A DNA stretch of 64,000 nt from the NCBI RefSeq assembly GCF_027943725.1, contig NZ_AP025696.1, positions 907,501 through 971,500 on the forward strand. Direction: 5' to 3'. Below the pieces are notes generated by a model, which had not been told where the DNA came from, made no database searches, and worked only from the letters and a program-made list of their open reading frames with translations. Positions 1 to 64,000 of the stretch are shown here, piece by piece; positions within the stretch are counted from its first letter, which is position 1; the number at the start of each line of letters is the position of its first letter. Source of the stretch: Nitrosophilus kaiyonis. Its GTDB lineage: Bacteria > Campylobacterota > Campylobacteria > Campylobacterales > Nitratiruptoraceae. The position numbers and the translations under genes were made by a program.

Positions 1-393
1 TATAGAAATAATGGCATTTTTATCATCATTTTCGCCGCTTAACATTGTTTCAATTTCAATTTTATTTACTCTATTTTCAAGCTCTTCAGCCTCTTCAAAA
101 AGCATATTTAAAGTTTCACTATCCTCTTCTTCACTTGCCATTTCAAAAAGCTCTTTAGAGTCTTCTACTGAGCTTTTTGCCTCTTTATATTTTTCTAAAA
201 TTCTAGTAATTTTATTTTTCTCTTTTTGAATTTCGCCAGCTTTTTTTGCATCATTCCAAAAAGAAGGAGAATTTTCCAGTTCTTCAATCTCTTTTAACCT
301 TTTTTCTAAATTATCAGGTTTTATTATACTTTTAATGTTTTCAATCTTTTTTTCAAGTTTTTTTAGAAGTTCGCTATATTCGTAACTATCCAA
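1..393 (-). CDS. prfB: peptide chain release factor 2 (N-terminal part, cut by window edge)
   Basis: RF2 recognises UGA and UAA stop codons and triggers peptide release on the ribosome. The reverse strand reads from a TTG start (codon at 391-393) through an N-terminal helical region (DSYEYSELLKKL, then NSPSFWNDAKKAG) to MLSGENDDKNAIISI, the segment just before the GGQ-bearing domain, which lies outside the window. A good Shine-Dalgarno (AAGGAA) sits 5 nt upstream. The reading frame runs through the usual position of the programmed +1 frameshift (near codon 25) with no in-frame TGA, so the autoregulatory frameshift of E. coli prfB is absent. It is divergent from panC. Confidence 0.93.
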   Translation of the reverse strand, partial: MDSYEYSELLKKLEKKIENIKSIIKPDNLEKRLKEIEELENSPSFWNDAKKAGEIQKEKNKITRILEKYKEAKSSVEDSKELFEMASEEEDSETLNMLFEEAEELENRVNKIEIETMLSGENDDKNAIISI

Positions 394-425
394 AATAGTT
401 CCTTTTTAGTTAAAATTTTAGTGAA

Positions 426-431
426 ATTATA
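426..431 (-). promoter_or_regulatory. probable -10 box for prfB
   Basis: TATAAT on the minus strand, 33 nt upstream of the prfB TTG. No clear -35 is seen, as is common for sigma-70 promoters in this phylum. Confidence 0.5.
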
Positions 432-494
432 CTATATTAAGTAAATGGTTAAGAAAGTTAAATTGTTAATTAATAAAATATATAAGGAGCTTTT

Positions 495-1316
495 TTGAGA
501 ATTGTTCAACATCCTATTGAATTAAAAAAAGAGCTTAAAAATGTAAAAGGCTCTATTGGCTTTGTTCCTACAATGGGGGCTTTACATGAAGGACATTTAT
601 CATTAATTAAAAAAGCAAGGGATGAAAATGATGTTGTAGTTGTGTCAATATTTGTAAATCCTACTCAATTTTTGCCTGGCGAAGATTTTAATAAATATCC
701 AAGGAAACTTGAAGCTGATATTAAATTATGCGAGCTTGCTAAGGTTGATTTTCTTTTTACTCCAAATATTGATGATATATATGATAAAGATGAAGTTTTA
801 ATAAAAGCACCAAATATAAAAGGTTATATTTTGGAAGGATTTAATAGACCAGGCCATTTTGATGGTGTTTTGCAGATTGTAAATAAGCTTTTAAATATTG
901 TTAATCCAACAAATGCATATTTTGGGAAAAAAGATGCCCAACAGCTATATTTGATAAAAAAAATGGTTAATAATTTTTATATGGATGTAAATATTGTTGA
1001 ATGTGATATTATTAGAGAAAAAGATGGTCTAGCTATGAGTAGTAGAAATGTTTATCTAAATGATGAAGAGAGGCAAAAGGCTCTTTTGATTTCAAAATCA
1101 TTAAAAAGAGCTGCAAAATTAATCATGCAAGGAGTTATGAACGTACAAGATATTAAAAGTGAAATGCTGAATATTTTAAAACCATTAGATGTAGAATATG
1201 TTGAAATAGTTAATAGAAATTTTGATAAATTAGATAAAATAGAAATAGATTATACAATTATTTTAGTTGCGGCAAAAGTTGGAACTACAAGACTTATTGA
1301 TAATATATGGATTTAG
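495..1316 (+). CDS. panC: pantothenate synthetase
   Basis: PanC joins pantoate and beta-alanine with ATP to make pantothenate, on the route to coenzyme A. The 273-residue length is normal. Family motifs are present: [16 protein letters not shown] (ATP-binding HxGH), [25 protein letters not shown] and the KMSKS-like MSSRN. The start is a TTG at 495 with AAGGAG 4-9 nt upstream; no ATG lies near the conserved N-terminus. It overlaps or nearly abuts the downstream diguanylate cyclase. No other pantothenate gene is in the window. Confidence 0.96.
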
Positions 1317-1324
1317 GAAAAATT

Positions 1325-2314
1325 ATGGATTGTAAGAAAGTTTTAAATATTAAAGTTCCTCAAAAAGAAGAGAATATAAAAGTTTCAGAAATAGCTAAAA
1401 AAACTTTAACTTTTATGGCTAAAAACAATATTGCTTTAACTCCAAAAAATTATGAGGATTGGTTTTTTGTTATATGTAATTCAGTTGATGATATGCATCT
1501 TTTAACAGATCAAAATCTTTTTTTGCTTTATGAAGAGTATATAAAGGAAAAGCCTGCAATATTTAATGATTATGATGCAAAAGAGGTTTCAAAAGAGTTA
1601 AAAAATATTGTTAATGAGTCTGAAAATATAATAACTTTAATTGATACCAATATCAATAAGCATAGTCAATTTATGGAAGATAGTAAAAAAGCATTAGAAA
1701 AAAAAGATATAAAGATGATTGATGATTTGAAAAATCAGATAAAAATTTTAGAAGAAGAGAATAAAAAGCTGAAAAAGAAACTATATGAAAATAGATATAT
1801 TTTAAATAGCTTAGAAGATAAGTTTCATGAATATAAAAAATTATCATATATTGATCCATTAACAGGTCTTTTCAATAGAAGAGCTTTTAATGAAGAAGTT
1901 GAAAAAATAAAAGATATTATCCCTTTTTCTATAATATATTTAGATATTGATGATTTTAAAAAAATAAATGATACTTATGGTCATACAGTTGGAGATGAGG
2001 TTTTAAAAGAGATAGGTGAAATTTTAAATAGTTTTATAAGAAAAGATACAAAAGCTTTTAGACTTGGAGGCGAAGAGTTTGCAATAATTTTACCAAATGT
2101 AAATATTGAAGATGCAAAAAATATTGCCCAAAGAATAAGAAAAGTGATAGAAAATCATAATATTAAACTGGAAGATACAATTGTTTCTTATACCGCAAGT
2201 TTTGGAATAACAAGTTATCAAAAGGGTGAAGATATAAATGAACTTTTAAAAAGAGCAGATGAAGCAATGTATCAAGCTAAAAAAAGTGGTAAAAACCGAG
2301 TTTTTATTTTATAG
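1325..2314 (+). CDS. diguanylate cyclase (GGDEF domain)
   Basis: A cytoplasmic protein with a novel-looking helical N-terminal region (about residues 1-110), a coiled coil (about 125-165) and a C-terminal GGDEF domain expected to make cyclic di-GMP from two GTP. DPLTGLFNRRAF, YLDIDDFKKINDTYGH and the active-site GGEEF are intact. The inhibitory I-site RxxD is not: the residues preceding GGEEF read RKDTKAFRL, with Thr where the Asp should be, so product inhibition may be lost. I chose ATG 1325 because AGGA lies 7 nt upstream; an ATG at 1307 inside panC lacks a ribosome site. The signal it senses is unknown. Confidence 0.88.
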   Translation: MDCKKVLNIKVPQKEENIKVSEIAKKTLTFMAKNNIALTPKNYEDWFFVICNSVDDMHLLTDQNLFLLYEEYIKEKPAIFNDYDAKEVSKELKNIVNESENIITLIDTNINKHSQFMEDSKKALEKKDIKMIDDLKNQIKILEEENKKLKKKLYENRYILNSLEDKFHEYKKLSYIDPLTGLFNRRAFNEEVEKIKDIIPFSIIYLDIDDFKKINDTYGHTVGDEVLKEIGEILNSFIRKDTKAFRLGGEEFAIILPNVNIEDAKNIAQRIRKVIENHNIKLEDTIVSYTASFGITSYQKGEDINELLKRADEAMYQAKKSGKNRVFIL

Positions 2315-3317
2315 AATCTAATATCTCTTCTACAATCTTTTTTGCTCCATCTTTTTTAACTATTTTTTCAAGATTTTTACTTATTTTTGATATATCTTGT
2401 TTTTCTATAACATCAAGTATCTGGCTGTAATCTTTATCTCTATCATATAAAAATGCACAATTTTGTTTTTCAAGGAATTTTGCATTAAAAAATTGATGGT
2501 TATTTGCTGCATATGGGTAAGGAATAAATATTGTTGGCAAAAGATTTGATGCAAGTTCCCACAATGTACTAGCACCTGCTCTTGCTACTGCAAAATCTGC
2601 TTTTTGCATTTTTTGAAAAATATTTTTATCAAAATCAAAAATATCTGCATCAATTTTTAGTTTTTCATACTCTTTTTTAACTCTTACAAAATCTTTTTTT
2701 CCAGTTTGATGAATAATATTTATCCCTCTTTCATGCAATTTAGGTGCTATTTTTAATGCAATATCATTTATCTCTTTTGCTCCTTGGCTTCCTCCTAGAA
2801 AGATTACTGTTTTTATATTTTCTCTAACTCTTTTGGTATCAAAAAATATATCTGAAACTGGATATGGGTCATAAGGAGGTAAAAATGAGCAAAATACTCT
2901 TTTTGAAAAAGGAGATAAAATTTTATTTAATCTACCATAAACTGCATTTTGCTCATGAATAAAAAGAGCTCTATTGGAAAAAGTTGCTGCAAAACTTGCA
3001 GGAGCAGCAGAATATCCACCAACACTAATAATCGCTTTTATATCCTTTTCTTGAAAGATTTTTTTGCATTTCATTGATAGATTTAAAATATTAAAAAGAG
3101 ATTTTATCTTTTTTATCCCTTTTTTATTTACTACTCCAGAACTTTCTAAAAAATATTTTTGACTAAATCCATCATCATTTTCAAACCAATCTATATCCTG
3201 ACCATGAGTTGAGCCAATATAGATTGGTTTGATATTTTTTTTATTAAATTCCTCTTTTAATGCTTTTACTATTGATAAATGTCCACCAGTCCCACCACCA
3301 GTAATTACAATATTCAA
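2304..3317 (-). CDS. murG: UDP-GlcNAc:lipid I N-acetylglucosaminyltransferase MurG
   Basis: MurG converts lipid I to lipid II on the inner face of the cytoplasmic membrane, the last cytoplasmic step of peptidoglycan synthesis. The 337 residues start with the hallmark TGGGTGGHLSIVKAL loop and include the acceptor-side segment ISVGGYSAAPASFAA, a donor-site GGSQGAKEIN and the ARAGASTLWELA helix of this GT28 family. It lies downstream of ftsW on the same strand, separated by a heptad-repeat island. Its 3' end overlaps the end of the convergent diguanylate cyclase by 11 bp, leaving no room for a separate terminator. Confidence 0.96.
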   Translation of the reverse strand: MNIVITGGGTGGHLSIVKALKEEFNKKNIKPIYIGSTHGQDIDWFENDDGFSQKYFLESSGVVNKKGIKKIKSLFNILNLSMKCKKIFQEKDIKAIISVGGYSAAPASFAATFSNRALFIHEQNAVYGRLNKILSPFSKRVFCSFLPPYDPYPVSDIFFDTKRVRENIKTVIFLGGSQGAKEINDIALKIAPKLHERGINIIHQTGKKDFVRVKKEYEKLKIDADIFDFDKNIFQKMQKADFAVARAGASTLWELASNLLPTIFIPYPYAANNHQFFNAKFLEKQNCAFLYDRDKDYSQILDVIEKQDISKISKNLEKIVKKDGAKKIVEEILDSIK

Positions 3318-3333
3318 AACCTTCCTTTATTTG

Positions 3334-3539
3334 GATATTGGACATGAGATATTAGGAATTAGGAATTGGGAATTAGTGTTAGTGTAAGTTATTTTACTAA
3401 CACTATTCACTATTACTAAACCCTTCATTCCTTCGCTGCTTCACAACTTTTCCGCTTCACACCTTCATAGCTTTTTACCAATAACTAATAACCAATATAC
3501 CAATTACCAATCTCTAATGTCAAATGTCTAATAATCCAA
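3334..3539. repeat. heptad-repeat island between murG and ftsW
   Basis: A degenerate 7-bp-periodic tract with several flavours: ATTAGGA/ATTGGGA units on the left, CTTCACA/CCTTCAT units in the middle and TAACCAA/CTAATGT units on the right. The centre near 3380-3405 has an inverted pair GTGTTAGT / ACTAACAC. The middle section is recognisably paralogous to the island at 32068-32192. It occupies the whole murG-ftsW gap and contains no gene. Confidence 0.85.
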
Positions 3540-4697
3540 TTATTTTATCTTTTTACTTATCATTAAAACCATTCCTAATGCGACTCCATTTGCTAGCATT
3601 GCACTTCCTCCATAGCTTAAAAAAGGAACAGCAATACCTTTAATAGGAGTCAATCCACTAATTCCATATGCATTTATCAAAAATGAAAAACCAAGAAGTA
3701 AAGCAACTCCAATGCAAAAAAGATAATCAAGATGATCTTTGCTTCTATTTGCTATTTTAAAAATCCTATGAATTATAAGTGCGATTATAATCGTTATAGT
3801 AAATATTCCAATATATCCAAACTCTTCAGCAATTCCAGCTAAAACAAAGTCAGTATGAACTTCGCTTAAAAATCCAAGTTTTAATTTTCCCTCAGCCAAA
3901 CCTGTACCAAAAATTCCTCCATGATGTATTGCATTTAATGAATGGGTTATTTGATAAGGTTCAGGAGCATCTTCAACTCTTAATTTTTCAGCTATAGTTT
4001 GAGGCAGAAAATTTAATATATAATTTTGGGCATTGGCCCACCAAGAAAGAATTCTATTTATTCTATGTGGTGAAGTAAATATAAAAAGAATAAATATTAT
4101 AAGTGCTGAGCCAATAAGAGTTAAAAATAGTTTAAAGCTTCTACCTGCAAAAAAGAGCATAAAACTAAGAGTCAAACCAAGTACCATAACCTGTCCAAGA
4201 TCATTTTGAAAAACAGCAATTAAAACAACTACAAATAAAAATACAATTATATATGGAAAAATAAGTTTAATCTCTTCTAAAAGATTTTTCTTTTCTACCT
4301 TTGCAAATTTTCTTGAAAAACTCCATGCAAGAAAAAAAACAAAGCCTACTTTGAAAAACTCAACAGGAGCTAAAGAAAAGCCAGGAAGTCTTATCCATCT
4401 TTTTGCTCCACCAGCACTTGTAACTAAGGTAGATGGCATAAAATACATTGATATCATTAAGATAAAAAATATTATAAATATTGAAATTCCAAGTATCTTT
4501 GTCCATTTTTGAGGATCTAGACTTGATATCCCCCACATTAATAAAATAGCACCAATCCCAGATATTAACTGTCTTATTAAAAAATGAAACTCATCATATC
4601 CATACAATAAAACCGTATAAGTTGAAAAACTATAAGAGCATATGATACTTATAGTTATTAGGATTGATGCAAGAATAAAAATAGTTCTATCAACCAT
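3540..4697 (-). CDS. ftsW: septal peptidoglycan polymerase FtsW
   Basis: A SEDS-family glycosyltransferase that polymerises lipid II at the division septum together with FtsI. The 385 residues form about ten membrane helices. Diagnostic segments include LAPVEFFKVGFVFFLAW, VFQNDLGQVM, HTDFVLAGIAEEFGYIG and the C-terminal PFLSYGGSAMLANGVALGM. Assignment as FtsW rather than RodA rests on the neighbours: murG downstream and ftsI divergent upstream. The N-terminus places positive charge only lightly before the first helix. A probable -10 lies 32 nt upstream of the start. Confidence 0.93.
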   Translation of the reverse strand: MVDRTIFILASILITISIICSYSFSTYTVLLYGYDEFHFLIRQLISGIGAILLMWGISSLDPQKWTKILGISIFIIFFILMISMYFMPSTLVTSAGGAKRWIRLPGFSLAPVEFFKVGFVFFLAWSFSRKFAKVEKKNLLEEIKLIFPYIIVFLFVVVLIAVFQNDLGQVMVLGLTLSFMLFFAGRSFKLFLTLIGSALIIFILFIFTSPHRINRILSWWANAQNYILNFLPQTIAEKLRVEDAPEPYQITHSLNAIHHGGIFGTGLAEGKLKLGFLSEVHTDFVLAGIAEEFGYIGIFTITIIIALIIHRIFKIANRSKDHLDYLFCIGVALLLGFSFLINAYGISGLTPIKGIAVPFLSYGGSAMLANGVALGMVLMISKKIK

Positions 4698-4728
4698 TAT
4701 CTACTTTCTAATTAGGAGTACTATAAAA

Positions 4729-4734
4729 TAGTAT
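4729..4734 (-). promoter_or_regulatory. probable -10 box for ftsW-murG
   Basis: TATACT on the minus strand about 32 nt before the ftsW start, in the 116-bp divergent gap shared with ftsI. Confidence 0.4.
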
Positions 4735-4813
4735 AAAACTACCCTTAAGTGAATTTTTATAGCTTTAAGAGTATTATTTTATCCACTATTAACAAAAAAA
4801 ATGATTAAGAAAT

Positions 4814-6568
4814 ATGAATACTCAAAATAAGCTATATAAAATTGCCTTACTTTTTTTTCTTTTAATAATCGGCTTTTTGATTTTTTTGCTTGCTATTTTT
4901 AAGATAGTTATAGATGATAGAAAACTTCCATCTCTTATTATAAGTGAGAAAAATAGAGCGATAAGAGGCTCTATAATAACTAAAGATGGTTTTCATGCAG
5001 CTTCAAGTAAAAAGCTTTATAAAATTTCTGTAAATACCAGATGTATAGACCCAAATAAAAAAGAACTTTTTATAAAACTTTTTTCAATTTATAGTGGAAT
5101 AAGTGAGAAAAGAGTAAAAAGAGCTTTAAAAAAGAAAAGAGGCAATGTTGTTTTATCTTATAAAATGAATCCAAAGCAGGCAAATCTTCTTAGAGAACTT
5201 GCAAAAAAACTTTATCTAATGGATGTCTTTAAAGAGTATGAAGTAAATGGCAGAGTTATAAAGCAGGGCCTTTCAATTACAGAAAGTGGAGAAAGTAGAA
5301 TATATCCATATAAAGATCTTTTAACTCCAGTTATAGGATATGTTAAAAAATTTGAGGATAATGGATATACAAATATAAAAGGTGTAAAAGGTATTGAAAA
5401 ATTTTATGAAGAAAAATTAAGGCCTATTCAAGATGGATTGATTAAAGGTTATAGAGATATAGGAAATAATATTATTTTAAATAAAGATGCAATTATAAAA
5501 GCAAGAATTGATGGATACAATATAAATCTAAATATTCCTATTTTGCTTCAAAAAAATATAGAAAATATTCTTGATGAATTTAAACAAAAACTAAAAGCAA
5601 AAGAGATCATTGCTGCTGTTATGGAAAGTAGAAGCGGTAAAATTTTAGCTCTTGCTAGTTCAAATAGATTTGATCCAAAAAATATAAGAAAAAAAGATTA
5701 TGAATCATTAAATGCTTCAGTTATAGAGTATAGTTTTGAGCCCGGATCGGTTATGAAGCCTATAACATTTTCTCTTCTTTTAGAAAATCATTTAGTATCT
5801 CCATATGATATTGTTAGAACATATAATGGAAGATTTAAACTTGGTAAAAAAATCATAACAGATGAGCATAAAGAAGAGTGGATGAGTGCTGAAAATGTTA
5901 TAGTTTATTCAAGTAATATTGGTATTGCTCAACTTGCTCAAAAATTATCTCATATTCAATTTTATCAAGGATTAAAAGATTTTGGTTTTTCAAAAAAAAC
6001 AGGTATTGATCTGCCATATGAGCATACAGGATATATTCCTCCTTTAGTTAAATTTAGAAGTGAGATATATAAAGCCACAGTTGGATATGGATATGGAATG
6101 AGAGCTACCTTTATGCAACTATTAAAAGCATATAATGTTTTTAATAATAATGGTAAAGAGGTAACCCCAAGAATAGCAAACTATCTATCTTTGGAAAATG
6201 GAAAGCAGTTTGCATTGCCTTTTTATAAACCAAAAAGAGTTATCTCTGTTGCAACTGCTGCAAGAATGCAAAAAATTCTTATAAAAGTTGTTGAAAAAGG
6301 AACAGGTACTGCTGCACAAATTGATGGTATAACTGTAGGTGGAAAGACTGGTACTGCCCATATAGTTGAACATAAAAAATATGTTAGAAGCTATAATAGT
6401 TCCTTTTTTGGTTTTGCAAATGATAAAAAGAATAGATATACAATTGGAGTTACTGTTATAAAACCAAAAGTTCATTATTTTGCCGCCCAAACTGCCGTCC
6501 CAGTTTTTAAAGAGATAGTAAATATTTTAATAGATCAAGGATATTTGGTACCAGTAACTGAGGAATAG
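4814..6568 (+). CDS. ftsI: division-specific penicillin-binding protein FtsI (PBP3-like transpeptidase)
   Basis: A class B PBP that crosslinks septal peptidoglycan in the periplasm. It has a short cytoplasmic tail, one membrane helix (about residues 9-32), a dimerisation/pedestal domain and a transpeptidase domain. The three active-site motifs are visible: S312-V-M-K315, S366-S-N368 and K511-T-G513. The length of 584 is normal. It is divergent from ftsW-murG, so the wall-division genes are split over both strands. A weaker alternative would be the elongation PBP2 (MrdA), but the SEDS neighbour and size favour FtsI. Confidence 0.9.
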   Translation: MNTQNKLYKIALLFFLLIIGFLIFLLAIFKIVIDDRKLPSLIISEKNRAIRGSIITKDGFHAASSKKLYKISVNTRCIDPNKKELFIKLFSIYSGISEKRVKRALKKKRGNVVLSYKMNPKQANLLRELAKKLYLMDVFKEYEVNGRVIKQGLSITESGESRIYPYKDLLTPVIGYVKKFEDNGYTNIKGVKGIEKFYEEKLRPIQDGLIKGYRDIGNNIILNKDAIIKARIDGYNINLNIPILLQKNIENILDEFKQKLKAKEIIAAVMESRSGKILALASSNRFDPKNIRKKDYESLNASVIEYSFEPGSVMKPITFSLLLENHLVSPYDIVRTYNGRFKLGKKIITDEHKEEWMSAENVIVYSSNIGIAQLAQKLSHIQFYQGLKDFGFSKKTGIDLPYEHTGYIPPLVKFRSEIYKATVGYGYGMRATFMQLLKAYNVFNNNGKEVTPRIANYLSLENGKQFALPFYKPKRVISVATAARMQKILIKVVEKGTGTAAQIDGITVGGKTGTAHIVEHKKYVRSYNSSFFGFANDKKNRYTIGVTVIKPKVHYFAAQTAVPVFKEIVNILIDQGYLVPVTEE

Positions 6569-6614
6569 TATAAAGAGGTATAACGGGATAGTGGAATAGG
6601 AGATAAGGGGGTAA
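6569..6614. repeat. heptad-repeat tract after ftsI (GGATAGT flavour)
   Basis: Purine-rich 7-bp-spaced units (AGGTATA, ACGGGAT, AGTGGAA, TAGGAGA) fill the space between the ftsI stop and the family B element. Confidence 0.7.
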
Positions 6615-6791
6615 GTGAGCGAGGGCAAAGCGAAGCTTTAAGACAACAACTGCTTGTTGTCTGTGCCCGAGCGAAAGCCTTGAGTATATGTGAGTCCGAA
6701 AAACAAGGTTTTTCGTGACGAACATACGAGAGGTTGGTTTACCTTGAAGAAAATCAAATGAGCAAAGTGAATGAAGATTTTCGGTTAAATT
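6615..6791 (+). repeat. structured repeat family B, copy 1
   Basis: A non-coding multi-hairpin element in the ftsI-alaS gap. Hairpins in order: AAAGC-GAA-GCTTT (6627-6639); AGACAACAA-CTGC-TTGTTGTCT (6641-6662); a long stem with AGCCT/AGGTT outside, GTA(TA)TGT/ACATAC inside and CGAAAAAC-AAG-GTTTTTCG at the tip (6676-6735); then TTTACC-ttgaa-GAAAATC paired with GATTTTC-GGTTAA (6738-6788). An outer GGGCA/TGCCC encloses the first two. Copy 2 at 37188-37394 keeps the layout and loops with compensating stem changes. The strand shown is the one in which G-U pairs fit. Confidence 0.85.
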
Positions 6792-6895
6792 TGAGGGTGA
6801 AGGTTGAAGGGAGAAGGTAGAAGGGGATAAAGGAAGTGGCTAATTCCCAATTCCTAATGACTAATGACTAATGTCCAATGACCAATGTCTAATCT
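6792..6895. repeat. heptad-repeat island upstream of alaS
   Basis: Two flavours in succession: GAAGGTT/GAAGGGA units, then AATTCCC, AATTCCT, AATGACT, AATGTCC in strict 7-bp register up to about 6895. A possible promoter (TTAAAAT, 6903-6909) and the alaS ribosome site GAGGAA follow. Confidence 0.85.
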
Positions 6896-6936
6896 CATTT
6901 ATGTTAAAATTAGCAAAAAAATATTAAGAGGAATTT

Positions 6937-9492
6937 ATGGATATTAGAAGCGAATTTTTAAACTATTTTAAATCATTAAATCACAAAGTTTATCCAAGTG
7001 CTCCGCTTGTTCCAGAAGATCCAACACTGCTTTTTACAAATGCTGGAATGGTTCCATTTAAAAAAATATTTACTGGAGAAATTCCTGCAGAAGTAAAAAA
7101 AGCTACAAGTTGTCAAACATGTATTAGAGCAGGTGGAAAGCATAATGACCTTGAAAATGTGGGTTATACAGCAAGACATCACACTTTTTTTGAAATGCTT
7201 GGTAATTTTAGTTTTGGAGACTATTTTAAAGAAGAAGCGATTAAATATGCATGGGATTTTGTTACAAAAGTATTGGAATTACCTATTGAAAGATTATGGG
7301 TTACTGTACATGAGAGCGATGATGAAGCGTATGAAATCTGGCAAAAACATATAAGTAAAGATAGAATAAAAAAATTTGGTGATAAAGATAATTTTTGGCA
7401 AATGGGAGATACAGGTCCTTGTGGTCCTTGTAGTGAGATTTTTTATGATCAGGGAGAAGAGCATTTTAAAGGAAGTGAGGATTATTTAGGAGGAGATGGG
7501 GATAGATTTTTAGAGATTTGGAATCTTGTATTTATGCAGTATGAGAGAAATGAGGCAGGAGAGCTTCTTCCTTTGCCAAAACCAAGTATTGATACAGGAA
7601 TGGGATTAGAGAGAATTACTGCAATTAAAGAGGGAGTTTTTAGTAACTATGATAGCTCGCTTTTTATGCCTATTATTGAAGCTATTAGTGAACTTGCAAA
7701 TAAAAAATATATCTATGAAGAGGGAGCTAGTTTTAGAGTAATAGCAGATCATATAAGAGCTGTTACTTTTCTTCTTTCACAAGGAGTTATGTTTAGTAAT
7801 GAGGGAAGAGGGTATGTTCTAAGAAGAATCTTAAGACGTGGCGTAAGGCATGGATATCTGCTTGGATTGAAAGAGCCTTTTATGTATAAGCTTGCTGATG
7901 AGGTTGTAAAATTAATGGGCTCTCACTATGAATATTTAAATGAGAAAATTAATGTAGTTAAAGAGCAGATAAGAGCTGAAGAGGAGAGATTTTATCAAAC
8001 TATTGAAGCTGGAATGAAGATTTTTGAAGAAGAACTCAAAAAGAGTTCAAAAATCTTTAGCGGCAAGGTTGCTTTTAAACTATATGATACATATGGATTT
8101 CCTCTTGATTTAACAGAAGATATGCTAAGAGAAAAAGGGTTAAAACTTGATAAAGATGAATTTGAAAGGTTAATGAAAGAGCAAAGAGAGAGAGCAAAGG
8201 CTGCATGGAAAGGTAGTGGAGATACAGCTTTAAGTGGTGATTTTAAAGAGATTTTAGGATTAAAAAATGAGTTTGTTGGGTATGAGAAATTAAAATCAAA
8301 TACAATTATTATGGCAATATTGGATGAAAATTTCAAAAAAACTGATACATTAAAAGCTGGCGAAAAAGGGTGGGTTTTACTTGAAGAGACCCCATTTTAT
8401 GCAGAAAGTGGTGGTCAAGTTGGAGATAAAGGAGAGATATATTTATATGAAGATGGAAAATTAGCAGATGTATTAGATACTAAAAAGTTTTTTAATTTAA
8501 ATATGAGTCTTGTTCATGCAGTAAAGAGTATAAGAGTTGATGAATCAATAAAAGCAATAGTAGATAAATCAAGAAGAGAGATAGCAAAACATCACTCTGC
8601 AACACATCTTCTACATGCGGCTCTTAGAAAAATTTTAGGAGAGCATGTAACACAACAAGGAAGTTTAGTAGAAGCAAATCGTTTAAGGTTTGACTTTTCT
8701 CATCCAAAAGCATTGACTTCCGAAGAGATTAAAAGAATAGAAAATTATGTAAATGAGATAATTGCACAAGGAATTGAAGCTAAAGTTGAAGAGATGAGTC
8801 TTCAAAAGGCAAAAGAAAAAGGAGCTATGGCTCTTTTTGGTGAAAAATATGGAGAAAGGGTTAGAGTTGTAGAGTTTGGAGATGCAAGTATTGAATTGTG
8901 TGGTGGAACACATGTTAAAAACAGCTCTGAAATAGGAAGTTTTTTTATTACAAAAGAGAGTGGTGTTAGTAGTGGTGTAAGAAGAATAGAAGCAGTATGT
9001 GGTATGAGTGCTTTGAAACTAGCAAAATCTTGGAGAGAGAGTTTGCAAAAAGCAAAAGAAGAGTTAAAAGCTCAAGATATTTTTCAAGGAATTAAAAAAT
9101 TAAAAGAGGAAGTTAAAAAATTAAAAGAGGAAGTTAAAGCTGCAAGCAAAGTTAGCCAAAAAGAGTTAAAAAGTTATGAGATATCAGGAAAGAAAATTAT
9201 AATTGATGAGATAGAAAGTGGTGATATTAAAAAAATTATTGATGATATTAAAAATGCAAATGAAAATGTGGCTGTGATGCTGTTTCAAAAAAAAGGTGAT
9301 AAAGTTTTAATTGCATCTGGAGTAAAGGGAATTGATATAAAAGCTGGAGAGTGGGTAAAAGCAGTTGCTCCAATAGTTGGAGGAGGAGGTGGAGGAAGGC
9401 CAGATTTTGCACAAGCTGGCGGAAAAGATCCATCTAAAATAGATGAGGCAAAAAAAGAGGCTATAGATTATGTTAAAAGGATCTTAAAATAA
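6937..9492 (+). CDS. alaS: alanyl-tRNA synthetase
   Basis: Charges tRNA-Ala. The 851 residues hold the class II catalytic domain (N-terminus; [15 protein letters not shown] and TGMGLERI), the tRNA-recognition region, the editing domain with the zinc-binding [11 protein letters not shown] and CGGTH signatures, and the C-terminal coiled coil plus C-Ala domain ending in a glycine-rich [15 protein letters not shown]. The start ATG has GAGGAA 5 nt upstream. It overlaps the next gene by one base (TAATG). The alaS-maf-pbpA order matches C. jejuni. Confidence 0.97.
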
Positions 9493-9962
9493 TGGAAAAT
9501 TATCTTTTATATATTATTTTTTTTCATGTATTAGGTGCAATTATTTGGATAGGAGGGATGATAGCAATAAGATTTGCTGTTCATCCAGCTCTTCAAAATA
9601 TAGATGATGCTAGCATGAAAATTGCTAGAACTCTTGAAATAACAGGAAGGCTTTTTGCTTTAGTTTTTCCATTTATAATAATAATTTTGGCAACTGGCTT
9701 AATGCTTTCATTTTCTTTTGGATTTAGTGGCCATACAAAACTTAGTATGATAGTTCATGTGAAAGAGGCTATTTGGCTTGTTATGACACTTAATTATGCT
9801 TTAATGGTATATCTTAGATTTAAAGCTCAAAGCGCTTTTTTAGGTGCAGATATTAAAAGAGCAAAAGAGATACTATCTCCTGTAGCAAAATATATGTTAC
9901 CTATCAATATTTTTCTGGGAGTTATGGCACTATTTTTTGGATTAGTACTTAGAGGATTTTAA
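9492..9962 (+). CDS. four-helix membrane protein, CopD-like
   Basis: A 156-residue integral membrane protein with four predicted helices (about residues 3-28, 52-76, 84-110, 132-154). Conserved-looking histidines occur in helix 1 (FFHVLGAIIWIGGM) and before helix 3 (IVHVKE), which recalls the CopD/haem-binding-like membrane families. Function is not established. It starts on the last base of alaS and is followed 9 nt later by speD, so it is probably cotranscribed with both. Confidence 0.75.
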   Translation: MENYLLYIIFFHVLGAIIWIGGMIAIRFAVHPALQNIDDASMKIARTLEITGRLFALVFPFIIIILATGLMLSFSFGFSGHTKLSMIVHVKEAIWLVMTLNYALMVYLRFKAQSAFLGADIKRAKEILSPVAKYMLPINIFLGVMALFFGLVLRGF

Positions 9963-9971
9963 AGGAAAAAA

Positions 9972-10397
9972 ATGAAATCACTTGGAAAACATCTTTTAGC
10001 TGAATATTATAGATGCGATGAGAATGCAATAAATGATGTAAAAAAAGTTGAAGAAGCTTTAATAAAAGCTGCTGAAATTGCAGGAGCAACAGTAATAGGC
10101 AGTTCTTTTCATAGATTTGAACCATATGGTGTAAGTGGAGTAGTAATTATTAGTGAGTCTCATCTTACAATACATACATGGCCAGAGTATGGTTTTGCTG
10201 CTGTTGATGTTTTTACTTGTGGTGATCATGTAGATCCTATGAAAGCTCATGAATATTTAAAAAAAGTGTTTAAAACACAAAATGCAACAGTAGAGACTGT
10301 TTTAAGAGGAGTATTAAATATTCCAGACCTTAGACATAAACCTGGTGGAAGCTGTATAGAGAGCAGCTGTGATAGAGGTATAACTAAAAATGGTTAG
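9972..10397 (+). CDS. speD: S-adenosylmethionine decarboxylase proenzyme
   Basis: Provides decarboxylated SAM, the aminopropyl donor for spermidine synthesis. The 141-residue bacterial class 1b proenzyme self-cleaves between Glu62 and Ser63 in [11 protein letters not shown] to form the pyruvoyl group. Ser63, His68 and Cys83 (FTCGDH) all match the numbering of the Thermotoga enzyme. C. jejuni is known to use the carboxyspermidine route instead, so this gene marks a different polyamine pathway. The spermidine synthase partner is not in the window. It overlaps maf by 8 bp. Confidence 0.95.
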
Positions 10398-10968
10398 GCT
10401 TGCAAGTTCAAGTGAAACAAGAGCAAAAATATTAAAAGAGTCAAAAATAGAGTTTATTCAAAGTGATATCCATTTTGATGAAGATATATTGATTGAAAAA
10501 TATAAACATCCAAGAAGTTTTGTTTATCATGCAACAAAAGGAAAGCTACAAGCTGCAATAGATAAGTATGGATTAGATATTCCAATAGTTGTTGCAGATA
10601 CAGTTGTAAGTGTAAATGAAAAGATATTAAGAAAAGCAAAAGATGAAAAAGAGGCACTTGAAATTTTAAAACTTCAAAGCGAAAATATTGTCTCAATTTT
10701 AACCTGCACAGCATTTAAGTCGAAAAATTTAGAATATTTAGATTTAAGTGCAACATATTATCATTTTTCAAAATTTGATGAAAAAGATTTGCAAAATTAT
10801 ATAGAAAGTGGTGAATGGAAGGGTAAAGCTGGGGCATGTATGGTTGAAGGATTTTGTAAAAAATATATAAAAAGTGTAAAAGGCTTTGAGAGTTGTGCAA
10901 GGGGTTTAACAATAGAGAAACTTTTACCTTTAATTGAGCTTAATGAAGATATTAAGAAAAATATTTGA
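10390..10968 (+). CDS. maf: Maf-family nucleoside triphosphate pyrophosphatase
   Basis: Maf proteins hydrolyse non-canonical or pyrimidine nucleoside triphosphates and were first linked to septum formation. The N-terminal [14 protein letters not shown] phosphate-binding motif and the central [11 protein letters not shown] with the catalytic Asp are present; 192 residues is normal. The C-terminal part has several cysteines ([21 protein letters not shown]). The start overlaps the speD stop. It sits between alaS and pbpA as in C. jejuni. Confidence 0.9.
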
Positions 10969-11485
10969 AGGATATAGAGGAGAGATATTTCTTGTAGAAG
11001 TTGAAAACCAAGTTTATATAATGAAAAAAAATAAAAGATTAGATGTAGATTTTATTGCAAAAGAGTATCAAATTTTAAAATTTTTAGATGGTCACTATTC
11101 TCCAAAAGTTTATGAAAAATCAAAAGATTTCTTTTTAATGGATTATATAAAAGGATACAATTTCAAAGAGTCTCTCAAACTCAATAAAAAAGCCTCCATA
11201 TTACTATCTTTGAAACTTTCATATTATCTGGATAAAAAAAGAGTATATCACTCCCAGCTTGGTAGATATCATCATATGATAATATCAAAAGATTTTCAAA
11301 AGATTTGGGCTTTAGATTTTGAAAGAGCAAAAATAGATTCAAATCAAAAAAATCTTTTGCAGATAGTAGGATTTTATTTAAAAGATTACTATCCTTTATT
11401 AAAAGAGGAGATCAAAATATATAAAAAAGATATAGATTTGGGATATAAAAAAATTGTTGATAAAATTTTGTCTTATATAAAATAG
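10943..11485 (+). CDS. protein kinase-like fold protein
   Basis: About 180 residues resembling a minimal serine/threonine or lipopolysaccharide-kinase fold. Visible: an N-lobe like RGEIFLVEVENQVYIMKKNK with a candidate ATP-contact lysine, a hinge-like DFFLMDYIKG, a catalytic-loop-like region (KKRVYHSQLGRYHHMII) and a DFG-like WALDFERAK. The usual HxD catalytic motif is degenerate (HSQ), so activity is uncertain. I use ATG 10943; a TTG at 10934 is also open. The start overlaps maf, implying one transcript. The target is unknown. Confidence 0.6.
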   Translation: MKILRKIFEGYRGEIFLVEVENQVYIMKKNKRLDVDFIAKEYQILKFLDGHYSPKVYEKSKDFFLMDYIKGYNFKESLKLNKKASILLSLKLSYYLDKKRVYHSQLGRYHHMIISKDFQKIWALDFERAKIDSNQKNLLQIVGFYLKDYYPLLKEEIKIYKKDIDLGYKKIVDKILSYIK

Positions 11486-11493
11486 GTGTATAA

Positions 11494-12585
11494 ATGTATG
11501 AAAAAGAGATTAATGCAATAAAAAGAGCAAATAGATTTAGAGAGAGAAAGATTTATGATTTTCATTTAAAAGATTTTGCCTCAAATGATTATCTAGGGTT
11601 TGCTCACAATAAAAAACTTTTAATAAATGCCTATAAAAAACTAAAAGAGTATCCAATTAATGCTGCAAAGGCCTCCCTTATAGTAAATGGATATACATCT
11701 ATTCATAAAAATTTTGAAGATGATTTATGTAGATTAAATGGTTTTGAAGCTGGAATTGTTTTAGGAAGTGGATTTTTAGCTAATATTGCTTTGATTGAAG
11801 CTCTTCCTAGAAAAAATGATCTATTGCTGATTGATGAAGAGTATCATGCAAGTGGAATATTGGCATCAAAATTAACTCAAGCGAAATTAGAGTTTTTTAA
11901 ACATAACGACCCAGAAGATTTAGAAAAAAGATTAAAAAATAAAAAATTTAATAGAGTCATTATTGCAATTGAAGGCATATACTCAATGAGTGGAGATATT
12001 GCAAAAAAAGAGATATTTGATATTGCTAATAGATATAATGCAATTTTAATTATAGATGAGGCCCACAGTAGTGGAGTTATAGGAGAAAATCTTCTAGGAA
12101 TATTAGATTTTTACAATATAAAGCCACATAAAAACTATATAAAAATGGGAACTATGGGAAAAGCTTATGGAAGTTATGGGGCATATATACTCTCTTCAAG
12201 TGAGATAATCTCTTTTTTAGAAAATAGAGCCAAAAGTATTATATATACTACCGCTTTATCTCTATTTGATGTTTTATTAGCCCACGAAGCATTAAAATAT
12301 ATAGAAAAAAATAGTAAAAAACTTGTAAAAAAAATTGAAAAAAGGAAAAATATAATAGAAAAAATTTTAAATAAAAAAATAGAATCTTTAATATTAAATC
12401 TTGAATTCAGCAGCAATCAAGAGGTTTTAGAGATACAAAAAGAGTTATTAAATAGTGGCTTTTTAGTAGGGGCTATTAGACAACCTACAGTAAAAAAGCC
12501 AATACTTAGAATAATTCCAAGGCTTGGTGAGAGTAAAAAAGATTTAAAAAAGCTTTTAAAAATTTTGAGGGCAAATTATGTTTAG
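11494..12585 (+). CDS. 8-amino-7-oxononanoate synthase-like PLP enzyme (BioF/KBL family)
   Basis: An alpha-oxoamine synthase fold of 363 residues. FASNDYLGF, LGSGFLANIALIEAL, IDEEYHASG, LIIDEAHSSGV and the PLP-lysine motif GTMGKAYGSYGAY are clear. The family condenses an acyl-CoA with an amino acid; BioF uses pimeloyl thioester and alanine in biotin synthesis. No other biotin gene is nearby, and neighbours are a kinase-like protein and an ABC ATPase, so the substrate cannot be fixed from context. It overlaps the downstream gene by 8 bp. Confidence 0.8.
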   Translation: MYEKEINAIKRANRFRERKIYDFHLKDFASNDYLGFAHNKKLLINAYKKLKEYPINAAKASLIVNGYTSIHKNFEDDLCRLNGFEAGIVLGSGFLANIALIEALPRKNDLLLIDEEYHASGILASKLTQAKLEFFKHNDPEDLEKRLKNKKFNRVIIAIEGIYSMSGDIAKKEIFDIANRYNAILIIDEAHSSGVIGENLLGILDFYNIKPHKNYIKMGTMGKAYGSYGAYILSSSEIISFLENRAKSIIYTTALSLFDVLLAHEALKYIEKNSKKLVKKIEKRKNIIEKILNKKIESLILNLEFSSNQEVLEIQKELLNSGFLVGAIRQPTVKKPILRIIPRLGESKKDLKKLLKILRANYV

Positions 12586-13276
12586 ATGTGAAAGATTAAA
12601 AATTGTGGATGTGCAAAGAGATAAAAAGCTTGTTGATATAAGTTTTGAGATAAAAGACTCTTTAGCTTTGGTTGGAGAGAGTGGTAGTGGAAAAAGTTTA
12701 ACTCTAAAGGCGCTTTTAGGACTTTTACCCCCAAATCTAAAATCAGATATGAAAATAGTATCCTCTTTTGAGTTAAAAAGGGGCAAAACACTCTCTCTTG
12801 TTCCACAAAACCCTTTTACATCTTTAAGTCCTCTTACAAAAATAAAAGATCAATTTTTAGTATCTCAAAAAAAAGCACTTGAACTTATGAATTTAGTTGG
12901 TTTAAAAGATGAGCATCTTTATAGATTTCCTCCGGAACTTAGTGGTGGGCAGCTTCAAAGAGTAATAATAGCTATGGCTCTTGCTTTAAATCCCAAACTT
13001 TTGCTTTTAGATGAGCCAACTACAGCATTAGATCCAGATACTAAAGAGATGGTTATTGAGCTTATAAAAGATATGAAGAAAAAATTTGATTTTTTGATTT
13101 TATTTGTTACACATGATATTGAAAGTGCAAGAAAATTATGCAAAGAGATATCTGTAATTAAAAAGGGAAAAATAGTTGAAAATGGAAAAATGGAAGAAGT
13201 ATTGTATAATCCACAAAGTGAATATACAAAAACATTAATCGAATCAAATTTTGCACAAAGAGAGTGGAGAAAGTGA
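12578..13276 (+). CDS. ABC transporter ATP-binding protein, OppD/DppD-like, orphan
   Basis: A 232-residue nucleotide-binding domain: Walker A GESGSGKS, Q-loop LVPQNPFTSLSP, signature LSGGQLQRV, Walker B LLLLDEPTTALD and H-loop LFVTHD. The QNPFTSLSP and tail style match peptide/nickel importer ATPases. No permease or binding protein is near and the usual C-terminal oligopeptide extension is short. It may serve a permease elsewhere. It overlaps both bioF-like and pbpA genes, consistent with cotranscription. Confidence 0.82.
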   Translation: MFRCERLKIVDVQRDKKLVDISFEIKDSLALVGESGSGKSLTLKALLGLLPPNLKSDMKIVSSFELKRGKTLSLVPQNPFTSLSPLTKIKDQFLVSQKKALELMNLVGLKDEHLYRFPPELSGGQLQRVIIAMALALNPKLLLLDEPTTALDPDTKEMVIELIKDMKKKFDFLILFVTHDIESARKLCKEISVIKKGKIVENGKMEEVLYNPQSEYTKTLIESNFAQREWRK

Positions 13277-15204
13277 GATACCTGTTTTCTTTTATTTTAA
13301 TAGTTATTTTTTCTTTGTTTGGAATACTTTTTTATTATTATGATCAAATAAGAGACCAAGCAGATAGTATTATTAATTATAATCCCCCATTAACAACAAA
13401 GATTTTTGATAGAAATGGAAAATTAATTGCAAATATTTTTGATAAAGAAAATAGAGTGTATGCTAAATATGAAGAGATTCCGCCTAAAGTTATTGAGTCA
13501 CTGCTTGCTATTGAAGATACAATGTTTTTTGAGCATAAAGGGATAAATTTAGATGCAATTTTTAGAGCAATTATAAAAGATATTAAAGCTGGAAGATTTG
13601 TAGAAGGAGCAAGTACTCTTACACAGCAACTTATTAAAAACAGCGTTTTGACAAGAGAAAAAAAGATTGAAAGAAAAATAAAAGAGATTTTGCTTGCTCT
13701 TAAAATAGAATCTATCTTAAGCAAAGAGGAGATTTTAGAAAGATACTTAAATCAGATCTATTTTGGGCATGGATATTATGGGATAAAAACTGCAGCTTTG
13801 GGATATTTTCACAAAAGTTTAAAAGATCTAACTTTGAAAGAGGCTGCAATGTTAGTAGGCCTTCCAAGAGCACCAAGCTTTTATGATCCAACTAAACATT
13901 TAGATTATTCAATAGAAAGAGCAAATAGAGTAATAACAAGACTTCATAAGTTGGGTTGGATAACAGATGAAGAGTTTTCAAAAGCAATAAAAGAGATACC
14001 AATAGTTTATGATGATACATTAACTCAAAATAGAGCACCATATGTTGTAGATGAGGTTTTAAGAAAGTTAAAAAATAAAATAAAAGATATAAAAAGCGGT
14101 GGATATAAAATCTATACAACAATCGATCTTGATTTTCAAAAAATTGCGAGAAATAGTTTAAGATATGGATATGAAAATATACTAAAACGATCAAAAAATG
14201 AAGAACAGATAGATACATTAAATGGTGCTATTGTTGTTATGAAAAATAGCACAGGAGAGATACTCTCTTTGGTTGGTGGAGTAAATTATCAAGAGAGCCC
14301 ATTTAATAGGGCTACTCAAGCAAAAAGACAGCCGGGAAGTGCCTTTAAACCATTTATTTATCAAGTTGCTTTAAATCTGGGATACTCTCCGGCATCTTTA
14401 ATTCCAGATGTAGCAAGGACATATGAGTTTGAAGATGAAAATGAGACAAAAAAATGGCAGCCTAAAAATTATGAGAAAGATTTTAAAGGTTTGATCACTC
14501 TAAGAGAAGCATTAGTTCATTCAAGAAACCTTGCTACTATAAATCTTGTCAATGAGATTGGTTTGGTAAATATGTATAAAGAGTTAAAAAGATTTGGTTT
14601 TGAAAATCTTCCAATGGACCTTTCATTATCTTTAGGCAGTCTTGCAATTTCTCCATATAAATTTGCTGGATTTTACTCTATTTTTTCAAATTATGGGAAA
14701 AAAGTTGAACCAAAACTGATAGATAAGATTTTAGATCGAGATGAAAATATAATATATGAAAAAGATATTGAATCAAAAGAGCTTTTTGAAGAGAAGCAGG
14801 CATATTTAATGATAGATATATTAAAAGATGTTGTAAAAAGAGGAACAGGAAGAAGAGCAAGAGTAAAAGGGATTGAAATAGCAGGAAAAACTGGAACAAC
14901 AAATAATAATATAGATGCTTGGTTTTGTGGTTTTACCCCAGAATATGAAGCTATTGTTTGGTTTGGAAAAGATAATAATACTCCAATGAGAAAAGGAGAA
15001 GCAGGAGGAGTTGCAGCTGCTCCTGTAGTTGGAATGTTTTTTAAAGAACTTTTAAAAAAACATCCAGAAATGAAAAGAGAGTTTGATATTCCAAAAGGAA
15101 TTATTAAGACTAAATATAAAGGAAAAATTGAATATTTTACAGATATATCAAAACCACCGGTTATAGAGAATAAACCAATTATTGAAGATAATCTTATATT
15201 TTAA
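13264..15204 (+). CDS. pbpA: bifunctional penicillin-binding protein 1A
   Basis: A class A PBP that polymerises and crosslinks peptidoglycan outside the membrane. After one N-terminal helix (about residues 5-26) comes the GT51 transglycosylase domain (LAIEDTMFFEHKGINLDA with the catalytic Glu, then EGASTLTQQLIKN, and LERYLNQIYFGHGYYGI). The transpeptidase domain shows RQPGSAFKPFIYQ (SxxK), HSRNLATINL (SxN) and AGKTGTTNN (KTG). 646 residues is normal. The start is uncertain: GTG 13264 or GTG 13273, the latter giving a 4-bp GTGA overlap with the ABC gene. Confidence 0.94.
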   Translation: MEKVRYLFSFILIVIFSLFGILFYYYDQIRDQADSIINYNPPLTTKIFDRNGKLIANIFDKENRVYAKYEEIPPKVIESLLAIEDTMFFEHKGINLDAIFRAIIKDIKAGRFVEGASTLTQQLIKNSVLTREKKIERKIKEILLALKIESILSKEEILERYLNQIYFGHGYYGIKTAALGYFHKSLKDLTLKEAAMLVGLPRAPSFYDPTKHLDYSIERANRVITRLHKLGWITDEEFSKAIKEIPIVYDDTLTQNRAPYVVDEVLRKLKNKIKDIKSGGYKIYTTIDLDFQKIARNSLRYGYENILKRSKNEEQIDTLNGAIVVMKNSTGEILSLVGGVNYQESPFNRATQAKRQPGSAFKPFIYQVALNLGYSPASLIPDVARTYEFEDENETKKWQPKNYEKDFKGLITLREALVHSRNLATINLVNEIGLVNMYKELKRFGFENLPMDLSLSLGSLAISPYKFAGFYSIFSNYGKKVEPKLIDKILDRDENIIYEKDIESKELFEEKQAYLMIDILKDVVKRGTGRRARVKGIEIAGKTGTTNNNIDAWFCGFTPEYEAIVWFGKDNNTPMRKGEAGGVAAAPVVGMFFKELLKKHPEMKREFDIPKGIIKTKYKGKIEYFTDISKPPVIENKPIIEDNLIF

Positions 15205-15227
15205 AATCCAATATTTAAAGGAAAATT

Positions 15228-15638
15228 ATGTTTTTTGTTAGCGAAGGTATATGCCCTAAATGCAAAGATAAAGGCAAAAAAGTAAGTCATGAAGTATTAA
15301 TGGCTCATTTAAAAGATATTTCTAAAATAAAAAAAGATAAAAATTACTATTTTTGTTGGAATGAAGATTGTGAAAATATCTATTTTGCAATTGGTGAGAA
15401 TTTAACACAAAAAGATGTAATAAGAGAAGTTGGATATAAAAATAGCTCAAGTGAAGATGGAATTATCTGTTTTTGTTTTAACTATACAAAATCAAACATA
15501 GATGAAAACTCTTTTGATGAAAAAAAATTAAAAGTAAAACTTCATGGATGTAACTGTTCTATAAGAAATCCTAGCGGAGGCTGCTGTACTAGCTGGTTTA
15601 AAAATTATATAAAGAAGCGATTCAAACAGAATGATTAA
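15228..15638 (+). CDS. CopZ N-terminal-domain-like zinc/[2Fe-2S] protein
   Basis: A 136-residue cysteine-rich protein matching the N-terminal half of archaeal CopZ, which binds Zn and a [2Fe-2S] cluster and reduces or delivers copper. Cysteines occur as ICPKCKDKG, YYFCWNEDCENIYF, IICFCFNYTKS and HGCNCSIRNPSGGCC, the family signature. The usual C-terminal HMA copper-chaperone domain is absent, so this is a stand-alone domain. A Shine-Dalgarno AAAGGA precedes the ATG. No copper ATPase is adjacent, so a role in copper is only inferred. Confidence 0.8.
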   Translation: MFFVSEGICPKCKDKGKKVSHEVLMAHLKDISKIKKDKNYYFCWNEDCENIYFAIGENLTQKDVIREVGYKNSSSEDGIICFCFNYTKSNIDENSFDEKKLKVKLHGCNCSIRNPSGGCCTSWFKNYIKKRFKQND

Positions 15639-15679
15639 ATTTTAGGCAATAAATAAAATTTAATTAAATTTTATTAAGA

Positions 15680-15685
15680 TATAAT
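15680..15685 (+). promoter_or_regulatory. -10 box for glnA
   Basis: TATAAT 32 nt upstream of the glnA ATG, preceded by an AT tract and no obvious -35; the ribosome site AAGGAG is at 15707-15712. Confidence 0.65.
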
Positions 15686-15717
15686 ATGTTGAATTTAAAA
15701 AATCAAAAGGAGTATAT

Positions 15718-17163
15718 ATGTTTCAAGTTGATGAAGCAAAGGTTCAAAAACTCTTTGATACTATCAAAGAGGAAGAGATTGAGTTTGTAGATTTTAGATT
15801 CACAGATATTAAAGGGACTTGGCACCATGTTACATATAATGTAAAGGCTATTAGTGAAGATACTTTTAAAAATGGTCTTCCTTTTGATGGAAGCTCACTT
15901 CCTGCGTGGCAGCCTATTAATAAATCAGATATGGTTTTAGTCCCAGAAGCAGGAACAGAGTTTGTTGACCCATTTACTGCTGATCCAACATTGGTAGTAA
16001 TTTGTGATGTATATGATATCTATAAAAATCAGCCATATGAAAAGTGTCCAAGAAGTATCGCAAAAAAAGCTTTGAAATATCTACAAGAGAGTGGTATTGG
16101 TGATGTTGCTTATTTTGGTCCAGAAAATGAGTTTTTTGTTTTTGATAACATTAAGATAAGAGATGAGATAAATTGTCAATATTATGAAGTAGATACAAGT
16201 GAAGGTGAGTGGAATAGAGGTGTAGATAATCCTGAATATGATGTTTACAACATAGGCCATAGACCAGGTACTAAAGGTGGATATTTCCCTGTTCCTCCAG
16301 TTGATAGTATGATGGATTTAAGAGCAGAAATGAGCAAAGTATTAGAAGAAATTGGACTTGAAACATATGTTATTCACCATGAAGTTGCTCAAGGACAGGG
16401 AGAAATCGGTGTAAAATTTGGAACTTTAATTGAAGCAGCCGATAATGTACAAAAATTAAAATATGTAGTAAAAAATGTTGCTCATATAAATGGAAAGACT
16501 GCTACTTTTATGCCAAAACCACTATATGGTGATAATGGTAACGGTATGCATACACATATCTCTATATGGAAAGATGGTAAAAACCTATTTTATGATCCAA
16601 ATGGATATGCAAATATAAGTGATTTTGGAAAATATTTTATTGGTGGAGTACTAAAATATGCTAAAGCTGTTGCAGCTTTTACAAATGCTTCAACAAACTC
16701 ATACAAAAGACTAATTCCTGGATTTGAGGCTCCATCAATCCTTACATATTCAGCACAAAACAGAAGTGCAAGCTGTAGGATTCCTTGGGGTGCAGGAGAA
16801 AAAAGTGTAAGAGCAGAGTTTAGATTTCCTGATAGTTCATCTAATCCATATTTAGCATTTACTGCACTTTTATTAGCTGGAATTGATGGTATTAAAAACA
16901 AAATCGATCCAGGTGAGCCAATGGAGATGGACCTATTTGAATTGACCCTAGATGAAATTAGAGAAAAAGGCATTCAGCAAATGCCTCATACTTTAAGAGA
17001 AGCTATTGAAAATATGTTAGCAAATAAAGAGCTTTTCAAAGTTGGTGATGTTATGACAGAAGATTTTATCCAAACATATCAACATTACAAATTTGAAACA
17101 TCTATCTGGCCTTGGGAAGGTAGACCGCACCCATACGAGTTTATTACTACATACTCTTGCTAA
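15718..17163 (+). CDS. glnA: glutamine synthetase type I
   Basis: Makes glutamine from glutamate, ammonia and ATP as a dodecamer. The 481-residue protein carries the beta-Grasp N-terminus ([15 protein letters not shown]), DGSSLPAW, the metal site ENEFFVFD, the ammonia/glutamate region [25 protein letters not shown] and [16 protein letters not shown]. At the position of the E. coli adenylylation tyrosine (NLYDLPPEE) this protein has [10 protein letters not shown], so Phe replaces Tyr and control by GlnE is not expected. It has its own promoter and a strong terminator, thus a monocistronic unit. Confidence 0.97.
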
Positions 17164-17185
17164 TTTTTGGGGCTTTGCCCCAAAA
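17164..17185. terminator. bidirectional intrinsic terminator between glnA and hisJ
   Basis: TTTTGGGGC-TTT-GCCCCAAAA is a perfect 9-bp stem with a 3-nt loop, flanked by T/A tracts usable on both strands. It fills the 22-bp gap between convergent genes. Confidence 0.9.
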
Positions 17186-18004
17186 TTAAAAATCAATGAA
17201 TGCTTTTTCTCTATTTCTAAATATTACACATTTTGAATAACCTATCTCTTTTGCAAGATTCCTAATCTCATCCAATTTATAGCCCACCTGTTCAGGTTTA
17301 TGAGCATCACTTGCAAATGTTATCTCAATATCCATTTCGTATGCTAGTTCAATTAGTTCTTTGCTTGGATATGGTTCATTCACTGGTTTTCGAAGGCCTG
17401 CACTTGAAATCTCTATAACCATATTTGCTTTTTTTATAGCCTTTAGAGAATTTAATGCAATCTTTTTAATATCCTTTTTTGGTTTGAAATTGAATACTTT
17501 TATAAGGTCTAAATGTCCAACAATATCAAAAAGATTACTTTTTGCCATAGCTTCAATTGCGCTAAAATAGTCTTCCCAAATTTTATCTATATCTTGGTTT
17601 TTATATTCTCCTATAAATTCAGGATTATCAAATCCCCATAAATCTTGGTGAATAAGAATCTCTTTATGACCTCTTGATTTTGGTAAAAAATGAACTGAGC
17701 CTATTAGATAGTCAACATCTGCATTTAAGATTCTTTCCTCCATAAGTCCAGGTAAAAAATCGACCTCATATGCTAAGAGAATCTCTATTTTATCTTTATA
17801 TTTTTCTTTTGCCTCTTTTATCATATTTTCATAAATATCAACCTCATTTAGACTCATTCTATATTTTTTATCAAAATTCATAGGTGCATGGTCACTAAAG
17901 CCAAAAATATCAATTTTTTTCTCTATTGCAGCTTCAATATATTCTTCAATTTCACCTTCAGCATGATTGCATAGTTTAGTATGATTGTGAAGATCTACTT
18001 TCAT
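17186..18004 (-). CDS. hisJ: histidinol-phosphatase, PHP family
   Basis: Predicted to dephosphorylate histidinol phosphate in histidine synthesis. The 272 residues have the PHP-domain metal ligands: VDLHNHTKLCNHAEG at the N-terminus, GFSDHAP, an AYEVDF glutamate, SVHFLP, VGHLDLIK and a C-terminal FASDAHKPEQVG. This is the HisJ/HisK (B. subtilis-type) subgroup rather than the HAD-type HisB enzyme. No other his gene is nearby. It is convergent with glnA and divergent from the 18063 gene. Confidence 0.88.
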   Translation of the reverse strand: MKVDLHNHTKLCNHAEGEIEEYIEAAIEKKIDIFGFSDHAPMNFDKKYRMSLNEVDIYENMIKEAKEKYKDKIEILLAYEVDFLPGLMEERILNADVDYLIGSVHFLPKSRGHKEILIHQDLWGFDNPEFIGEYKNQDIDKIWEDYFSAIEAMAKSNLFDIVGHLDLIKVFNFKPKKDIKKIALNSLKAIKKANMVIEISSAGLRKPVNEPYPSKELIELAYEMDIEITFASDAHKPEQVGYKLDEIRNLAKEIGYSKCVIFRNREKAFIDF

Positions 18005-18027
18005 TTAATCCCTTTTTAAAGATTTGA

Positions 18028-18033
18028 TATAAT
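18028..18033 (+). promoter_or_regulatory. extended -10 promoter for the 18063 operon
   Basis: TGATATAAT (extended -10: TG-A-TATAAT), 30 nt before the ATG of the periplasmic protein gene; ribosome site AAGGAG follows. Confidence 0.6.
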
Positions 18034-18062
18034 ATTAATATAAATTATTTAAGGAGAATAAT

Positions 18063-18554
18063 ATGTTTAAAAAAATAGCTGTTTTAATTTTAGCAGTTTT
18101 TTTGGGAAGTTTTGCTTATGCACAAAATAGTAATGAAAATCTTGAAGAATTTTTTTCTACTGAAGCAAAAAAAGCAAATGAGCCTATAATTATTGTAGAA
18201 GCAATAGCTTATATATCTTCACCAAAAGGAGAATATAAACTTTATGACTATTCTATAGAGACCTATAATAAAGATAAAAAAATATATATTTTGCATATGA
18301 AGATGGAAAAAAGGGAGGGACCAACAACATTTTATAGAGAGTATGATATCCCTTTTTGGTATAACGGAAGAAGAATTGTTTTTAAAACATATAGAGGAAA
18401 AAAGTCATTTGAACTTCCTGAAGATAAAATAGTTATAAAAAAAGATTCTAAAGAAAATATTGAAGTTATTCAAAACCAAAAAGAGTATAGAGTAAGGATT
18501 CCAATCCCTATGGGTGAAATGGAGATGCTAATACAAAAGCAGAGGGTTAATTGA
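18063..18554 (+). CDS. exported protein of unknown function
   Basis: 163 residues with a classical Sec signal peptide (MFKKIAVLILAVFLGSFAYA, probable cleavage after AYA). The mature part is beta-rich and charged (YKLYDYSIETYNKD, IPFWYNGRRIVFKTYRG) with no cysteines or recognisable motif. It is probably periplasmic. Stop and the start of the ankyrin gene overlap (TGATG), so the two are probably coexpressed. I do not recognise a family. Confidence 0.8.
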   Translation: MFKKIAVLILAVFLGSFAYAQNSNENLEEFFSTEAKKANEPIIIVEAIAYISSPKGEYKLYDYSIETYNKDKKIYILHMKMEKREGPTTFYREYDIPFWYNGRRIVFKTYRGKKSFELPEDKIVIKKDSKENIEVIQNQKEYRVRIPIPMGEMEMLIQKQRVN

Positions 18555-19033
18555 TGAATATTTTTAATGAGATAAAAAGAGACAATATTATTGGAGTTAA
18601 AGAGCTATTAGAAGATATAGAAGAGATAAATAAAATTAAAAATGAAAATGGTGATTCTCTTTTAAGATATGTTATCAAATCAAAAGCTAGCCTTGCAATG
18701 TTTAAACTTATAACTGAATTTGGGGCTGATATATTTGAAGTTGACAGCGAAGGTGTTGGCTTAATTGATGATGCTATAAAAAAAGGAAGACTTGATATTG
18801 TTAAATTTTTAGTTGAAAGTGGAATTGATCCCAATACAACAAAAAGAAAATCAGGTTTTACACCATTGATGGCCGCAGTGAGTTATGGAGATGAAGATAT
18901 TACAAGATATCTTTTATCACTTGGAGTTGATACAGAAGTTAAAGACAATTTTGAATATTCAGCAAAAGATTATGCAAAAATGACTGGATATAAAAGATTT
19001 ATAAAAATAATAGAAGAGTATGAAAGGAAATGA
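18554..19033 (+). CDS. ankyrin-repeat protein
   Basis: 159 residues built of about four ankyrin repeats: NGDSLLRYVIKSKASLAMFK, GVGLIDDAIKKGRLDIVKFL, SGFTPLMAAVSYGDEDITRY and EYSAKDYAKMTGYKRFIKII, with GADI/GIDP/GVDT turns. Such proteins mediate protein contacts; the partner is not evident. There is no signal peptide, so it is cytoplasmic. Start ATG 18554 overlaps the upstream stop; the end overlaps the next start by 4 bp (ATGA). Confidence 0.85.
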   Translation: MNIFNEIKRDNIIGVKELLEDIEEINKIKNENGDSLLRYVIKSKASLAMFKLITEFGADIFEVDSEGVGLIDDAIKKGRLDIVKFLVESGIDPNTTKRKSGFTPLMAAVSYGDEDITRYLLSLGVDTEVKDNFEYSAKDYAKMTGYKRFIKIIEEYERK

Positions 19034-20304
19034 TGAAAAAAGTTGAGTTACTTAGTCCTGCTGGAAATTTAGAAAAATTAAAAATTGCTATCTCTTATGG
19101 GGCTGATGCTGTATATGGAGGTGTTAGCCATTTTAGTTTGAGAATTAGAAGTGGTAAAGAGTTTACCTATGAAAGTTTTAAAGAAGGAATTGAATATGCC
19201 CATGAAAAAGGCAAAAAAGTCTATTGTACTATAAATGGTTTTCCTTTTAATTCACAAATAAAGCTTTTCAAAAATCATATTGAGAAGATGGCAGCGCTTA
19301 ATCCAGATGCATTTATTGTAAGTACTCCTGGTGTGATAAAACTTTGTAAAGAGATAGCTCCACATATTGACTTGCATTTATCAACTCAAGCAAATGTTAT
19401 GAATTATCTTGATGCTGAGGTTTATTATGAATTGGGAGTAAAAAGGATAATTGTTGCTAGAGAGATAAGTTTAAAAGATGTAAAAATTATAAAAGAGAAA
19501 CTGCCAGATTTAGAGCTTGAAGTTTTTGTGCATGGAAGTATGTGTTTTGCATATAGTGGCAGATGTTTGATTTCAACCCTTCAAAGTGGTAGAGTGCCAA
19601 ATAGAGGAAGCTGTGCAAATGATTGTAGATTTCCTTATACATTGTATGCTGAAAATCCTGAAAATGGAACTCTTTTTAAGTTAGAAGAGGTTGAAAATGA
19701 AGGTACATATATAATGAATGCAAAGGATTTAAATCTTGCCTCACATATAAAAGAGATTTTAGATTGTAATTGTGTTGATAGCTTAAAAATTGAAGGAAGA
19801 ACAAAAAGTCCATACTATGCAGCAATAACTACAAAAGTTTATCGACAAGCGATAGATGATTATTATAAGGGAGAATTCCATCCAGAACTTTACCAAAAAG
19901 AGCTTAATACAACAAAACACAGAGGTTTTACTGACGCATATCTGATTCAGAGGCCTTATGAAAAAGGTGATACTCAAAAACTTGATAGCTCTATTAGCCA
20001 AGGATCACATCAAGTTACTGCTGAGGTTACTGAAGATGGGCTTTTTTTTATGACAAAAGATAAGATGTGCGCAGGAGATGAAGTTGAGATTGTATCTCCA
20101 ACAGATAATTTAAAAGAGTGTGAAAACGAAATAGGAAAAATTTATAGAAATGAAGATAGGTGGTTTATAAAGTTTTATAAAATTGAAACTAAAGACAATA
20201 AAGAGCTAAATTGCGTTCACAGTGGAAATCTAAATCCTATAAAACTTCCATGTAAACTTCCAGCTTTTAGTTTTTTTAGAAGGCAAATAGAGGTTGTAGC
20301 ATAA
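19030..20304 (+). CDS. U32 family tRNA hydroxylation protein (TrhP/YegQ-like)
   Basis: 424 residues of the peptidase U32 family, whose YegQ/TrhP group hydroxylates uridine 34 of some tRNAs and assembles an Fe-S cluster. The N-terminal LLSPAGNLEKLKIAISYGAD, YGGVSHFSLR and the core EVFVHGSMCFAYSGRC followed by NRGSCANDCRFPY supply the typical cysteines. A C-terminal beta domain follows (GDEVEIVSP). YegQ-like is preferred over RlhA because of length, but the exact substrate is inferred. Order before purE matches C. jejuni. Confidence 0.85.
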   Translation: MMKKVELLSPAGNLEKLKIAISYGADAVYGGVSHFSLRIRSGKEFTYESFKEGIEYAHEKGKKVYCTINGFPFNSQIKLFKNHIEKMAALNPDAFIVSTPGVIKLCKEIAPHIDLHLSTQANVMNYLDAEVYYELGVKRIIVAREISLKDVKIIKEKLPDLELEVFVHGSMCFAYSGRCLISTLQSGRVPNRGSCANDCRFPYTLYAENPENGTLFKLEEVENEGTYIMNAKDLNLASHIKEILDCNCVDSLKIEGRTKSPYYAAITTKVYRQAIDDYYKGEFHPELYQKELNTTKHRGFTDAYLIQRPYEKGDTQKLDSSISQGSHQVTAEVTEDGLFFMTKDKMCAGDEVEIVSPTDNLKECENEIGKIYRNEDRWFIKFYKIETKDNKELNCVHSGNLNPIKLPCKLPAFSFFRRQIEVVA

Positions 20305-20339
20305 AAAATGCAAAAATATTAATTTTATTGGAAGTTTTG

Positions 20340-20345
20340 TATAAT
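20340..20345 (+). promoter_or_regulatory. probable -10 box for purE
   Basis: TATAAT within TTTTGTATAATTTT, about 170 nt upstream of purE. The heptad island 20360-20505 would therefore form the transcribed leader. Confidence 0.5.
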
Positions 20346-20359
20346 TTTAAATCTATTAG

Positions 20360-20505
20360 CAAGTGAGAAGTCATTGGTCATTAAGTGATTATTCATTAGT
20401 AAAAATTAGTGATATTGGATAGTGATAGTTGAGAGGTTTTAACTACTCAACCAAATTCCTCCTAATGACCAATGACTAATGACTAATGAGTAATGTCCAA
20501 TTTTA
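20360..20505. repeat. heptad-repeat island in the purE leader
   Basis: Left arm of AGTCATT/GGTCATT/TTCATTA units, right arm of CCTAATG, ACCAATG, ACTAATG, ACTAATG, AGTAATG units in 7-bp register; the arms are on opposite strands and can pair around a unique centre (about 20405-20455). Confidence 0.85.
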
Positions 20506-20515
20506 AAGGAGTTTT

Positions 20516-21010
20516 ATGAGATTTGTATCAATTATAATGGGAAGTAAAAGCGATTATGATGTTATGAAAGAGTGTGCTAATGTTTTAGAGAAGTTTGGAG
20601 TTCAATATGAGATGATAATATCAAGTGCTCATAGAAGTCCTCATAGAACAAAAGGCTACGTAGTAGAGGCTGAAAATAAAGGAGCAAAAGTTTTTATTTG
20701 TGCTGCTGGGATGGCTGCTCATTTAGCTGGTGTTGTTGCTTCATTAACTACTAAGCCAGTTATCGGAGTGCCAATGAAAGGCGGATTTATGGATGGAATG
20801 GATGCTCTTTTAAGTACAGTACAAATGCCAGCTGGAATGCCAGTAGCAACTGTAGCAGTTGGTAAAGCTGGAGCAGTTAATGCAGCATATCTTGCTATGC
20901 AAATTTTAGCAATAGATGATGATGAGTTAAAAACAAAATTGGAAGAAGATAGAATAGCTAAAGCTAAAAAAGTTGAAGCAGATTCAAGTGAAATAGAAGT
21001 ATTGTTATAG
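20516..21010 (+). CDS. purE: N5-carboxyaminoimidazole ribonucleotide mutase
   Basis: Converts N5-CAIR to CAIR in purine synthesis. The 164-residue class I PurE has the IIMGSKSDYDVM substrate loop, ISSAHRSPHRT with the catalytic histidine, and ICAAGMAAHLAGVVASLTTK, GGFMDGMDALLSTVQMPAGM and VAVGKAGAVNAA. The class I enzyme normally requires PurK, not seen here. AAAGGAG lies before the ATG. The position after the U32 gene matches C. jejuni. Confidence 0.96.
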   Translation: MRFVSIIMGSKSDYDVMKECANVLEKFGVQYEMIISSAHRSPHRTKGYVVEAENKGAKVFICAAGMAAHLAGVVASLTTKPVIGVPMKGGFMDGMDALLSTVQMPAGMPVATVAVGKAGAVNAAYLAMQILAIDDDELKTKLEEDRIAKAKKVEADSSEIEVLL

Positions 21011-21086
21011 CTAATTTTAGTTGAGTAAGATAAATAAGAGGGCAAAGTGGTAAGCAGTGAAATTGTAAAGCGGCCTATTCCCAATT
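21011..21086. repeat. heptad-like tract left of family A copy 1
   Basis: GATAAAT, AAGAGGG, CAAAGTG, GTAAGCA, GTGAAAT, TGTAAAG, CGGCCTA, TTCCCAA: degenerate 7-bp units running into the start of the family A element. Confidence 0.55.
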
Positions 21087-21283
21087 GAATGCTCTGAAAA
21101 ATTATCAAATTTTACTCAAACAAGTTGAAATTTTTAGTAAACTAACGCTTGAAAATTTTATTAAAAAGTGCAAACGCAAGCGCCCTAAAAGGGTAAATGC
21201 ACTTTTTTGGCCTAAAGGCCAACATAAAATTTTCATACTAAAATTTCAAAGTTTTCGTTCAATTTGTAATTTTTCAGAGGTCT
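21087..21283. repeat. near-palindromic dispersed repeat family A, copy 1 (197 bp)
   Basis: Identical in length to the copy at 39583-39779, with four base differences. Imperfect terminal inverted repeats begin CTCTGAAAAATTA at the left and, on the other strand, at the right. Inside are a stem AAAAAGTGCA/TGCACTTTTT (21163-21207) enclosing CCCT-AAA-AGGG, and TTGGCC-TAAA-GGCCAA (21207-21222). It encodes no recognisable protein although one frame is open throughout. MITE-like. It is flanked on both sides by heptad tracts. Confidence 0.88.
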
Positions 21284-21352
21284 TAATGTCTAATTTCCAA
21301 TTACCAATGCCTAATGACTAATTACAAATTACTAATGTCCAATGACTAATTT
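21284..21352. repeat. heptad-repeat tract right of family A copy 1
   Basis: TAATGTC, TAATTTC, CAATTAC, CAATGCC, TAATGAC, TAATTAC, AAATTAC, TAATGTC, CAATGAC, TAATTT: near-perfect 7-bp register before the next gene's ribosome site. Confidence 0.88.
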
Positions 21353-21366
21353 AAAAAAGGAAAATT

Positions 21367-22236
21367 ATGAATATGAAGCCAGATTGTCTGGTATGTCTTT
21401 TTAATCAGACTTTAAGAGTTACAAAAGCTCTTAATTTAGATGACGAAAGTGCTAAAAAAGTTTTAGATGAAGCTGCTATTACTATTTCAAAATTTTCTCT
21501 AAATATGACACCACCCGAGGCTGCTGCTATTTTATATCCTCAAATTTCAAAAATAGTAAAAAAAGATGATGTTTATGAAGAAAAAAAGATAGAGTCTACC
21601 AATAAAGCTTTAAAATTATTAGATATTGTAGTAGAGAAAGTAAATAGTTTAAAAGATGATATAGATGGGGCTTTGAGAGCTGCAGTATTAGGAAATATTA
21701 TAGATTTTGCAACACAAGTAATGTTTGATATCGAAAAAGAGATTGATACAATATTTAAAGCAAAATTTGCAATTGATGATAAAGAGAGTTTTAAAAAGAA
21801 ACTAAAAGAATCAAAAAAAGTTGTTGTCATAGGTGATAATGTGGGTGAGCATGTTTTTGATAAATTTATGATGGAAATATTTTTTGATTTTAATCCAAAA
21901 ATAGATATATTTTATATTACAAGAGGAAAACCTATTATAAATGATGTAACAGCAAAAGATGCTAAGGCAATAGATATAGATAAAATTGCGCAAATAGTTG
22001 ATAGTGGAGTAGATACTCCAGGTTTTATATATAACAAAGCTAATGATTATACAAAAAAAATTTTTGATGAAGCTGATCTTATATTAGCAAAAGGCATGGG
22101 AAATTATGAGTGTATGGAAGAGTTAAAAGATGATAGGATATTTTTTCTATTTAAAGTAAAATGTTCAGTAGTAGCTAATAAAATTGGAAAAAATATTGGA
22201 GATTTAATTTGTATGAATAGTAGAGTTAAGAGTTAA
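21367..22236 (+). CDS. DUF89 family damage-control phosphatase-like protein
   Basis: 289 residues of the DUF89/ARMT1 metal-dependent phosphatase family, proposed to remove damaged sugar-phosphate or cofactor intermediates. The N-terminal PDCLVC CxxC marks the prokaryotic subgroup. Metal/active-site segments are IGDNVGEHVFDKFMM, ITRGKPIINDVTAKDA and DLILAKGMGNYECM. The substrate is unknown. The last codons (SRVKS and stop) are made of heptad-repeat sequence, so the natural C-terminus may have been altered. AAAAGGA precedes the ATG. Confidence 0.85.
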   Translation: MNMKPDCLVCLFNQTLRVTKALNLDDESAKKVLDEAAITISKFSLNMTPPEAAAILYPQISKIVKKDDVYEEKKIESTNKALKLLDIVVEKVNSLKDDIDGALRAAVLGNIIDFATQVMFDIEKEIDTIFKAKFAIDDKESFKKKLKESKKVVVIGDNVGEHVFDKFMMEIFFDFNPKIDIFYITRGKPIINDVTAKDAKAIDIDKIAQIVDSGVDTPGFIYNKANDYTKKIFDEADLILAKGMGNYECMEELKDDRIFFLFKVKCSVVANKIGKNIGDLICMNSRVKS

Positions 22237-22315
22237 GTGCTAAGAGTTAAGAGAAATAATAATTATAAAAGTTTTAACTTAATGCTTAATTCTTAACGCT
22301 TAATTCTTAATACTA
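22222..22315. repeat. heptad-repeat hairpin island (TTAAGAG flavour)
   Basis: The left arm 22226-22251 and right arm 22285-22310 (26 nt each) are complementary with one mismatch when G-U pairs are allowed, around a 33-nt loop. Both arms are heptads (AGAGTTA / CTTAATT). The DUF89 stop codon lies in the left arm. Confidence 0.85.
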
Positions 22316-22328
22316 AAAAGGAGGTAAA

Positions 22329-22580
22329 GTGGCTGAGAAAAAACCTCAAAAAAGGGTTGTTTTATTTACAGGACCAGGATGTCACTGGTGTGTAAAAGCT
22401 AAAAACTATTTTAAAGCAAAAGGGATAAGATTTAAAGAGATTGATATATCACGCGATCAAAAAGCTGCACAAGATTGTCAAAGACATGGCTGTAGAGGAG
22501 TTCCAGTTGTATTGATTGGAAGCAGATGGATATGCGGATTTGATCAAGCAAAAATAAATAAGGAGTTAGGAATTTCATGA
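22329..22580 (+). CDS. glutaredoxin-like protein
   Basis: 83 residues with a thioredoxin fold: [19 protein letters not shown] (CxxC active site, CHWC), a cis-proline segment RGVPVVLIG and a GFDQ tail. It probably reduces disulfides or glutathione-like adducts in the cytoplasm. Two additional cysteines (QDCQRHGC) are unusual. The start is GTG 22329 with GGAGG ahead. It overlaps glyQ by 4 bp. Confidence 0.85.
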
Positions 22581-23425
22581 TAACTTTTAGTGAACTTTTA
22601 CTTAAACTACAAAATTTTTGGTCTACACAAGGTTGTACAATACTTCAGCCATATGATATTCCAAGTGGTGCTGGTACTTTTCATCCGGCAACATTTTTAA
22701 GATCACTCGATTCAAAACCATGGGCAACAGCATATGTTGCTCCATCTCGTAGGCCTACAGATGGAAGATATGGTGAAAATCCAAATAGACTTGGAAGCTA
22801 TTATCAGTTTCAAGTTTTAATAAAGCCAAGTCCAGATAATATTCAAGAGCTTTATTTAAAAAGTTTAGAAAGCCTTGGACTTGATATAAAAAATCATGAT
22901 ATAAGATTTGTAGAAGATAACTGGGAGAGTCCTACACTTGGGGCTTGGGGACTTGGATGGGAAGTTTGGCTTGATGGTATGGAAGTTACTCAATTTACCT
23001 ATTTTCAGCAAGTTGGAGGATATGAGTGTGATCCGGTAGCAGTTGAGATAACCTACGGTACAGAAAGACTTGCTATGTATCTCCAAGAAGTAGAGAATGT
23101 TTTTGATATTCTTTGGAGTGAAGGTGTAAAGTATGGTGATGTTCATAAACAGAGTGAATATGAATTTAGCAGATACAATTTTGAAGTTGCCGATACAAAT
23201 ATGCTTTTTAAACATTTTGAAGATGCAACAAATGAGTGTAAAAGATGTTTAGAAGAAAAACTTCCTTTACCAGCTTATGATCAGTGCCTTTTAGCCTCAC
23301 ATATATTCAATACTTTAGATGCAAGAAAAGCAATTAGTGTAACTGAGAGACAAAATTTTATACTTAAGGTTAGAGAACTTGCAAAAGGGTGTGCAACTGT
23401 TTATAAGGGAATTAGTGGAGATTAA
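22577..23425 (+). CDS. glyQ: glycyl-tRNA synthetase alpha subunit
   Basis: Catalytic subunit of the alpha2-beta2 glycyl-tRNA synthetase. The 282 residues contain the canonical [47 protein letters not shown] and [12 protein letters not shown]. The beta subunit gene (glyS) is not in the window, which is normal in this phylum where the two are often separated. It follows the glutaredoxin with an ATGA overlap. Confidence 0.97.
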
Positions 23426-23429
23426 TTGA

Positions 23430-23592
23430 GTGTGGTGAGTTAGAGTTATGAATTAAGATTTAAGAGCTAAGTGAGTTGTGGAATAGGGGCGCAGCGGGAT
23501 AGTGGAGAAGAAAATAAAGTGGAAGGATGAAGGCTGAAGGTAGAAGGAAAGGCTAACTACTAATGACCAATGACGAATGTCCAATGTCCAAC
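23430..23592. repeat. heptad-repeat island between glyQ and the Nif3-like gene
   Basis: Four flavours in tandem: AGTTAGA/GATTTAA units, AATAGGG/GGATAGT units, GATGAAG/GCTGAAG/GTAGAAG units and CTAATGA/CCAATGA/CCAATGT units. No gene is seen in the gap. Confidence 0.8.
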
Positions 23593-23603
23593 AAGGAATA
23601 TTT

Positions 23604-24326
23604 ATGAAAGTTAGAGAAATTTATGATATTTTAGATGAGATAAGTCCATTTGAGCTTCAAGAAAGTTGGGATAATAGTGGTTTACAGGTTGGAAATTTTA
23701 ATGATGAGATAAAAAAAATTGTACTATCATTAGATATAGATTTTGAATTTTTGGCTTCAATGGAACCAAAAACGCTTATTGTTACACATCACCCTTTAAT
23801 TTTTAAACCATTGAAAAATTTAGATTTTTCAAATTATCCAGCAAATCTTATAAAAGAGTTAATTAAAAAAGAGAGTAGTTTAATTTCTATGCATACAAAC
23901 TTTGATAAAACACATTTAAATAGTTTTGTTGCGAAAGATATTTTAGGATTTCAAAGTAGTATATGTGAAGATTTTATATGCTATTTTAATGTGGATTTTT
24001 ATTTTGATGATTTTGTAAAATTTATAAAAAAATCATTTAATCTTAAAACAGTCAAATATGTAAAAGCAAAAGATAGAATAAAAAAAGTAGCTTTAACAAC
24101 TGGAGCAGGTGGGAGTTTGATAAAAGAGGTAGATGCAGATCTATTTTTAACAGGTGATATAAAATATCACGATGCAATGGAAGCAAAATCTATAGGTCTT
24201 TCTTTAATAGATATAGAGCATTTTGCAAGTGAGCGTTATTTTGGGGAGGTTTTAGCATCTCAATTGAAAAAAAACAAAATTGAAGCTATAATTTCATCAA
24301 CAAAAAACCCTTTTGATTATATGTAA
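23604..24326 (+). CDS. Nif3-like dinuclear metal center protein (YbgI family)
   Basis: 240 residues of the Nif3/YbgI family, toroidal hexamers with a two-metal site; members were named GTP cyclohydrolase 1 type 2, but the function is unsettled. Metal-site segments are SWDNSGLQVG, VTHHPLIF, SMHTNFDK and the C-terminal DIEHFASE. Start ATG 23604 has AAGGAATA ahead; an upstream in-frame ATG at 23577 lies in the heptad tract and is rejected. Gene order glyQ-nif3-zinc ribbon is conserved in the phylum. Confidence 0.9.
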   Translation: MKVREIYDILDEISPFELQESWDNSGLQVGNFNDEIKKIVLSLDIDFEFLASMEPKTLIVTHHPLIFKPLKNLDFSNYPANLIKELIKKESSLISMHTNFDKTHLNSFVAKDILGFQSSICEDFICYFNVDFYFDDFVKFIKKSFNLKTVKYVKAKDRIKKVALTTGAGGSLIKEVDADLFLTGDIKYHDAMEAKSIGLSLIDIEHFASERYFGEVLASQLKKNKIEAIISSTKNPFDYM

Positions 24327-24346
24327 AAAGCCCATAAAGGATAAAA

Positions 24347-25066
24347 ATGAAACAATATATTAAGCAGCTTGTTGAACTATCAAAAGTTGATAAAGAGATT
24401 GACTCATTTGAGCCAAAAATAATTGAGGTAAAAAGTAGACTTGAAAATGTTGAAAAAGAGAAAAATATTATAGAAGAGTCAATCAATGCTTTAAATGAAG
24501 AGATTCAAGAGTGTGAATTAAAGAAAAGAAAAAATGAACTTCATCTAAAAGAGTTATCAGATAAGTTGGATGAACTATCTAAAAAAAGTGCAAATGTTAA
24601 AACAGAAAAAGAGGCTAAAGCTATACAATTAGAAGAAGAGATTGCTAAAGAGCAGATAAATTTTGCCAATGAAGAGGTAGCAAGACTTGAAAATAGTTGT
24701 GAGACAAAGCTTGAAGAGAAAGCATCTTTAGAAGAGAGATTAAAAGAGGTTGAGGCAAGACTTGAAAAAACAAAAGAGGCAGTTGAAAATGAGTTAAAAG
24801 AGATTGAAGAGGAGAGAAAAAAAGTTTTTGAGAAAAAGCAAGAACTTATCTCAAAAATTCCTCAAAAAATTTTAGCATTTTATGAAAAAATAAGAAGATG
24901 GGCTAAAAATAGTGCTGTAGTTCCTGTTAAAAAACATGCTTGTATGGGCTGCTATATGAAAATTAACGATAAAACCTTTTCAAAAGTTATAAAAGGTGAA
25001 GAGATAGTTACATGTCCTCATTGTGGAAGAATTTTGTATCTTGAAGAAGAGGAAGAGACAGTTTAG
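24347..25066 (+). CDS. coiled-coil C4 zinc-ribbon protein (HP0958-like)
   Basis: 239 residues: a long antiparallel coiled coil (about residues 5-175) and a C-terminal zinc ribbon, CMGCYMKI and CPHCGRIL. The H. pylori homologue HP0958 stabilises sigma-54 and affects flagellin mRNA, so a role in flagellar gene expression is plausible. It sits between nif3 and waaA as in H. pylori and C. jejuni. The sequence is very rich in Glu and Lys. Confidence 0.88.
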   Translation: MKQYIKQLVELSKVDKEIDSFEPKIIEVKSRLENVEKEKNIIEESINALNEEIQECELKKRKNELHLKELSDKLDELSKKSANVKTEKEAKAIQLEEEIAKEQINFANEEVARLENSCETKLEEKASLEERLKEVEARLEKTKEAVENELKEIEEERKKVFEKKQELISKIPQKILAFYEKIRRWAKNSAVVPVKKHACMGCYMKINDKTFSKVIKGEEIVTCPHCGRILYLEEEEETV

Positions 25067-25185
25067 TATTTAGTCATTAGACATTAGACATTAGTCATTA
25101 GTAATTGGTGTTAAATAAAAGTTTTGAATTTATTATTAATTACTACTAATGACTTAATGACTAATGACCATTGACTAATGTCAAG
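25066..25185. repeat. heptad-repeat hairpin island before waaA
   Basis: Left arm ATTAGTC/ATTAGAC units and right arm CTAATGA/CCATTGA units, opposed around an AT-rich centre (about 25110-25135). It begins directly at the stop of the upstream gene. Confidence 0.85.
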
Positions 25186-25193
25186 GCAATTGA

Positions 25194-26342
25194 ATGTTTC
25201 CCATATTTTATACAATACTTTTAACTATTTTATATATTTTTTCAATCCCTTTTTTAATTCTTCTCTCTTTTAAAAAAAAGTATAAAAGGTCAATTCCAGC
25301 AAGATTTTTTCTTATTAAAAATCCTCCATTTAATGAAAAACTTGTCCATTTTCATTCATGTAGCTTTGGAGAAACAATCTCATTAGAGCCTATTTTAAAA
25401 AATTTTGAAAAAGTAAATATTTCTGTAATTACAGATACCGGTTTTAATGCAGCTAAAAGATATAAAAATGCTGATGTTAGATTTTTGCCATTTGAGATAT
25501 TTTTATGGTTTTGGCTGAAGCCTGGGAAAGTTTTGGTTGTTACTGAAGCTGAACTTTGGTATCTTCTTTTTTATCTATCAAAAAAAAGAGGTTCATATAC
25601 ATTTTTAATAAATGCAAGAATTAGTGATAAAAGCTATAAGAGTTATCTCAAATTTAGATGGTTTTATAAAAAAATATTTGAGAATATTGATTTTATTTTT
25701 GCTCAAAGTGAAGAGGATAAAAAAAGATTGATAGAGCTTGGTGCAAAAAATGTTGAAATTGCAGGAAATATAAAATTGGCTAATACTCCTAAAATTTCAA
25801 AGCATTATAAAAAACCAAAAAAATTTATAATTGTAGCTGCAAGTACACACGACCCAGAAGAAGAAATCATTGTAACTGCTTGGATTGAAAGTGGTATGAA
25901 AGATTCTATTTTAGTAGTTGTGCCAAGACATCCAGAGAGGTTTGATGAGGTTGATGAATTACTTTCTAATATAGCAAAAAGAGAAAATTTATCATATCAT
26001 AGATTTTCACAAAGAGATGATTTTGATGCAGATATAATACTTGTTGATAAATTGGGAGAGCTTATAAATATTTATAAAATTGCTGATCTTGTTATACTAG
26101 GTGGAAGTTTTGTATCTGTTGGTGGTCACAATCCTTTAGAGCCAGCTTTTTTCAATAAACCAATTATTAGTGGAAAATATATATTTAATCAAAAAGAGAC
26201 CTATTCTTATGTCGATGGTATTATGCTAATAGAAGCTAATGAATTAAAAGATATTTTAAAAGAGAAAAAATTTATACCAACAAAAATTAAAGCTAAAGTA
26301 GATATAAATAAAATTGTTAAGGCGATAAAAGATGTGGTTTGA
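25194..26342 (+). CDS. waaA: 3-deoxy-D-manno-octulosonic acid transferase
   Basis: Adds Kdo to lipid A precursor at the cytoplasmic face of the inner membrane. 382 residues: an N-terminal membrane anchor (about 3-26), SCSFGETISLEPIL with the catalytic Glu, VVTEAELWY, and the GT-B C-terminal half with FAQSEEDKKRL, AGNIKLA and LGGSFVSVGGHNPLEPA. The order waaA after the zinc-ribbon gene is conserved. It overlaps the DUF167 gene by 11 bp. Confidence 0.94.
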   Translation: MFPIFYTILLTILYIFSIPFLILLSFKKKYKRSIPARFFLIKNPPFNEKLVHFHSCSFGETISLEPILKNFEKVNISVITDTGFNAAKRYKNADVRFLPFEIFLWFWLKPGKVLVVTEAELWYLLFYLSKKRGSYTFLINARISDKSYKSYLKFRWFYKKIFENIDFIFAQSEEDKKRLIELGAKNVEIAGNIKLANTPKISKHYKKPKKFIIVAASTHDPEEEIIVTAWIESGMKDSILVVVPRHPERFDEVDELLSNIAKRENLSYHRFSQRDDFDADIILVDKLGELINIYKIADLVILGGSFVSVGGHNPLEPAFFNKPIISGKYIFNQKETYSYVDGIMLIEANELKDILKEKKFIPTKIKAKVDINKIVKAIKDVV

Positions 26343-26616
26343 AAAAAAAGATAATTATGTTATTTTTTATATAAAAGCTCAGCCAAACTCAAGTCAAAAT
26401 AAAATTGCTGGTATTTATGGAGATAGTTTAAAAATAAATATAAAAGCCCCAGCAGTTGAAGGGGCAGCCAATAAAGAGCTTATAAAGTTTTTGAGTAAAA
26501 CTTTTAAGATAGCAAAAAGTGAAATAGAGTTTATAAGTGGAAAAACAAGTAAAAGAAAAGCAGTTAAACTGCCTTTAAATGAAAAGGTAGAAGAGTTAAT
26601 TGTTTCATTAAAATAA
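26332..26616 (+). CDS. DUF167 / YggU family protein
   Basis: 94 residues matching the DUF167 fold: YIKAQPNSSQNKIAGIYGD, IKAPAVEGAANKELIKFL and ISGKTSKRKAVKL. The biochemical function is unknown. It starts inside the waaA end, indicating translational coupling. It is inserted between waaA and the pseudouridine synthase relative to the C. jejuni order as I remember it. Confidence 0.88.
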   Translation: MWFEKKDNYVIFYIKAQPNSSQNKIAGIYGDSLKINIKAPAVEGAANKELIKFLSKTFKIAKSEIEFISGKTSKRKAVKLPLNEKVEELIVSLK

Positions 26617-26626
26617 AAGGATAAAA

Positions 26627-27358
26627 TTGAGAGATAAAGCATATAAAGTTTTAGCAAAGCAACTTGATATTTCAAATAAAAAAGCAAAAGAGCTAATTGA
26701 TAGAGGATTAGTTTATATTGGAAATAGAAAAGTAAAAATTGCAAGAGCAGAGATTGATACAAAAACAAAATTTAGAGTTTCACAAATTCCAAAGCTAAAA
26801 GTTATATTTGAAGATGAAAATATTTTAGCGATTGATAAACCAGCATTTTTAACCAGTGAAGAGATAGAAAAGGATAGCGGATATAAATTATTGCATAGAC
26901 TTGATAAAGAGACAAGTGGAGTTTTGCTTTTGGTAAAGAATGAAGAGTTTAGAGAAAAAGCAATTGATGAGTTTAAAAAAGGTGAAGTTTATAAAGAGTA
27001 TATTGCATGGGTAGAAGGAATTTTAGCTGAAGAGTTAACAATTGATCTTCCAATCTTAACTATTAAAAAAAATAATCGTGCAAAAAGTAAGATTTCATAT
27101 TCAAAAGGAAAAGAGGCATTAACTAAAATAACACCTCTTGAAATTATTTCAAAATATACTAAAATCAAAGCAGTAATAAAAACAGGAAGAACTCATCAAA
27201 TAAGAGTTCATTTATCAAGAGTAGATCATCCAATTGTCGGAGATGCACTTTATGGAGGAAAAGAGTGGAATAGAATAATGCTACATGCTAAAAAAATCAA
27301 GCTACTTGATTACTCTTTTGAAGCGAATGAGCCAAATGAGTTTATTAAATTTATCTAA
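26627..27358 (+). CDS. RluA-family pseudouridine synthase
   Basis: 243 residues with an S4-like N-terminal domain (KAYKVLAKQLDISNKKAKEL) and the catalytic domain of the RluA family: LLHRLDKETSGVLLL with the catalytic Asp, KEYIAWVEG and RTHQIRVHLSRVDHPIVGD. It isomerises uridines in rRNA or tRNA; the site cannot be told from sequence. The start is TTG 26627 with AAAGGA ahead. Confidence 0.9.
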   Translation: MRDKAYKVLAKQLDISNKKAKELIDRGLVYIGNRKVKIARAEIDTKTKFRVSQIPKLKVIFEDENILAIDKPAFLTSEEIEKDSGYKLLHRLDKETSGVLLLVKNEEFREKAIDEFKKGEVYKEYIAWVEGILAEELTIDLPILTIKKNNRAKSKISYSKGKEALTKITPLEIISKYTKIKAVIKTGRTHQIRVHLSRVDHPIVGDALYGGKEWNRIMLHAKKIKLLDYSFEANEPNEFIKFI

Positions 27359-27420
27359 AATTAAACTTTATTTAAGTAAAATTCACACTCAAAAACTATA
27401 TATTAAAAGGTAGGTAATAA

Positions 27421-28770
27421 GTGTTTGAAGCTATATCTAACTCATTTAGCAATGCTATTAAAAAAATAAGATTTCAAGATGATGAAAAGGCTTTAAAAAA
27501 GGCGCTAACGGAGCTTAAAAAATCATTATTAAAAGCAGATGTTCATCATAAAGTTGTTAAAGAGCTTTTGCAAAAAGTTGAGTTAGATACAAAAAAAGCC
27601 GGGATTGGAAAAGAAAATTTCTTAAAAGCATTAGAGAAAAATTTAAATGATATATTAAAAGTTCCTGGAAAACAGGGATTTGTTTTTGCTCCAAAGCCAC
27701 CAACAGTTGTATTGATGATGGGTTTGCAAGGTAGCGGTAAAACAACTACTACTGCAAAACTTGCAAACTATTTAAAAGAGTTTAAAAAGAAAAAAGTGTT
27801 AATGGTAGCAGCTGATTTGCAAAGACTTGCTGCAGTCGAACAGTTAAAACAGCTTGGAGAACAAATTGGTGTTGAGGTATTTAGTGAAGACACAAAAGAT
27901 CCTGTAAAAGTTGTAAAAGATGCTATTGAATATGCAAATAAAAATCTTTTTGATGTAGTTTTAATAGATACAGCTGGTCGTTTGGCAATCGATGAAGCTT
28001 TGATGGAAGAGTTAAAAAGAGTTAAAGATGCTGCAAATCCAGATGATATATTTTATGTAGCTGATTCTTTAACAGGTCAAGATGCTGTAAGAAGTGCTGC
28101 TAAATTTAATGAAGAGATAGGAATAACTGGTGTTATTCTTACAAAATTTGATGGAGATAGCAAAGGTGGAGTTGCTATTGGTATAGCTCATCAACTTGGT
28201 GTTCCTTTAAGATTTATAGGAACTGGCGAAAAGATGCCAGATTTGGAAGTTTTTATACCTGAGAGAATTACAAGTAGATTAATGGGCGCTGGTGATATAG
28301 AATCACTTGCAGAAAAAACTGCCGCTGTTATTGATGAAAAAAAGGCAAAAGAGTTAACCAAAAAGATAAAAAAGGGTAAATTTAATTTTGAAGATTTTCT
28401 TGATCAACTTGAGTCAATAAAAAAGATGGGGAATTTAAAATCTTTGATTTCTATGATTCCTGGTATGGGAAATATGGCAAAAGCTATGAAAGATTTGGAT
28501 CTTGAAAACTCTAAAGAGATTAAAAAAATAAAAGCTATGATTAGCTCAATGACCCCAAAAGAGAGACGTGATCCAGATTTGATACTTAAAAATAATAGTA
28601 GAAAAAGAAGAATTGCAGCAGGAGCTGGGCTAAGCCAACAAGAGGTAAATAAGATTTTAAAACAGTTTAATAATGCAGCAAAATTTGCTAAAAAGTTTTC
28701 GGGCAAAAAAGGTATGCAAGATATACAAAATATGATGAGTCAAATGAAAATGGGAGGAATACCAAGATAA
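27421..28770 (+). CDS. ffh: signal recognition particle protein Ffh
   Basis: The SRP GTPase that targets nascent membrane proteins. 449 residues: N domain, G domain (MGLQGSGKTTTTAKLA, DTAGRLAIDEAL, TKFDGDSKGG) and a methionine-rich M domain ending IQNMMSQMKMGG that binds 4.5S RNA. The start is GTG. No 4.5S RNA gene was recognised in the window. It heads the ffh-rpsP-khpA-rimM-trmD-rplS block conserved in this phylum. Confidence 0.97.
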   Translation: MFEAISNSFSNAIKKIRFQDDEKALKKALTELKKSLLKADVHHKVVKELLQKVELDTKKAGIGKENFLKALEKNLNDILKVPGKQGFVFAPKPPTVVLMMGLQGSGKTTTTAKLANYLKEFKKKKVLMVAADLQRLAAVEQLKQLGEQIGVEVFSEDTKDPVKVVKDAIEYANKNLFDVVLIDTAGRLAIDEALMEELKRVKDAANPDDIFYVADSLTGQDAVRSAAKFNEEIGITGVILTKFDGDSKGGVAIGIAHQLGVPLRFIGTGEKMPDLEVFIPERITSRLMGAGDIESLAEKTAAVIDEKKAKELTKKIKKGKFNFEDFLDQLESIKKMGNLKSLISMIPGMGNMAKAMKDLDLENSKEIKKIKAMISSMTPKERRDPDLILKNNSRKRRIAAGAGLSQQEVNKILKQFNNAAKFAKKFSGKKGMQDIQNMMSQMKMGGIPR

Positions 28771-28855
28771 AATTAGAGCTAAGAGTTAAGAGCTAAGAAT
28801 TAAGCATAGATAATAATATTTTATTTCTTAGCTCTTAATTCTTAATACTTAAATC
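28771..28855. repeat. heptad-repeat hairpin between ffh and rpsP
   Basis: A 14-bp perfect stem, TTAAGAGCTAAGAA (28786-28799) with TTCTTAGCTCTTAA (28825-28838), built from opposed AGAGCTA and CTTAATT heptads. It may act as a processing or attenuation hairpin inside the operon; no clean U tract follows. Confidence 0.85.
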
Positions 28856-28873
28856 TAAAAAGGAGAAAAACAT

Positions 28874-29101
28874 ATGACAGTTATTAGACTTACAAGAATG
28901 GGAAGAAAAAAAAGACCATTTTATAGAATAGTTGTTACAGATAGTAGAAAAAGAAGAGATGGTGGTTGGATAGAATCAATCGGTTATTACAACCCTTTAA
29001 CTGAGCCAGAAACAATAAAATTTGATGAAGAGAGACTTAATTATTGGCTTGGAGTTGGTGCAAAAATGAGTGACAGGGTTAAAAAAATCACTGGAAAATA
29101 G
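28874..29101 (+). CDS. rpsP: 30S ribosomal protein S16
   Basis: 75-residue S16, a small-subunit assembly protein. Starts [20 protein letters not shown], then [19 protein letters not shown], the standard family sequence. AAAGGAG precedes the ATG. It is followed after one base by khpA. Confidence 0.97.
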
Positions 29102-29102
29102 T

Positions 29103-29348
29103 ATGATAGAAAATTTTGTTTTAAAATTTGCAAAACTAATCGCTACAAAGCCAGAAGATATTGAAGTTGAAAGAAAAGATATCAATAAAGAGTATAGTGA
29201 AATTACTATATATGCAAATAAAGCTGATGCTGGAAAGCTTATAGGAAAAGAAGGTAAAATGATTGGAGCAATCAAAACTTTGATTTCTGGCTGTAAAGCA
29301 AAGGATGGAATTAGCTATAAAGTAAACGTCGTTATTAAGGGAGATTAG
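29103..29348 (+). CDS. khpA: KH-domain RNA-binding protein KhpA
   Basis: 81-residue KH protein with the RNA-binding loop KLIGKEGKMIGAIKTLI (GxxG as GKEG). Homologues bind RNA with KhpB and are placed between rpsP and rimM in many bacteria. ATG 29103 is one base after the rpsP stop, and the start places ENFVLKFAKLIATKP at the expected N-terminus. Confidence 0.92.
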   Translation: MIENFVLKFAKLIATKPEDIEVERKDINKEYSEITIYANKADAGKLIGKEGKMIGAIKTLISGCKAKDGISYKVNVVIKGD

Positions 29349-29350
29349 TT

Positions 29351-29872
29351 TTGCAAAAAGTGGAAGTTGCAAAGCTGGGTCGAGCAGTTGGTTTAAAAGG
29401 TGAAATGAGATTGCATCTTTTAAGCGACTTCCCTGAACAGTTTAAAAAAGGTGCAAAATTTACGATTGATAATAAAGAGTTAATAGTTGAGTATTATAAT
29501 CCAAAACGTGGAATTATAAAATTTGTAGGTATTAATTCGCCAGAAGAAGCAAGAAAGCTTACAAATAAAATTATTTACTCTTCCATAGAAGAGACAAGAG
29601 AGAGTTGTAAGCTTAATGAGGGTGAATATTTTTGGTTTGATATTATAGGTTGTGAAGTTTTAGAAGATGCAACATTGCTTGGAAAAGTAGTAGATATTCA
29701 AAGATTGCCATCAGCAGACTACCTTTTAATTAAAACTGATGAATCTTTAGTAGAAAAAGGAAAAGCTAAATCTTTTTTGATTCCATATATTGATAAATTT
29801 ATTAAAGATGTTAATATTGATGAAAAAAAGATTGAAGTAAAAGAGGGTTTAGATATTTTGGAATCTTCATGA
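29351..29872 (+). CDS. rimM: ribosome maturation factor RimM
   Basis: 16S processing factor that binds S19. 173 residues with the N-terminal VAKLGRAVGLKGEMRLHLLSD beta-barrel motif and C-terminal PRC-barrel (EYFWFDIIGCEV, LIPYIDKFIKDV). The start is TTG 29351, two bases after the khpA stop. It overlaps trmD by 4 bp. Confidence 0.94.
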   Translation: MQKVEVAKLGRAVGLKGEMRLHLLSDFPEQFKKGAKFTIDNKELIVEYYNPKRGIIKFVGINSPEEARKLTNKIIYSSIEETRESCKLNEGEYFWFDIIGCEVLEDATLLGKVVDIQRLPSADYLLIKTDESLVEKGKAKSFLIPYIDKFIKDVNIDEKKIEVKEGLDILESS

Positions 29873-30561
29873 AGTTTACATTTGTCACACTTTTTAAGAA
29901 TTTAATAAGTTGTTATTTTGAAGACTCAATCTTAAAAAGAGCAATAGATAAAAAAATATTACAGATTGATTTTAAAAATCCAAGAGATTATACTATCAAT
30001 AAACATAAAAAAGTTGATGATACTAAAGTTGGGGGTGGGGCTGGTATGTTGCTTAGCCCTCAGCCAATTGTTGATACAATAAAAGATATAAAAAATAAAG
30101 ATTCTTGGGTTATATTTGTTACTCCATCAGCAAAAAGATTTAATCAAAAAGATGCAAAAAGACTTGCGTTAAAAAAACATATAATTTTTGTAACTGGTAG
30201 ATATGAAGGATTTGATGAAAGAGCAATAGAGTTTGAGGCTGATGAAGTTTTTTCAATAGGAGATTTCATATTAACTGGTGGCGAATTGGCGGCTCTTTCT
30301 ATGATGGATGCCATATCAAGAAATATTCCAGGAGTTCTTGGGAATATTGATTCTTTGAAAGAAGAGAGTTTTGAAGATAACCTTTTAGAGGCTCCATCAT
30401 TTACTAAACCTAATAATTTTAAAGGTAGCTTTGTTCCTTCAGAGTTTCTAAAGGGAAATCACGCTAAAATTAGCGCCTTAAAATATAAGATGTCCATATA
30501 TAGAACAAAATATTATAGACCAGACCTAATAAGGATGAGAGATGAAAAACAGATTTATTGA
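29869..30561 (+). CDS. trmD: tRNA (guanine-N1)-methyltransferase
   Basis: Methylates G37 in tRNAs reading CNN codons and prevents frameshifting. The 230-residue SPOUT enzyme has [29 protein letters not shown] and the trefoil-knot [19 protein letters not shown]. It overlaps both rimM (4 bp) and rplS (20 bp). Confidence 0.96.
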
Positions 30562-30898
30562 ACATTTTGAGAAATCTCAAATAGAATCAAAAGAGGTTCC
30601 AGAATTTAGAGCGGGAGATACAGTTAGAGTATCTGTTGAAATTAAAGAGGGTAATAAAACAAGAATCCAGGATTTCGAAGGTGTTTGCATCGCAGTAAAA
30701 GGTGAAGGTACCGGAAAGACTTTTACTGTTAGAAAAATTGGTGCAAATAATGTTGGAGTAGAAAGAATATTCCCATTATATAGCGATTCTATAAAAGGAA
30801 TCAAAGTAGTTAGACGCGGACGTGTAAGAAGAGCAAAACTATACTATTTAAGAGAGAGAAGAGGTAAAGCTGCTAGAATTAAAGAACTTAGAAAATAG
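30542..30898 (+). CDS. rplS: 50S ribosomal protein L19
   Basis: 118-residue L19, at the subunit interface. [50 protein letters not shown] and the arginine-rich [15 protein letters not shown] are canonical. It starts inside trmD. The stop codon lies in the loop of the terminator that ends the operon. Confidence 0.97.
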
Positions 30899-30911
30899 GT
30901 TCTTTAATTCT
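30875..30911 (+). terminator. intrinsic terminator overlapping the rplS stop codon
   Basis: AGAATTAAAGAAC (30875-30887) pairs perfectly over 13 bp with GTTCTTTAATTCT (30899-30911), with an 11-nt loop containing the TAG stop, then TTT. It ends the ffh-rplS operon. Confidence 0.8.
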
Positions 30912-30976
30912 TTTCCACATTTTTTCTACAATTTTTTTATATTATTCTCCAATAAAACTAAAAATATAGGAATTTT

Positions 30977-31609
30977 ATGAAATTTCTACATTTTTTTCTT
31001 TTCCTATTTTATACAATTATTATTACTGCTTGCAGCACAAAATATTGTGGGGTTGATGAAGAGGTATTTAAAACTTTTTCAAAAAACAGACAAGAAGAGA
31101 TATGCAAAATTTATGTCCAAAAAAATATGGAGCTAAAAAAAATTATAGAAAAAAGACGATTGATTGAAGAGGAAAATAGAAAAAAAGAGTTAGAACTTGA
31201 GCTTAAAAAGGTTCAATGTTTATATGTTAAAACCCAAAATCAATTCGATGACTCTCAAATTGTAAAAATTGAGATTTTAAATGGAAAAATAAAAATTGGA
31301 AAAAGATATTATGAGATAGTGCCTTTTTCATTTTCTATAGCTAGAAATGAAGCTAAAAAAGTATGCTTAAATTTTAAAAGTGAGTGTTTTTGGATAGGTT
31401 ACAAAGATGCAAATATTTATATAAATTTTGTTCCAGATGTTTACAAAAAAGATTTCGGTAAATATGTTATTGAAAATAATTTAATATTATCAAAAAATAG
31501 CATTATTTTAACCCCAAATGATTGGTTTAGAGGTGAATATAAAAATATTAGATTTAAAAATGATAAAAACCATGAAGTAATTTTAAAGCTTTTTATAGTT
31601 TATGATTAG
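30977..31609 (+). CDS. putative lipoprotein of unknown function
   Basis: 210 residues with an N-terminal signal and lipobox-like IITAC before Ser-Thr-Lys, suggesting lipid attachment at Cys19. A charged helical stretch (about 50-75, [19 protein letters not shown]) precedes a beta-rich domain with three further cysteines. I do not recognise a family. It has its own ribosome site (AGGAATTTT) after a terminator and ends overlapping the convergent smpB by 4 bp. Confidence 0.75.
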
Positions 31610-32055
31610 TAGTCTTTTAAAGCTGCTTTTGCTTCTCTATCTAAAATTTTTCTTTTTAAACTCTCTCTTTTATCATGCAGTGTTTTACCTTTTGCTAAAG
31701 CGATTTCAAGTTTAACAAGATTTTTGTTATTAAAATATAGCTTTAAAGGAACTATTGTATATCCTTTTTCACTTGTTTTTCCAATCAATTTATTTATCTC
31801 TTTTTTATGAAGCAGAAGTTTTCTTGGTCTTTTTTCATCAGGTTTGAAATGTGGATTTGCTGTTTTTAAATGAGAAATATGCATACCAAAAATAAAAGGC
31901 TCACCTTTTACAATTTTTATAAAACTATCTTTTAGATTTACCTTTCCAGCTCTTATTGCTTTTACTTCGCTACCTTCAAGCACAATACCAGCTTCAAATT
32001 TTTCTATAATTTCAAAATCGTGATAAGCTTTTTTATTGGTAGCAACTATTTTCAT
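31606..32055 (-). CDS. smpB: SsrA-binding protein SmpB
   Basis: Brings tmRNA to stalled ribosomes. 149 residues: [55 protein letters not shown] and the basic tail [17 protein letters not shown]. The tmRNA gene itself was not found in the window. It is the last gene of the minus-strand uvrD-truB-ispE-smpB run. Confidence 0.96.
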
Positions 32056-32067
32056 TTTTATCCTTTA

Positions 32068-32192
32068 AAATATTGGACACTTGTAATTTGAAAGTTAGAA
32101 TTAGAGTTAGTGTGGGTGTGAGTTCTTTACTAACACTATCACTAAACCCTTCACTCCTTCTCAGCTTCACGGCTTCACTCCTTCCCTGCTTT
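32068..32192. repeat. heptad-repeat island between ispE and smpB
   Basis: Contains GAAAGTT/AGAGTTA units, the pair GTTAGTG / ACTAACAC and a CTTCACT/CCTTCTC/AGCTTCA run that enters the last codons of ispE. It is paralogous to the island at 3334-3539 (shared ACTAAACCCTTCA core). Confidence 0.85.
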
Positions 32193-32948
32193 CATCCTAA
32201 AAAGAGTGCTTCCGCTTCCACTTAAAAACCAATCATTTTTATAAGGGGCTAATTTTGGACATAAATCTATTGCACTTTCATATAGGTCATTAGCTTTAAG
32301 TGGTGTAATTTTATTTAAAATTTCAGAAGTTGGCAAATTTTTTAGTTGCTTTGCAAGGTCAATCTCAAAAACTTTCATATATTTTTTTCTATAATTTTTA
32401 TATACTTGTGCAGTATCACAATGCTCATCAATAAATTTTATTTCAAATTCTGGAATCTCTTCTTCAAATTTTTCTATAATCTCTCCAATTCCACTAACAT
32501 TAGCACTTGTCTCATCATATATAAAAAAAGGAACATCTGCACCTATTTTTACTCCAATCTCGGCTAACTGTTTAATAGATAGATTTAATCCTATAATATC
32601 ATTACAAAGTTTCAAAAAAACTGCTGCATTACTGCTGCCACCACCAAGTCCAGCCCCCGTTGGGATATTTTTGTTAATGACTACTTTATGATTGAAGAAA
32701 AAATTTATAATTTTAGGATTATTTGTATAGGCATTTAAAGTGCAAAAAGCTTTATAGATAATGTTTTCTTCTCTTTTAATATCTGGAGTTCCCTCAATTG
32801 TGAATTTGTCAAAATTTCCAGGAATAAACTCTATCTCATCATATAGATTTTCCAATTTTACAAATCTTGAGACAATCTCATGATAGTCTCCTCTTATTCC
32901 TACAATTTTTAAAAAAATATTTAATTTAGCATAAGCTTTTGCTCTCAT
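32175..32948 (-). CDS. ispE: 4-diphosphocytidyl-2-C-methyl-D-erythritol kinase
   Basis: GHMP kinase of the MEP isoprenoid pathway. 257 residues with AYAKLNIFLKIVGIRGDYHE at the N-terminus, the ATP loop PTGAGLGGGSSNAAVFL and GADVPFF. The final residues (KAGKE) and the stop are encoded by CTTCACT-type heptads, so the C-terminal tail is probably not ancestral; the expected GSGSTLFRM segment is just inside. No other isoprenoid gene is nearby. Confidence 0.93.
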   Translation of the reverse strand: MRAKAYAKLNIFLKIVGIRGDYHEIVSRFVKLENLYDEIEFIPGNFDKFTIEGTPDIKREENIIYKAFCTLNAYTNNPKIINFFFNHKVVINKNIPTGAGLGGGSSNAAVFLKLCNDIIGLNLSIKQLAEIGVKIGADVPFFIYDETSANVSGIGEIIEKFEEEIPEFEIKFIDEHCDTAQVYKNYRKKYMKVFEIDLAKQLKNLPTSEILNKITPLKANDLYESAIDLCPKLAPYKNDWFLSGSGSTLFRMKAGKE

Positions 32949-32954
32949 TTTTTG

Positions 32955-33168
32955 CCTTTGTGTTAGGGATTAGACATTAGACATTAGTAATTAGGAATTA
33001 GTGTTAAGTATTAAGAGTTAAGTGCTAAGATTTAAATGTTAAGTTTTTCAATTATCACTAAATTCTATTTACTTAGTTCTTAAATCTTAATTCTTAACTC
33101 CCACCTTACTCAACTATTCCATTATTCCTATATGCCCCTATTCCACTAATCCACTTTAAGTTCCTAAC
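32955..33168. repeat. heptad-repeat island between truB and ispE
   Basis: A 214-bp island with ATTAGAC, TTAAGAG, CTTAAAT and ATTCCAC/CTATTCC flavours, left and right arms opposed around about 33040-33065. In C. jejuni csrA occupies this slot, as I recall; I see no csrA here. Confidence 0.82.
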
Positions 33169-34050
33169 TTACCTAAATAAAGGGATATCATTCAAAATAT
33201 ATTTAACTTTTCTATTTTTTATCTCTATTATGGTAAAAAAATCATCAAATACTAGATGATAAATGCCATCTTCTTTAATCTTTAAATCGTCAATTTTTAG
33301 TTTTTTCCCTGATTTTATTAAATTTTTATCAATCTTTGTAAAATTTTCTTTTGTATTTAGATATTCTATAGGATTTAGAGGTTTTTCATTTTCATAAATA
33401 AATTTTCCCTCTTTGATTCTCTCTAAGCTACTAAGGGCTCCAAAAGTTCCAAGTTTTTGAGCTATTATCTCACCTATACTCCTTATATATGTTCCTTCAC
33501 TAACTTCTGCTTCAAAAGTCAAAAAAGGATGAGAATAATTTAAAAGTTTTATATGATAAATTGTTGATTTTACTTTATTTAGTTTGATTTCTTGATTTTC
33601 TCTTGCTAATTGATAGGCCCTTTTTCCTTCTATTTTTTTTGCGCTAAATAGTGGAGGAGTATATGTGATTTCTCCTTTTAATGAATCTAAAACATTGAAA
33701 ATTTTTTCTAAATTTACAGGCAAGATATTATCGACTGATATAATATTTTCAATATCTAATGTTTTACTTTTTGCACCTAACCATAAAGTAGCTCTATAAA
33801 TTTTTGGAGTTTTTTTTAAAAATCTAAAAAGTTTAGTATAAGAGCCAAATGCTATTATTAAAACTCCTTTTGCAAAAGGATCAAGTGTTCCAGAAAAACC
33901 TGCTTTTTTTACTTTATATCTTTTTTTGATCTGATTTAAAAATCTATTAGAACTTATAAAGGGAGGCTTATAAGCTACAAAAAGTAAGGGCGAAGGAATA
34001 ATTTTATTATTTTTTTCATCGTTTTTTATTCTTATACCTTCAACCTTCAC
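33169..34050 (-). CDS. truB: tRNA pseudouridine(55) synthase TruB
   Basis: Makes pseudouridine 55 in tRNA T-loops. Recognised by LLFVAYKPPFISSNRFLNQI, KAGFSGTLDPFAKGVLIIAFG (catalytic Asp), YTPPLFSAKKIEGKRAYQLAR and SEGTYIRSIGE. The only usable start in frame is GTG 34050, which adds about 22 residues before the conserved start. That GTG and an AGAAGG in front of it are part of a heptad tract (GAAGGGT, GAAGGTT, GAAGGTA). It is downstream of uvrD. Confidence 0.92.
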   Translation of the reverse strand: MKVEGIRIKNDEKNNKIIPSPLLFVAYKPPFISSNRFLNQIKKRYKVKKAGFSGTLDPFAKGVLIIAFGSYTKLFRFLKKTPKIYRATLWLGAKSKTLDIENIISVDNILPVNLEKIFNVLDSLKGEITYTPPLFSAKKIEGKRAYQLARENQEIKLNKVKSTIYHIKLLNYSHPFLTFEAEVSEGTYIRSIGEIIAQKLGTFGALSSLERIKEGKFIYENEKPLNPIEYLNTKENFTKIDKNLIKSGKKLKIDDLKIKEDGIYHLVFDDFFTIIEIKNRKVKYILNDIPLFR

Positions 34051-34066
34051 CCTTCTACCCTCTAAT
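34030..34066. repeat. heptad tract covering the truB start
   Basis: On the minus strand GAGGGTA, GAAGGGT, GAAGGTT, GAAGGTA in 7-bp register. It fills the uvrD-truB junction and supplies the truB start codon and Shine-Dalgarno-like AGAAGG. Confidence 0.75.
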
Positions 34067-34069
34067 ATT

Positions 34070-36115
34070 TTATATTTTCTCTACAAATGAAGCTAAAATA
34101 TCTCTTTTTTGTCCGCTAAAATTAATTGATAGTTTAAATTCTCTTCCAACTTTACTAACGCCTGTTACTCTTCCTATTCCAAAAATTTTATGTTTTACCA
34201 AATCTCCCTTTTTAAAAGATGTTGATTTTTCGAGTGTTAAACTTCCTTTGCACAGACCTGCCTCTTTTAAAAATCTACTTTTATTTAATTCTGTTCTTCT
34301 TCCTCTATAAAATCTGCTATGTACATAACTCAATACCAACTCTTTTTTTGCTCTTGTTATAGCAACATAACCTAACCTTCTTTCCTCTTCAATATCGCTT
34401 CCATCTCCTGTTAATGGAAAAAACCCCTCTTCCATTCCTATAACAAAAAGATATTTAAACTCAAGTCCTTTACTAGCATGTACACTCATAATTGAGATAT
34501 GTTCACCATCAATTTGGTCTTGATCGCTTTGCAAAGATAGTTCATTTAAAAAATCATCTAAAGAGTTTTGAGGATTTTGTTTAACAAAATCTCTAAAAAG
34601 TCCATAAAATTCATCAATATTTAATACTCTCTCCATACCATCTGGCAGATTTTCATAATATTTTCTTAATCCAAAGATATTTTCAATTTCATCAATAAAT
34701 TTATAGAGCGAATCTTTAGAGATATCTTTTAATATTTCAAGACCATTAATAAACTCTTTGATTGTTTTTTGGTTTTTCTTTCCAACTAATGAGATTAATT
34801 CATCTTCACTACACTCCAAAAGATAGGTAAGCATAGGTTTTTTATTTTCATATGCTTTTTTTTGGATTTTATCCAATGTTACTTTTCCTATACCTCTTTT
34901 TGGTTTGTTTATAATTCTTTTTAAAGAAAAATCATCATATGGATTTGCTACTATTCTTAAATAGCTAATAATATCTTTGATTTCTGCCCTTTCATAAAAT
35001 CTGACAGCACCTACAAGCTTATAAGGAATTCTTGCTCTATTTAATCCCTCTTCTAAAGAGCGGCTAAGAGCATTGATTCTAAAAAGTACTGCAATATCTT
35101 TTGGGTCAACTCCACTATCTAAAAGTTCTCTGATTTTTTGAGCAATCTTTTTTGACTCTTCATTTTCATCTTTTGATTCATAAATTTCTATTGGCTTTCC
35201 ATCTTCTAAAGTTGCAATAAGCTTTTTGCCTAATCTATTTCTATTATGTTCTATTAAAGCGTTTGCTGCTTTTAATATCTCTTTTGTAGAGCGGTAATTT
35301 TTTTCAAGTTTAATTATTTTTGTTTCATTAAATTGCTGTGGAAACTCTAAAATATTTTTAACATTTGCTCCTCTCCATCCATAGATACTTTGGTCATCAT
35401 CTCCTACAACACATATATTATTATGTGTTGAGCATAGTTTTTGTACAAGTTTATATTGAAGCTCGTTTGTGTCTTGGTACTCATCAATCATTATATATTG
35501 ATATCTATTGCTTATCTCTTTGCAAAGATCTTCATTTTGATCTAAAATTTTGTAGGTTAAAATAAGCAGATCATCAAAATCAACAAGATTATTCTCTTTT
35601 AGATAGTTTTGATATTTTTGATAAATTGATGCTATTTTTTTAAAATTTGGAAGCTGGGCACTTTCTATTGCAGTTTCTGGTTCTATTAAAGAGTTTTTAT
35701 ATCTTGAGATTTCACTTGCAATTGTTCCAATTGGAATATCTGGCTCAAAAGATTTTATAATTCTTTTTTTATCATCTGTATCTATAATAACAAATGAGTT
35801 ATTTCTACCAAGCTCATTTATATAAAATTTTAAAAAAAGAAGCCCAAATTTATGAAAAGTACATAATAATGGAGGATATATAGAGTCTTCAATAAGAGAA
35901 AGAGCTCTATCTCTCATTTCCCTAGCTGCTTTATTAGTAAAGGTTAGAGTTAAAGTATTTGCCGGGTCTATTCCTATTTTTAGCAGATATGCAAGTCTTG
36001 ATGTTATCGTTTTTGTTTTTCCACTACCAGCACCTGCCAAAATTAGTATAGGCCCATCAATTGTTTCAACAGCTTCTCTTTGTGCATCATTTAAATCTTT
36101 AAATATTTTATCCAT
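34070..36115 (-). CDS. uvrD: UvrD/PcrA/Rep-type DNA helicase
   Basis: Superfamily 1A 3'-5' helicase for repair and replication restart. 681 residues: Q-motif LNDAQREAV, Walker A AGAGSGKTKTITSRLA, TLTFTNKAAREMRDR, Walker B IDEYQDTNELQ, VVGDDDQSIYGWRGA, MSVHASKGLEFKYLF and VAITRAKKELVLSY. A C-terminal Tudor-like tail (KKGDLVKHKIFGIGRVTGV) as in PcrA/UvrD follows. Rep, UvrD and PcrA cannot be separated by sequence alone here. The order uvrD-truB matches C. jejuni. Confidence 0.94.
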   Translation of the reverse strand: MDKIFKDLNDAQREAVETIDGPILILAGAGSGKTKTITSRLAYLLKIGIDPANTLTLTFTNKAAREMRDRALSLIEDSIYPPLLCTFHKFGLLFLKFYINELGRNNSFVIIDTDDKKRIIKSFEPDIPIGTIASEISRYKNSLIEPETAIESAQLPNFKKIASIYQKYQNYLKENNLVDFDDLLILTYKILDQNEDLCKEISNRYQYIMIDEYQDTNELQYKLVQKLCSTHNNICVVGDDDQSIYGWRGANVKNILEFPQQFNETKIIKLEKNYRSTKEILKAANALIEHNRNRLGKKLIATLEDGKPIEIYESKDENEESKKIAQKIRELLDSGVDPKDIAVLFRINALSRSLEEGLNRARIPYKLVGAVRFYERAEIKDIISYLRIVANPYDDFSLKRIINKPKRGIGKVTLDKIQKKAYENKKPMLTYLLECSEDELISLVGKKNQKTIKEFINGLEILKDISKDSLYKFIDEIENIFGLRKYYENLPDGMERVLNIDEFYGLFRDFVKQNPQNSLDDFLNELSLQSDQDQIDGEHISIMSVHASKGLEFKYLFVIGMEEGFFPLTGDGSDIEEERRLGYVAITRAKKELVLSYVHSRFYRGRRTELNKSRFLKEAGLCKGSLTLEKSTSFKKGDLVKHKIFGIGRVTGVSKVGREFKLSINFSGQKRDILASFVEKI

Positions 36116-36141
36116 TAAATCTTCCTATATTAACTCTTTTT

Positions 36142-36147
36142 ATTATA
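36142..36147 (-). promoter_or_regulatory. -10 box for the uvrD-truB-ispE-smpB run
   Basis: TATAAT on the minus strand (GATATAATAAA), 27 nt before the uvrD start. Confidence 0.55.
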
Positions 36148-36240
36148 TCAAAAGGAGATAAAAACAAAGTTATGTAAAAATATAAAAATAGAAAATATAA
36201 AATATAAAAAAAAATTATTGAATAATATATTATGTTTTGT

Positions 36241-36246
36241 TATAAT
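36241..36246 (+). promoter_or_regulatory. extended -10 promoter of the LysR-type regulator gene
   Basis: TTGTTATAAT, an extended -10 (TG-T-TATAAT), 42 nt upstream of the start. Confidence 0.6.
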
Positions 36247-36287
36247 TCTGTGAATTAAATAAATTTTACTAATATATGGAGAAAGGC

Positions 36288-37187
36288 ATGCTCAAAGATT
36301 TTACAAAACTTGAAACCTTTTTGACAGTTGTTAGGGAAAAAAGTTTTTCTAAGGCTTCTGCTAAACTTGGGATTTCACAACCTGCAGTAACACAACAGAT
36401 AAAATATTTAGAGGACTATCTTGATACGAAAATAGTTGAAAGAAAGAAAAATGGCATAAGACTTACAAAAGAGGGTGAAGAGGTTTATAAGATTGCTTTA
36501 AAACTTGAAAGATGTATTTTAAATGCAGAAAAAGAACTATTTAAAATAATTAATAAAGAGATAACTTTCATTATTGGTGCTTCATTTACTATTGGTAATT
36601 ATGTTTTGCCTGAAGTTTTAAATAATCTAAAAGAGGCTATTAATAATGATGTATTTATAAAGGTTGAAGTCAGTGAGAAGATAGTTGATGAAGTACTGGA
36701 TAAAAAGTGTGATATAGGACTAATTGAATCTCCTATAATGAAAGAGGGCTTAATTTATAGAGAATGGATGGATGATGAACTTGTTTTATTTAGTAATACT
36801 CCTCTTCCTAAATATGTAAGAAAAGAAGATTTATATAGATTTAACTGGATATGTAGAGAAGAGGGCAGCCATACAAGAAAATTGGTTTCTGAAGTTTTTG
36901 AATCAATGGGAGTTGAGTGTAAAAGTTTCAATGTTATTAGTGAAGTTAGTAGCTCAACTGCAGTTGTTCAAACAATTCTTAGAAGTCCAGTAAATAAAGA
37001 GAATCCTACTGTGTCAATTATTTCAAAATATGCAATTGCAAATGAAGTTGAAAATGGAAAACTTTATGAGGCAAGAATAAAAGGTATAAAAATTAAAAGA
37101 AAATTTTATATTGTTTATACAAAAGAGAGAAAGCATGATCCATTCATAGAAAAAGTTGTTGATTTTCTTTTAAAACTTAAAAAATGA
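36288..37187 (+). CDS. LysR-family transcriptional regulator
   Basis: 299 residues: winged helix-turn-helix DNA-binding domain (KLETFLTVVREKSFSKASAK, LGISQPAVTQQIKYLEDYL) and a periplasmic-binding-like effector domain (IIGASFTIGNYVLPEVL, VLDKKCDIGLIESPI). The effector is unknown. ATG 36288 is preferred because GGAG lies 6 nt ahead; ATG 36276 overlaps that site. Its targets may include itself or nearby cysK, but no operator was identified. Confidence 0.9.
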   Translation: MLKDFTKLETFLTVVREKSFSKASAKLGISQPAVTQQIKYLEDYLDTKIVERKKNGIRLTKEGEEVYKIALKLERCILNAEKELFKIINKEITFIIGASFTIGNYVLPEVLNNLKEAINNDVFIKVEVSEKIVDEVLDKKCDIGLIESPIMKEGLIYREWMDDELVLFSNTPLPKYVRKEDLYRFNWICREEGSHTRKLVSEVFESMGVECKSFNVISEVSSSTAVVQTILRSPVNKENPTVSIISKYAIANEVENGKLYEARIKGIKIKRKFYIVYTKERKHDPFIEKVVDFLLKLKK

Positions 37188-37394
37188 GCAAATCAAGCGA
37201 GTAAAACAAGCGAAGATTTGCAGTTAATAAAGCCGAAGGCTTTTAGAAAGCCAACTGCTTGGCTTTCGTATCTTTGTGAAAGCTTACTGTATATGCGAGC
37301 TCAAAACTAAGAAGTTTTGTATGTGAGCATACTGTAAGCTAATTGACCTTGAAGCAAATCGTAATGAGTAAAGCGAATTAGATTTGCGGTTAAA
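37188..37394 (+). repeat. structured repeat family B, copy 2
   Basis: Begins at the LysR stop. Order: a first terminal hairpin GCAAATC/GATTTGC followed by AGTTAA (37190-37227); AAAGCC-GAA-GGCTTT (37229-37243); GAAAGCCAA-CTGC-TTGGCTTTC (37246-37267); a long stem AGCTTAC/GTAAGCT, GTA(TA)TGC/GCATAC and CAAAACT-AAGA-AGTTTTG (37281-37340); then TTGACC-ttgaa-GCAAATC paired with GATTTGC-GGTTAA (37343-37393). The loops GAA, CTGC and the ttgaa bulge are identical to copy 1 while stems differ by paired changes. Confidence 0.87.
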
Positions 37395-37487
37395 TTAGTG
37401 GAATAAGGCATAGCTAGATAGTGGAGAAGCTGTAAAGAAGCTAATTCCTAATTCCCAATTACTAATTACTAATGTCCAATGACTAAT
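37395..37487. repeat. heptad-repeat island after family B copy 2
   Basis: GGAATAA/AGATAGT-type units, then AATTCCT, AATTCCC, AATTACT, AATTACT, AATGTCC, AATGACT in strict register up to the end of the convergent gene. Confidence 0.85.
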
Positions 37488-37490
37488 CTC

Positions 37491-37946
37491 TTATACCTTT
37501 TTCTTCCTCTTTTTAAGAAGTTTTTGATTTTCTGGATTTGATAAAAGTGCTTCCATTGAATTTTTTGCATTCTCAGATTTTTGTTTTATAACTGTAGCAG
37601 TTAGATTTACAAAAATTGGAGTCTCATCTACAATAATTTGAAGTATAGATTCAATAGGGACTTTTACTATACTTCCAAAATTATTAGGTCCAAATCCTGC
37701 TTCAAATATTAAATTGCCATTTTCAATTCGTGCACTCTCAAACGTATAATTCATTATCATAAACAGAGTAAACTCAGAAAAATTAGATTTTATATCTTGA
37801 GGAAGATCTGGATCAAATTTTACTCTTTTTGTATCAGTTAAGACAGCAAAAGGTTGATCTTTTTCTAATAGATATTTTATAAGTGATGTTGCATGATTTT
37901 TTAAAATAGCTGCAAACTCTTCATCTTGCAATATATCATATAGCAT
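37491..37946 (-). CDS. SspB-like protein (possible ClpXP adaptor), unnamed family
   Basis: 151 residues. The central part (YLLEKDQPFAVLTDTKRVKF, then FTLFMIMNYTFESARIENGN, FEAGFGPNNFGSIVKVPIES, ILQIIVDETPIFVNL) follows the beta layout of SspB, the adaptor that hands ssrA-tagged proteins to ClpXP: a short N-terminal helix, a LxxxAxFGG-like turn and a VPIxxILxI strand. The basic tail KKRKKKV could play the ClpX-contact role of SspB tails. This is pattern recognition, not a confirmed family match. It is the last gene of the cysK-pabC-like minus-strand run. Confidence 0.5.
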   Translation of the reverse strand: MLYDILQDEEFAAILKNHATSLIKYLLEKDQPFAVLTDTKRVKFDPDLPQDIKSNFSEFTLFMIMNYTFESARIENGNLIFEAGFGPNNFGSIVKVPIESILQIIVDETPIFVNLTATVIKQKSENAKNSMEALLSNPENQKLLKKRKKKV

Positions 37947-37968
37947 TGCTTTATCCTTTTTAAATCAA

Positions 37969-38541
37969 TTATAAAATTATACCCTCTTCAACAATATAAA
38001 AACCAATCATTGCATTCATTAAAGCTATTTTTTTATATTTTTTTATCTCTTCAATTTTGATATCTTTTTCAAAAATCTTTTTTTCTTTTAAAAGTCTCTC
38101 TCTTGTAGTACCATAAAGTAGTGGCTTTTTAGGTGTAAGCCATTTTTTTCCGTCAAAAAGTGCAATATTTGCAATTGAGGTATCTGTAATTAGTCCATTT
38201 TTTACTATAATAATCTCATCTGCTTTATCTCTTTTTTCAAAAAGTTCATCAATTTTTTTTCTATCAAGATATTTATAATCATAATCAATATTTGATTCAA
38301 TCAACTTAAAGCTTTTTATCTCTCTTTGTTGATATGGAAAATATCTAATATCTAAAATATCTTTATCATATATGACTTTACATCTAAAAAATCCACTTTC
38401 ATGAGGATTGATATAATCTTGCAAGTTAAAATTGCTTTTTATATGAAAATTTTCATAGATTGTTTTATTTAATCTTTTATTGTGATAGTCAATATGAAAA
38501 ATTTTTCCATTTTCAATTTTTATTGTCTCAAAAAATTTCAC
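37969..38541 (-). CDS. class IV aminotransferase-like protein (PabC/IlvE fold)
   Basis: 190 residues, short for the family. FFETIKIENGKIFHIDYHNKR matches the N-terminus of aminodeoxychorismate lyases; YDYKYLDRKK holds the likely PLP lysine, followed by ADEIIIVKNGLITDTSIANI and TPKKPLLYGTTRERLL. A 4-amino-4-deoxychorismate lyase role in folate synthesis is likely, given the small size, but no pabA/B is in the window. A heptad tract overlaps its first codons. Confidence 0.78.
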   Translation of the reverse strand: MKFFETIKIENGKIFHIDYHNKRLNKTIYENFHIKSNFNLQDYINPHESGFFRCKVIYDKDILDIRYFPYQQREIKSFKLIESNIDYDYKYLDRKKIDELFEKRDKADEIIIVKNGLITDTSIANIALFDGKKWLTPKKPLLYGTTRERLLKEKKIFEKDIKIEEIKKYKKIALMNAMIGFYIVEEGIIL

Positions 38542-38592
38542 TTTCTCACTTTCTTACTCTCTAACTTTCTCACTCTGTCACTCTCTAACTAA
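38536..38592. repeat. pyrimidine-rich heptad tract between cysK and the class IV aminotransferase
   Basis: TTTCTCA, CTTTCTT, ACTCTCT, AACTTTC, TCACTCT, GTCACTC, TCTAACT: 7-bp-periodic in yet another flavour. On the minus strand it gives GAGTGA/AGAAAG purine-rich sequence in front of the gene. Confidence 0.75.
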
Positions 38593-39499
38593 ACAACTCT
38601 GTACTTAAATATCTCTCCCCAGTATCACATAGTATAGTTATTATATTTTTACCAGGATTTTTTTGGGCTATTTTACAAGCTGCTGCTAAATTTGCTCCAC
38701 TTGATATTCCAACAAGTAGGCCTTCTTCTTTTGCTACAAATCTTGCCATCTCAAAAGCTTCTTCATCATCAATTTGTATTACTTCGCCTATGATATTAAT
38801 ATTTAATGTTTTTGGAATAAATCCAGCTCCAATTCCTTGAATCTTATGAGGACCTGGCTTTCCTCCGCTTAAAACAGGACTTTTTTTTGGCTCAACTGCA
38901 TAGATTTTAATATCTTTATTATACTCTTTTAAAACCTCTCCAACTCCGCTTATTGTCCCACCTGTTCCAACTCCAGCAACAAAGCAGTCAATTTCACCAT
39001 CAGTATCTTTTAAAATCTCTTTTGCAGTAGTTAATCTGTGAATTTCTGGATTTGCTGGATTTTCAAATTGATTTGGCATAAAGGAGTTTGGTATCTCTTT
39101 TAAAAGCTCATATGCTTTTTCTATTGCTCCTTTCATCCCAAGATTTGCAGGAGTTAATTCAAGTTTTGCACCAAAAGCCTTTAAAAGCTTTCTTCTCTCA
39201 ATGCTCATAGATTCAGGCATAGTTAAAATTAACTTTAAACCAAAGGAAGCACAAACTGATGCAAGTGCTATTCCAGTATTTCCGCTTGTAGGCTCAATTA
39301 TAGTTGATGTTTCATCAATTTTACCTTCTTCAATAGCTTTTTTTATCATATTAAAGCCAATTCTATCTTTAACAGAGCTTGTAGGATTCATAAATTCACA
39401 TTTTCCAATAATTTTAGCTTTATATTTACTTGATAGTGAGTTTATTAAAACAAGGGGTGTATTTCCTATAAGTTCAGTAACGTTGTTTTTAATATTCAT
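38585..39499 (-). CDS. cysK: cysteine synthase (O-acetylserine sulfhydrylase)
   Basis: Forms cysteine from O-acetylserine and sulfide with PLP. 304 residues: ELIGNTPLVLINSL, NPTSSVKDRIGFNMI with the PLP lysine, EPTSGNTGIALA, GTGGTISGVGEVLKE and GISSGANLAAA. CysK versus CysM cannot be fully separated; the TSGNTGIALA loop and size fit CysK. The last residues run into the pyrimidine-rich heptad tract. Confidence 0.93.
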   Translation of the reverse strand: MNIKNNVTELIGNTPLVLINSLSSKYKAKIIGKCEFMNPTSSVKDRIGFNMIKKAIEEGKIDETSTIIEPTSGNTGIALASVCASFGLKLILTMPESMSIERRKLLKAFGAKLELTPANLGMKGAIEKAYELLKEIPNSFMPNQFENPANPEIHRLTTAKEILKDTDGEIDCFVAGVGTGGTISGVGEVLKEYNKDIKIYAVEPKKSPVLSGGKPGPHKIQGIGAGFIPKTLNINIIGEVIQIDDEEAFEMARFVAKEEGLLVGISSGANLAAACKIAQKNPGKNIITILCDTGERYLSTELFS

Positions 39500-39582
39500 T
39501 ATATTCCTTGTAACATTAATATTAAAATATTAATAATTAGACATTGGTAAGATTTTGTGATAATTTTTAGTTTATACAAACA

Positions 39583-39779
39583 GAATGCTCTGAAAAATTA
39601 TCAAATTTTACTCAAACAAGTTGAAATTTTTAGTAAACTAACGCTTGAAAATTTTATTAAAAAGTGCAAACGCAAGCGCCCTAAAAGGGTAAATGCACTT
39701 TTTTGGCCTAAAGGGCAACATAAAATTTTCAAACTAAAATTTCAAAGTTTTCGTTCAATTCATAATTTTTCAGAGGTCT
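39583..39779. repeat. near-palindromic dispersed repeat family A, copy 2 (197 bp)
   Basis: Same length as copy 1 (21087-21283) with four substitutions: GGCC to GGGC in one hairpin (now one mismatch), one T/A change, and a two-base TG to CA change near the right end. The CA version restores longer terminal symmetry (CTCTGAAAAATTAT at both ends). Its open frame shows one silent and two replacement changes, giving no sign of protein-level selection. Confidence 0.88.
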
Positions 39780-39832
39780 CCATAATAAATTCTAATATCT
39801 AATGACTAATGACTAATGTCTAAACCATATTT
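39780..39832. repeat. heptad tract right of family A copy 2
   Basis: CTAATAT, CTAATGA, CTAATGA, CTAATGT, CTAAACC units. The rest of the 39500-39582 gap holds only AT-rich sequence with a short ATTAGAC/ATTGGTA piece. Confidence 0.75.
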
Positions 39833-39839
39833 TAAAATC

Positions 39840-41111
39840 TTACCAAATAACATCGCTTTTTGCAATATTACATGAGTGGAAAACTACCATATTATGCATT
39901 CTTGCATAGTATTTGATTATAAGATTTTGTAATATTGGCTCAATTGATGGAGTAAACCAAGCGTTATTACTAATAGCAATCATATATTTTGGTGCATTTT
40001 TATAAAGAAGTGGATGTGTTGCTTCATAACATATTGCATTTCTAAATTTTATATTTTTTATTTTAAAATCTGTAGGTTTTTTAGCTTTTTGATAATCTTC
40101 AGCACCATTGAAAAATATCTCATTTACATGTTTTGCTAAAAATTTTGGAAGAGGAGTCTCTTCTCCAAAAGGAACAAGCACAACTTTATCTGCAATTATT
40201 AATCTTTCATTTATAAAAATGTATGAAGAGTTATAAGGAAGAGAGTTTTTATAATGAAGTCCACCTGTAATTATGGCTATTTTTTTACTCTTTTCTTTTA
40301 AAATATTTAATAAATCATCATCTAAATTAAGATACATAGGAAAAGCGCTCTCAGGTAACACTACTAAATCATATCCTTTTTCTATTGCTTTATCTATGAT
40401 TTTTAAATTTGAATATACTATTTTTTCTCTATATTTTGGATCCCATTTAACATCTTGAGGAATTTTTGTCTGGCTTAGATAAATTTTTAGATTGGGCATT
40501 TTTGGCTTGCAATCTTTAAAATCAACAGCCAAAAAAAGCAAAACAAAAACAGTAAAAAATTTCCCCAAATTCCTAATATCCAATTTCCATTTCCTAATTC
40601 CTAATATCCCCATATTAATAGCTAATAAAATTAATAAAAACGATAATTTATCAAAAGAAAACATAGTATTAACAAGTGTTAATTCTGGTATAAACCAGTT
40701 AAAACCAAATGGATGGATATAGCTTAAAGTTAATAAAAATAAACTTTTAATTAAGCTGTGAAGCTGCGAAGGAGTGAAGCTGTGAAGATTTTTACTAATT
40801 CCCAATATTATCCAATTACTAATCACTTCAATTAACCAAAAAATTATTCCATAAACCAAACCAACAAATAAAATAACTATTGGTATCATCCAAGAAAGAT
40901 TGTAATATCTAAAACTAAGTCCTATCCAATAAAACCACAAAATCCCTATAAAAAAACCTATCCAAAAATTGAGTTTTTTATCTGCTTTTAAAATAAAAAA
41001 TAAAGATATAACAGCCAAAATTGAGTTTAAATATATATTTTTTATTTCCAAATATTCACTATAAATAAAAAAACTAAAAGCAGTTGCAATTAAAAAGGCT
41101 TTTATTAGCAA
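39840..41111 (-). CDS. lnt: apolipoprotein N-acyltransferase
   Basis: Adds the third acyl chain to lipoproteins in the inner membrane. About seven membrane helices are followed by a nitrilase-like domain with the catalytic Glu (VVLPESAFPMYL), Lys (GGLHYKNSL) and Cys (FRNAICYEATHP). The start is uncertain: TTG 41111 (LLIKAFLIATAFS) is plausible; the longer open frame from 41210 would overlap yajC by about 55 bp and adds non-family sequence. Two heptad tracts lie inside the coding region and are translated in frame. The Lnt-YajC-SecD order matches C. jejuni. Confidence 0.85.
   Translation of the reverse strand: MLIKAFLIATAFSFFIYSEYLEIKNIYLNSILAVISLFFILKADKKLNFWIGFFIGILWFYWIGLSFRYYNLSWMIPIVILFVGLVYGIIFWLIEVISNWIILGISKNLHSFTPSQLHSLIKSLFLLTLSYIHPFGFNWFIPELTLVNTMFSFDKLSFLLILLAINMGILGIRKWKLDIRNLGKFFTVFVLLFLAVDFKDCKPKMPNLKIYLSQTKIPQDVKWDPKYREKIVYSNLKIIDKAIEKGYDLVVLPESAFPMYLNLDDDLLNILKEKSKKIAIITGGLHYKNSLPYNSSYIFINERLIIADKVVLVPFGEETPLPKFLAKHVNEIFFNGAEDYQKAKKPTDFKIKNIKFRNAICYEATHPLLYKNAPKYMIAISNNAWFTPSIEPILQNLIIKYYARMHNMVVFHSCNIAKSDVIW
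40558..40618. repeat. heptad tract inside lnt (AATTCCT flavour)
   Basis: CAAATTC, CTAATAT, CCAATTT, CCATTTC, CTAATTC, CTAATAT units, read on the minus strand as part of GIRKWKLDIRNLGKFF between membrane helices. The frame stays open. Confidence 0.8.
40750..40835. repeat. heptad tract inside lnt (GTGAAGC and AATTCCC flavours)
   Basis: TGTGAAG, CTGCGAA, GGAGTGA, AGCTGTG and then ATTCCCA, ATTATCC, AATTACT, AATCACT. It is translated in frame on the minus strand as the polar loop SNWIILGISKNLHSFTPSQL. Confidence 0.8.
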
Positions 41112-41154
41112 AGTGATGTTAAAATACTTTCTAAAATTTTTTGAAAGGATTGAT

Positions 41155-41439
41155 ATGGAAGGACAAGCTGCTGGAGCAGGAAGTATTTTGGGTTCTCTTT
41201 TACCACTCATTATAATCTTTGCTATTTTTTATTTTTTAATCATTAGACCACAACAGCAACAGGCCAAAAAGCACAAAGAGATGATAAACTCTTTGCAAAA
41301 AGGTGATAAAGTCGTTACTAATGGTGGTTTAATTGTTGAGGTTGTAAAACCTGAAGAGGATTTTATCAAAGCTAAGCTTAATGATGAAGTAATAGTTAAG
41401 ATTGATAAAAATTTTATAGCTAAAAAATTAGAGAGTTAA
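41155..41439 (+). CDS. yajC: preprotein translocase accessory subunit YajC
   Basis: 94 residues: one membrane helix ([19 protein letters not shown]) followed by [17 protein letters not shown] and GDKVVTNGG, the family signature. It associates with SecDF and YidC. ATG 41155 has AAGGA 7 nt ahead. The secD start follows after one base. Confidence 0.95.
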
Positions 41440-41440
41440 A

Positions 41441-43018
41441 ATGAGAGTACTAAATTATCGTTTAGTTATCTTTTTGATTGCCTTGATTGGTGGGATAGCT
41501 TTGTCTATTCCATCTTTTTTGAATTTAAAAGAGGGGCCAAAGATAACATTGGGACTTGATTTACAAGGTGGTCTTCATATGCTTTTGGGAGTTGACACTG
41601 ATGCAGCAATAAAATCAAAAATAAAGTCAATTGCCTCAAGCATAAAATATTTTGCAGAAGACAATGATATTTTGATTGAAGATTTAAAAGTTGATCAAAA
41701 TCTTATAACATTTACACTTTTAGATAAAGATGATCAGCCAAAAATGGATGAAATGTTAAAAAATATCCCAGGGCTTTCTATAAAAAAAGAGGGATTAAGA
41801 TATTCTATCTCTTTAACTCCAAAAGAGATAGAATCTGTTAAAGAGTATGCTATAAATCAAGCTGTTGATACTATTAGAAACAGACTTGATCAGTTTGGTT
41901 TGGCTGAGCCAAATGTTGCAAAACAGGGAAAAGATAAGATTTTAGTAGAACTTCCAGGTATTAAAACTCCAGAGCAAGAACAAAGAATTAGGGCATTAAT
42001 TGCTAAAGCAGCCCATCTTCAACTTATGGCAGTTGATGAAGATAGAGCAGCAAGGGTATATCAAATGACTCCCGAAGAGGCAGCAGAGTATGGAGATGTA
42101 ATTTTACCTGATGCAAAAAATCCAAAGGTTAAATATCTTCTAAAAGAGATACCTATACTTGATGGAAGTATGATAGTTGATGCAAAAGTTGCATTTGATA
42201 GAAACAATCAGCCAGTGATAAATTTTACTTTAAATAGCGAGGGTGCGAAAATTTTTGGAGATTTTACAGCAAAAAATATTGGAAAGCATTTAGCAATCGT
42301 TTTGGATAATAAAGTTTATTCAGCTCCAGTAATTAGAGAAAGAATTGGTGGAGGAAGCGGACAGATTAGCGGAGGATTTAGTGTTGAAGAGGCTCACGAT
42401 GTGGCTATTGCACTAAGAAGCGGTGCACTTTTAGCCCCTGTTTATATGGAAGAAAAAAGAAGTGTTGGTCCAAGTCTTGGAGCCGATAGTATAAAAGCAA
42501 GTTTAATTGCATTGATAAGCGGTTTTGTTTTGGTTGTACTTTTTATGATTGTATATTATGGAATTGCTGGAGTTATTGCAGATATTGCACTTATTGCAAA
42601 CCTATTTTTGATTGTAGGAATTATGGCACTGTTTGGTGCAACACTGACTCTGCCTGGTATGGCAGGTATTGTTTTGACTGTTGGTATGGCAGTTGATGCC
42701 AATGTTATTATAAATGAAAGAATTAGAGAGCTTTTAAGAGAAGGGGTAAGTATTAAAAAGGCAATTGAACAAGGTTATAAAAATGCGATGAGTGCAATTT
42801 TAGATGCAAATATTACTACTTTAATAGCAGCTGTTGTTTTATACGCATATGGAACTGGACCGATAAAAGGTTTTGCTATAACTATAAGCATTGGTATACT
42901 CGCTTCAATGCTGACTGCTATTTTAGGAACCCATGGAATATATGAAGCAATAATTGATAAAATTGAAAAAAGCAAAAACCTATCAACTTGGTTTGGTATA
43001 AAAGTAAAGGGTAAATAA
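41441..43018 (+). CDS. secD: protein translocase subunit SecD
   Basis: RND-type Sec accessory subunit using the proton gradient to pull proteins across the membrane. 525 residues: first helix, [15 protein letters not shown], large periplasmic domain ([17 protein letters not shown]-type), and C-terminal helices with [36 protein letters not shown]. It overlaps secF by one base. Confidence 0.97.
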
Positions 43019-43989
43019 TGGAGTTTTTTAAAACAGATAAAACTTATAATTTTATGGGTAAAAGTAAAATATTTATCTCATTTTCACTGCTTTTAATTGC
43101 TATTAGTTATGTTTTGCTTTTTACAAAAGGGCTTAATTTTGGTATAGATTTTACTGGTGGAACTATAATACAGGTAAAGTATGATAAAAAAGTTGCAATC
43201 AAGCCAATAAGAGAAGCCCTTAAAAAAAGTGAAGTTTTTAAAGATGCTGCAGTTACATATTTTGGAAGTGATCAAGAGATAATCATAAGAGTAAAAACAT
43301 CTACAAAAAAACTGACTTCAGATATTGGAGATGAGGCAAGAAAGGTTTTAAAAGGTACTGGAAATTTTGAAATAAGAAGAGTAGATATTGTTGGACCAAA
43401 GGTTGGAGGAGAACTAAGAGAAAAAGGGATAATGGCTACAGTTATTGCCATTATTGGTATTTTAATATATGTATCTTTTAGATTTGAGTGGCGCTTTGCT
43501 TTGGCTTCGGTATTGGCTCTTGTTCATGATGTAAGCATTGCAATGGGAGCTATAAGTCTATTTAATGTGCCTGTTAATTTAGATATATTAGCAGCAATTT
43601 TAACAATTCTTGGATACTCTTTAAATGATACAATAATTGTATTTGACAGGATTAGGGAAGGTATTGTTGAAGCAAAAACAGATAATTTAAATGAAGTAAT
43701 AAATGAATCAATCACAAAAACTCTATCAAGAACAACACTTACTTCACTTACAACATTTTTTGTTGTTTTAACTCTTTACCTATTTGGTGGTGAAATTATA
43801 AGAGGGTTTAGTTTTACACTTCTTGTTGGCATCATTGTTGGTACATACAGCTCTATTTTTGTAGCATCTCCGCTTCTTGGATGGCTTGGATTTAATCTTA
43901 AAAAATATAGAGAAAAACTTGCTCAAAAGAAAAAAAGAGAACAAGAGAAAGAGAGAATGAGAGCAATGTATGAGGGTGGAGTTGTTTAA
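43018..43989 (+). CDS. secF: protein translocase subunit SecF
   Basis: Partner of SecD. 323 residues: GLNFGIDFTGGTIIQVKY after helix 1, periplasmic domain, then helices with GYSLNDTIIVFDRIREG and SRTTLTSLTTFFVVL. A basic tail (KKREQEKERMRAMYEGG) ends the protein. A heptad island separates it from leuS. Confidence 0.97.
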   Translation: MEFFKTDKTYNFMGKSKIFISFSLLLIAISYVLLFTKGLNFGIDFTGGTIIQVKYDKKVAIKPIREALKKSEVFKDAAVTYFGSDQEIIIRVKTSTKKLTSDIGDEARKVLKGTGNFEIRRVDIVGPKVGGELREKGIMATVIAIIGILIYVSFRFEWRFALASVLALVHDVSIAMGAISLFNVPVNLDILAAILTILGYSLNDTIIVFDRIREGIVEAKTDNLNEVINESITKTLSRTTLTSLTTFFVVLTLYLFGGEIIRGFSFTLLVGIIVGTYSSIFVASPLLGWLGFNLKKYREKLAQKKKREQEKERMRAMYEGGVV

Positions 43990-44077
43990 TAGTTGATAGT
44001 CTATAGTCTTCAGTCTTTAGAATTTAATTAAAAACTTTTAACTACCGACTATCGACTACTGACTAACGACTAAAAAA
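43990..44077. repeat. heptad-repeat hairpin island between secF and leuS
   Basis: The left arm (AGTCTAT, AGTCTTC, AGTCTTT) and right arm (GACTATC, GACTACT, GACTAAC, GACTAAA) are opposed around AATTTAATTAAAAAC. Confidence 0.85.
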
Positions 44078-44093
44078 ATATTAAAGGGAGAAA

Positions 44094-46547
44094 ATGCAAT
44101 ACAATCCAAAAGAGATTGAGAAAAAGTGGCAAAAATTTTGGATAGAAAATAGATATAGTGAACCTGAAGAAGATTATAATAAAGATAAAAGATATATTTT
44201 AAGTATGTTTCCATATCCAAGTGGAAGAATCCATATGGGACATGTAAGAAATTATGCAATTGGTGATGCGATAGCAAGATATTATAGAAAAATGGATAAA
44301 AATGTTTTGCATCCAATAGGATGGGATGCTTTTGGTATGCCTGCTGAAAATGCTGCAATTAAGATGGGAGTTCATCCAAAAAAATGGACATATGAAAATA
44401 TTGATTATATGAGAGGCGAGCTTGATTCATTAGGTCTTAGTTTTTCTAAAAATAGAGAATTTGCTACATGTGATGAGCTTTATACAAAATGGGAGCAAAA
44501 TTTTATCATTGATATGTGGGAAAAGGGACTTTTATATAAAAAGGCTGCGATGGTTAACTGGTGCCCACATGATAAAACGGTACTTGCAAATGAGCAGGTT
44601 ATTGAGGGAAAATGCTGGAGATGTGATACAGAAGTTGTTCAAAAAGAGATGGATCAATATTTTTTAAAAATTACAGATTATGCTGGGGAGCTTTTGGATG
44701 ATCTAAAAAAGCTTGAAGGTAAATGGCCAAGTCAAGTAATTGCAATGCAAAGAAACTGGATTGGCAGAAGTGAAGGGTTAGAATTTGATTTTTATTTTGA
44801 TGAACAAAGTAAAAATATATTAAATAATCATTTTGAAAAATTTAAAGTTTTTACTACAAGACCTGATACAATTTATGGCGTATCTTATACTGCTTTAGCA
44901 CCAGAGCATGAAATAGTAAAATATTTAATAGAGAACAATCTTTTACCAAAAGAGGATATTCAAAAAATTAAAAAGATGCAAAATACTCCTCCAAGAGAGA
45001 GAGCTCAAGCTGAAAAAGAAGGTATTTTTTTAAATCTATATGTAATTCATCCATTAACAAAAGAAAAGGTACCTGTTTGGGTGGCAAATTTTGTTTTAAC
45101 TGAATATGGAAGCGGTGCAGTTATGGCAGTGCCTGCACATGATGAGAGAGATTTTGAGTTTGCAAAAAAATATAATCTGCCTATAAAATATGTAATAAAA
45201 CCAAAAAATGGTGAAATTGACAAAACAAAAGCTTATACTGAAAGTGGCATTTTATTTGATAGTGGAGAGTTTAGCTCACTTGACTCTGAAACTGCAAAAA
45301 AGAAAATAATAGAGTATTTTGAGAAAAATGGACTTGGAAGAAAAACTATAAATTTTAAACTAAAAGATTGGCTTGTTAGCCGCCAAAGATATTGGGGAAC
45401 CCCGATTCCTTTAGTAAAATGTCCAAAATGTGGAATAGTTCCTGAAAAAAAAGAAAATCTACCTATAACTTTACCAGAAGATGTAAAGATTACAGGTGAA
45501 GGAAATCCTTTAGAGCTTCATCCAACATGGAAATATACAAAATGTCCAAAATGTGGCAGTGATGCTATAAGAGAGACTGATACTCTTGATACATTTGTAG
45601 AATCAAGCTGGTATTTTTTAAGATATACTACACCAAGAAAATATTGGGAAGATTATCCTTTTAGAAAAGAAGATGTTGATTATTGGATGAGTGTTGATCA
45701 ATATATTGGCGGTATTGAGCATGCAATATTGCACCTATTATATTCAAGATTTTTTACAAAAGTTTTGAGAGATTTGGGATATATAAAAATTGATGAGCCT
45801 TTTGAGAGACTTTTAACTCAGGGTATGGTTTTAAAAGATGGTGCGAAAATGAGTAAATCAAAAGGAAATGTAGTGGATCCTGATGAGATTATAGAAAAGT
45901 TTGGAGCTGATACTGCAAGACTTTTTATCCTTTTTGCTGCTCCTCCTTCAAAAGAGCTTGAATGGAATGATAGTGCGGTTGAAGGTGCTTATAGATTTAT
46001 AAAAAGATTTTATGATAAAAGCCAAAATGTAAAGAAAGCTTCAAATATTGCTAAAATTGATCATAAATCTTTAAAAAAAGAGGAGAAATTAGCAAGAAAA
46101 AAGGTGTATGAAGCTCTAAAAAAATCTTATGAGGTATATGAAAGAAGCTTTAGTTTCAATACATTAATTGCAGCTTCAATGGAAGCAATGAATGCTTTAA
46201 ATGATCAAAAAAATGAAGATGTTTGGTGTGAAGGATATTGGATACTCACAAATATATTAGAGCCAATTATTCCTCATGTATGCTGGGAGATTGCAGATAG
46301 ACTTTTTGATAGAAAAAATTTTAAAAAAATTGATATTTTAGAAGAGGTTTTTGAAGAAGAGAGCATTACTTTAGCCGTTACTATAAATGGAAAAAGAAGA
46401 TGTGAAATTGAAGTTGCTAAAGATGCAAGCAAAGAAGAGATTTTAAAAGTTGCAAAAGAGGCAGCTAAAAAATGGATAGAAAATAAAGAGATTATAAAAG
46501 AGATAGTTGTGCCAAATAGACTTGTTAATTTAGTTGTGAAAGGGTGA
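44094..46547 (+). CDS. leuS: leucyl-tRNA synthetase
   Basis: Class I synthetase, 817 residues. HIGH motif as [17 protein letters not shown], editing domain with [12 protein letters not shown], zinc-like cysteine pairs ([16 protein letters not shown]), KMSKS as [14 protein letters not shown] and the C-terminal anticodon domain. Ribosome site AAGGGAG. It overlaps lptE by 4 bp, the conserved order. Confidence 0.97.
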
Positions 46548-47071
46548 AAGAGATGTTTAAAAAATTTCTCCCTTTCTTTTTTTTAATATTAACTATTTTA
46601 ATGTTAAGTGGATGTGGATATAAACCAACATCTATTTATGCGAAAAAGGTTTTAGGACAAAAAATTTATACTGATGTAAAGGTATATTTAAGAGACCCAG
46701 AAAATGCTGTTTTAATAAAAGATGCAATAAATGAAGCAGTTATTAGTAGATTTAAAGGTTCATTAGCCCCAAAAAGATATGCTGATAGCGAAATCTATAT
46801 AAGTTTAAAAAGTGTTAGCTTTACACCTTTGCAGTATGATAAAAATGGCTATGTTATCTATTATAGAGCAGTTACCACTTTAAATATTGTTTACAAAAAT
46901 AAAAAAGAGAGCAGGTCCATTGATGTAAGTGGAAATTATGATTTTCCTATTGAGCCAAACAGCGTAATCTCTGATACAAAAAGATTTGAAGCTATAAGAG
47001 AGAGCTCAAAAAAAGCGCTTGATAAATTTATCTCCCAAATATCTATCATAGGATTAAGGAATAGAAGCTGA
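46544..47071 (+). CDS. lptE: LPS-assembly lipoprotein LptE-like
   Basis: Outer-membrane lipoprotein expected to plug LptD for LPS export. 175 residues with signal peptide and lipobox [10 protein letters not shown], then an alpha/beta body ([26 protein letters not shown]). Sequence similarity in this family is low; the call leans on position between leuS and folC. The start is GTG 46544 or ATG 46553. The stop codon overlaps the folC CTG start. Confidence 0.8.
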
Positions 47072-48231
47072 ATTTTAAAGAGTTTTTAAATTCCAAGCCT
47101 CTTTATTATAAAAATATCGATTTTACAAGAATGCCAAAGGCATATAAGGCTATAAAAGATAATCTTAAACTACCAAAAATTATACATATTATTGGAACAA
47201 ATGGCAAAGGAAGTACTGGAAGATTTCTTGCTTATATACTTTTTAAATCTGGCAAATCTGTAGGTCATTATACATCTCCTCATATTTTAAAATTTAATGA
47301 AAGAGTATGGATAAATGGAAAAGATATTGATGATGAAAGTTTAGAAAAGGCTCATCAAAAGCTTCTTAAAATTTTGCCAAAAAAGTTTCAAAAGAGTCTT
47401 AGCTATTTTGAATATACAACTCTTTTAGCAATGGTTGCTTTTGAAAATGTTGAGTATGCTATTTTAGAAGCGGGACTTGGTGGAGAGTTTGATGCAACAA
47501 ATGTTTTTGATAAAGAGCTTAGCTTAATAACATTAATTGATTTTGACCATCAGTCATTTTTGGGAGAAAATATAAAAGATATTGCCTCAACAAAAATAAG
47601 AAGTATCCAAAAAGAGGCAATTTTGGGATATCAAAAATATGATGAAGTAAAAGAGGTTGCTAAAAAAATAGCAGAGAATAAAAATGCAAAATTGTATGAG
47701 ATAGAAGAGATATTGACGAGTGACGAGATTTTTGCTATAAAGCGCTTTGTAAAAGAAAAAGGTTTGCCTTCATTTTTTGTAGATAACTTTTCTTTAGCTG
47801 CTACTGGGGCTAAAAAGCTCTCTATTGAGCTTGATTTGCAAAAAGTAAAAGATATTAAGATTTTTGGGCGGATGCAAAAAATAGCTAAAAATATAACTAT
47901 TGATGTTGGACATAACAAGGCAGCGGCAAAAGCAATAGAAAAAGAGTTAAAAGAGAAAGTGGTTTTAGTCTATAATAGTTATGAAGACAAAGATTATGAA
48001 GAGATTTTAAAAATATTAAAACCAAAAATAAAAAAAGTCGAAATCATTGATATCAAAGATGATAGGATTGTAAAAAAAGAGATTTTAATAGATGCTTTGA
48101 AAAAGTTAAATATTAAATATCAAGATTTTAAAAATATTAAAAAAGATGAAAACTACTTAATTTTTGGCTCATTTAAAGTAATCGAAACATTTCTAAAACT
48201 TCGAAGTCGGACTTCGAACAAAAAGGAGTAA
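47068..48231 (+). CDS. folC: folylpolyglutamate/dihydrofolate synthase, probable CTG start
   Basis: Adds glutamate to folates. HIIGTNGKGSTGRFLAYIL (P-loop), GHYTSPHILKFNERVWING, AILEAGLGGEFDATNV, DHQSFLG and ITIDVGHN are diagnostic. The first ATG (47131) is too late: the upstream codons read [20 protein letters not shown], the family N-terminus. The only initiation codon that includes them is CTG 47068, with AAGGA 7 nt ahead, and a stop lies directly upstream in frame. The 3' end contains a family C palindrome (LRSRTSNKKE). Confidence 0.88.
   Translation: MNFKEFLNSKPLYYKNIDFTRMPKAYKAIKDNLKLPKIIHIIGTNGKGSTGRFLAYILFKSGKSVGHYTSPHILKFNERVWINGKDIDDESLEKAHQKLLKILPKKFQKSLSYFEYTTLLAMVAFENVEYAILEAGLGGEFDATNVFDKELSLITLIDFDHQSFLGENIKDIASTKIRSIQKEAILGYQKYDEVKEVAKKIAENKNAKLYEIEEILTSDEIFAIKRFVKEKGLPSFFVDNFSLAATGAKKLSIELDLQKVKDIKIFGRMQKIAKNITIDVGHNKAAAKAIEKELKEKVVLVYNSYEDKDYEEILKILKPKIKKVEIIDIKDDRIVKKEILIDALKKLNIKYQDFKNIKKDENYLIFGSFKVIETFLKLRSRTSNKKE
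48199..48225. repeat. family C palindrome, copy 1 (3' end of folC)
   Basis: TTCGAAGTCGGACTTCGAA (48200-48218) is a 19-bp palindrome with one central base; the identity with copy 2 extends over 27 bp including a trailing CAAAAA. It lies directly before the mfd ribosome site. Confidence 0.9.
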
Positions 48232-51213
48232 GTGCTGCAAGCAAAAGTTTTTGAATTTTTAAAAAAAAGCATACCTAATATTTTAGTTGTAAAAGATGAG
48301 GAAGAGGCAAAAAAAGTTAGCGATGTTGCTACATATTTAGATATAAATCATATAGTTTTACCAGATTTTAGAGCAAGATTTGGTGATGATTTAAGAAGTT
48401 TTAAAGATGAGCTTGAAAACCTTCTTTCATCATTACAAAAATATTTTACTTCGAAGTCGGACTTCGAACAAAAAACTCTTTTGATTTCTCCTTATCAGAC
48501 ATTATCAAACTATATGCCAAGCAAAAAATATTTTGATAAATTTAAAATAGAGTTTGGGGAGAGTATTGATTTAAATAGATTAAAAGAGAAACTCTTATAC
48601 TGGGGATATGAGTTTGTTGATATTGTTGAGACAAAGGGAGAAGTGAGCTTTAGAGGAGATATCATTGATATCTATCCAAAGGATAGCAAACCTATAAGAA
48701 TTAGTCTTTTTGATGAAGAGGTAGAAAGTATTAGATATTTTGATGAGGTAACCCAAAAAAGCCAAAAAGATGAACTTGAAGAGATTATTATAACCCCAGC
48801 CCTTTTTGCTCTTGAAAAAAAAGATTATGAAGAGCTTTCAAAAAAAGTTTTAGAATTTAATAGTGATGCTTTTGAGAAAGATATTTTCTCTTTAGGTTTT
48901 TGGGTATTAGAAGAAAAAATTAATCTACTTGAAAATAAAAAAGCCTATTTTGTAAATGATATAAAAGATGATATTGAGGCTTTATATAGTGAAGATTTTG
49001 AGTTTGTTCCAAGAGAAAGTTTTGATATTGATATTTTGCCTGAAAACAGAGAGTATAAAGATATTGAAGTTATTGATATAAATGCCCTATTAAAAACAAG
49101 AGAGAATAAAAAAAGAGTAATATTAGCAAAAAATGAGACTGCTGTTAGAAGAAGTGAGATAAAAGATTTTAACAATTTAGAATTTATTTATAAAGATATC
49201 ATTTTAAATATTGAAAGTGACAGTGAGCTTATTGTCTCACTAAACAAAAAAGCAAAATTTAAAAAGATTAAAAAATCTAAAATTATTTTAGATGAATTAA
49301 AAGTAGGTGATTATGTTGTTCACGAAAATCATGGTATTGGGATTTTTAGTGGGATTGAGCCGATAACAGTTCTTGGGGCAACAAAAGATTTTGTTGTTTT
49401 AAAGTACCAAGGAGATGATAAGCTTCTAGTTCCTGTTGAAAATATAGATTTAATTGATAGATATATTGCAGATAGTGGTAGTTTACCTGTAGTTGATAAG
49501 CTTGGAAGTAGCTCTTTTAGTAGACTTAAAAAAAGAGTAAAAGAAAAACTTTTTGAAATTGCAAATCAGATAGTAAAAACAGCCGCACAAAGAGAGCTTT
49601 TAAAAAGCGCTATTTGTGATATTACAAATCCAGAAATTAAACTTTTTCAAAAAGATGCAGGATTTGATTATACACCAGATCAAATAAAAGCTATTGAAGA
49701 TATATTTAATGATATCTCAAGTGGTAAAGTAATGGATAGGCTATTAAGCGGTGATGTTGGATTTGGTAAAACTGAAGTTGCAATGAATGCAATTTTTGCA
49801 GTTGTAAAAAGTGGCTATCAAGCAGCCTTCATTGCTCCAACTACACTTCTATCAAATCAGCATTATAATACATTAAAAAATAGGTTTGAAAAATTTAATA
49901 TTAAAGTAGCAAGACTTGATAGATTTGTAAGCTCTAAAGAGAAAAAAGAGGTTTTAAATAGACTAAAAGAGGGTGATATAGATGTAATTGTAGGAACACA
50001 TGCAATATTTGGTGCTAATTTTAAAAATTTAGCCCTTGTTATTATAGATGAAGAGCATAAGTTTGGGGTAAAACAGAAAGAAAAATTAAAAGAGTTAACA
50101 AAAAATGTTCATCTATTAAGTATGAGTGCTACTCCAATTCCAAGAAGTTTGAATATAGCTTTGAGTAGATTAAAAGATTTAAGTGTTTTACAAACCCCAC
50201 CTGTAGAGAAAAAAGAGGTTAGAACATATGTTAAAGAGTATAATGAAAAGCTAATAAAAGAGATAATTTTAAGAGAGTTAAGAAGAAGAGGGCAGATTTT
50301 TTATGTTTTTAACTCAATTGCAAATATGGAAAATAAAAAAGATGAGATTTTAAAAATATTGCCAAATCTAAAGATTTTAACACTCCACTCAAAAGTGAGT
50401 GCAACTGTTACAGAAAAGGAGCTTTTAAAATTTTATATGGGTGAGTATGATATGCTTTTGTCAACTTCCATAGTAGAATCTGGGCTTCATATGACAAATG
50501 TAAATACAATCATTGTTGATGGTGCAGATAGATTTGGTATGGCAGATTTGCACCAATTAAGAGGAAGAGTTGGAAGAGGAAAAAGAGAGGGGTATTGCTA
50601 TTTTTTGGTTGAAAGCAAAGAGAAGATAACCCCTGGAGCTAAAAAAAGATTGATTGCTTTAGAGACAAACTCATTTTTAGGAAGTGGCCAAGTTTTAGCA
50701 ATGCATGATTTAGAGATAAGAGGTGGAGGAAATATTATAGGAGCACAGCAAAGCGGCCATATAAAAAATATTGGATACTCTTTATATTTGAAAATGTTAG
50801 AAGATGCGATAAATGCTTTAACAATAGGAAAAATTGAAGAAAAACCAAAAGTTGAAATTAAACTTGCAGTAAATGCTTACCTTACAAAAGATTTGATAAA
50901 TGAAGATAGATTAAGACTTGATTTATATAGAAGACTTGGTCAGTGCGAGAGTGTTGATGAAGTATATGATATAGAAGAGGAGATAGTTGATAGATTTGGA
51001 AAACTTGATACGATTTCAAAACAGTTTATAGATATCGTTATTATTAAAATATTGGCTTTAAAAAAGGATATAAAATCAATATCAAATTACAATGAAAATA
51101 TAACATTTGAATATAGTAATGGCAAAAAAGATTTTTTCAAAGCAAGAAGCAAAGATGATGATGATATTATAAACACAGTCTTATCAAAACTTCGAAGTGA
51201 CTCAAAATTATAA
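48232..51213 (+). CDS. mfd: transcription-repair coupling factor
   Basis: Removes RNA polymerase stalled at lesions and recruits UvrA. 993 residues, short as in other members of this phylum: UvrB-like N-terminal domain, RNAP-interacting domain (GDYVVHENHGIGIFSGIE), helicase domain (LLSGDVGFGKTEVAM, LVIIDEEHKFGVKQKE, SMSATPIPRSLNIA), GADRFGMADLHQLRGRVGR and a C-terminal D7 domain. GTG 48232 directly follows the folC stop with AAAAGGAG ahead. A family C palindrome is read in frame at about residues 73-80. Confidence 0.95.
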   Translation: MLQAKVFEFLKKSIPNILVVKDEEEAKKVSDVATYLDINHIVLPDFRARFGDDLRSFKDELENLLSSLQKYFTSKSDFEQKTLLISPYQTLSNYMPSKKYFDKFKIEFGESIDLNRLKEKLLYWGYEFVDIVETKGEVSFRGDIIDIYPKDSKPIRISLFDEEVESIRYFDEVTQKSQKDELEEIIITPALFALEKKDYEELSKKVLEFNSDAFEKDIFSLGFWVLEEKINLLENKKAYFVNDIKDDIEALYSEDFEFVPRESFDIDILPENREYKDIEVIDINALLKTRENKKRVILAKNETAVRRSEIKDFNNLEFIYKDIILNIESDSELIVSLNKKAKFKKIKKSKIILDELKVGDYVVHENHGIGIFSGIEPITVLGATKDFVVLKYQGDDKLLVPVENIDLIDRYIADSGSLPVVDKLGSSSFSRLKKRVKEKLFEIANQIVKTAAQRELLKSAICDITNPEIKLFQKDAGFDYTPDQIKAIEDIFNDISSGKVMDRLLSGDVGFGKTEVAMNAIFAVVKSGYQAAFIAPTTLLSNQHYNTLKNRFEKFNIKVARLDRFVSSKEKKEVLNRLKEGDIDVIVGTHAIFGANFKNLALVIIDEEHKFGVKQKEKLKELTKNVHLLSMSATPIPRSLNIALSRLKDLSVLQTPPVEKKEVRTYVKEYNEKLIKEIILRELRRRGQIFYVFNSIANMENKKDEILKILPNLKILTLHSKVSATVTEKELLKFYMGEYDMLLSTSIVESGLHMTNVNTIIVDGADRFGMADLHQLRGRVGRGKREGYCYFLVESKEKITPGAKKRLIALETNSFLGSGQVLAMHDLEIRGGGNIIGAQQSGHIKNIGYSLYLKMLEDAINALTIGKIEEKPKVEIKLAVNAYLTKDLINEDRLRLDLYRRLGQCESVDEVYDIEEEIVDRFGKLDTISKQFIDIVIIKILALKKDIKSISNYNENITFEYSNGKKDFFKARSKDDDDIINTVLSKLRSDSKL
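48449..48475. repeat. family C palindrome, copy 2 (inside mfd)
   Basis: Same 27-bp sequence as copy 1, exactly 250 bp downstream, translated as TSKSDFEQK within mfd without breaking the frame. Confidence 0.9.
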
Positions 51214-51222
51214 AGGGAAGTT

Positions 51223-52035
51223 ATGAAAATAGGTTTTATTGGCGATATTGTTGGAAAACCTGGTAGAAAGATGGTAATAAAGCATTTAAAAGAGATAAAA
51301 GAGAAAGAAAAACTTGACTTTATCATTGCAAATTATGAAAATGCAAGCCATGGATTTGGTATAACAGAAAAAAATGCAAAAGAGCTTTTTAGATTAGGCA
51401 TAGATATTATGACAGGTGGAAATCATACTTGGGATAAAAAAGAAATCTTTGCACTTTTAGAGTCTATGCCTCTTTTAAGACCTATAAACTATCCCAAAGG
51501 GGTGCCTGGAAAAGGATTAGAAATTGTAGAAATTGATGGTGAAAAACTTGCTATTATCAATCTAATGGGGCATTTTACAATGCCAATGGTTGATAATCCT
51601 TTTATAAAGATAAAAAATGTTGTAGAAGATTTAAAAAATAATAGAATCAAAAATATTTTTATAGATATGCATGCAGAAGCTACAAGTGAAAAAAGAGCTC
51701 TTTTAATGATGTTAAAAGGAGAAGTTAGCGCAATTGCAGGGACACATACACATATAGGAACAGATGATTTGCAAATTTTTGATGGGGTTGGTTATGTAAC
51801 TGATGTGGGCCTAACTGGATGTAGAGATAATGTAATTGGAATGAAAGAGGATGTTCCCATAAAAAAGTTTTTAACAGGACTTCCTGGAAGATATGATATT
51901 CCTGATAAATGTAAAAAAATACTTCAAATGGTTGTTTTTGATATAAATGAAGGAAAATGCAATGATGCATATAAGATAAAAGCATATGATGAAGAGGAGT
52001 ATTTTATCTCTCAAAAAGCTTTTATTGAAAAATAG
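51223..52035 (+). CDS. YmdB-family metallophosphoesterase
   Basis: 270 residues of the YmdB/TIGR00282 family, 2',3'-cyclic phosphodiesterases that influence RNA turnover in Bacillus. Metal ligands: IGFIGDIVGKPGRK, ANYENASHGFGI, TGGNHTWDKKEIF, DMHAEATSEK and AGTHTHIGTDD. Ribosome site AAGGGAAG. It lies between mfd and the glycosylase gene. Confidence 0.92.
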   Translation: MKIGFIGDIVGKPGRKMVIKHLKEIKEKEKLDFIIANYENASHGFGITEKNAKELFRLGIDIMTGGNHTWDKKEIFALLESMPLLRPINYPKGVPGKGLEIVEIDGEKLAIINLMGHFTMPMVDNPFIKIKNVVEDLKNNRIKNIFIDMHAEATSEKRALLMMLKGEVSAIAGTHTHIGTDDLQIFDGVGYVTDVGLTGCRDNVIGMKEDVPIKKFLTGLPGRYDIPDKCKKILQMVVFDINEGKCNDAYKIKAYDEEEYFISQKAFIEK

Positions 52036-52038
52036 TTT

Positions 52039-52060
52039 GTTCGAGGTCGGACTTCGAAGT
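52039..52060. repeat. family C palindrome, copy 3 (before magIII)
   Basis: TTCGAGGTCGGACTTCGAA (52040-52058), one base different and in the opposite orientation, with GTTTG on its left matching the CAAAAA side of the other copies. It lies directly before the GGAGG ribosome site. Confidence 0.85.
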
Positions 52061-52071
52061 TGGAGGGGGAG

Positions 52072-52752
52072 ATGTTATTAAATAGTTTTGAGTTGTTAAA
52101 AAGGCTTAAAAGTTTAGGTTATATTAAAGATGAAAGAGATCCATTTTGGTGGCCAAATAGTGGGAGTTTTGAAGTTGTAATAGGTGCGATTCTTACTCAA
52201 AATACAAAATGGGAAAAAGTAGAGCTTGCTTTAAGCAATCTAAAAAAATATTTTGGAGATATTGAAGTTGAAAAAGTGGCTCAAATTGATCAAAAAATAT
52301 TAAGTGAGCTTATAAAGCCTGCTGGATTTTATAATACAAAAGCTTTTAGAATAAAAAAGATTTCACAAAATATCCTAAATGATTTTGAAAGTTTTGAAAA
52401 TTTTCAAAAAAAAGTTAGCAGATATTGGCTTTTAAATCAAAAAGGTATAGGAAAAGAGACGGCAGATAGTATATTAAATTATGCTTGTTATAAAGATTTT
52501 ATGGTAGTTGATAGCTATACTGCAAGGATTTTAAAAATTGCTGGATATGAGTTTGAAGATTATGATGAGTTGCAAGATTTTTTAACTGCTGGTATTTTTG
52601 AAAATCTGGATAAAATTTATGAGTTTTATAATAAAGAGATTGAATTAAATCAAATCTATGCAAGATTTCATGGGAAAATTGTAGATTTTTGCAAGGAGCA
52701 TTATAAAGGTAAAAACAGAGAGGAAAAAGTAAAAAAACTTCTTTTTATCTAA
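52072..52752 (+). CDS. magIII: endonuclease III-like 3-methyladenine DNA glycosylase (MagIII type)
   Basis: 226 residues of the helix-hairpin-helix glycosylase superfamily: GAILTQNTKWEKVELAL, LLNQKGIGKETADSIL (HhH) and NYACYKDFMVVDSYTARIL with the catalytic Asp. The endonuclease III [4Fe-4S] cysteines are lacking at the C-terminus, as in H. pylori MagIII, which excises 3-methyladenine. ATG 52072 has GGAGG 5 nt ahead. It converges on dnaX with a 4-bp overlap. Confidence 0.87.
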   Translation: MLLNSFELLKRLKSLGYIKDERDPFWWPNSGSFEVVIGAILTQNTKWEKVELALSNLKKYFGDIEVEKVAQIDQKILSELIKPAGFYNTKAFRIKKISQNILNDFESFENFQKKVSRYWLLNQKGIGKETADSILNYACYKDFMVVDSYTARILKIAGYEFEDYDELQDFLTAGIFENLDKIYEFYNKEIELNQIYARFHGKIVDFCKEHYKGKNREEKVKKLLFI

Positions 52753-54314
52753 ACTTTTGGCTTTACAATAACTCTTTTTGCATTAAATAGCTCTTTTGCT
52801 TTTTTCACCATTGGCTCATGCAAAATATCTTTCGTTTCCATCTCTTTTCCAGAAAGCCCTAAAGTGTTACTTATACAGCTATCTCCACCTTCAACTTTTT
52901 CTATCATTGAAGAGCAATCTTCGTTTGCATGAAGTTCAGCCTCTTTAATAGGATCAACTTTTTTGATTTTTGTATCAATTCCAAATATATCTTGAACGAA
53001 GTGTCTAATAATCCCATATGCGTTTTTAAGAGTCTTTTTGCACTCATCTTTTGGAGCACTCTCCCAAGTTAAAATATTGTTTTCAAAAGAGACAAATTTT
53101 ACATTTTCTTCAAAACATTTTCCAAGCTCATAATCTCTATCATAAATCTTTTGGATAAGTTTTTGAAAATTTTGCTTATAATCAATAGACTCTTTTTTTT
53201 CTGATTTTATCTCTTTTATCTCTGGTTTTATAGATGGTAATTCTTTTATCTCTTCTTTTTGAGATTCTACTTCATCTATTATTTCATCTATCTCTTTTAT
53301 TTTTAAAGCTTCAATCATTTTAAAAAGAGTGATTGTTAAAACAAAATCTTCATCTGCATTTATAAACAGAAGATTTTTAGCATCATTTAAAATTCTAAAA
53401 AATCTATCTAAAATCATTGTAGAAAATCTAATATCCTCTTCAAAAAGTCTCTCTTTTAGAAAAATAATCATCTCATCAATTACCATAGAGGCTTCATAAT
53501 CTCTTAGATTTTCTACTATATCTTTAATTTTTTCCTTTTTTTGCTCAAGAACAGCTTTGAAAATATCTTCAATAACTTTTGGATCAACAAGACCAAGCAT
53601 CTCTGTTACAGTTTGGGTATTGACAAAATTTTTTGAATATATTATTGCTTGATCTAATAGGGTCAATGTATCTCTTAAGCTTCCTGAGCCGCTTCTTGCT
53701 AAAATATGCAAAGCCTCCTCTTCATAGTCAACATTTTCAAGATTTAAAATATGAGCAAGATGAGAAACTATTGCTTTGTGTGCTATTTTTTTAAATCTAA
53801 AATGTTGCGTTCTGCTAAGAATAGTTGCTGGAAGTTTTAATGGATCAGTTGTTGCAAGGATAAATTTTACATATTCAGGTGGCTCTTCTAATGTTTTTAA
53901 AAGTGCGTTAAAAGCCTCTTTTGTTAGCATATGTACTTCATCGATGATGAATATTTTAAATCTTGCTTGAGCTGGCTTATATTTGGTCTGTTCTATTAAG
54001 TCTCTTATATCATCAATCTTTCTACTGCTTGCAGCATCCATCTCAATAATATCTATATGTCTATTTTCATTTGCAGCTTTGCAATTTTCACAAGTCTCGC
54101 AAGGCTTACTTGTTGGGCCTTTATCACATATTAGAGCTTTTGAGAAAATTCTTGCTGTACTTGTTTTCCCGCTTCCTCTAAGACCGCTAAAAAGATAAGC
54201 ATGAGATAGATGATTTTTATCCAAAGCAAGAGATAAAGTCTGAGCAATAGAGTCTTGACCAATTAAATCTTCAAATCTTTTTGGACGATATTTGAGAGCT
54301 AAAGTTTTTGACAC
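52749..54314 (-). CDS. dnaX: DNA polymerase III subunit gamma/tau
   Basis: Clamp-loader ATPase. 521 residues: KYRPKRFEDLIGQDSIAQTL, Walker A LFSGLRGSGKTSTARIFSK, the four zinc cysteines in CDKGPTSKPCETCENCKAA, Walker B IIDEVHMLTKEAFNALLKT, and SGSLRDTLTLLDQA. The C-terminal part is acidic then variable, presumably the tau region. No slippery A-run typical of programmed frameshifting was obvious. Confidence 0.95.
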   Translation of the reverse strand: MSKTLALKYRPKRFEDLIGQDSIAQTLSLALDKNHLSHAYLFSGLRGSGKTSTARIFSKALICDKGPTSKPCETCENCKAANENRHIDIIEMDAASSRKIDDIRDLIEQTKYKPAQARFKIFIIDEVHMLTKEAFNALLKTLEEPPEYVKFILATTDPLKLPATILSRTQHFRFKKIAHKAIVSHLAHILNLENVDYEEEALHILARSGSGSLRDTLTLLDQAIIYSKNFVNTQTVTEMLGLVDPKVIEDIFKAVLEQKKEKIKDIVENLRDYEASMVIDEMIIFLKERLFEEDIRFSTMILDRFFRILNDAKNLLFINADEDFVLTITLFKMIEALKIKEIDEIIDEVESQKEEIKELPSIKPEIKEIKSEKKESIDYKQNFQKLIQKIYDRDYELGKCFEENVKFVSFENNILTWESAPKDECKKTLKNAYGIIRHFVQDIFGIDTKIKKVDPIKEAELHANEDCSSMIEKVEGGDSCISNTLGLSGKEMETKDILHEPMVKKAKELFNAKRVIVKPKV

Positions 54315-54338
54315 TGCAATCCTTTGAGATTTTTTTTA

Positions 54339-55091
54339 TTATACTATAGTAGGTTTTAACCAAAGATTTGCAATCTGTTTTAATTTTTCAGGATTTTCTG
54401 AAGCAAAAAGTTTTAGGTTTGTATTAGGAAATCTTTTTTTAAGTCCAAAACCATCTTCTAAATGTTCAACTATAGCCTCACCAGAATGAATTAATATAGC
54501 TTCATTATTGAAATATTTTTTTATATTTTTTGATATAAGTGGAAAATGGGTACATCCTAAAATTATTGCATCAATTTTTTTTATATCTTGAAAATAGTGC
54601 TTCATTGCAGCTTCTAAAACTTCGCCTTCAAAAAGCCCCTCTTCCACAATAGGAACAAAAAGAGGTGTAGGTTTTGAGATAAAGTTTTTAAAGCCTTTTT
54701 CTTTTAGTATCTTTTGATATTTTTGGCTAGAAATTGTAGCATTTGTTCCAATTATAAGAATATTTTTCTCTTTATCTTTTATCTTTTTTTCAAGAGCTAA
54801 AACTCCAGGCTCTATAACTCCAACTACAGGGAAAGGAGCATTTTGTCTTAGCTCTGGTATAGCATGAGCACTGACTGAGTTGCATGCGGTTATCAAAATA
54901 TCCACATCAAAATTTTTAAAAAATTCTAAAGCTTCCAAAGAGTATCTAATGATGGTATTTTTATCTTTTATTCCATAAGGGACTCTTGCAGTATCTCCAA
55001 AATAGATAATCTCTTCAAAAAGTTTATGTTCAATTAGGCTCTTAACAACCGTTAACCCACCAATTCCGCTATCAAAAACCGCTGCTTTCAT
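54339..55091 (-). CDS. murI: glutamate racemase
   Basis: Supplies D-glutamate for peptidoglycan. 250 residues: VFDSGIGGLTVVKSLI, YFGDTARVPYG, ITACNSVSAHAIPEL with the first catalytic Cys and ILGCTHFPLI with the second. The start overlaps the HEPN gene stop by 4 bp, so murI is now translationally coupled to the toxin-antitoxin pair. Confidence 0.96.
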   Translation of the reverse strand: MKAAVFDSGIGGLTVVKSLIEHKLFEEIIYFGDTARVPYGIKDKNTIIRYSLEALEFFKNFDVDILITACNSVSAHAIPELRQNAPFPVVGVIEPGVLALEKKIKDKEKNILIIGTNATISSQKYQKILKEKGFKNFISKPTPLFVPIVEEGLFEGEVLEAAMKHYFQDIKKIDAIILGCTHFPLISKNIKKYFNNEAILIHSGEAIVEHLEDGFGLKKRFPNTNLKLFASENPEKLKQIANLWLKPTIV

Positions 55092-55513
55092 TTTAACTTT
55101 TCTAATTCGTTTATTACAAAATCTAGATATTTATAATATTCTATAAAGCTTTCAATCAATTCATTTTTAAGATTTTTGTCAATTGATTTTATTAAATTGA
55201 CTATCTCTTTTTTATATTGTGGTAAATCATTTTTAATTATGTCCCAAACTTCTTCAGGATCTATACCAAAATAGTTATGAATTAAAAGATTTCTAAAATC
55301 TACAATAACTCTTTTTTCTTCATTTAAAATTTTATAATTTATCAGTTTTTTTGTAGCTTCACCTATTATTTCAAACTCTCTAATAATTGTATCCCAAGCT
55401 TGATAATCATATAAAATTTCTTGGGCTGTTGAGAATTTTTTTGAACTGTTTTCTATCTTCAAAATAGCAATAAAAATATCAAATAAAAAAAACTCTGCCA
55501 CTCTTTTAGACAT
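55088..55513 (-). CDS. HEPN-domain protein, HepT-like toxin
   Basis: 141 residues of the DUF86/HepT family, usually toxins of HEPN/MNT systems that act as RNases or are inactivated by AMPylation. The RX4HXY active motif is intact as FRNLLIHNYFGID; IREFEIIGEATKKL is also typical. It overlaps the upstream nucleotidyltransferase gene by 8 bp and murI by 4 bp. The C-terminal helical tail is longer than in minimal HepT proteins. Confidence 0.88.
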   Translation of the reverse strand: MSKRVAEFFLFDIFIAILKIENSSKKFSTAQEILYDYQAWDTIIREFEIIGEATKKLINYKILNEEKRVIVDFRNLLIHNYFGIDPEEVWDIIKNDLPQYKKEIVNLIKSIDKNLKNELIESFIEYYKYLDFVINELEKLK

Positions 55514-55793
55514 ATATCATATCTTTTTTTATCTCTTTTTTAATATAGGGATGCATTGAATCATATAATCCAATATCGACATTTGTATTTAAATACTCAT
55601 TTAAAAATCTTTTTGCTTTAGCAATTAAAAAACCATTTTTTCTTTTCATTTTTAAGATCACAATGTCTATATCGCTATTTTCTTTTTCTTCGTTTCTTGC
55701 AAAACTTCCAAAAATAGCTATTTTTTCAATACCAAATTCCTCTTTGAGTATATTTTTTGCTTCTTTTAACTTTTCTAAGAGAATTTTGTCCAT
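55506..55793 (-). CDS. minimal nucleotidyltransferase, MntA-like antitoxin
   Basis: 95 residues with the nucleotidyltransferase motif KIAIFGSFARNEEKENSDID (GSx9DxD) and a third acidic position at NVDIGLYD. MntA antitoxins AMPylate the HepT tyrosine near RX4HXY, which is present in the partner. It precedes the HEPN gene as usual, and starts 34 bp after the rho stop. Confidence 0.88.
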   Translation of the reverse strand: MDKILLEKLKEAKNILKEEFGIEKIAIFGSFARNEEKENSDIDIVILKMKRKNGFLIAKAKRFLNEYLNTNVDIGLYDSMHPYIKKEIKKDMIYV

Positions 55794-55827
55794 ATTTTTT
55801 TCTCTTCAAATTTGAAACTCGGAACTT

Positions 55828-57177
55828 TTATGCTCCTTCATTCATTATACTTAAAAACTCTTCGTTATTTTTTGTTTTTAGCATTTTTGAGTATAAAAAT
55901 TTTAATGCTTCAACTTCATCCATCTGTTGCATTGCATTTCTAAGAGCCCAAACTTTAGGAAGAGTATTTGGATCAAGAAGTAACTCTTCTTTTCTTGTTC
56001 CAGATTTTAATATATCAATTGCTGGATATATTCTACGATCAGCTATTTTTCTATCTAGAACTATTTCGCAGTTACCAGTTCCTTTAAACTCTTCAAAAAT
56101 AACTTCATCCATTCTTGAACCAGTATCAATAAGTGCAGTTGATATGATGGTTAAACTTCCACCCTCTTCTATATTTCTTGCTGCACCAAAAAATCTTTTT
56201 GGTTTATGAAGTGCATTTGCATCAACACCACCACTTAATACTTTACCACTTGAAGGAGTAACAGTATTGTATGCTCTTGCAAGTCTTGTTATAGAATCAA
56301 GTAAAATTACAACATCTTTTCCCATTTCAACTCGTCTTTTTGCCTTTTCTATAACAAGTTCAGCCACTCTTACATGGTTTTTTGCTGGCATATCAAAAGT
56401 AGAGCTATATACTTCTCCTTTTACACTTCTTTCCATATCTGTAACTTCTTCAGGCCTCTCATCAACAAGTAAAACTATCAGCTCTACTTCTGGATGGTTT
56501 TTTGCAATTCCGTGAGCCAACTCTTTCATAAGCTCAGTCTTACCACTTCTTGGAGGAGCTACTATCAGAGCTCTTTGACCTTTTCCAATTGGAGTAAAAA
56601 GATCGAGCACACGCCCAGTTAATTTCATAGGATCATATTCAAGTTTTATCTTCTCAGTTGGATAAAGAGGTGTTAAGTTGTCAAAAAGTGGTCTTCTCTT
56701 GCTCTCTTCAGGTGGAAGATAGTTTATAGCCTCTATTTTTAAAAGTGCATAATATCTCTCTTGATCTTTTGGAGGTCTAACTTGCCCAGTTACAACATCG
56801 CCTGTTCTTAAAGCAAATCTTCTAATTTGTGTTGCGCTAACATAAGCATCATTTGCTGTATTTGAAAAGTTTTCGTTTATTCCTCTTAAAAAGCCATACC
56901 CTTCAGGAGTTATCTCTAAAATCCCAGTAAAAAGTATATATCCGCCTTTACTTACTTGAGATTTTAATATCTCAAACATTAAATCTTGTCTTTTAAACTC
57001 TTGAGGGTTTTCTATACCAAGCTGATTTGCTATAGCTATAAGCTCATCTAATGTTTTTGTTCGAAGTTCTTCTATAGTATACCCTTCAACAGGTATATGT
57101 GTTCTTGTTTTTTGTTTTGCATTAGATTGTCCGTTTTGATTTGTAACGGCTGTATTTTGATTTGTATTTTCGTTCAT
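55828..57177 (-). CDS. rho: transcription termination factor Rho
   Basis: Hexameric RNA helicase. 449 residues: a Asn/Gln/Thr-rich N-terminus (about 1-25), Rho N domain ([20 protein letters not shown]), cold-shock-like RNA-binding domain (GYGFLRG), and ATPase core with Walker [41 protein letters not shown] and [20 protein letters not shown]. In H. pylori rho and murI are adjacent; here the HEPN/MNT pair lies between them. Confidence 0.97.
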
Positions 57178-57268
57178 TGAATTCCTCTTGTGATTTTTTA
57201 TGATAGGAAGTTTTTACGATAGTTGGTATAAAGATAAATAAAGAGCGAAAGTAAATATTTGCTGTTAT

Positions 57269-57295
57269 TTTATACTAACCTTTTATAGTTGTCAA
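57269..57295 (-). promoter_or_regulatory. candidate rho promoter
   Basis: On the minus strand TTGACA (57290-57295), a 15-nt spacer and TATAAA (57269-57274). The spacer is short, and the leader to the rho ATG would be about 90 nt. The 57178-57397 gap is otherwise AT-rich with no gene or heptads seen. Confidence 0.4.
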
Positions 57296-57397
57296 GAAAT
57301 ATTATTTAAATTAAACTATTTTATTTATTTGATTGAATATTATTTTTGATAAAATATCGAATAAAATTTTTGTCTTTAAAATAAAGGTAATTATATT

Positions 57398-59676
<2,279 letters not shown>

Positions 59677-59708
59677 TTTCTAGTTTTTAGCAAATGAGAA
59701 GGGAATAA

Positions 59709-60071
59709 ATGACAGGATATGAAAAATTAAATGTATGGCAAAAAAGTATGGAATTAGTAACAGAAATTTATAAATTAGTTAAGAAATTTCCAAAAGAAGA
59801 AATGTTTGCTTTATCAGATCAAATTAGAAGAAGCGCAGTTTCTATTCCAAGTAATATAGCAAAGGGAAGTTCACGAAATTCAAAAAAAGAGTTTATCCAA
59901 TTTTTATATATTTCATTAGGAAGTATATGTGAATTAGAAACACAATTAAAAATTAATGAGAATGTAGGATATTTAAATAGTTTAAATGAATTGTTTAATA
60001 AAACAGAAAAAATTAAAAAGATGATAAATGCTTTAATAACTTCCTTAAAAAAAGATTTGAAAAATGACTAA
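59709..60071 (+). CDS. four-helix bundle protein (S23 / IVP family)
   Basis: 120 residues of the family first found as proteins encoded by intervening sequences in 23S r[71 protein letters not shown]. These pentameric four-helix bundles have unknown function. Here it is wedged between two sugar-nucleotide genes, overlapping wlbB by 8 bp, which suggests insertion into a formerly continuous wlbA-wlbB pair. Confidence 0.9.
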
Positions 60072-60681
60072 TAATCAGAAACCAAAAACCAAAAACCAAA
60101 AACCAAAAACCAAAAACTATTTCGTTCACGAAAGCTCATATGTTGATGATAATGTTCAAATAGGCGAAAATACAAAAATATGGCATTTTTGCCATATTTT
60201 ATCTAATACTATAATTGGTAAAAATTGCTCTTTTGGACAAAATTGTGTAGTAGGGCCAAATGTAAAAATAGGAAATAATGTAAAGGTGCAAAATAATATA
60301 TCTATATATGATGGAGTTGAAATAGAAGATGATATATTTTTAGGACCATCAATGGTTTTTACAAATGTAATAAATCCAAGGGCATTTATAAATAGAAAGA
60401 GTGAATTTAAAAAGACTTTATTAAAAAAAGGCTGTTCAATTGGAGCAAATGCAACAATTGTATGTGGAATCACTATTGGAGAGTATGCACTGATTGGAGC
60501 CGGGGCGGTAGTGAATAAAGATGTCAAGCCTTACGCGCTAATGGTAGGAGTGCCGGCAAGACAGATTGGTTGGGTTGATAAAGCCGGAAATAAAATGATA
60601 TTTGATAAAAATGGAATTGCAGTTGATAGTTATGATGACACTAAATATATTTTAATAGATGATGAAATAAAAATTTTATAA
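60064..60681 (+). CDS. wlbB: UDP-2-acetamido-3-amino-glucuronate N-acetyltransferase, WlbB/WbpD-like
   Basis: A left-handed beta-helix acetyltransferase that N-acetylates the 3-amino group. 205 residues with hexapeptide repeats: [75 protein letters not shown] and [14 protein letters not shown]. The only start in frame, ATG 60064, forces translation through a heptad tract giving [16 protein letters not shown] ahead of [10 protein letters not shown] stretch near 60497-60560 is markedly richer in GC codons than its surroundings. Confidence 0.9.
60076..60117. repeat. heptad tract in the wlbB 5' coding end (CCAAAAA flavour)
   Basis: About six near-exact CCAAAAA units immediately after the start codon region, translated as [14 protein letters not shown]: the 7-bp unit gives a 7-residue peptide repeat (QKPKTKN). 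Confidence 0.92.
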
Positions 60682-60760
60682 ATAAAAATGGATTTTGTAA
60701 AATTAAATTAGATGATGAGTATAAATATTATCATAAAATTTAGTAAAGATTAAAAAATAT

Positions 60761-60766
60761 TATAAT
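60761..60766 (+). promoter_or_regulatory. candidate -10 upstream of rmlA
   Basis: TATAAT about 190 nt before the rmlA ATG, within a 275-bp very AT-rich gap that holds no other recognisable feature. Confidence 0.35.
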
Positions 60767-60956
60767 TCTAACAAAAATTCATTTTTTTATGTTTAATTTA
60801 TTATGTATCAATATATTTTAAGATATATTCAAAATAGGTAATAAGATAGGATATTGGTTATTGAAAAATTAAGTGAATATTTTCTAATTTATATACAAAC
60901 TTTAATTTTAGGAGATAAAATTAATTCAAAGATTTAAATAAAAAAGGACTATTTTC

Positions 60957-61838
60957 ATGAAAGGGATTATTTTAGCTGGTGGAGGTGGTACTAGGTTATA
61001 TCCTATAACCAAAGGAATATCGAAACAATTACTTCCTCTTTATGATAAACCAATGATATATTATCCATTATCAGTATTAATGTTAAGTGGTATAAAAGAA
61101 ATATTAATTATTTCAAATATTGAATATATAGAAAATTATAAAAGAATTTTTAAAGACGGTAATGAATTAGGCTTAAAAATAAAATATGCAATTCAAAAAG
61201 AGCCTAAAGGCTTGGCAGAAGCTTTTATAATAGGTGAAAATTTTATAAAAGATAAAAATGTTTGTTTGGTATTAGGGGATAATGTATTTTATGGACATGG
61301 ATTAATAAATATACTAAAGAATGCAATTAATAACGTCAAAAATGAATATAAAGCCACTATATTTGGATATTATGTAAATGATCCTGAAAGATATGGAGTT
61401 GTAGAGTTTAATGAAATGGGTAAAGTTATAAGTATAGAAGAAAAACCAAAAAAACCAAAAAGTAATTATGCAGTTGTAGGTCTATATTTTTATCCAAATG
61501 ATGTAATAGAAAAAGCTAAAAGTGTAAAACCAAGTAATAGAGGGGAATTGGAAATAACTTCAATTAATGAAATGTATTTGAATGAAAATAGATTGAAAGT
61601 AGAACTTTTTGGAAGAGGTTACGCTTGGTTTGATACGGGAACACATGACAGTTTGCTTGATGCGGCAAATTTTATAAGAACAATTGAAAAAAGAACTGGG
61701 CTTAAAATAGCATCTATTGAAGAAATAGCTTATAATAATGGATGGATAGATAAAAAGCAGCTTAAAAAATTAGCTAAAGAATTTGAAAAAACTGAATATG
61801 GAAAATATTTAATGGAAATTGTTGGAGAAAGAGAGTGA
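60957..61838 (+). CDS. rmlA: glucose-1-phosphate thymidylyltransferase
   Basis: Makes dTDP-glucose. 293 residues with [72 protein letters not shown] and [17 protein letters not shown]. Ribosome site AAGGA. It overlaps rmlB by 4 bp. With rmlB it starts a deoxysugar pathway whose later steps lie beyond the window. Confidence 0.97.
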
Positions 61839-62881
61839 AATCTATTTTAGTAACCGGGGGAGCTGGATTTATAGGAAGTAATTTTATTCCATATTTTTTA
61901 AACAAATATCCAGAATATATTATTGTTAACGTTGATAAACTAACTTATGCTGGAAATTTAGAAAATTTAAAAGAAGTAGAAAATAATCCAAGATATAAAT
62001 TTATAAAAGGTGATATTTGCAACAGAGAATTGATAGAATATATTTTTTATGAATATGATATAAAAGGTGTTATTAATTTTGCGGCGGAATCGCATGTGGA
62101 TAATTCTATTAAAAATCCTGGAGTATTTGTAGAGACAAATGTAAATGGTACTTATATATTAATAGATGTAGCATACAAATATTGGATGGAAGGACCATTT
62201 CAATATAAAAAAAAGTATGAAAACTGTAGGTTTCATCATATTAGTACTGATGAAGTATATGGAACACTTCCAGAGGATCCAAATATACTTTTTACAGAAA
62301 AAACTCCATATGCTCCAAATTCCCCATATAGTGCAAGTAAAGCAAGTTCTGATATGATAGTTAGAAGCTATCATCATACATATGGAATGAATACAGTAAT
62401 TACAAACTGTTCAAATAATTATGGTCCAAAACAGCACGATGAAAAATTAATACCTATAATTATCAGAAATGCACTACAAGGGAATCCTATTCCAATATAT
62501 GGAGATGGAAAAAATATAAGAGATTGGTTATATGTATTAGATCATTGCAAAGGTATAGATATTGCATTTCATAAAGGAAAAGCAGGAGAGACATATAATA
62601 TTGGCGGAAGAAATGAGAGAACCAATATTTATATAGCAAATAAAATATGTGAAGTATTAGATGAATTATATCCGACTAATGAAAATGATAAAATTACAAA
62701 AAATATGAAAAGTTATAAAGAATTAATTACGTTTGTAAAAGACAGACCAGGACATGACAGAAGATATGCAATAGATGCCAGCAAAATTGAAAATGAAATA
62801 GGTTGGAAGGCTGAGGAAAATTTTGAATCAGGAATTGTGAAAACTGTTAAATGGTATTTGAGGAAATATATTGAAAAATAA
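61835..62881 (+). CDS. rmlB: dTDP-glucose 4,6-dehydratase
   Basis: Short-chain dehydrogenase fold, 348 residues: [40 protein letters not shown], the catalytic YSASKASSD and [14 protein letters not shown]. It yields dTDP-4-keto-6-deoxyglucose, branch point for rhamnose and amino-deoxysugars such as Fuc4NAc. The end overlaps the WecF-like pseudogene start. Confidence 0.97.
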
Positions 62882-63878
62882 AATTTTACATTTGATGGCA
62901 TTAGATAAATTTATTCCACCATTTATAAAATTTATTAAAGAAAATTGTGAAATAGATAGACATTTGTTTGTATTTTTACATAAAGAAAGATATGATTATG
63001 GTTTAACTAATGAGTATCCTCTTATTTAGATAAATAAATATAAAAGTCTTTTTCACTTATTAAAATATTATGTATACTTCAGATAAAATAATTATCCATA
63101 GTCTTAGTTCTAAAAATTTAGTGAGGTTATTGTTTTTTCAACCATGGCTTTTAAGAAAATGTTATTGGATAATGTATGGAGGTGATTTTTATTTTCCAGA
63201 CAAGCAAAGTTGGGTAAAAAAACAAGTTATTAAAAAAATAGGGCATTTAGTTACTTATGTTAAAGGAGACTATGATTTAGTGAAAAAATGGTATGGTGCA
63301 AATGGTAAATATCATGAATGTTTTATGTATCCAAATAATTTATATACTCATTATGAGGTTAAACGAAAAGAGAAAAGAAATATAATAAATGTACAAATTG
63401 GAAATTCAGCGGATCCTATTAATAATCATTTATAGATTTTTCAAAAACTAATTGAATATAAAAACGAGAATATTAGAATATATGTACCTTTGTCATATAG
63501 TAATAAAGATTATGCAAAAGAAATTATAAAGAAGGATAAAAATTTTTTTGGAGAAAAATTTATACCACTTACTAAATTTATGCATTTTAATGAATATTTA
63601 AATTTTTAAGTAAAATTGATATTGCAATATTTAATCATAATAGACAACAAGCAATGGAAAATACTATTACATTGCTCGGTTTAGGTAAAAAAGTTTATAT
63701 GAGAAGTAATATTACACCCTGGCAATTTTTTAAAGAATTAGGTATTAAAGTATTTGATGTAAAAAATATTGAATTATCTTTATTAGATGAGAAGACAAAA
63801 AAGGAAAATATAGAAAAAATAAAAGCATATTTTTTCAAGGAAAATTATCTTAATCAATTGAGAAATTTATTTAATTAA
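62871..63878 (+). pseudogene. broken WecF-like 4-acetamido-4,6-dideoxygalactose transferase
   Basis: Pieces of a GT56 (WecF, Fuc4NAc transferase) protein in three segments. Segment 1 from TTG 62871 ([20 protein letters not shown]) stops at TAG 63027. A frame change near 63070 leads to segment 2 (YTSDKIIIHSLSS, IMYGGDFYFPDKQSW, VQIGNSADPINNHL), which meets TAG 63433 where Glu is expected, then continues IFQKLIEYKNENIRIYVPLS to TAA near 63607. A one-base loss in a T run returns to the first frame: IDIAIFNHNRQQAM, LLGLGKKVYMRSN, ITPWQFFKELG. Two or more stops plus two frameshifts make a functional product unlikely. Confidence 0.87.
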
Positions 63879-63890
63879 AAAAGGAAAAAA

Positions 63891-64000
63891 ATGGAAAATA
63901 AAATTTCATTTTATATTATGAATTCGAAAGGATTTTATGTATTAAAAAATTTTATAAATAAATTTGGTAGTAAATATATAGAATATGTAGTAAGTTGTGA
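63891..64000 (+). CDS. start of an unidentified gene, cut by the window edge
   Basis: ATG with AAGGAAA ahead; the 36 visible codons begin ENKISFYIMNSKGFYVLKNF. Not enough is visible to name it; an enzyme of the deoxysugar cluster, for example a formyl- or acetyltransferase, is possible by position. Confidence 0.6.
   Translation, partial: MENKISFYIMNSKGFYVLKNFINKFGSKYIEYVVSC

Follow-up and report, generated by a model that had tools for sequence, protein, structure and literature searches.

The gap between ftsW and murG raises the question of what the degenerate 7-bp repeats that occupy it are, and how they came to lie between two protein genes. The gap belongs to a 64,000-nucleotide stretch (the window) that corresponds to bases 907501–971500 of a genome, G000, consisting of one contig of 1,769,550 bp with 28.9% GC. 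A sequence-only reading of the window had claimed that such repeats, with a constant period of 7 and varying units, fill most of the longer intergenic gaps. We called genes in G000 with a simple codon-usage script (1737 genes, borders approximate) and compared the self-match of 678 gaps (116 kb) from the whole genome with that of dinucleotide shuffles. At lag 7, it was 0.359 versus 0.310 in shuffles (z 39.6), so the heptad tracts are real and go far beyond composition; the outcome that would have refuted the sequence-only reading, no lag-7 excess over shuffled gaps, did not occur. The excess at lag 8 was nearly as strong (0.343, z 33.5), lags 6 and 9 were weak (z 6–7), and lags 14 and 21 followed as multiples. 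The lag-7 excess was absent from the coding DNA of G000. Thus, the variation of units under a nearly fixed period was borne out, but a constant period of 7 had to be rejected, the period being either 7 or 8.

At a tract score of at least 14, G000 contained 194 period-7 tracts (163 intergenic), 89 period-8 tracts (71 intergenic) and 20 period-6 tracts. Tracts of period 7 or 8 were present in 5% of gaps of 30–60 bp, 12% of gaps of 60–100 bp, 40% of gaps of 100–150 bp, 65% of gaps of 150–250 bp and 54% of gaps of 250–500 bp, compared with 0.5–3.3% of shuffled gaps across size classes (3% at 150–250 bp). The claim that they fill most longer gaps is therefore roughly correct. No known RNA family matched the tracts of the window at Rfam gathering scores.

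Reading of whole G000 gaps revealed two properties that the sequence-only reading had missed, inverted pairing and fixed polarity. The left array is G-rich and C-poor on the plus strand (27.6% G and 4.8% C in G-type arms), and the right array is its mirror image. Among neighbouring arrays of the whole genome, a G-type array was followed by a C-type array 119 times and a C-type by a G-type array 4 times, and this order held in every gap class; it rules out free-standing direct arrays. A first count by gap half had indicated no polarity in divergent gaps, but it was overturned by counting neighbouring tracts there (13 G-to-C, 1 C-to-G). The likeness of left and right arms within a G000 gap was modestly higher than over permuted gaps (0.265 versus 0.203, sd 0.017), and in some gaps a heptad (7 bp) arm stands opposite an octad (8 bp) arm. 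Short loops were the commonest, and several gaps folded as RNA hairpins far beyond shuffles (z −2.6 to −5.9).

The ftsW–murG gap has this layout. Its left G-type arm (3331–3374; units TTGGATA, TTGGACA, TGAGATA, TTAGGAA, TTAGGAA and TTGGGAA) is paired to the C-type arm when 3318–3539 is folded. The right C-type arm (3477–3532; ACCAATA, ACTAATA ... GTCAAAT, GTCTAAT) was identified from sequence, tract call and fold. An inner hairpin at 3377–3420 (GTGTTAGTGT ... ACTAACACTA), recognized by sequence and RNA fold, and octad-like CTTCACNG units at about 3427–3470 lie in the same gap. In 101 ftsW–murG junctions of Campylobacterota, the two genes mostly overlap or have just a few bases between them, an unrelated gene is present at four junctions, and arms are found only in G000 (222 bp) and in genome G003 (76 bp, different units).

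Further ORF-less hairpins of the window are located at 22222–22317 (unit TTAAGNN; tract call, fold z −4.9), 25062–25184 (ATTAGNN; z −5.9), 28775–28860 (TTAAGNN; z −5.7) and 43986–44073 (TAGTNNA; tract call, z −4.4). The last of these folds into successive 5-bp stems with small internal loops between them, in keeping with the appearance of the units as “five conserved plus two variable”. The orthologous gaps of G003 hold a hairpin with unit AATTAGG in place of the one at 25062–25184 and GAGTAAG-type arms in place of those at 28775–28860; at a composite hairpin (32963–33155), G003 has no gap, its genes overlapping by 13 bp. Adjoining G-type (GAAGGNN) and C-type (TAATNNC) arrays were called at 6794–6896, upstream of an alaS-like gene.

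Two dispersed elements were seen beside the tracts. A palindromic element of ~180 bp (GAATGCTCTGAAAAATT ... AATTTTTCAGAGGTCT; 21108–21290 and about 39604–39779 in the window) has 7 copies of at least 100 bp in G000, usually adjoining heptad arms. An element of ~220 bp (6570–6790, with a diverged relative at 37188–37400) has about 29 copies of at least 100 bp, typically follows a stop codon with a heptad array to its right, and has no Rfam match. For element copies of all kinds, a heptad array lies on the right of 28 of 37, versus 18% of random intergenic windows, and the ~220-bp element may accompany the hairpins as a non-coding partner. Heptad arrays also occur in frame within a nucleotide-sugar dehydrogenase-like gene of the window (58525–58557 and 58626–58661, encoding peptides of 12 and 11 residues), and similar ones were found in an ACC-deaminase-like gene of G009 and G007 (L257, L260) and a kdsA-like gene of G005 (L263).

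One pair of arms in the window encloses a gene. The gene at 59709–60071 (plus strand) encodes a four-helix-bundle (4HB) protein that matches PF05635 (23S_rRNA_IVP, E 1.5e-40) and TIGR02436 and, more weakly, bAvd, i.e., it belongs to the S23p/PF05635 family, the ORFs of 23S rRNA intervening sequences (IVSs). It is preceded by a G-type arm with unit TAGTTTT (59660–59690, plus strand; tract call and flank reading) and followed by a C-type arm with unit CCAAAAA (60073–60117, plus strand) that runs into the start of the next gene. G000 has five PF05635 genes, this one included, and all lie between arms; the ORF is absent from the ORF-less hairpins, that of ftsW–murG among them. The five 4HB genes compare with about 120 hairpins in the genome. 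One of the five, L216 (G000:C1:355894-356202), has an internal TGA stop, indicating that 4HB elements also decay.

Within the family, 7 of 22 genomes have PF05635 genes (21 matches), and all 21 loci adjoin such arrays when read by eye, as do most of 49 others. In a first flank set of 43 4HB loci (the 21 of the family and 22 from plasmid records, the source of all non-Campylobacterota loci), 72% were flanked by a G-type array on the upstream side and a C-type one on the downstream side, versus 0.7% of all G000 genes, a control that counts the G000 4HB genes themselves. The few other G000 genes that passed either adjoined solo tracts or had weak AT-rich matches. We also scored how well each upstream flank aligns with the reverse-complemented downstream flank. 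The mean was 18.4 for matched flanks of the 43 loci versus 9.05 (sd 0.42) for mismatched copies; for 27 further Campylobacterota loci, analysed as a separate set, it was 17.7 versus 9.0 (sd 0.69). Random genes from G000 and G003, whose two flanks are alike in base composition, score 9.8 and 9.4, so composition is not the cause of the complementarity. Overall, 70 loci from five phyla scored 18.1 versus 9.8 for random genes. As can be seen from these scores and from the folds, 4HB genes in several phyla are specifically linked to complementary, stem-forming ends; the window copy pairs in part only, its whole transcript folding no better than shuffles (z −0.67). Clear inverted arms are missing at no fewer than three plasmid loci: the arrays of L247 and L291 point in the same direction, and at L286 the upstream side lacks a clear G-type array.

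The sites of these genes deserve mention. On cyanobacterial plasmids, armed 4HB genes L244, L247 and L250 lie within CRISPR-Cas operons (cas6/cas4, cas10/cmr3), where they are easily mistaken for Cas accessory genes. The window element (L212) and L293, L295, L299 and L306, from several families and with different arm units, occupy one common junction of an apparent surface-sugar operon, between the ...HPFC end of an oxidoreductase and the acyltransferase that follows.

The distribution of heptads across genomes follows that of 4HB genes in large part. The pattern ATTRGNNATTRGNNATTRG had 347, 83, 44, 40, 18, 3 and 1 matches in the seven 4HB-bearing genomes of the family and 0 to 4 matches in the 15 genomes without 4HB. 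No tracts were called in 68 kb of a same-genus genome or in 140 kb of G009; in 80 further loci from Campylobacterota, tract density was 0.26 per 100 kb, most relatives having none. A 4HB match was present in 44 of 347 Campylobacterota genomes, including all 13 genomes with ATTRGNN on both strands (at least three matches in total) and 31 of the 334 others (Fisher 4e-13, kinship ignored); this pattern captures a single unit family and is suited to AT-rich genomes. The 13 genomes represent eight genera and four families and thus are not 13 independent events. Contrasts within genera point the same way: in g8, four 4HB carriers have tracts and one non-carrier has none, and in g57, three carriers have 19, 6 and 4 matches and the non-carriers 3, 0, 0 and 0. 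Some 4HB carriers lack any pattern match, and a few heptads do occur in genomes without a 4HB match (G006, G007, G009 and G243). Long perfect ATTAGTG/ATTAGCG/ATTAGGG arrays, on one strand and at a single locus, occur in G071, G100, G292 and G359 (family f14, no 4HB); they look different in kind from paired arms.

Comparison of G000 with 400 kb of G003 sequence bears on the insertion and turnover of tracts. Among 202 gene pairs adjacent in both genomes, a tract was present in G000 only at 30, in G003 only at 8 and in both at 18. The 30 G000-only gaps have a median length of 176 bp versus 81 bp in G003, and at some G000 gaps of 119–220 bp the G003 genes overlap or lie 1 bp apart; tracts thus stand opposite near-empty orthologous gaps. 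Where both genomes have a hairpin, the units often differ and the arms match within each species. Neither conserved ends nor target duplications were seen by eye in 20 G000/G003 site comparisons.

Near-identical orthologous 4HB loci (L203/L217 and L204/L213) differ by whole units. Over 71 copies, arm similarity climbed with 4HB identity, from 0.07 below 50% identity to 0.43 at 70% or above, and the trend was also present at unrelated sites that share no neighbour gene (Mantel, 0 of 2000 permutations). Arm units therefore follow the 4HB lineage: the arms are inherited with the gene, and both change together. The mobile or transferred unit is roughly the gene together with its arms.

The same arms occur in ribosomal RNA genes. 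L252, from an Azospirillum lipoferum plasmid, is a 23S rRNA gene (Rfam LSU across the whole stretch) with a 4HB gene inside, and the insert has heptad arms GAGGACGGATGACAGAGGACGGAGGACAGA and TCCGTCCTCTGTCTTCTGTCATCCGTCTTC. In G055, three 4HB copies with identical scores and flanks lie in rRNA genes, two of them confirmed by Rfam; their arms are ACAGATTACAGAATACAGATTACAG plus its inverse, and the element folds at z −7.4. Both inserts are classical 23S rRNA IVSs, and true rRNA IVSs thus bear heptad arms. Among the 4HB elements, an rRNA location was found only at L252 and G055; the copies in the window are found within protein genes or between them, with no Rfam rRNA match in the window, and hence we call them IVS-like rather than IVS. 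In the Coxiella IVS, GACAGAT heptamers whose number varies between strains precede the S23p ORF, RNase III makes its 5′ cut at the first heptamer repeat, and the IVS is excised by RNase III without religation (PMC4990558). This result supports experimentally the view that heptad arms act as the RNase III stem, in rRNA.

We think it fairly probable that these tracts represent the arms of small IVS-like insertions between protein genes, mostly ORF-less, which form hairpins with the stem in RNA. The full element would consist of a G-type array, a 4HB gene and an inverted C-type array, and the common form would be a gene-less hairpin with a short loop. The arms are expected to pair in the transcript into a long stem, with the insert as the loop, and RNase III would most likely cut this stem, as published for one rRNA IVS and as we infer for protein operons; we propose that the insert would thereby do little harm to the surrounding operon or rRNA. 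With a single period common to both arms, pairing stays possible when entire units are gained or lost, which makes the stem robust to slippage and lets units change quickly without loss of period, polarity or complementarity. With one arm poor in C and the other poor in G, neither should fold on itself. As for the G-first order, a leading C-rich, G-poor arm might attract Rho, though this is a thought only. The ORF-less hairpins presumably derive from, or spread by, 4HB elements, short derivatives being the simplest view, and the 4HB protein may help the element persist or spread.

One can ask whether polymerase slippage alone would suffice, with arrays growing in tolerated gaps, the inverted partner arising via template switching at a quasi-palindrome and the 4HB genes being incidental. 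The variable unit number between near-identical copies (L203/L217, L204/L213) and the joint change of both arms are as expected from slippage and template switching, respectively, and among long simple repeats heptads rank first in abundance in many genomes, slippage having been proposed (Mrazek 2007, as reported in PMC4679880). Yet slippage gives no reason for the G-then-C polarity in every gap class or for heptads on rRNA IVSs, the flanking of 4HB genes is specific (the few other G000 genes with such flanks being the solo-tract neighbours and weak AT-rich matches), and tracts are absent, or nearly so, from the same-genus genome and most relatives. We therefore consider slippage alone unlikely. 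A mechanism acting on length, for which the sequence-only reading had argued, probably drives the unit turnover, but by itself it leaves polarity, pairing and the 4HB link unexplained. It is less probable still, and in our opinion quite improbable, that the hairpins serve the host as terminators, mRNA stabilizers or translation-control sites whose repeats bind a protein or RNase. Their location between stop and start codons, their strong RNA folds (z −2.6 to −5.9), a polarity that stops each arm from self-pairing and the translational regulation proposed for TAACTGA heptamers (MacGregor 2015) would suit such a role, but orthologous G003 gaps lack them or have unrelated units, nearly all of the 101 ftsW–murG junctions in relatives have no insert, and tracts are also found in frame inside genes and in rRNA.

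The kinship of the 4HB protein with bAvd and, below the cut-off, with DGR Avd would be accounted for if it served, like Avd, as partner to a reverse transcriptase by which hairpin RNA is copied into new sites. However, no RVT_1 (PF00078) match was found in G000 or in 6 of the 7 4HB-bearing family genomes, and reverse transcriptases of the family are mostly in 4HB-free genomes. Copying by a resident enzyme is thus unlikely in spite of this kinship, and we regard the retroelement explanation as very improbable. The least credible is selection at the DNA level for G-quadruplexes or similar structures, to which we assign hardly any probability. It is modelled on the GGGNATC heptads of Xanthomonas and Nostoc, which form quadruplexes in vitro and have the same bias, i.e., sense strand after stop and antisense before start (PMC4692102), but most G-arm units of G000 (ATTAGTC, TTAAGAG and TAGTTTT), the commonest ones included, have no GGG runs and do not provide four G-tracts of at least three, and arm pairing and the 4HB gene are left unexplained.

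IVS-like insertions with paired arms, the reading that we prefer, resemble several known systems. Small intergenic palindromes, many of them ORF-less and presumably mobilized in trans, are also typical of MITEs and REP-type sequences; in contrast, the G000 hairpins differ in units from copy to copy, and no transposase, conserved terminal (inverted repeat) sequence or target-site duplication was seen with them, the latter two judged from the by-eye G000/G003 comparison only. The DGR protein Avd belongs to a related four-helix-bundle fold family (the 4HB protein matches PF22296), but a reverse transcriptase is neither near the 4HB gene nor in G000. The STRR, LSSR and TAACTGA repeats of cyanobacteria, Beggiatoaceae and Bacteroidetes (PMC4679880) are likewise intergenic heptad arrays near start codons in scattered taxa, and like them, G000 has tandem heptamers above chance in intergenic DNA, period 8 being present too. 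These repeats are described as single-unit direct repeats, whereas G000, instead of one or a few perfect units per genome, has many degenerate unit families in paired inverted arms of fixed polarity; PMC4679880 mentions no 4HB link to heptads. The likeness to cyanobacterial heptads suggested by the sequence-only reading is real, since the 4HB-plus-heptad layout is also present on Nostoc, Calothrix and other cyanobacterial plasmids, and, in line with that reading, we found no description of heptads from Campylobacterota in the open-access literature searched. The GGGNATC heptads of Xanthomonas and Nostoc (Rehm 2015) have the same strand bias relative to stop and start and are known as inverted repeats in Xanthomonas (PMC4692102), with 70–75 inverted pairs per genome, and Xanthomonas has a 4HB protein (2GSC, XCC0516); they differ in having one G-tract unit and in being read as quadruplexes, no 4HB link being made.

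The closest relatives are the 23S rRNA IVSs of Leptospira, Coxiella and Brucella (PF05635), which have in common with the G000 elements the ORF family, the hairpin formed by the ends and the existence of ORF-less forms. Heptads flank the ORF at L252 and G055 and were published upstream of it in Coxiella. The differences are that most G000 copies lie between protein genes and that published heptamers are limited to the upstream side of the Coxiella ORF and were not generalized. The separate pieces were known before; none of the open-access papers searched was found to connect 4HB genes in general with inverted heptad arms, in protein operons and across several phyla. With rather less than even confidence, we suggest that heptad/octad hairpins and 4HB genes may constitute one widespread class of minimal selfish elements, found across phyla in rRNA and protein operons, whose ends are defined by a period and not by a sequence; much of STRR, LSSR, TAACTGA and GGGNATC might then be its ORF-less offspring and the 4HB/S23 protein a propagation or tolerance factor. 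If so, this would be a type of mobile element that escapes ordinary repeat finders, its termini being set by period, polarity and complementarity rather than sequence, and stray in-frame peptides encoded by heptads in annotated proteins would be explained. Intergenic 7-bp repeats and the IVS 4HB protein, two old oddities, would then become testable through each other.

Follow-up and report, generated by a model that had tools for sequence, protein, structure and literature searches.

Two stretches of a 64,000-nucleotide piece of the Nitrosophilus kaiyonis genome (hereafter the window), named B1 and B2, share a chain of hairpins, and they raise the question of whether such a chain is a structured RNA, a transcript-end element or a non-autonomous mobile unit. 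The original prediction, drawn from these two copies, held that they differ in ways that keep pairing and that a folded RNA, or DNA hairpins, had been under selection. Every change on which it relied is present in the sequence. Hairpin 1 reads AAAGC-GAA-GCTTT in B1 and AAAGCC-GAA-GGCTTT in B2, and hairpin 2 reads AGACAACAA-CTGC-TTGTTGTCT and GAAAGCCAA-CTGC-TTGGCTTTC, respectively. TGT/ACA in B1 corresponds to TGC/GCA in B2, the distal stem AGCCT/AGGTT to AGCTTAC/GTAAGCT, and GAAAATC/GATTTTC to GCAAATC/GATTTGC, with the TTGAA bulge. Folded singly, B1 and B2 each show the described hairpin chain. The two-copy observation is real, and it understated the case.

The element is modelled as a fold of about 180 nt with three domains, namely P1 (which holds the hairpins P1a and P1b), P2 and P3. 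The features in the window are as follows.

6613..6793, plus strand: B1, full element (covariance model match C1:914113-914293, 211.7 bits, E 1.7e-46)
6619..6672, plus strand: P1 outer stem of B1, GC-GA-GGGC (6619-6626) with GCCC-GA-GC (6665-6672), from the fold and pair counts
6627..6639, plus strand: P1a hairpin of B1, AAAGC-GAA-GCTTT (helix 4)
6641..6662, plus strand: P1b hairpin of B1 (helix 5)
6676..6735, plus strand: P2, long hairpin with internal G.A loops, conserved TATATGYGA...GARCATA and an apical AAG loop (helices 6-7)
6736..6791, plus strand: P3 hairpin, GGTTTACC-TTGAA-GAAAATC...GATTTTC-GGT-TAAATT (helices 8-12)
37183..37398, plus strand: B2 (covariance model match 37204-37398, 132 bits, E 8.1e-28)
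37188..37221, plus strand: extra P3-like hairpin in the 5' part of B2, GCAAATC...GATTTGC (sequence and fold)
37229-37243, plus strand: P1a of B2, AAAGCC-GAA-GGCTTT (sequence and fold)
37246-37267, plus strand: P1b of B2, GAAAGCCAA-CTGC-TTGGCTTTC (sequence and fold); P1a and P1b together span 37229..37267

Open reading frames were called mechanically, Pfam was run on five window proteins, and several other gene names used below were read by eye from sequence. By Pfam, the neighbours of B1 are a penicillin-binding protein gene (stop codon 6566-6568) and alaS (start 6937), and B1 is in sense orientation to both. The true start of B2 is the TGA stop codon (37185-37187) of an upstream LysR-type gene (36276-37187; Pfam), and this TGA is provided by AAATGAGC, the 5' end of B2.

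Extent of the family

A search of the N. kaiyonis genome (a single contig of 1,769,550 bp) with B1 as query yields about 30 substantial matches, dispersed over both strands and many of them at 75-90% identity. With 28 copies as input, a covariance model recovers 31 sites that score over 100 bits, plus a few degraded ones, a count that covers the genome apart from 595001-597500, which reads N. Members are also found beyond the source genome in other Campylobacterota. Matches to the first covariance model occur in 20 of 100 relatives, and a broader model (E<=1e-4) finds them in 42 of 399 genomes of the order, belonging to 13 of 87 genera. Among the weak matches, some that come from genomes holding one to three each are diverged forms in which P1, the AACTGCTT hairpin and P2 are kept and P3 is usually missing; the low-scoring matches L272 and L273 carry CGCTGCTG in place of AACTGCTT. 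When 84,980 species were scanned for an exact pattern, 30 stretches from Campylobacterales and one Sphingomonas contig came up, the latter probably by chance, and viral contigs gave no match to the collection pattern.

The element had been taken to belong to no known RNA family, and this is borne out: Rfam 15 gives no match at the gathering threshold in the window and none at E<=1 in five loci with own-genome and distant copies. Thus the prediction came through the wider search with further copies found, stems retained and no known element matched. We found no description of the family in the open-access literature. It is a previously uncatalogued family of folded elements of about 180 letters, whose hosts include deep-sea vent relatives of Campylobacter. 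Tandem arrays of two to three copies, spaced by about 165-206 bp and some mutually identical, are seen at L229, L096/L113 and G002:C72.

Two other kinds of repeat are found in the window. One, at 21087-21283 and 39583-39779, is an imperfect palindrome, about 197 bp long, whose inverted ends read CTCTGAAAAATTAT; its window copies are 98% identical, the genome holds five full copies (91-100%), and the family looks like a MITE. The other consists of degenerate intergenic heptamer tracts (CTAATGA/CCAATGA, TTAAGAG and CTTCAAC types), present at 6834-6900, 20449-20515, 21284-21350, 25070-25196, 37435-37501, 39779-39845 and elsewhere. By our own criterion, period-7 tracts number 147 genome-wide, against 0-56 for periods 5, 6, 8 and 9, and a tract lies within 60 nt of 12 of 30 elements. 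Similar heptamer repeats have been described from Beggiatoaceae and Cyanobacteria (PMC4679880).

Fold anatomy and covariation

In P1b the loop AA-CTGC-TT is near-invariant, as is AACTGCTT across the family, while the P1b stem covaries freely; helix 5 is paired in 98.4% of cells and shows two-sided change in six of nine pairs among 61 sequences. Nearly all long hairpins with a CTGC loop in the N. kaiyonis genome are family members. Helix 4 (P1a) is paired in 95.7% of cells in alignment A1 and 95.9% in A3, with two-sided change in 2 and 4 pairs, respectively. In P2 (helices 6-7) 93-95% of cells are paired and 17 of 23 pairs changed on both sides (61 sequences). The tandem G.A of the P1 outer stem reads GA/GA in 24 of 68 rows and is replaced by AA/TT Watson-Crick pairs in 17. 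A set of small relatives ('family C', about 110 nt) has the order P1-P1b-P2 without P3, and its copies sometimes sit antisense within a larger copy.

When the 28 own-genome copies are aligned by sequence only, 89.9% of cells are paired, compensatory change is seen in 32 of 62 pairs, and covariation scores 0.301, compared with 0.144 in shuffled alignments and at most 0.08 when the partners are slid. The pairing measures exceed all of 500 shuffles and every slid control, the shuffles being ones that ignore kinship and do not keep relatedness and pairing together. Among 61 distinct sequences, in an alignment that was fitted to the model and so leans to structure, two-sided compensatory change extends to 47 of 62 pairs (698 two-sided cells), 92.7% of cells are paired and the score is 0.506, against 0.179 shuffled and below 0.08 with partners slid. 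The claim of selection on a folded RNA or on DNA hairpins therefore gains from the larger sample, in which more copies retain the stems and compensatory change goes beyond both kinds of control. In those pairs that are mainly Watson-Crick, G-U (104) exceeds A-C (54); in the sequence-only own-genome alignment the excess is small (50 against 39). This gives modest support to folding of the given strand, whether in the form of RNA or of single-stranded DNA.

Orthologous copies allow the fold to be followed in place. At the 3' end of tsf (elongation factor Ts, read by eye from its C-terminal codons), copies in four Nitratiruptor-group species have 48 pairs with 100% of cells paired, and 11 of these pairs are altered on both sides, against 3.7 in shuffles. 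Copies behind a gene that reads by eye as frr are likewise common to species. The tsf copies argue that the structure has been selected after insertion at this site, unless copies overwrite one another by gene conversion, which could mimic some of the in-place covariation.

In copies of groups f10 and f7 (L229, L240, L118, L281 and L117), the 5' arm of P1 extends into coding sequence, for example over a C-terminal Gly-Gly-stop (GGATAAAACG), and the 3' arm is the exact complement of this coding-overlapping arm. Such complementarity may result either from compensatory evolution or from an inverted target copy made at insertion.

Placement at gene ends and CRISPR array ends

For 22 of 28 copies in the own genome (P=0.004) and 36 of 45 elsewhere (P=7e-5), pooled 58 of 73, the upstream gene lies on the same strand as the element. 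The element starts between -12 and +20 nt from the upstream stop codon in 11 of the 22 own-genome and 19 of the 36 other same-strand cases, and the stop codon is often the element's own TGA (AAATGAGCG). A tRNA-Val gene (C1:670950-671150, minus strand) is directly followed by a T7-tailed hairpin with the AACTGCTT loop, together with a P2-like hairpin; the two are possibly a minimal or ancestral form of the element. Another AACTGCTT hairpin is located between tRNA genes.

Like intrinsic terminators, the element places hairpins at 3' ends, and its P1b is T-tailed in some lineages. It is conceivable that the family is one of intrinsic terminators whose conserved loop is unusual and whose copies arose mostly through ordinary segmental duplication. 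In favour of this are the position at gene ends and the T-tailed P1b hairpins of the f10 group (longest T run after P1b of 5 in 11 of 18 rows) and after tRNA-Val. In N. kaiyonis, however, the longest T run after P1b is 2 in 22 of 30 copies; since most own-genome copies lack a T-tract, P1b is not a classical intrinsic terminator here, and since most downstream genes are co-directional, full termination is unlikely at every site. Moreover, termination requires neither three covarying domains, as conserved in this fold, nor a near-invariant loop, the flanks are not duplicated along with the element, and empty sites exist. We consider a terminator family quite unlikely.

A second kind of end is found at CRISPR arrays. 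The element splits the CRISPR repeat (GTCTCAATCCCCTTCAAATCGGGTC...) in at least nine genomes of four families, and at least 12 copies interrupt the terminal repeat of an array. In the clear cases the intact repeats (3-19) are all found to one side of the element, with none on the other, so that the split repeat is the terminal one. Genome G002 has three such sites, with about 90 nt of flank in common at 94-95% identity. Because the repeat normally reads with GATTGAGAC at its 3' end, and cas1 is on the array side in G002, G008, G012 and G036, the element probably occupies the leader-distal end. Insertion into the leader-proximal repeat was also considered; it is less likely than the trailer end, given where cas1 lies and how the repeat is oriented (ending GATTGAGAC). 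With the arrays oriented in this way, the element is in sense for f1 and f7; G036 and G076 have a family C copy in sense, the large element there being antisense. On that orientation, the CRISPR ends would agree with the gene sites and the two tRNA sites in that the element marks 3' ends. The suggestion of a transcript-end element thus finds its counterpart in sense placement at gene ends and at array ends.

The N. kaiyonis genome itself has a CRISPR array at 768.7-770.7 kb, with about 30 copies of a different repeat (ATATTAGTATCCAATTATGGGAT...) and without the element. It lies next to an apparently broken Cas1 gene (C1:767413-768254; two matches, one with a stop).

RT-Cas1 fusion genes adjoin element-bearing arrays in two genomes (G008:C1:1304202-1306040 and G012:C51:8660-10519), and in G036 separate RT and Cas1 genes stand beside such an array. 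Together with the few copies that have flanking duplications of variable length, this would suit a SINE-like RNA that a reverse transcriptase such as these fusions had inserted by retrotransposition. We regard this as highly improbable, since the presence of a reverse transcriptase or Cas1 does not follow the copies: RVT_1 (PF00078) is missing from the own genome, G002, G030 and G048, all of which have many copies, Cas1 from G007, G009, G030 and G048, and the element shows no poly-A-like or fixed 3' tail.

Past mobility, known repeats and a candidate role

Presence and absence of copies at given sites can be observed directly between genomes. G003 carries copies at several sites that are empty in N. 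kaiyonis, for example behind genes that read by eye as grpE (…VSVAK*) and frr (…IMKV*), and three sites, B2 among them, are filled in both. Because the B2 site is filled in a sister species, B2 is older than the species split. Direct repeats abut a few copies, of 44 bp in an hsdS-like gene (by eye; L270), 19 bp in an rRNA leader (L266), and 14 bp (L102) and 12 bp (L271) in CRISPR repeats. Most copies have no flanking duplication above control level, and there is no single target-duplication length. TIR-like ends (GTGAGC...GCTCAC) occur at the CRISPR copies of G002 and at no own-genome copy. The filled and empty sites, the nested insertions and the few flanking duplications together point to past mobility, in line with the idea of a non-autonomous mobile unit. 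The own-genome copies appear old, the best pair being 95.6% identical and the median 75%.

The N. kaiyonis genome holds no Y1_Tnp (PF01797), found by the same search in 5 of 14 control genomes, no Cas12f1/TnpB (PF07282), no DDE_Tnp_1 (PF01609) and, as noted, no RVT_1. A mobilising enzyme may lie outside the four families searched, or may have been lost from this genome. A relation to IS200/IS605 or REP-RAYT was rejected as no Y1_Tnp is present. A composite transposon was rejected at the closest same-strand copies (1577723 and 1579366), where the single large ORF between them reads by eye as a BioA-like aminotransferase. An integron attC site was also discarded by inspection; the P3 boundary resembles GTTRRRY, yet the copies are dispersed with P1 and P2.

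These observations bear on the main rival explanation, which is that the element is selfish DNA whose single-stranded hairpins are the substrate of a hairpin-recognising transposase, as are REPs and IS200/IS605 ends. The fold would then be kept for movement, and the gene-end placement would be what purifying selection leaves by tolerance. The antisense nesting of related elements in one another, the flanking duplications at some copies, the TIR-like ends in G002 and the filled and empty sites are all in its favour. On the other hand, the genome with most copies has no protein of the four families, the duplications vary in length and are missing at most copies, and the sense bias is strong. Pure selfish mobility also does not explain why old copies keep the fold at orthologous sites after insertion. 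This explanation is possible, though on the unlikely side.

MITEs such as Correia and Nezha are short, non-coding and base-paired and show filled/empty polymorphism, all of which holds for the element; in contrast to typical MITEs, the family does not in general have terminal inverted repeats or target duplications of constant length. BOX, RUP and SPRITE of Streptococcus pneumoniae are small interspersed repeats with extensive predicted secondary structure and old insertions, are presumed to be non-autonomous mobile elements and can affect co-transcribed genes; BOX frequently supplies the stop codon of the gene before it, as in 36 of 58 overlapping CDSs (PMC3049150). Our element is likened to BOX by description, not by sequence: like BOX and BIMEs it is structured, located at gene ends, non-autonomous and old, and like BOX it supplies stop codons. 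Unlike BOX/RUP/SPRITE, it shows one three-domain fold, in which compensatory change is massive throughout an order, a near-invariant AACTGCTT loop, a strong sense bias and insertions into terminal CRISPR repeats. REP/BIME sequences are extragenic hairpins near gene ends, thought to be mobile and to affect transcript stability or termination, and REPs are single palindromes of 20-40 bp with GTAG or CGTC tetranucleotide tags and often a RAYT (PMC3733652). The element shares with them mobile hairpins near gene ends; unlike REPs, it is about 180 nt long, its host genome has no Y1 transposase, and the 28-copy consensus shows neither the REP size (20-40 bp) nor a fixed GTAG/CGTC tag. The CRISPR-end insertions and the order-wide covariation are the points in which it is unusual among known repeats.

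Since the fold is kept in place, the orientation is sense and the position is at 3' ends, an RNA at transcript ends is the simplest account. We therefore favour, with moderate confidence, a sense-strand, transcript-end structured RNA that has spread as a non-autonomous mobile repeat of Campylobacterota. The element would be placed in sense at the 3' ends of genes or operonic segments, that is at mRNA stop codons, CRISPR array ends and tRNA genes. The upstream gene would be transcribed and translated up to the stop codon, and the RNA downstream would fold. The P1b hairpin with its loop AACUGCUU would then be recognised by a protein or an RNA, and recognition may fix the 3' end before the next gene by termination, processing or protection from 3' exonucleases. 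The element would have spread through an enzyme absent from our own-genome searches, and old copies would now be passed on vertically with the fold conserved. A bolder version, which we find doubtful, is a dedicated transcript-end system of Campylobacterota, in which a mobile RNA module installs itself at stop codons, tRNA ends and terminal CRISPR repeats and some cellular factor would read it through its AACUGCUU hairpin.

A few bacteria are known to carry dispersed structured repeats, whose mechanism and function are mostly open. The present family offers clear evidence for in-place selection on a fold, together with a relation to stop codons and CRISPR ends, and adds an RNA family without an Rfam entry from an abundant group of vent bacteria. 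As hosts such as Nitratiruptor and Nitrosophilus are culturable, the choice between selfish DNA and a working transcript-end RNA becomes testable. If the dedicated transcript-end system were true, one spreading element would set the 3' ends of mRNAs and pre-crRNAs genome-wide.

Follow-up and report, generated by a model that had tools for sequence, protein, structure and literature searches.

The DUF89/ARMT1 gene and the glutaredoxin gene of Nitrosophilus kaiyonis are separated by an island of two arrays of 7-base units (heptads) that stand in opposite orientation (positions 22222-22315), which raises the question of why the two arms of such a hairpin match. An initial annotation of this DNA had proposed that the arms evolve together, either through hairpin-mediated slippage or through selection for structure. 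The window, i.e., the whole stretch of 64,000 nt, covers positions 907501-971500 of the single-contig 1.77 Mb genome of this vent-type member of the Campylobacterota (G000). Its GlyQ protein, with 86% to a Nitratiruptor metagenome-assembled genome as the nearest named record, supports placement in this phylum. We added 463 kb of further stretches from the same genome, for a total of 527 kb analyzed; 29 of the 30 stretches were picked by a YTAA-heptad pattern match on either strand, while the window itself was not so picked. Genes in the polarity counts were mechanical ORF calls. Array orientation was called from the unit motif, blind to position, and some of these calls are noisy because the unit CTAATGA contains both G and C.

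Heptad islands are opposed arrays with outward polarity

The window contains 25 period-7 arrays compared with 0-1 in Markov shuffles, and the same array search found none of periods 5, 6 or 10 there. In all of the analyzed stretches there are 172 arrays, of which 16 lie inside ORFs, so that the arrays are mostly intergenic. The heptad units of this genome (YTAAKNN and others) occur as opposed pairs, with the G-containing arm first and the C-containing arm second. This layout, initially described as a left/right switch in a few islands, proved to be general: neighboring arrays in the window run left-then-right in 7 cases and right-then-left in 0, and in the 527 kb a left-type array precedes a right-type array 35 times while the reverse order occurs twice. 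Outward-facing arrays outnumber inward-facing arrays 121:17 in the 527 kb (odds ratio 51, p = 4e-20), and a cruder G-versus-C orientation call agrees (odds ratio 30, p = 7e-18). The polarity is outward at start boundaries (61:7) and at stop boundaries (60:10), is present in ++, --, +- and -+ gaps (convergent gaps, 10:2), and is likewise outward in two other species of the genus, G002 and G003. The right-type array at 37441..37487 lies at the stop of a minus-strand gene, which shows that its polarity is independent of gene direction. Because polarity is equal at starts and stops and in all gap types, it is a property of the island and is not set by the direction of transcription; a polarity that follows transcription is ruled out. 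Flavors also appear to be layered, with YTAATGN nearest the genes, YYAATTN inside and TTAAGNN innermost, in the arrays and in one alignment.

Arrays of other kinds accompany the islands (features of the window are collected in Table 1). Period-8 arrays of GGAATAGT, TCACTCTC and AAGCTGTG sit at the same kind of site as the heptads (33107-33155, 38538-38590 and 40753-40787), and the octads TATATTGG and GTTGAGTA occur in G002/G003 (L168/L171). Heptad arrays of ACCTTCA and AAACCAA lie within predicted ORFs near gene ends (58525-58557, 58626-58664 and 60073-60117), and these genes have possibly been extended or frame-varied by the repeats.

Table 1 Heptad arrays, islands and interspersed elements of the window
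Feature	Position	Strand	Basis	Remarks
Layered two-armed island, 7- and 8-base units	3331..3532	-	period arrays	
Element B, structured 180-nt interspersed repeat within island	6613..6792	+		
Right-type array downstream of element B	6842..6896	-		
Two-armed island before purE, YTAATGN flavor	20355..20505	+	folding, matches elsewhere	center common to islands elsewhere in G000
Element A, ~202-bp interspersed repeat within heptad island	21087..21288	+		
Right-type array YTAATGN / YYAATTN after element A, between purE and DUF89 gene	21284..21350	-		
Left heptad arm, TTAAGNN flavor, DUF89/ARMT1 gene-glutaredoxin boundary	22222..22253	+	period-7 arrays, folding	initial 15 nt are last codons and stop of DUF89/ARMT1 gene
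Right heptad arm, partner of 22222..22253	22278..22317	-	period-7 arrays, folding	stops at AAGGAGG ribosome site of glutaredoxin gene
Island between glyQ and nif3: left TTAAG, GAAGGNN, right CTAATGA arrays	23443..23591	+		
Two-armed island, YTAATGW flavor	25062..25185	+	period-7 arrays, folding	left arm overlaps zinc-ribbon gene stop codon; YYAATTN hairpin at this boundary in sister species
Heptad hairpin at ffh-rpsP, 20-bp stem	28771..28860	+	folding, locus comparison	
Layered two-armed island	32949..33168	-	85.5% identity over 173 bp with L157 island	
Right-type array beside minus-strand gene's stop codon	37441..37487	-		
Element A, second copy	39583-39779			
Right-type array after second element A copy	39791..39823	-		
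Two-armed island between secF and leuS, TAGTCNN left, NNGACTA right	43986..44073	+		

Folding depends on opposed orientation and flavor

The island at 22222-22315 folds at -27.4 kcal/mol compared with -13.7 for dinucleotide shuffles (z -5.5). As originally claimed, the arms at 22226-22310 pair with a single mismatch if G-U is allowed (26 pairs, the mismatch being internal). The left/right strand switches noted at 20360-20505, 25066-25185 and 43990-44077 were borne out by the folding of the corresponding islands (20355-20505, z -4.7; 25062-25185, z -5.9; 43986-44077, z -4.7). The perfect stem reported at 28786-28838 is also real (28771-28860, z -5.5), but its length had been given as 14 bp and is actually 20 uninterrupted pairs.

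Across 35 two-armed islands, the mean folding energy was -22.8 kcal/mol. Permuting the units within each arm gave -22.5 (p = 0.50) and permuting columns gave a mean of -22.1 (p = 0.24), whereas flipping one arm left about half of the real energy (mean -11.0, p = 1e-10) and shuffling bases gave a mean of -13.8 (p = 1e-8). Pairing thus results from opposed orientation and flavor, without any finer register. That shuffled heptads of the same unit content fold as well as the real islands speaks against arms that evolve together.

The two arms drift between sister species

Both arms of an island do share a flavor more often than expected by chance, as the initial annotation had observed (19 of 37 islands compared with 27% expected, p = 4e-4). 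Such a match can look compensating, but it need not imply coevolution. In 12 TTAAG islands, arms scored -21.7 with their own partner and -23.4 ± 1.3 with permuted partners, so foreign arms pair equally well.

Correlated changes were scored between G002 and G003, which share ~94% DNA identity, in 10 orthologous islands, 9 of which gave countable pairs. Among the stem pairs, 264 were unchanged, 9 were kept as wobble pairs, 16 were broken and 23 fell in gaps, and there were 0 compensatory changes in the 10 islands. Paired sites differed by substitution at 4.7%, compared with 5.9% for island sites outside the pairs and 6.3% for the flanks. Whole-unit indels were confined to one arm (35 bases in L196/L210 and 7 bases in L173/L202), and at other boundaries the two species bear quite different repeats. 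On the sense strand of co-directional gaps, G.T and A.C mismatches were balanced (36:32 in G000; 64:59 over three species), and wobble against A.C was 30:22 in short spacers; the 36:32 result is negative for RNA selection on heptad islands at large. An alignment of paralogous heptad stems carried a weak signal, with an unfavorable covariation term of +1.49 and two-sided changes in 4 of 20 pairs, and the compensatory covariation of conserved structured RNAs was not found in heptad stems.

The lack of compensatory changes, the 16 broken pairs, the one-armed unit indels and the balanced mismatches together indicate that the arms drift. Because they do not track each other's mutations, they resemble copies of a spreading hairpin-shaped repeat and not arms matched by selection. 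The proposal that the arms evolve together thus gave way on both counts, as permuted or foreign arms pair equally well and arms diverge freely between the two species.

One of two interspersed elements inside islands is clearly structured

Two interspersed elements of ~180-205 bp lie inside islands, and one of them, element B, is clearly structured. Analyzed in the same way as the heptad stems, element B served as their internal positive control: its alignment supports 52 pairs in six helices, with two-sided changes in 23 of the 52 and a covariation term of -5.75. None of 500 shuffles reached the covariation score and slid versions fell far short of it, although kinship among the copies means that the shuffle count cannot be read as a probability. 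Matches to element B number 33 in G000 and 8-9 in G002/G003, and related copies are found in G002, G003, G006 and G009. Rfam returned 0 matches at gathering score in the window and none up to E = 1 in the sequence surrounding element B, which, on the strength of its alignment, may represent a new family of structured RNA or single-strand DNA elements. Element A is matched at 9 places in G000 and at 25-33 in G003/G002; in two of the G000 copies (L137 and L140), one segment is replaced by the hairpin TGTCCGAGCC...GAGGACA.

Comparison of boundaries indicates selection on RNA at ffh-rpsP

Gene order around the 22222-22315 island is conserved within the family, which makes its boundaries comparable between relatives. 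At purE-DUF89 and DUF89-grx, most relatives have no spacer, and the spacers of G000, G002, G003 and G005 each carry their own repeats. At ffh-rpsP, a hairpin is present in all checked loci with a usable spacer, namely in G000, G001, G002, G004 and five more distant Campylobacterota (window 28771-28860, L001, L002, L005, L013, L015, L169, L171 and L172). These hairpins have z of -4.0 to -6.8 and sequences that are unrelated between loci, the one in G000 being built of heptads. Wobble pairs outnumber A.C mismatches in eight of these loci (G.U:A.C = 16:2, p = 0.001, from a small number of species counted as independent). A hairpin conserved without sequence conservation, combined with this wobble bias, indicates by sequence comparison that the ffh-rpsP hairpin is under selection on RNA structure. 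The initial suggestion of selection for structure therefore finds support at this boundary only and not for heptad islands at large. No T-run follows the ffh-rpsP hairpin, which is thus unlike a plain terminator.

These results could be taken to mean that an RNA hairpin is selected between co-transcribed genes generally, as an mRNA stabilizer, processing site or attenuator, with a replaceable repeat fabric and a fold that is kept. Such selection would account for ffh-rpsP and for the different hairpin fabric of G000 and G002/G003 at purE-DUF89, DUF89-grx and znR-next. However, neither the heptad islands nor the short spacers show the wobble bias, the sister species lack compensatory changes, purE-DUF89 and DUF89-grx are without any spacer in most of the family, and polarity is identical in convergent and divergent gaps. 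We consider this reading unlikely. Also doubtful is the idea that the gene boundaries of this lineage have been kept hairpin-forming while the current short-period repeat vocabulary of the genome overwrites the sequence fabric wholesale, so that heptad islands would be what an ancient system of intercistronic RNA hairpins is made of today. For such a system, ffh-rpsP would be the clearest case.

Many islands are probably copies of hairpin-shaped units

The loop ATTTAGTGATAATTTAAAAAC is common to TTAAG islands at unrelated loci, with 7 matches near arrays in the 527 kb, where shuffled loop motifs gave no matches near arrays. TTAAG islands can be aligned end to end, including their outer layers, and queries with nine islands returned 509 matches in the genome stretches compared with 4 in a reversed-sequence control. 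The loops of islands 22222 and 28771 are shorter and alignable only in part. Based on the shared loops, the end-to-end alignment, the 509:4 matches and the pair of islands at unrelated loci with 85.5% identity over 173 bp, we conclude that many islands are probably copies of hairpin-shaped units, whose mode of copying we infer. Set against MITEs, which are defined by terminal inverted repeats with a target-site duplication, the islands show opposed arms, and the sister comparisons did not resolve a clean empty site with target duplication. No transposase was linked to the islands. A search for the Y1/RAYT transposase (PF01797) found none in G000-G006, while the identical search finds that of E. 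coli, and a RAYT/Y1 transposase is thereby rejected as the mobilizer of the islands in G000.

We favor, with somewhat better than even confidence, the reading that the islands belong to a small number of families of hairpin-shaped repeats, dispersed among intergenic sites, in which mutation and slippage proceed freely after copying. A founder in which a short loop joins two inverted arms of 7-base units would have been copied to many gene boundaries by transposition or ectopic gene conversion, for which two-armed copying and an enzyme are presumed. Arm flavors would match since both arms arrived in one unit, and all islands would have retained the polarity of the founder. Later, the arms would act as ordinary slippage-prone arrays that gain or lose whole units in a single arm, point changes would go uncompensated, and the hairpin would last only as long as the flavor consensus. 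At ffh-rpsP, the hairpin would be separately selected as RNA and would at present happen to consist of heptads. Arrays without a detected partner are also outward in polarity (44:3), which fits a two-armed unit only if they are half-remnants of such units, as we treat them here. Simple copying also does not predict the hairpins of unrelated sequence that stand at several boundaries in G000, in G002/G003 and, with less clarity, in G005.

Under the hairpin-mediated slippage of the initial annotation, or under template switching, an arm would template its partner during replication and so keep the two matched. The flavor match exceeds chance and the 7-base indels show that slippage acts, but a foreign arm pairs as well as an arm's own partner, the order of units has no effect, unit indels are one-armed only, and the 10 orthologous islands show no coordinated change, all of which weakens this proposal and leaves it improbable. 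We give equally little credence to independent arrays that are opposed by default under a polarity rule of gene boundaries (e.g., avoiding purine runs resembling ribosome sites before starts), which the lone arrays obey and which recalls the mostly forward TAACTGA heptads upstream of start codons in Beggiatoaceae (PMC4679880), but against which stand the equally strong polarity at stops and in convergent gaps and the common descent of many islands that their shared loops show.

Relation to known repeat systems

The four-unit heptad pattern is strongly sporadic, matching 35 of 298 genomes in the phylum, with G000 matching most. Heptad vocabulary differs sharply among related genomes (TTAAGNN and YTAATGN in G000, YYAATTN in G002/G003, ACGAATN in G005 and nearly none in G001), and heptads are absent from most Campylobacterota. 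The STRR sequences of cyanobacteria are abundant 7-base arrays of unclear function that undergo slippage. Heptanucleotides are the commonest long unit of long simple sequence repeats (LSSRs), according to the citation of Mrazek et al. 2007 in PMC4679880. The arrays of G000 are like LSSRs and STRRs in their abundance, 7-base unit, unclear function and slippage, and they show a period-7 excess, mostly intergenic placement and whole-unit length change (35 and 7 bases); LSSRs and STRRs are near-perfect tandem repeats that are not known to have opposed arms, whereas the islands of G000 have them.

Intergenic TAACTGA heptamer direct repeats are known in Beggiatoaceae, Cyanobacteria and Bacteroidetes (MacGregor 2015, PMC4679880). 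They share with the heptads of G000 a 7-base unit, a mostly intergenic location, a sporadic distribution across lineages, possible overlap with the upstream stop, an end just before the start and polarity towards the start (PMC4679880). However, TAACTGA repeats consist of one fixed unit in direct orientation, with inversion in just one of 170 sets (PMC4679880), while G000 has several degenerate flavors and opposed two-armed islands are common; a class of direct TAACTGA repeats does not include G000, where units differ and stand opposed.

The nearest known two-armed dispersed hairpins are REPINs, which are REP doublets that form hairpins and are mobilized by RAYT transposases (PMC3116915). Like REPINs, the islands are dispersed, extragenic, hairpin-forming pairs of inverted arms around a spacer, with a putative two-armed copying unit. 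Each REPIN arm is one short palindromic REP, whereas the arms in G000 are heptad arrays in a genome that lacks a RAYT (Y1_Tnp). Decades after heptamer repeats were first seen in bacteria, there is still no accepted account of their origin or function. With the outward two-armed islands, the comparable sister species and the phylum-wide RNA-level conservation at ffh-rpsP, mobile repeat, slippage and RNA function can be tested against each other. Heptamer repeats and their orientation towards start codons are already known; because those heptamers are direct repeats, and because REPINs differ in their arms and depend on a RAYT, we file the opposed two-armed islands with strict outward polarity as a variant.
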